Source: Candidatus Fermentibacterales bacterium (GTDB lineage: Bacteria > Fermentibacterota > Fermentibacteria > Fermentibacterales > JAFGKQ01). From it: DNA of 5,018 bases. Of the stretch, positions 1-5,018 are shown in pieces. The stretch is taken from contig JAFGKQ010000184.1 in assembly GCA_016928495.1 (NCBI GenBank), positions 1-5,018 on the forward strand, given 5' to 3'. Position 1 is the stretch's first letter, and every line of letters starts with the position of its first letter. Below the pieces are notes generated by a model. It made no database searches. It worked only from the letters and a program-made list of their open reading frames with translations, and was not told where the DNA came from. The position numbers and the translations under genes are program-made.

Positions 1-300
1 CTCTTCTTCGAGGTCCTGGACGAGAACGGCGCTGTCGCGGACCGTATCCTCAGGGACCAGCCCAGGGGCTGGACGGTCAACTACCCGTCCTGGCGGGAGC
101 TGGACCCGGGCGAGTCCTGGGTGTTCGACGTCACACTGGATCCCTCGGAGTGGGGACACTCCCTGTGCGATGGGCCCAATCCCTTGCTGATCCGGCCCGT
201 CTACGAGGTACGCCCAGACAACGAGACCGACGAGTGCGGGGTAGTCACCGGAAGGTTCGAGGGTGACTCCCTCGAGGTGACGGTTCACTACTACCTCTAG
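1..300 (+). CDS. C-terminal part of a protein with a beta-sandwich-like end (5' truncated)
   Basis: Frame 1 is open from the first base to the TAG at 298-300, giving 99 residues with the strong G/C third-position preference of the other genes here. The start lies outside the window. The visible part alternates hydrophobic and polar residues as in a beta-sandwich: LFFEVLDENG near its beginning, WRELDPGESWVFDVTLDP at about residues 31-48, IRPVYEV at about 64-70, and a last strand LEVTVHYYL. The W-x-x-L-x-PGES-x-x-F pattern followed by R-x-VYEV and a final strand resembles immunoglobulin-like or BsuPI-type domains found at the ends of secreted proteins; that is a weak resemblance, not a family assignment. 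It has no T9SS sorting domain. A 322-base gap separates it from the next gene, so it probably belongs to a different transcription unit. The reading frame is secure; function is unknown. Confidence 0.8.
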   Translation, partial: LFFEVLDENGAVADRILRDQPRGWTVNYPSWRELDPGESWVFDVTLDPSEWGHSLCDGPNPLLIRPVYEVRPDNETDECGVVTGRFEGDSLEVTVHYYL

Positions 301-464
301 CTGCTGCCGGCTCCTCCTCAGCCTGTGGTGGCAGTCACCTCGCCAACGCAACCACACGGCGGGTCTACACGCGGTTGACCGGCTGGCATTCTCGCACCAT
401 GTATACGCTTCGTGCTAGGTGCGTCTGGAGGTGCCTGATAGGCTTGGAGTTGCTTCGCGCCTGA

Positions 465-497
465 TTTCCGGGCAGCCCATGCCCCAGCCGCCGGAAA
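465..497. repeat. Weak inverted repeat, TTTCCGG...CCGGAAA
   Basis: TTTCCGG at 465-471 is perfectly complementary to CCGGAAA at 491-497 with a 19-base loop. The stem does not extend on either side and no T-run follows, so it is not a classical rho-independent terminator. It may be a transcript hairpin between two units or chance in GC-rich DNA. Confidence 0.2.
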
Positions 498-606
498 CGG
501 CCTCTCCCGGTCTGATCGACCCCTCCCGACGATGAGCAGGCGTTGCTCGTTACTGCCCCGTGAGTAGTGCGTTCATCAGGGCGGGACAGGTCAGATACCC
601 AAGCCT

Positions 607-613
607 GGAGGAG
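607..613 (+). promoter_or_regulatory. Ribosome binding site of the phosphatase gene
   Basis: GGAGGAG lies nine bases ahead of the ATG at 623, an ideal Shine-Dalgarno placement. It decides the start against the in-frame GTG at 560, which has no such sequence before it and would put a charged 21-residue extension ahead of the signal peptide. Confidence 0.8.
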
Positions 614-622
614 CCTCATACG

Positions 623-2425
623 ATGACGGCGAAGCGACTAATAGGAGCGGCGCTTGTCGCCCCGCTTTCGGTTTCTTGCCTGCTGGTTCTTGCTTCGGGA
701 GCAGCCGACGGCTCGCTCGAACCGCCTTTCCACAAGGACCCCTACCTGCTGTACACGGGGACGATCTCCGAGATGACCGTGCACTGGCAGCTGGACAGCC
801 AGCAGCAGTGCCTGATTGAGTGGGGAACGGACACCACCTACAGCATGGGCAGCGCCCTCACTGACGAGTACACCACGGATCACCTGCACATCCACACGAT
901 CACGGGCCTGACGCCCTCGGTGCACTACTACTACCAGGTCAGCTGCTCCGGATCGGAGATCGAAGGCAACTTCTGGGCCGCACCTTCGACGTCCGCGACG
1001 AACGCGAGCTTCATGGTCTATGGTGACACCAGGACCAACTACATGACGCATGATTCACTGGTTGCCGTCATGGTCGCCCAGTACGAGGTAGATCCCGGCT
1101 TTCAGACGCTATTCCTCCACAGCGGCGACCTCGTCTACACGGGTGGCCTGGAGTCCTCATGGCAGAACGAGTTCTTCAGCGACGAGCAGCTCAATCTGAG
1201 GCAGCTCATGAGGGAGGTGCCGATGGTCGCATGCCTTGGCAACCACGAGCTCTACAGCGACACGGCAATGCACATCGACACTCCGCTGTTCGGGAAGTAC
1301 CTGCCCTATCCCTACGTGGACAGGCGCTACTGGTCCTTCGACTACGGTCCGGCACACTTCGTGATAGCGGACCACTACCCCGAGTATTACGAGCCCTTCG
1401 AACCGGGCGAGATATCGGCGGAGCAACTCGCCTGGATCGAGAGCGATCTGGCGGCGACTTCGAAGCCCTGGAAGTTCGTGATCATCCACGAGCCCGGATG
1501 GTCCTGCGGACCCGTGATTGATGGTGACCCAGCGGCGACTTCGCCGCCCTGGATTTCCGGGATCGTCCGCGAGCCCGGACGGTCCTGCGGAAGACACGCG
1601 AACAACGAGGATGTTCAGAACCTGCTGCAGCCGCTTCTCGAGGCCTATGGCGTCCAGATGCTGTTCACCGGCCACAACCACTACTACTCCCGCGCGAGTG
1701 TGAACGGAGTGCAGCACGTCTCAACAGGAGGAGGAGGCGCTCCGCTGGCCTGGCCCCAGCCGGGCTGGCCCAACATCGTCACCGGGCAACGCAGCTATCA
1801 CTTCTGCCGTGTGGAGATCTCCGGCAACCTTCTTTGCCTGTGTGTGGTCGACATGGCCGGCGAGGTGATCGACAGCGTCTGTGTGAACCTCAACATCCCA
1901 GTGAACTACCTGCTGGGAAGCGTGACGATCGGCAGTGGCCCGGGGAACGTGCAGGATGTCCTCATCGAGGCTGACGGCGAATCCTGCAGCCCTGATCGGA
2001 TTGGCTACTACGGCATGATGCTGGAGCCGGGTACCTACACCGTCACTGCCACGCTGTCCGGCTACACGCCGCAGACCTTCGAGGGAGTCGAGGTCTTCGA
2101 GGAAACCGAGACGACTCTCGACATAGAGATGAACCCGCTCTCGGTAGAGGAGGAAGGTGTCGCCGGGCCGGTGTCGTTGACCTCATCACCCAACCCATTC
2201 TCATCCTCTACCACCATCGACTTCGAGCTGCCCGAGGCGGGACACGTCAGGCTGGACGTCTTCGACATCTCCGGTCGGCTGATCGAAACGTTGGTGGATG
2301 GGGAAATGACGGCGGGGCAGCACTCGGTCGAGATAAACGGGTGCGAGCTCGAAGCAGGGGTCTACCTGTTGGTGATGAGGACGCCTGGCTCGACCGCCTC
2401 CGTCAAGTGCCTTGTTGCCAGGTAG
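623..2425 (+). CDS. T9SS-exported purple acid phosphatase-like metallophosphoesterase with duplicated active-site segment
   Basis: This 600-residue protein is predicted to hydrolyse phosphate esters at the cell surface using a two-metal centre. Residues 1-27 form a signal peptide (MTAKRLIGAAL..., probable cut after ASGA). Residues about 37-121 are the FN3-like N-terminal domain of purple acid phosphatases. The calcineurin-like domain runs from about 130 to 370 with all five motifs: GDTR (D135), GDLVY (D169, Y172), GNHE (N207, H208), IIHEPG (H289) and GHNHYY (H351, H353). Y172 matches the Tyr that ligates Fe(III) in the family. Residues about 432-503 resemble a carboxypeptidase regulatory-like domain (GSVTI..., PGTYTVTATLSGY), and 523-600 form the T9SS sorting domain starting PNPF. 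Ligand spacing follows kidney bean purple acid phosphatase (D135, D164, Y167, N201, H286, H323, H325) except for 27 extra residues between H289 and H351, which an in-frame tandem duplication explains. The physiological substrate is unknown; phosphorus scavenging is a guess. The serine hydrolase gene follows after 40 bases. Confidence 0.93.
   Translation: MTAKRLIGAALVAPLSVSCLLVLASGAADGSLEPPFHKDPYLLYTGTISEMTVHWQLDSQQQCLIEWGTDTTYSMGSALTDEYTTDHLHIHTITGLTPSVHYYYQVSCSGSEIEGNFWAAPSTSATNASFMVYGDTRTNYMTHDSLVAVMVAQYEVDPGFQTLFLHSGDLVYTGGLESSWQNEFFSDEQLNLRQLMREVPMVACLGNHELYSDTAMHIDTPLFGKYLPYPYVDRRYWSFDYGPAHFVIADHYPEYYEPFEPGEISAEQLAWIESDLAATSKPWKFVIIHEPGWSCGPVIDGDPAATSPPWISGIVREPGRSCGRHANNEDVQNLLQPLLEAYGVQMLFTGHNHYYSRASVNGVQHVSTGGGGAPLAWPQPGWPNIVTGQRSYHFCRVEISGNLLCLCVVDMAGEVIDSVCVNLNIPVNYLLGSVTIGSGPGNVQDVLIEADGESCSPDRIGYYGMMLEPGTYTVTATLSGYTPQTFEGVEVFEETETTLDIEMNPLSVEEEGVAGPVSLTSSPNPFSSSTTIDFELPEAGHVRLDVFDISGRLIETLVDGEMTAGQHSVEINGCELEAGVYLLVMRTPGSTASVKCLVAR
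1445..1606 (+). repeat. 81-base in-frame tandem duplication inside the phosphatase gene
   Basis: Copy 1 is 1445-1525 (residues 275-301) and copy 2 is 1526-1606 (residues 302-328). By eye, 54 of the first 66 bases match; the last 15 bases are unrelated. At the protein level D-L-AATS-K-PW...IIHEPGWSCG is followed by D-P-AATS-P-PW...IVREPGRSCG. Copy 1 holds the metal-ligand His (H289). In copy 2 the equivalent position is Arg (R316), but copy 2 continues into the normal downstream sequence including H325. The divergence, mainly amino-acid-changing, shows that the duplication is not brand new or that the copies have been under different constraint. Confidence 0.9.
2189..2422 (+). repeat. T9SS sorting-domain coding segment, copy A
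   Basis: These 78 codons encode the type IX secretion C-terminal domain of the phosphatase, beginning PNPFSSSTT and ending KCLVAR. The segment has exactly the same length, 234 bases, as copy B at 3651-3884 and aligns with it without gaps; about 42 of 78 residues are identical by my count. In known T9SS substrates this domain directs outer-membrane translocation and is usually cleaved. Confidence 0.88.
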
Positions 2426-2453
2426 TAGCCTCCGGCGACCCTGGCGAAGCGAG

Positions 2454-2460
2454 AGGGGGG
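2454..2460 (+). promoter_or_regulatory. Ribosome binding site of the serine hydrolase gene
   Basis: AGGGGGG sits five bases before the GTG at 2466. It supports that GTG over the more upstream in-frame TTG at 2412, which overlaps the end of the phosphatase gene and would add 18 charged residues before the signal peptide. It also supports it over the ATG at 2490, which would destroy the signal peptide. Confidence 0.6.
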
Positions 2461-2465
2461 AATCG

Positions 2466-3887
2466 GTGAGAGCATCTGCCGTCTTCGCTATGCTGCTCAC
2501 GGCTGCTGTTGCGGCCGACCCGCCGGATGCCTACGTGGATAGCATCTGCCAGGCCAACAACGTTGCCGGCCTCTCCGCCTGCGCCTTCTACGGAGACTCG
2601 CTGCTCTGGTCCGGCACATACGGCTGCAAGAACTTCTCGTATGCCGACTCGATGGTGAACGAAGAGACCCTCTTCTACCTCTGGTCCGTGACCAAGCCCT
2701 TCAACGCCATAGCTTTCATGCAGCTGTGGGAGGACGGCCTGGTTGACCTCGACGCCGATGTGAACGACTACCTGCCCTGCAGCGTCCGCAATCCCAACTT
2801 CCCGGACACGCCGATCACCCCGAGGATGGTCCTGTGTCACACCTCCAGCCTCCGCGCAGCGGAGCTGCTGCTGCCCGGAGAGCTGGAGGCCGGCGACACC
2901 ACCTACACCAATACGGAATACGTCCAGGAAGTCTACGTTCCCGGCGGGCTCTGGTACGATCCGGTTGCCAACTTCCATACATGGGAACCCGGGACAGGGT
3001 TCGCCTACAACCAGCACCGGGCCCAGGCGGTAATCGCAGCGATCGTGGAGCAGGTCAGCCCTTACTCCGCGATCTACGACCTTCACTGCAGGGAGTACAT
3101 CTTCGACCCGCTGGGAATGGAAGACCCGTCCTACCTGATCGAATCGGTAGATACGATGAACGTAGCGTTGCCCTACCAGTACTCCCACGGTGTGTACTCC
3201 ACCCCTTACGGTTACCCCAGCGCAGCGAACTATGCGGGCTGGATGCTTAAAGCAAGCCCGATGGATCTGTCCCGGGCGCTGATAGCTTTCATGCTGGGAG
3301 GAGAAGCCTACGGGGTGCGGATTCTGGATGATGCCACGGTGGACACCATCATGAAGGTGCAGTACCCCGACCTGAACGCCGACTGGGGCCTGGGCTGGCG
3401 CAAGGAAGAGAACTTCTGGGGAAGCGGACGGACAGTCTGGGGCCATTGGGGCAACAGCATGGCGACCTTCGGCTTCAACGGGATGTTCTTCTGCCCTGAA
3501 GAGAACTCCGCCGTGATCGTGGTCCAGAACTACGGGTCGCCCAGCAACTGCAAGAACATCATGAACGTGCTCTTCGACTACGTAGCGGACCAGACCTGGA
3601 TCGAGGGCGACCCGGTGATGCCGGCGTGGGTCACGCTTCACCAGCCCTGCCCCAACCCGTTCCCGGTCTCAACAACCGTCAGCTTCGAGTTGCCCCAAGC
3701 TGCCGATGTCAGACTGGATGTCTACGACTTCTCGGGCAGGCTTGTGGAGACACTGGTGGACCAGTCTATGACTGCCGGAGAGCATTCCGTTGTGTTTGAT
3801 GGCTCCGGCATGCCCTCGGGCGTCTACCTGCTCAGGCTGCAGAGCGGCTCGGGGGTAGCAACCGCCAGGGTGGTGCTGGTGAGGTAG
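2466..3887 (+). CDS. T9SS-exported serine hydrolase, class C beta-lactamase/esterase family
   Basis: This 473-residue protein belongs to the serine beta-lactamase-like fold (Pfam Beta-lactamase, MEROPS S12 type), whose members include DD-peptidases, D-aminopeptidases, esterases and class C beta-lactamases. The GTG start gives a short signal peptide, MRASAVFAMLLTAAVAA, with a cut before DPPDAY. The catalytic S-x-x-K is S74-V-T-K77 in the context LWSVTKPFNAIAFMQL, followed by the typical LVDLDADVNDYLP and ITPRMVLCHTSSL. The tyrosine motif is at Y181 in PGTGFAYNQHRAQAVIAAIVEQVS, reading Y-N-Q rather than the usual Y-S-N. H-W-G at 327-329 (GHWGN) takes the place of K-T-G, as in many esterase-like members. 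Residues 396-473 are the T9SS sorting domain starting PNPF. Forty bases separate it from the phosphatase gene, so co-transcription is likely. The family does not reveal the substrate; calling it a resistance enzyme would be unsupported. Confidence 0.92.
   Translation: MRASAVFAMLLTAAVAADPPDAYVDSICQANNVAGLSACAFYGDSLLWSGTYGCKNFSYADSMVNEETLFYLWSVTKPFNAIAFMQLWEDGLVDLDADVNDYLPCSVRNPNFPDTPITPRMVLCHTSSLRAAELLLPGELEAGDTTYTNTEYVQEVYVPGGLWYDPVANFHTWEPGTGFAYNQHRAQAVIAAIVEQVSPYSAIYDLHCREYIFDPLGMEDPSYLIESVDTMNVALPYQYSHGVYSTPYGYPSAANYAGWMLKASPMDLSRALIAFMLGGEAYGVRILDDATVDTIMKVQYPDLNADWGLGWRKEENFWGSGRTVWGHWGNSMATFGFNGMFFCPEENSAVIVVQNYGSPSNCKNIMNVLFDYVADQTWIEGDPVMPAWVTLHQPCPNPFPVSTTVSFELPQAADVRLDVYDFSGRLVETLVDQSMTAGEHSVVFDGSGMPSGVYLLRLQSGSGVATARVVLVR
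3651..3884 (+). repeat. T9SS sorting-domain coding segment, copy B
   Basis: These 78 codons end the serine hydrolase, from PNPFPVSTT to VVLVR. The segment is gap-free against copy A in the phosphatase gene, and its second half aligns with the orphan tail at 3891-4013. Such dispersed related segments are possible substrates for recombination. Confidence 0.88.
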
Positions 3888-3890
3888 CCA

Positions 3891-4016
3891 ATGGAGACGG
3901 CGGCAGGGGAGCACTCGGTGGTCTTCGACGGCTCGGGGCTGGCAACCGGTGTCTACCTGGTAAGTCTGCAGTCGGGAGATGGAGTCTCGAGCGAGAAGTG
4001 CATCCTGGTGAGATGA
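3891..4016 (+). pseudogene. Orphan 3' remnant of a third T9SS sorting domain
   Basis: ATG at 3891 to TGA at 4014-4016 encodes 41 residues beginning METAAGEHSVVFDGSG and ending KCILVR. It aligns without gaps with the last 38 residues of the serine hydrolase, with about 25 identities, and also with the phosphatase tail; all three end in a V/A-R. Nothing remains of a catalytic body, signal peptide or first half of the sorting domain, so this cannot be an exported protein. It sits in the same frame as the serine hydrolase, separated only by the TAG and one CCA codon. A GAGG at 3881-3884 could permit weak re-initiation, but a functional peptide is unlikely. Conserved residues are mostly spelled with different synonymous codons from those in the serine hydrolase, so it is not a fresh copy of that tail. 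It looks like the end of a lost neighbouring gene. Confidence 0.8.
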
Positions 4017-4022
4017 AACAGT

Positions 4023-4032
4023 ATTCCGGAAT
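4023..4032. promoter_or_regulatory. 10-base perfect palindrome ATTCCGGAAT
   Basis: A perfect dyad lies between the orphan tail and the jelly-roll gene, 51 bases before its start. It could be an operator half-site pair, but the arms are only five bases and no promoter was recognised around it. Confidence 0.15.
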
Positions 4033-4076
4033 CCTGCAACCGCTTGCGCTGTGGAGGGATCTCAGCGCATGCTCTG

Positions 4077-4082
4077 AAGGAG
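4077..4082 (+). promoter_or_regulatory. Ribosome binding site AAGGAG unusually close to the start codon
   Basis: AAGGAG ends only one base before the ATG at 4084. No upstream start is possible because TGA at 4075-4077 is in frame. Downstream alternatives, GTG at 4099 and ATG at 4117, would remove the positively charged start of the signal peptide and have no good binding site. The ATG at 4084 is kept despite the short spacing. Confidence 0.5.
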
Positions 4083-4083
4083 A

Positions 4084-4794
4084 ATGAAGATAAGAGAAGT
4101 GCCACTTGTCCTTGCCATGCTGGTTGCCATCGCCGGAGCTGCGCAGCTGTTCGAAGACAGTTTCGACGACGGCAATGCCGACGGCTGGACGGAGTACAGC
4201 AACTACCCGGACTCCACCGACTACTATGTGGAGGCAGGCTGGTACCACCTCCTCGTATCCGGCTGCGGCAATGCCAACGTGTTCTCTTTCAACGGAGACA
4301 ACGAAGGCACAACTCCTCATCAGATGTCGATACCCGACTACACTGTCTTCTGCCAGGTTGTGGGATTCTCCCCGACCGATCACGTCGGCGTCGTAGGGAG
4401 GATGTTCACGCCTCTTGCGGATGAAAAGGCATACGTGCTCTGGATGAGGTACAACGCCCAGTCGCTGGAACTGTGGCGGCACGACGGACCAGCGAGCTTC
4501 TCGGCCATCGCAACCTGTGCACTTCCGTTGAGCTACGAACAGGTCTACTGGGTCAGGTTCGACCTGTGGGGTGGCTTGCTCCGCGGCAAGGTCTGGCAGG
4601 GATCGTTCCGGGATGAGCCGGAAGAGTACCTGCTCTCGGCGTACGACACGACTTACCCGGATCCCGGCTCCGTCGGATTCGGGGCTCACAGCTTCGACTA
4701 TGCCACGAACTACGCTGCCTTCGATAGCGTGATGGTCTGCGACCCCCTGAGCCTGGACGCGGGCACCTGGGGAGCGATCAAGTCGAGCTTTTAG
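4084..4794 (+). CDS. Secreted jelly-roll-like (concanavalin/LamG-type) protein, function unknown
   Basis: This 236-residue protein starts with a clear signal peptide: MKIRE, then the hydrophobic VPLVLAMLVAIAGA, with a probable cut after A19 or A20. The mature protein opens with LFEDSFDDGNADGW at residues 22-35, the F-x-D-x-F-x-D-G...W opening common in concanavalin A-like beta-sandwich domains. It continues with alternating beta-strand patterns (YYVEAGWYHLLVSG, YVLWMRYNAQSLELWRH, VYWVRFDLWGGLLRGKVW) and closes with YAAFDSVMV at about 210-218, where such domains typically end. No catalytic motif is visible; ligand or carbohydrate binding would fit the fold but is inference. Unlike its two upstream neighbours it has no T9SS sorting domain. 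Instead it ends in a short linker and the tail TWGAIKSSF. The gene follows the orphan remnant by 67 bases and could share the upstream transcript. Confidence 0.85.
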   Translation: MKIREVPLVLAMLVAIAGAAQLFEDSFDDGNADGWTEYSNYPDSTDYYVEAGWYHLLVSGCGNANVFSFNGDNEGTTPHQMSIPDYTVFCQVVGFSPTDHVGVVGRMFTPLADEKAYVLWMRYNAQSLELWRHDGPASFSAIATCALPLSYEQVYWVRFDLWGGLLRGKVWQGSFRDEPEEYLLSAYDTTYPDPGSVGFGAHSFDYATNYAAFDSVMVCDPLSLDAGTWGAIKSSF

Positions 4795-4886
4795 AACGCA
4801 GGAAACGACCGTGGAACGGTGCTAGTGAGTGAGATGGCCGGCCGCGCTACCATTCTGGAGCGTTCATCGGAGAGAGGAGCAGGCAG
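4795..4886. other. Short intergenic stretch after the jelly-roll gene
   Basis: It contains a small hairpin (ACCGT at 4808-4812 pairing with ACGGT at 4816-4820 over a three-base loop) and the self-complementary GGCCGGCC at 4836-4843. Neither is followed by a T-run, so I do not call a terminator. AGGAG at 4875-4879 is placed seven bases before the ATG at 4887. Confidence 0.4.
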
Positions 4887-4937
4887 ATGGGGCTGAACTC
4901 CAGGTCTGCAACTGTGATGGCTGTGCTCCTCCTGTGA
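4887..4937 (+). pseudogene. Possible start of a secreted-protein gene stopped after 16 codons
   Basis: ATG at 4887 follows AGGAG (4875-4879) at good spacing and encodes MGLNSRSATVMAVLLL before TGA at 4935-4937. A short polar start with one Arg followed by a hydrophobic run is what the beginning of a Sec signal peptide looks like, and the three complete genes here all begin that way. Behind the TGA the same frame stays open to the window edge (27 codons) but without the codon bias of the neighbours and with lower GC. The reading could be a decayed gene head, a gene interrupted by a frameshift or substitution, or chance. No homologous body is visible. Confidence 0.35.
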
Positions 4938-4991
4938 CGTGCCCCTGCCTTTCAGGTCCACTTTTCAAGTTACACTCACCACCGCGTTCTG

Positions 4992-5018
4992 ATTGTATAC
5001 TGGACTCTTCCACTTGTC
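4992..5018 (-). promoter_or_regulatory. Possible minus-strand promoter cut by the window edge
   Basis: On the minus strand, TACAAT at 4997-4992 (five of six matches to the -10 consensus) is preceded at exactly 17 bases by GACA at 5018-5015. GACA would complete TTGACA only if the next two plus-strand bases are AA. No minus-strand gene is recognisable downstream within the window, so support is weak. Confidence 0.15.

Follow-up and report, generated by a model that had tools for sequence, protein, structure and literature searches.

An in-frame tandem duplication at the active-site loop of a purple-acid-phosphatase-like gene from a Candidatus Fermentibacterales bacterium

How much extra loop length can the active site of a purple acid phosphatase (PAP) tolerate? 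This testable question, rather than any new system, is what emerges from a gene in which a segment encoding a metal-ligand motif is followed directly by an altered copy of itself. The window, the whole stretch of 5018 bp that was analysed, is an entire contig (C278) of a draft assembly of 2.3 Mb in 337 contigs that is 81% complete, and the nearest named relative of the genome is Candidatus Fermentibacteraceae bacterium BB12 (L021). The gene lies on the forward strand at 623–2425 (ATG at 623, stop codon at 2423–2425), where the open reading frame, Pfam matches and a profile match to the kidney bean enzyme describe a secreted, purple-acid-phosphatase-like protein of 600 amino acids. A search of the literature gave no publication dealing with a Fermentibacterota phosphatase.

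The protein begins with an N-terminal PAP domain, followed by a metallophosphatase core, a CarboxypepD_reg-like domain, and a C-terminal sorting tail of the Type IX secretion system (T9SS) type. The first two domains score above their cut-offs (PF16656, 31.3 bits against 30; PF00149, 46.7 bits against 21.5), as does the tail in two models (PF18962, Por_Secre_tail, 30.9 bits against 27; TIGR04183, 29.9 bits against 23), and the match to the CarboxypepD_reg-like family (PF13620) scores slightly below its cut-off. With a sorting domain of this kind, the phosphatase would be a predicted cargo of Type IX secretion.

A PAP-like identity, as given in the original prediction, is upheld both by these domains and by a comparison profile built from eight relatives, which matches the kidney bean PAP chains with an E value of about 1e-31 and pairs HePgysagshg with kidney bean HSPLYNSYNHH. 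The metal ligands of the kidney bean enzyme are D135, D164, Y167, N201, H286, H323, and H325 (PMC2267794). From the profile alignment and invariant columns, their counterparts in the window protein are D135 of motif I (codon at 1025–1027), D169, Y172, N207, H289, and the two histidines, H351 and H353, of the motif V GHNH (1670–1681), so that all seven PAP ligands are present, each mapping to one position. The codon of Tyr172 (1136–1138) occupies the position of the charge-transfer tyrosine of PAPs (Y167), a position held by Glu, Met, or Gly in the five closest order-level relatives; among these proteins the classical purple ligand Tyr occurs only in that of the window.

The second shell is less regular. 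Bound sulfate is held in kidney bean PAP by His202, His295, His296, and Asn201, of which His295 is the sole non-invariant residue of the sulfate-binding network, being replaced by Glu in rat (PMC2267794). In the window protein His208 corresponds to His202, and the loop histidine His325 (codon at 1595–1597) aligns with His295 and not with His296, although its place is altered by an insertion: it sits 36 residues after the ligand H289, against a family spacing of nine. Compared with the kidney bean enzyme (PDB 1kbp/2qfp), then, the window protein shares the N-terminal PAP domain, the metallophosphatase core, the seven ligands, and the His202 equivalent, but has 27 extra residues separating the motif-IV ligand His from the second-shell His, lacks a His at the invariant His296 position in the HMM alignment, and adds the CarboxypepD_reg-like and T9SS-type sorting domains.

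The extra residues have their origin in a direct, in-frame repeat with an offset of 81 bases, in agreement with what had been predicted. In a repeat search, positions 1435–1510 (copy 1, encoding IESDLAATSKPWKFVIIHEPGWSCG and carrying the metal-ligand His289) match 1516–1591 (copy 2, encoding IDGDPAATSPPWISGIVREPGRSCG, in which Arg316 replaces the ligand His) at 60 of 76 bases, or 79%. A DNA search recovers the core of this match, 1451–1510 against 1532–1591, at 51 of 60 bases (85%, E 4e-13). Offset 81 gives the top offset score within the phosphatase gene, 37.5, whereas 200 codon shuffles reached at most 15; Tandem Repeats Finder did not detect the duplication. The copies are thus adjacent and direct and match well above chance, relatives have no such doubling, and the tandem duplication is real. 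Its edges are less sharp. As the first 16–21 bases of the unit (1430–1450 against 1511–1531) show a likeness of only 52–56% identity (P about 0.02), exact breakpoints cannot be set and the sure unit is 60 bp. The junction between the high-identity cores, 1511–1531, which encodes PVIDGDP, is possibly a more diverged portion of the copy or else filler. A duplication of 2 x 81 bases had been proposed for 1445–1606; it does lie there, but nothing in copy 1 corresponds to 1592–1606, and the likeness starts at about 1435.

A repeat in a fragmented draft assembly invites the suspicion that an assembly or library artefact fused two versions of the segment. Here that is very unlikely. The longest exact stretch common to the copies is 12 bases, too short to confuse a usual k-mer assembler; the copies differ at 15–21% of sites with the reading frame kept; and neither version was found at another location in the genome. 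Two other origins were rejected: derivation of copy 2 from another genomic site, as only the two in-gene copies match significantly, and a dispersed palindromic element of the Rickettsia palindromic element type, as the many genome-wide copies typical of such an element are absent.

Relative to all relatives, the duplication appears as an insertion of 27 residues (residues 297–323, PVIDGDPAATSPPWISGIVREPGRSCG, encoded by 1511–1591). The spacing from the motif-IV His to GHxH is 62 in the window protein and would be 35 with these residues removed (62 − 27), against 34–39 in six relatives from the same order (L024–L028 and L031); among all homologues listed it ranges from 26 to 47, the values of 26 depending on the His picked by the search pattern. 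Removal of the insert therefore does restore the family spacing, as had been argued, but the arithmetic offered for it (H351 minus 27 gives 324, against 323) is a coincidence, because it compares absolute residue numbers of two different proteins. The Fermentibacterota PAP-like proteins (L024–L028 and L021) have the same domain types, the HEPGWSAG motif, and a T9SS-type tail in common with the window protein and are 44–58% identical to it in the phosphatase part, yet the duplication is found in none of them and their His-to-GHxH spacing is 35–39.

The insertion is thus lineage-specific in the sense first proposed, being absent from every order-level relative found (L024–L028 and L031) as well as from more distant homologues. 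No further carrier of the insert came to light when 42 genomes from the phylum and 60 relatives were searched, a scan of viral contigs for further homologues found none, and plasmid homologues of the phosphatase are remote. Since the family to which the window belongs (f1) consists of this genome alone, with the closest relative compared at about 58% identity, the age of the insertion is bounded only by divergence at the level of the order.

Which of the two copies has kept the ancestral sequence can be judged against these relatives. Copy 1 matches them at 16–18 of 26 residues and copy 2 at 9–12. At 10 of the 11 amino-acid differences between the copies, the residue of copy 1 is found in relatives; that of copy 2 is found at one, where that of copy 1 occurs too, and at none does copy 2 alone agree with them. 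Positions of copy 1 that are invariant in relatives include W271, L276, K284, H289, and W293. Between the copies dN is 0.29 and dS 0.25, giving a dN/dS of about 1, and differences are spread over the three codon positions (5/7/6). GC content by codon position is likewise flat in copy 2 (0.65/0.69/0.69) compared with the whole gene (0.59/0.44/0.81). These patterns indicate that copy 1 stayed constrained and that copy 2 is a degenerate copy, changed without constraint and now serving as filler or spacer.

This bears directly on the proposal that the ancestral segment had been divided between the copies, with the ligand His in the first and a histidine nine residues further on in the second. The residues named (H289, R316, H325, and H351) are as given, the ligand His does lie in copy 1 with Arg at its place in copy 2, and the insertion does fall at the active-site loop. 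The division itself does not hold: the conserved segment is present entire in copy 1, and copy 2 has decayed to a spacer. H325 does follow copy 2, but it was not kept by that copy, for it falls a little beyond the end of the repeat, in the sequence RHANNEDVQ that followed the segment ancestrally. In place of a split motif, the order is better described as motif IV, intact in copy 1, then a 27-residue insert, and then RHANNEDVQ with H325.

What the insertion does to the enzyme is a more difficult matter. The reading we favor, and consider probable, is an in-frame duplication in which copy 1 remained constrained and copy 2 became a 27-residue spacer in a still-working phosphatase. The duplication, in frame, in tandem, and of an ordinary kind (offset 81 bp, 60–76 bp recognizable), would have arisen inside the gene for a secreted purple-acid-phosphatase-like protein after the window lineage split from the sequenced relatives of its order. 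Copy 1, under continued selection, would supply the motif-IV ligand H289, so that a complete seven-ligand site is encoded, and copy 2, freed from constraint, would have become a spacer that separates the ligand His from the second-shell His. The spacer would stand in a loop already variable in length among relatives (SAG-GAALHPDNN, SAG-GTGHVYNN, SAG-SPYFPENN, and SAG-GHSNEK), where active-site loop length differs by up to 4–5 residues even among close ones. Such an enzyme would be expected still to bind metals and hydrolyze phosphate esters, and the spacer would form an additional loop, probably a flexible one, at the edge of the substrate pocket, mainly altering access or substrate positioning. 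AlphaFold models from two and three sequences, with pLDDT values of 38 and 51 and of near 30 in the insert, are too low in confidence for distances to be taken from them.

The insert is placed directly within the substrate-contact loop, in which His295 and His296 of the kidney bean enzyme contact bound sulfate (PMC2267794), and it might instead disable the enzyme by pulling the second-shell His 27 residues away, leaving a phosphatase that is dead or decaying. The absence of synonymous differences in the core also means that the duplication may be recent, too early for other decay to show, so that an intact frame would tell little about continued function. Loss of function is nonetheless unlikely, given that 600 codons are open, that the seven metal ligands and His208 are kept, and that copy 1 is conserved. 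Moreover, the displaced histidine is missing in L021 and L027 and shifted in L024–L026, in genes that look intact, so that moving it would not necessarily be harmful.

The gene represents a clear natural case in which a catalytic segment was duplicated and one copy has remained constrained as the adjoining copy drifted, yielding a long insert bordering a metal site. A different possibility is that positive selection turned copy 2 into a new lid or a specificity-determining loop. It draws on the 60-bp core, where all nine differences are non-synonymous and none is synonymous, and on the behavior of other enzymes altered by in-frame duplications in active-site loops, as in the KPC beta-lactamases (PMC12593533). 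The excess is not significant, however (P 0.1 by Fisher test, 0.23 by simulation), and dN/dS over the longer repeat is about 1, making such selection rather improbable. Among the KPC enzymes, 42 variants carry tandem insertions of 3–84 bp, attributed by the authors to replication slippage (PMC12593533), so that the type of event is already known. The two cases have in common an in-frame tandem duplication (3–84 bp in KPC) in an enzyme gene, many of those in KPC falling in active-site loops, but the KPC copies are recent and drug-selected, whereas the window copy is 15–21% diverged, lies in a phosphatase, and is under no known selection.

A further feature of copy 2 is that its core (1532–1591) is predicted to form two stable RNA hairpins that copy 1 does not form, the first with 7-base arms (GCGGCGA/TCGCCGC, 1532–1547) and the second with a 15-bp stem within 1555–1591. 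Copy 2 has a predicted fold energy of −33.7 kcal/mol and copy 1 one of −21.5, which makes copy 2 the lowest-energy region of the gene and places it in the top 0.3% of 60-base windows of the genome and the top 0.6% of GC-matched ones; its shuffle z-score is −3.1. Only 0.33% of random placements of the nine substitutions fold as well (P about 0.003, post hoc). Two changes, A to G and T to C at the paired positions 1565 and 1580, preserve one stem pair, and AA to CC at 1544–1545 completes the palindrome GCGGCGA-CT-TCGCCGC. In the predicted fold, eight of the nine substituted bases pair, including one pair formed between two of them; since about 70% of all bases are paired, that count alone is unremarkable.

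Such observations could mean that the hairpins matter, whether through an RNA- or DNA-level action (pausing, or the insert being bypassed or removed) or as products of template switching at imperfect palindromes. The pattern was noticed post hoc, however, the hairpin segment had no match in Rfam, and the insert is open in frame so that its removal is not required; a role for the hairpins accordingly seems remote. A one-step template switch as the source of all changes in copy 2 was rejected, as unchanged bases pair G–U and were not template-replaced. More specifically, the decayed copy might be a selected RNA or DNA hairpin element, with the insert, which is flanked by matching GGA codons, paused at, skipped, or removed during expression; this is scarcely to be expected, but if true, at least some of the protein made would regain the ancestral active-site loop.

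Repeats elsewhere in the genome were surveyed in 100 of its own contigs (677 kb, three reading N) and the window, with classes judged by eye; by this judgment the remaining strong tandem repeats fall in repeat proteins, low-complexity sequence, CRISPR-like arrays, or non-coding DNA, and only the phosphatase of the window has a single extra copy inside a globular enzyme domain. One contig (C2, L054:9270–9588) has a coding tandem array with a period of 117 bp and units 84% alike. Another (C41, L091:15185–15895) has repeated units reading GSPPPARGT/RFTPAHAGTT with variable spacers; read here as protein, they resemble a palindromic-repeat or CRISPR-like array.

Within the window, the phosphatase gene is followed at 2466–3887 by a gene for a protein of the serine beta-lactamase/esterase family (PF00144) with a sorting tail like that of the phosphatase, so that two secreted hydrolases are encoded side by side. 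At 4084–4794 is encoded a 236-residue protein that has an apparent signal peptide and matches no family in Pfam or NCBIfam. Directly 3' of the stop codon of the beta-lactamase-family gene, an orphan sorting-tail fragment (3888–4016; ATG at 3891, about 41 codons, ending in CILVR and a stop) resembles the final part of that gene (72% identity, offset 129) and reads as the remnant of another tandem duplication.
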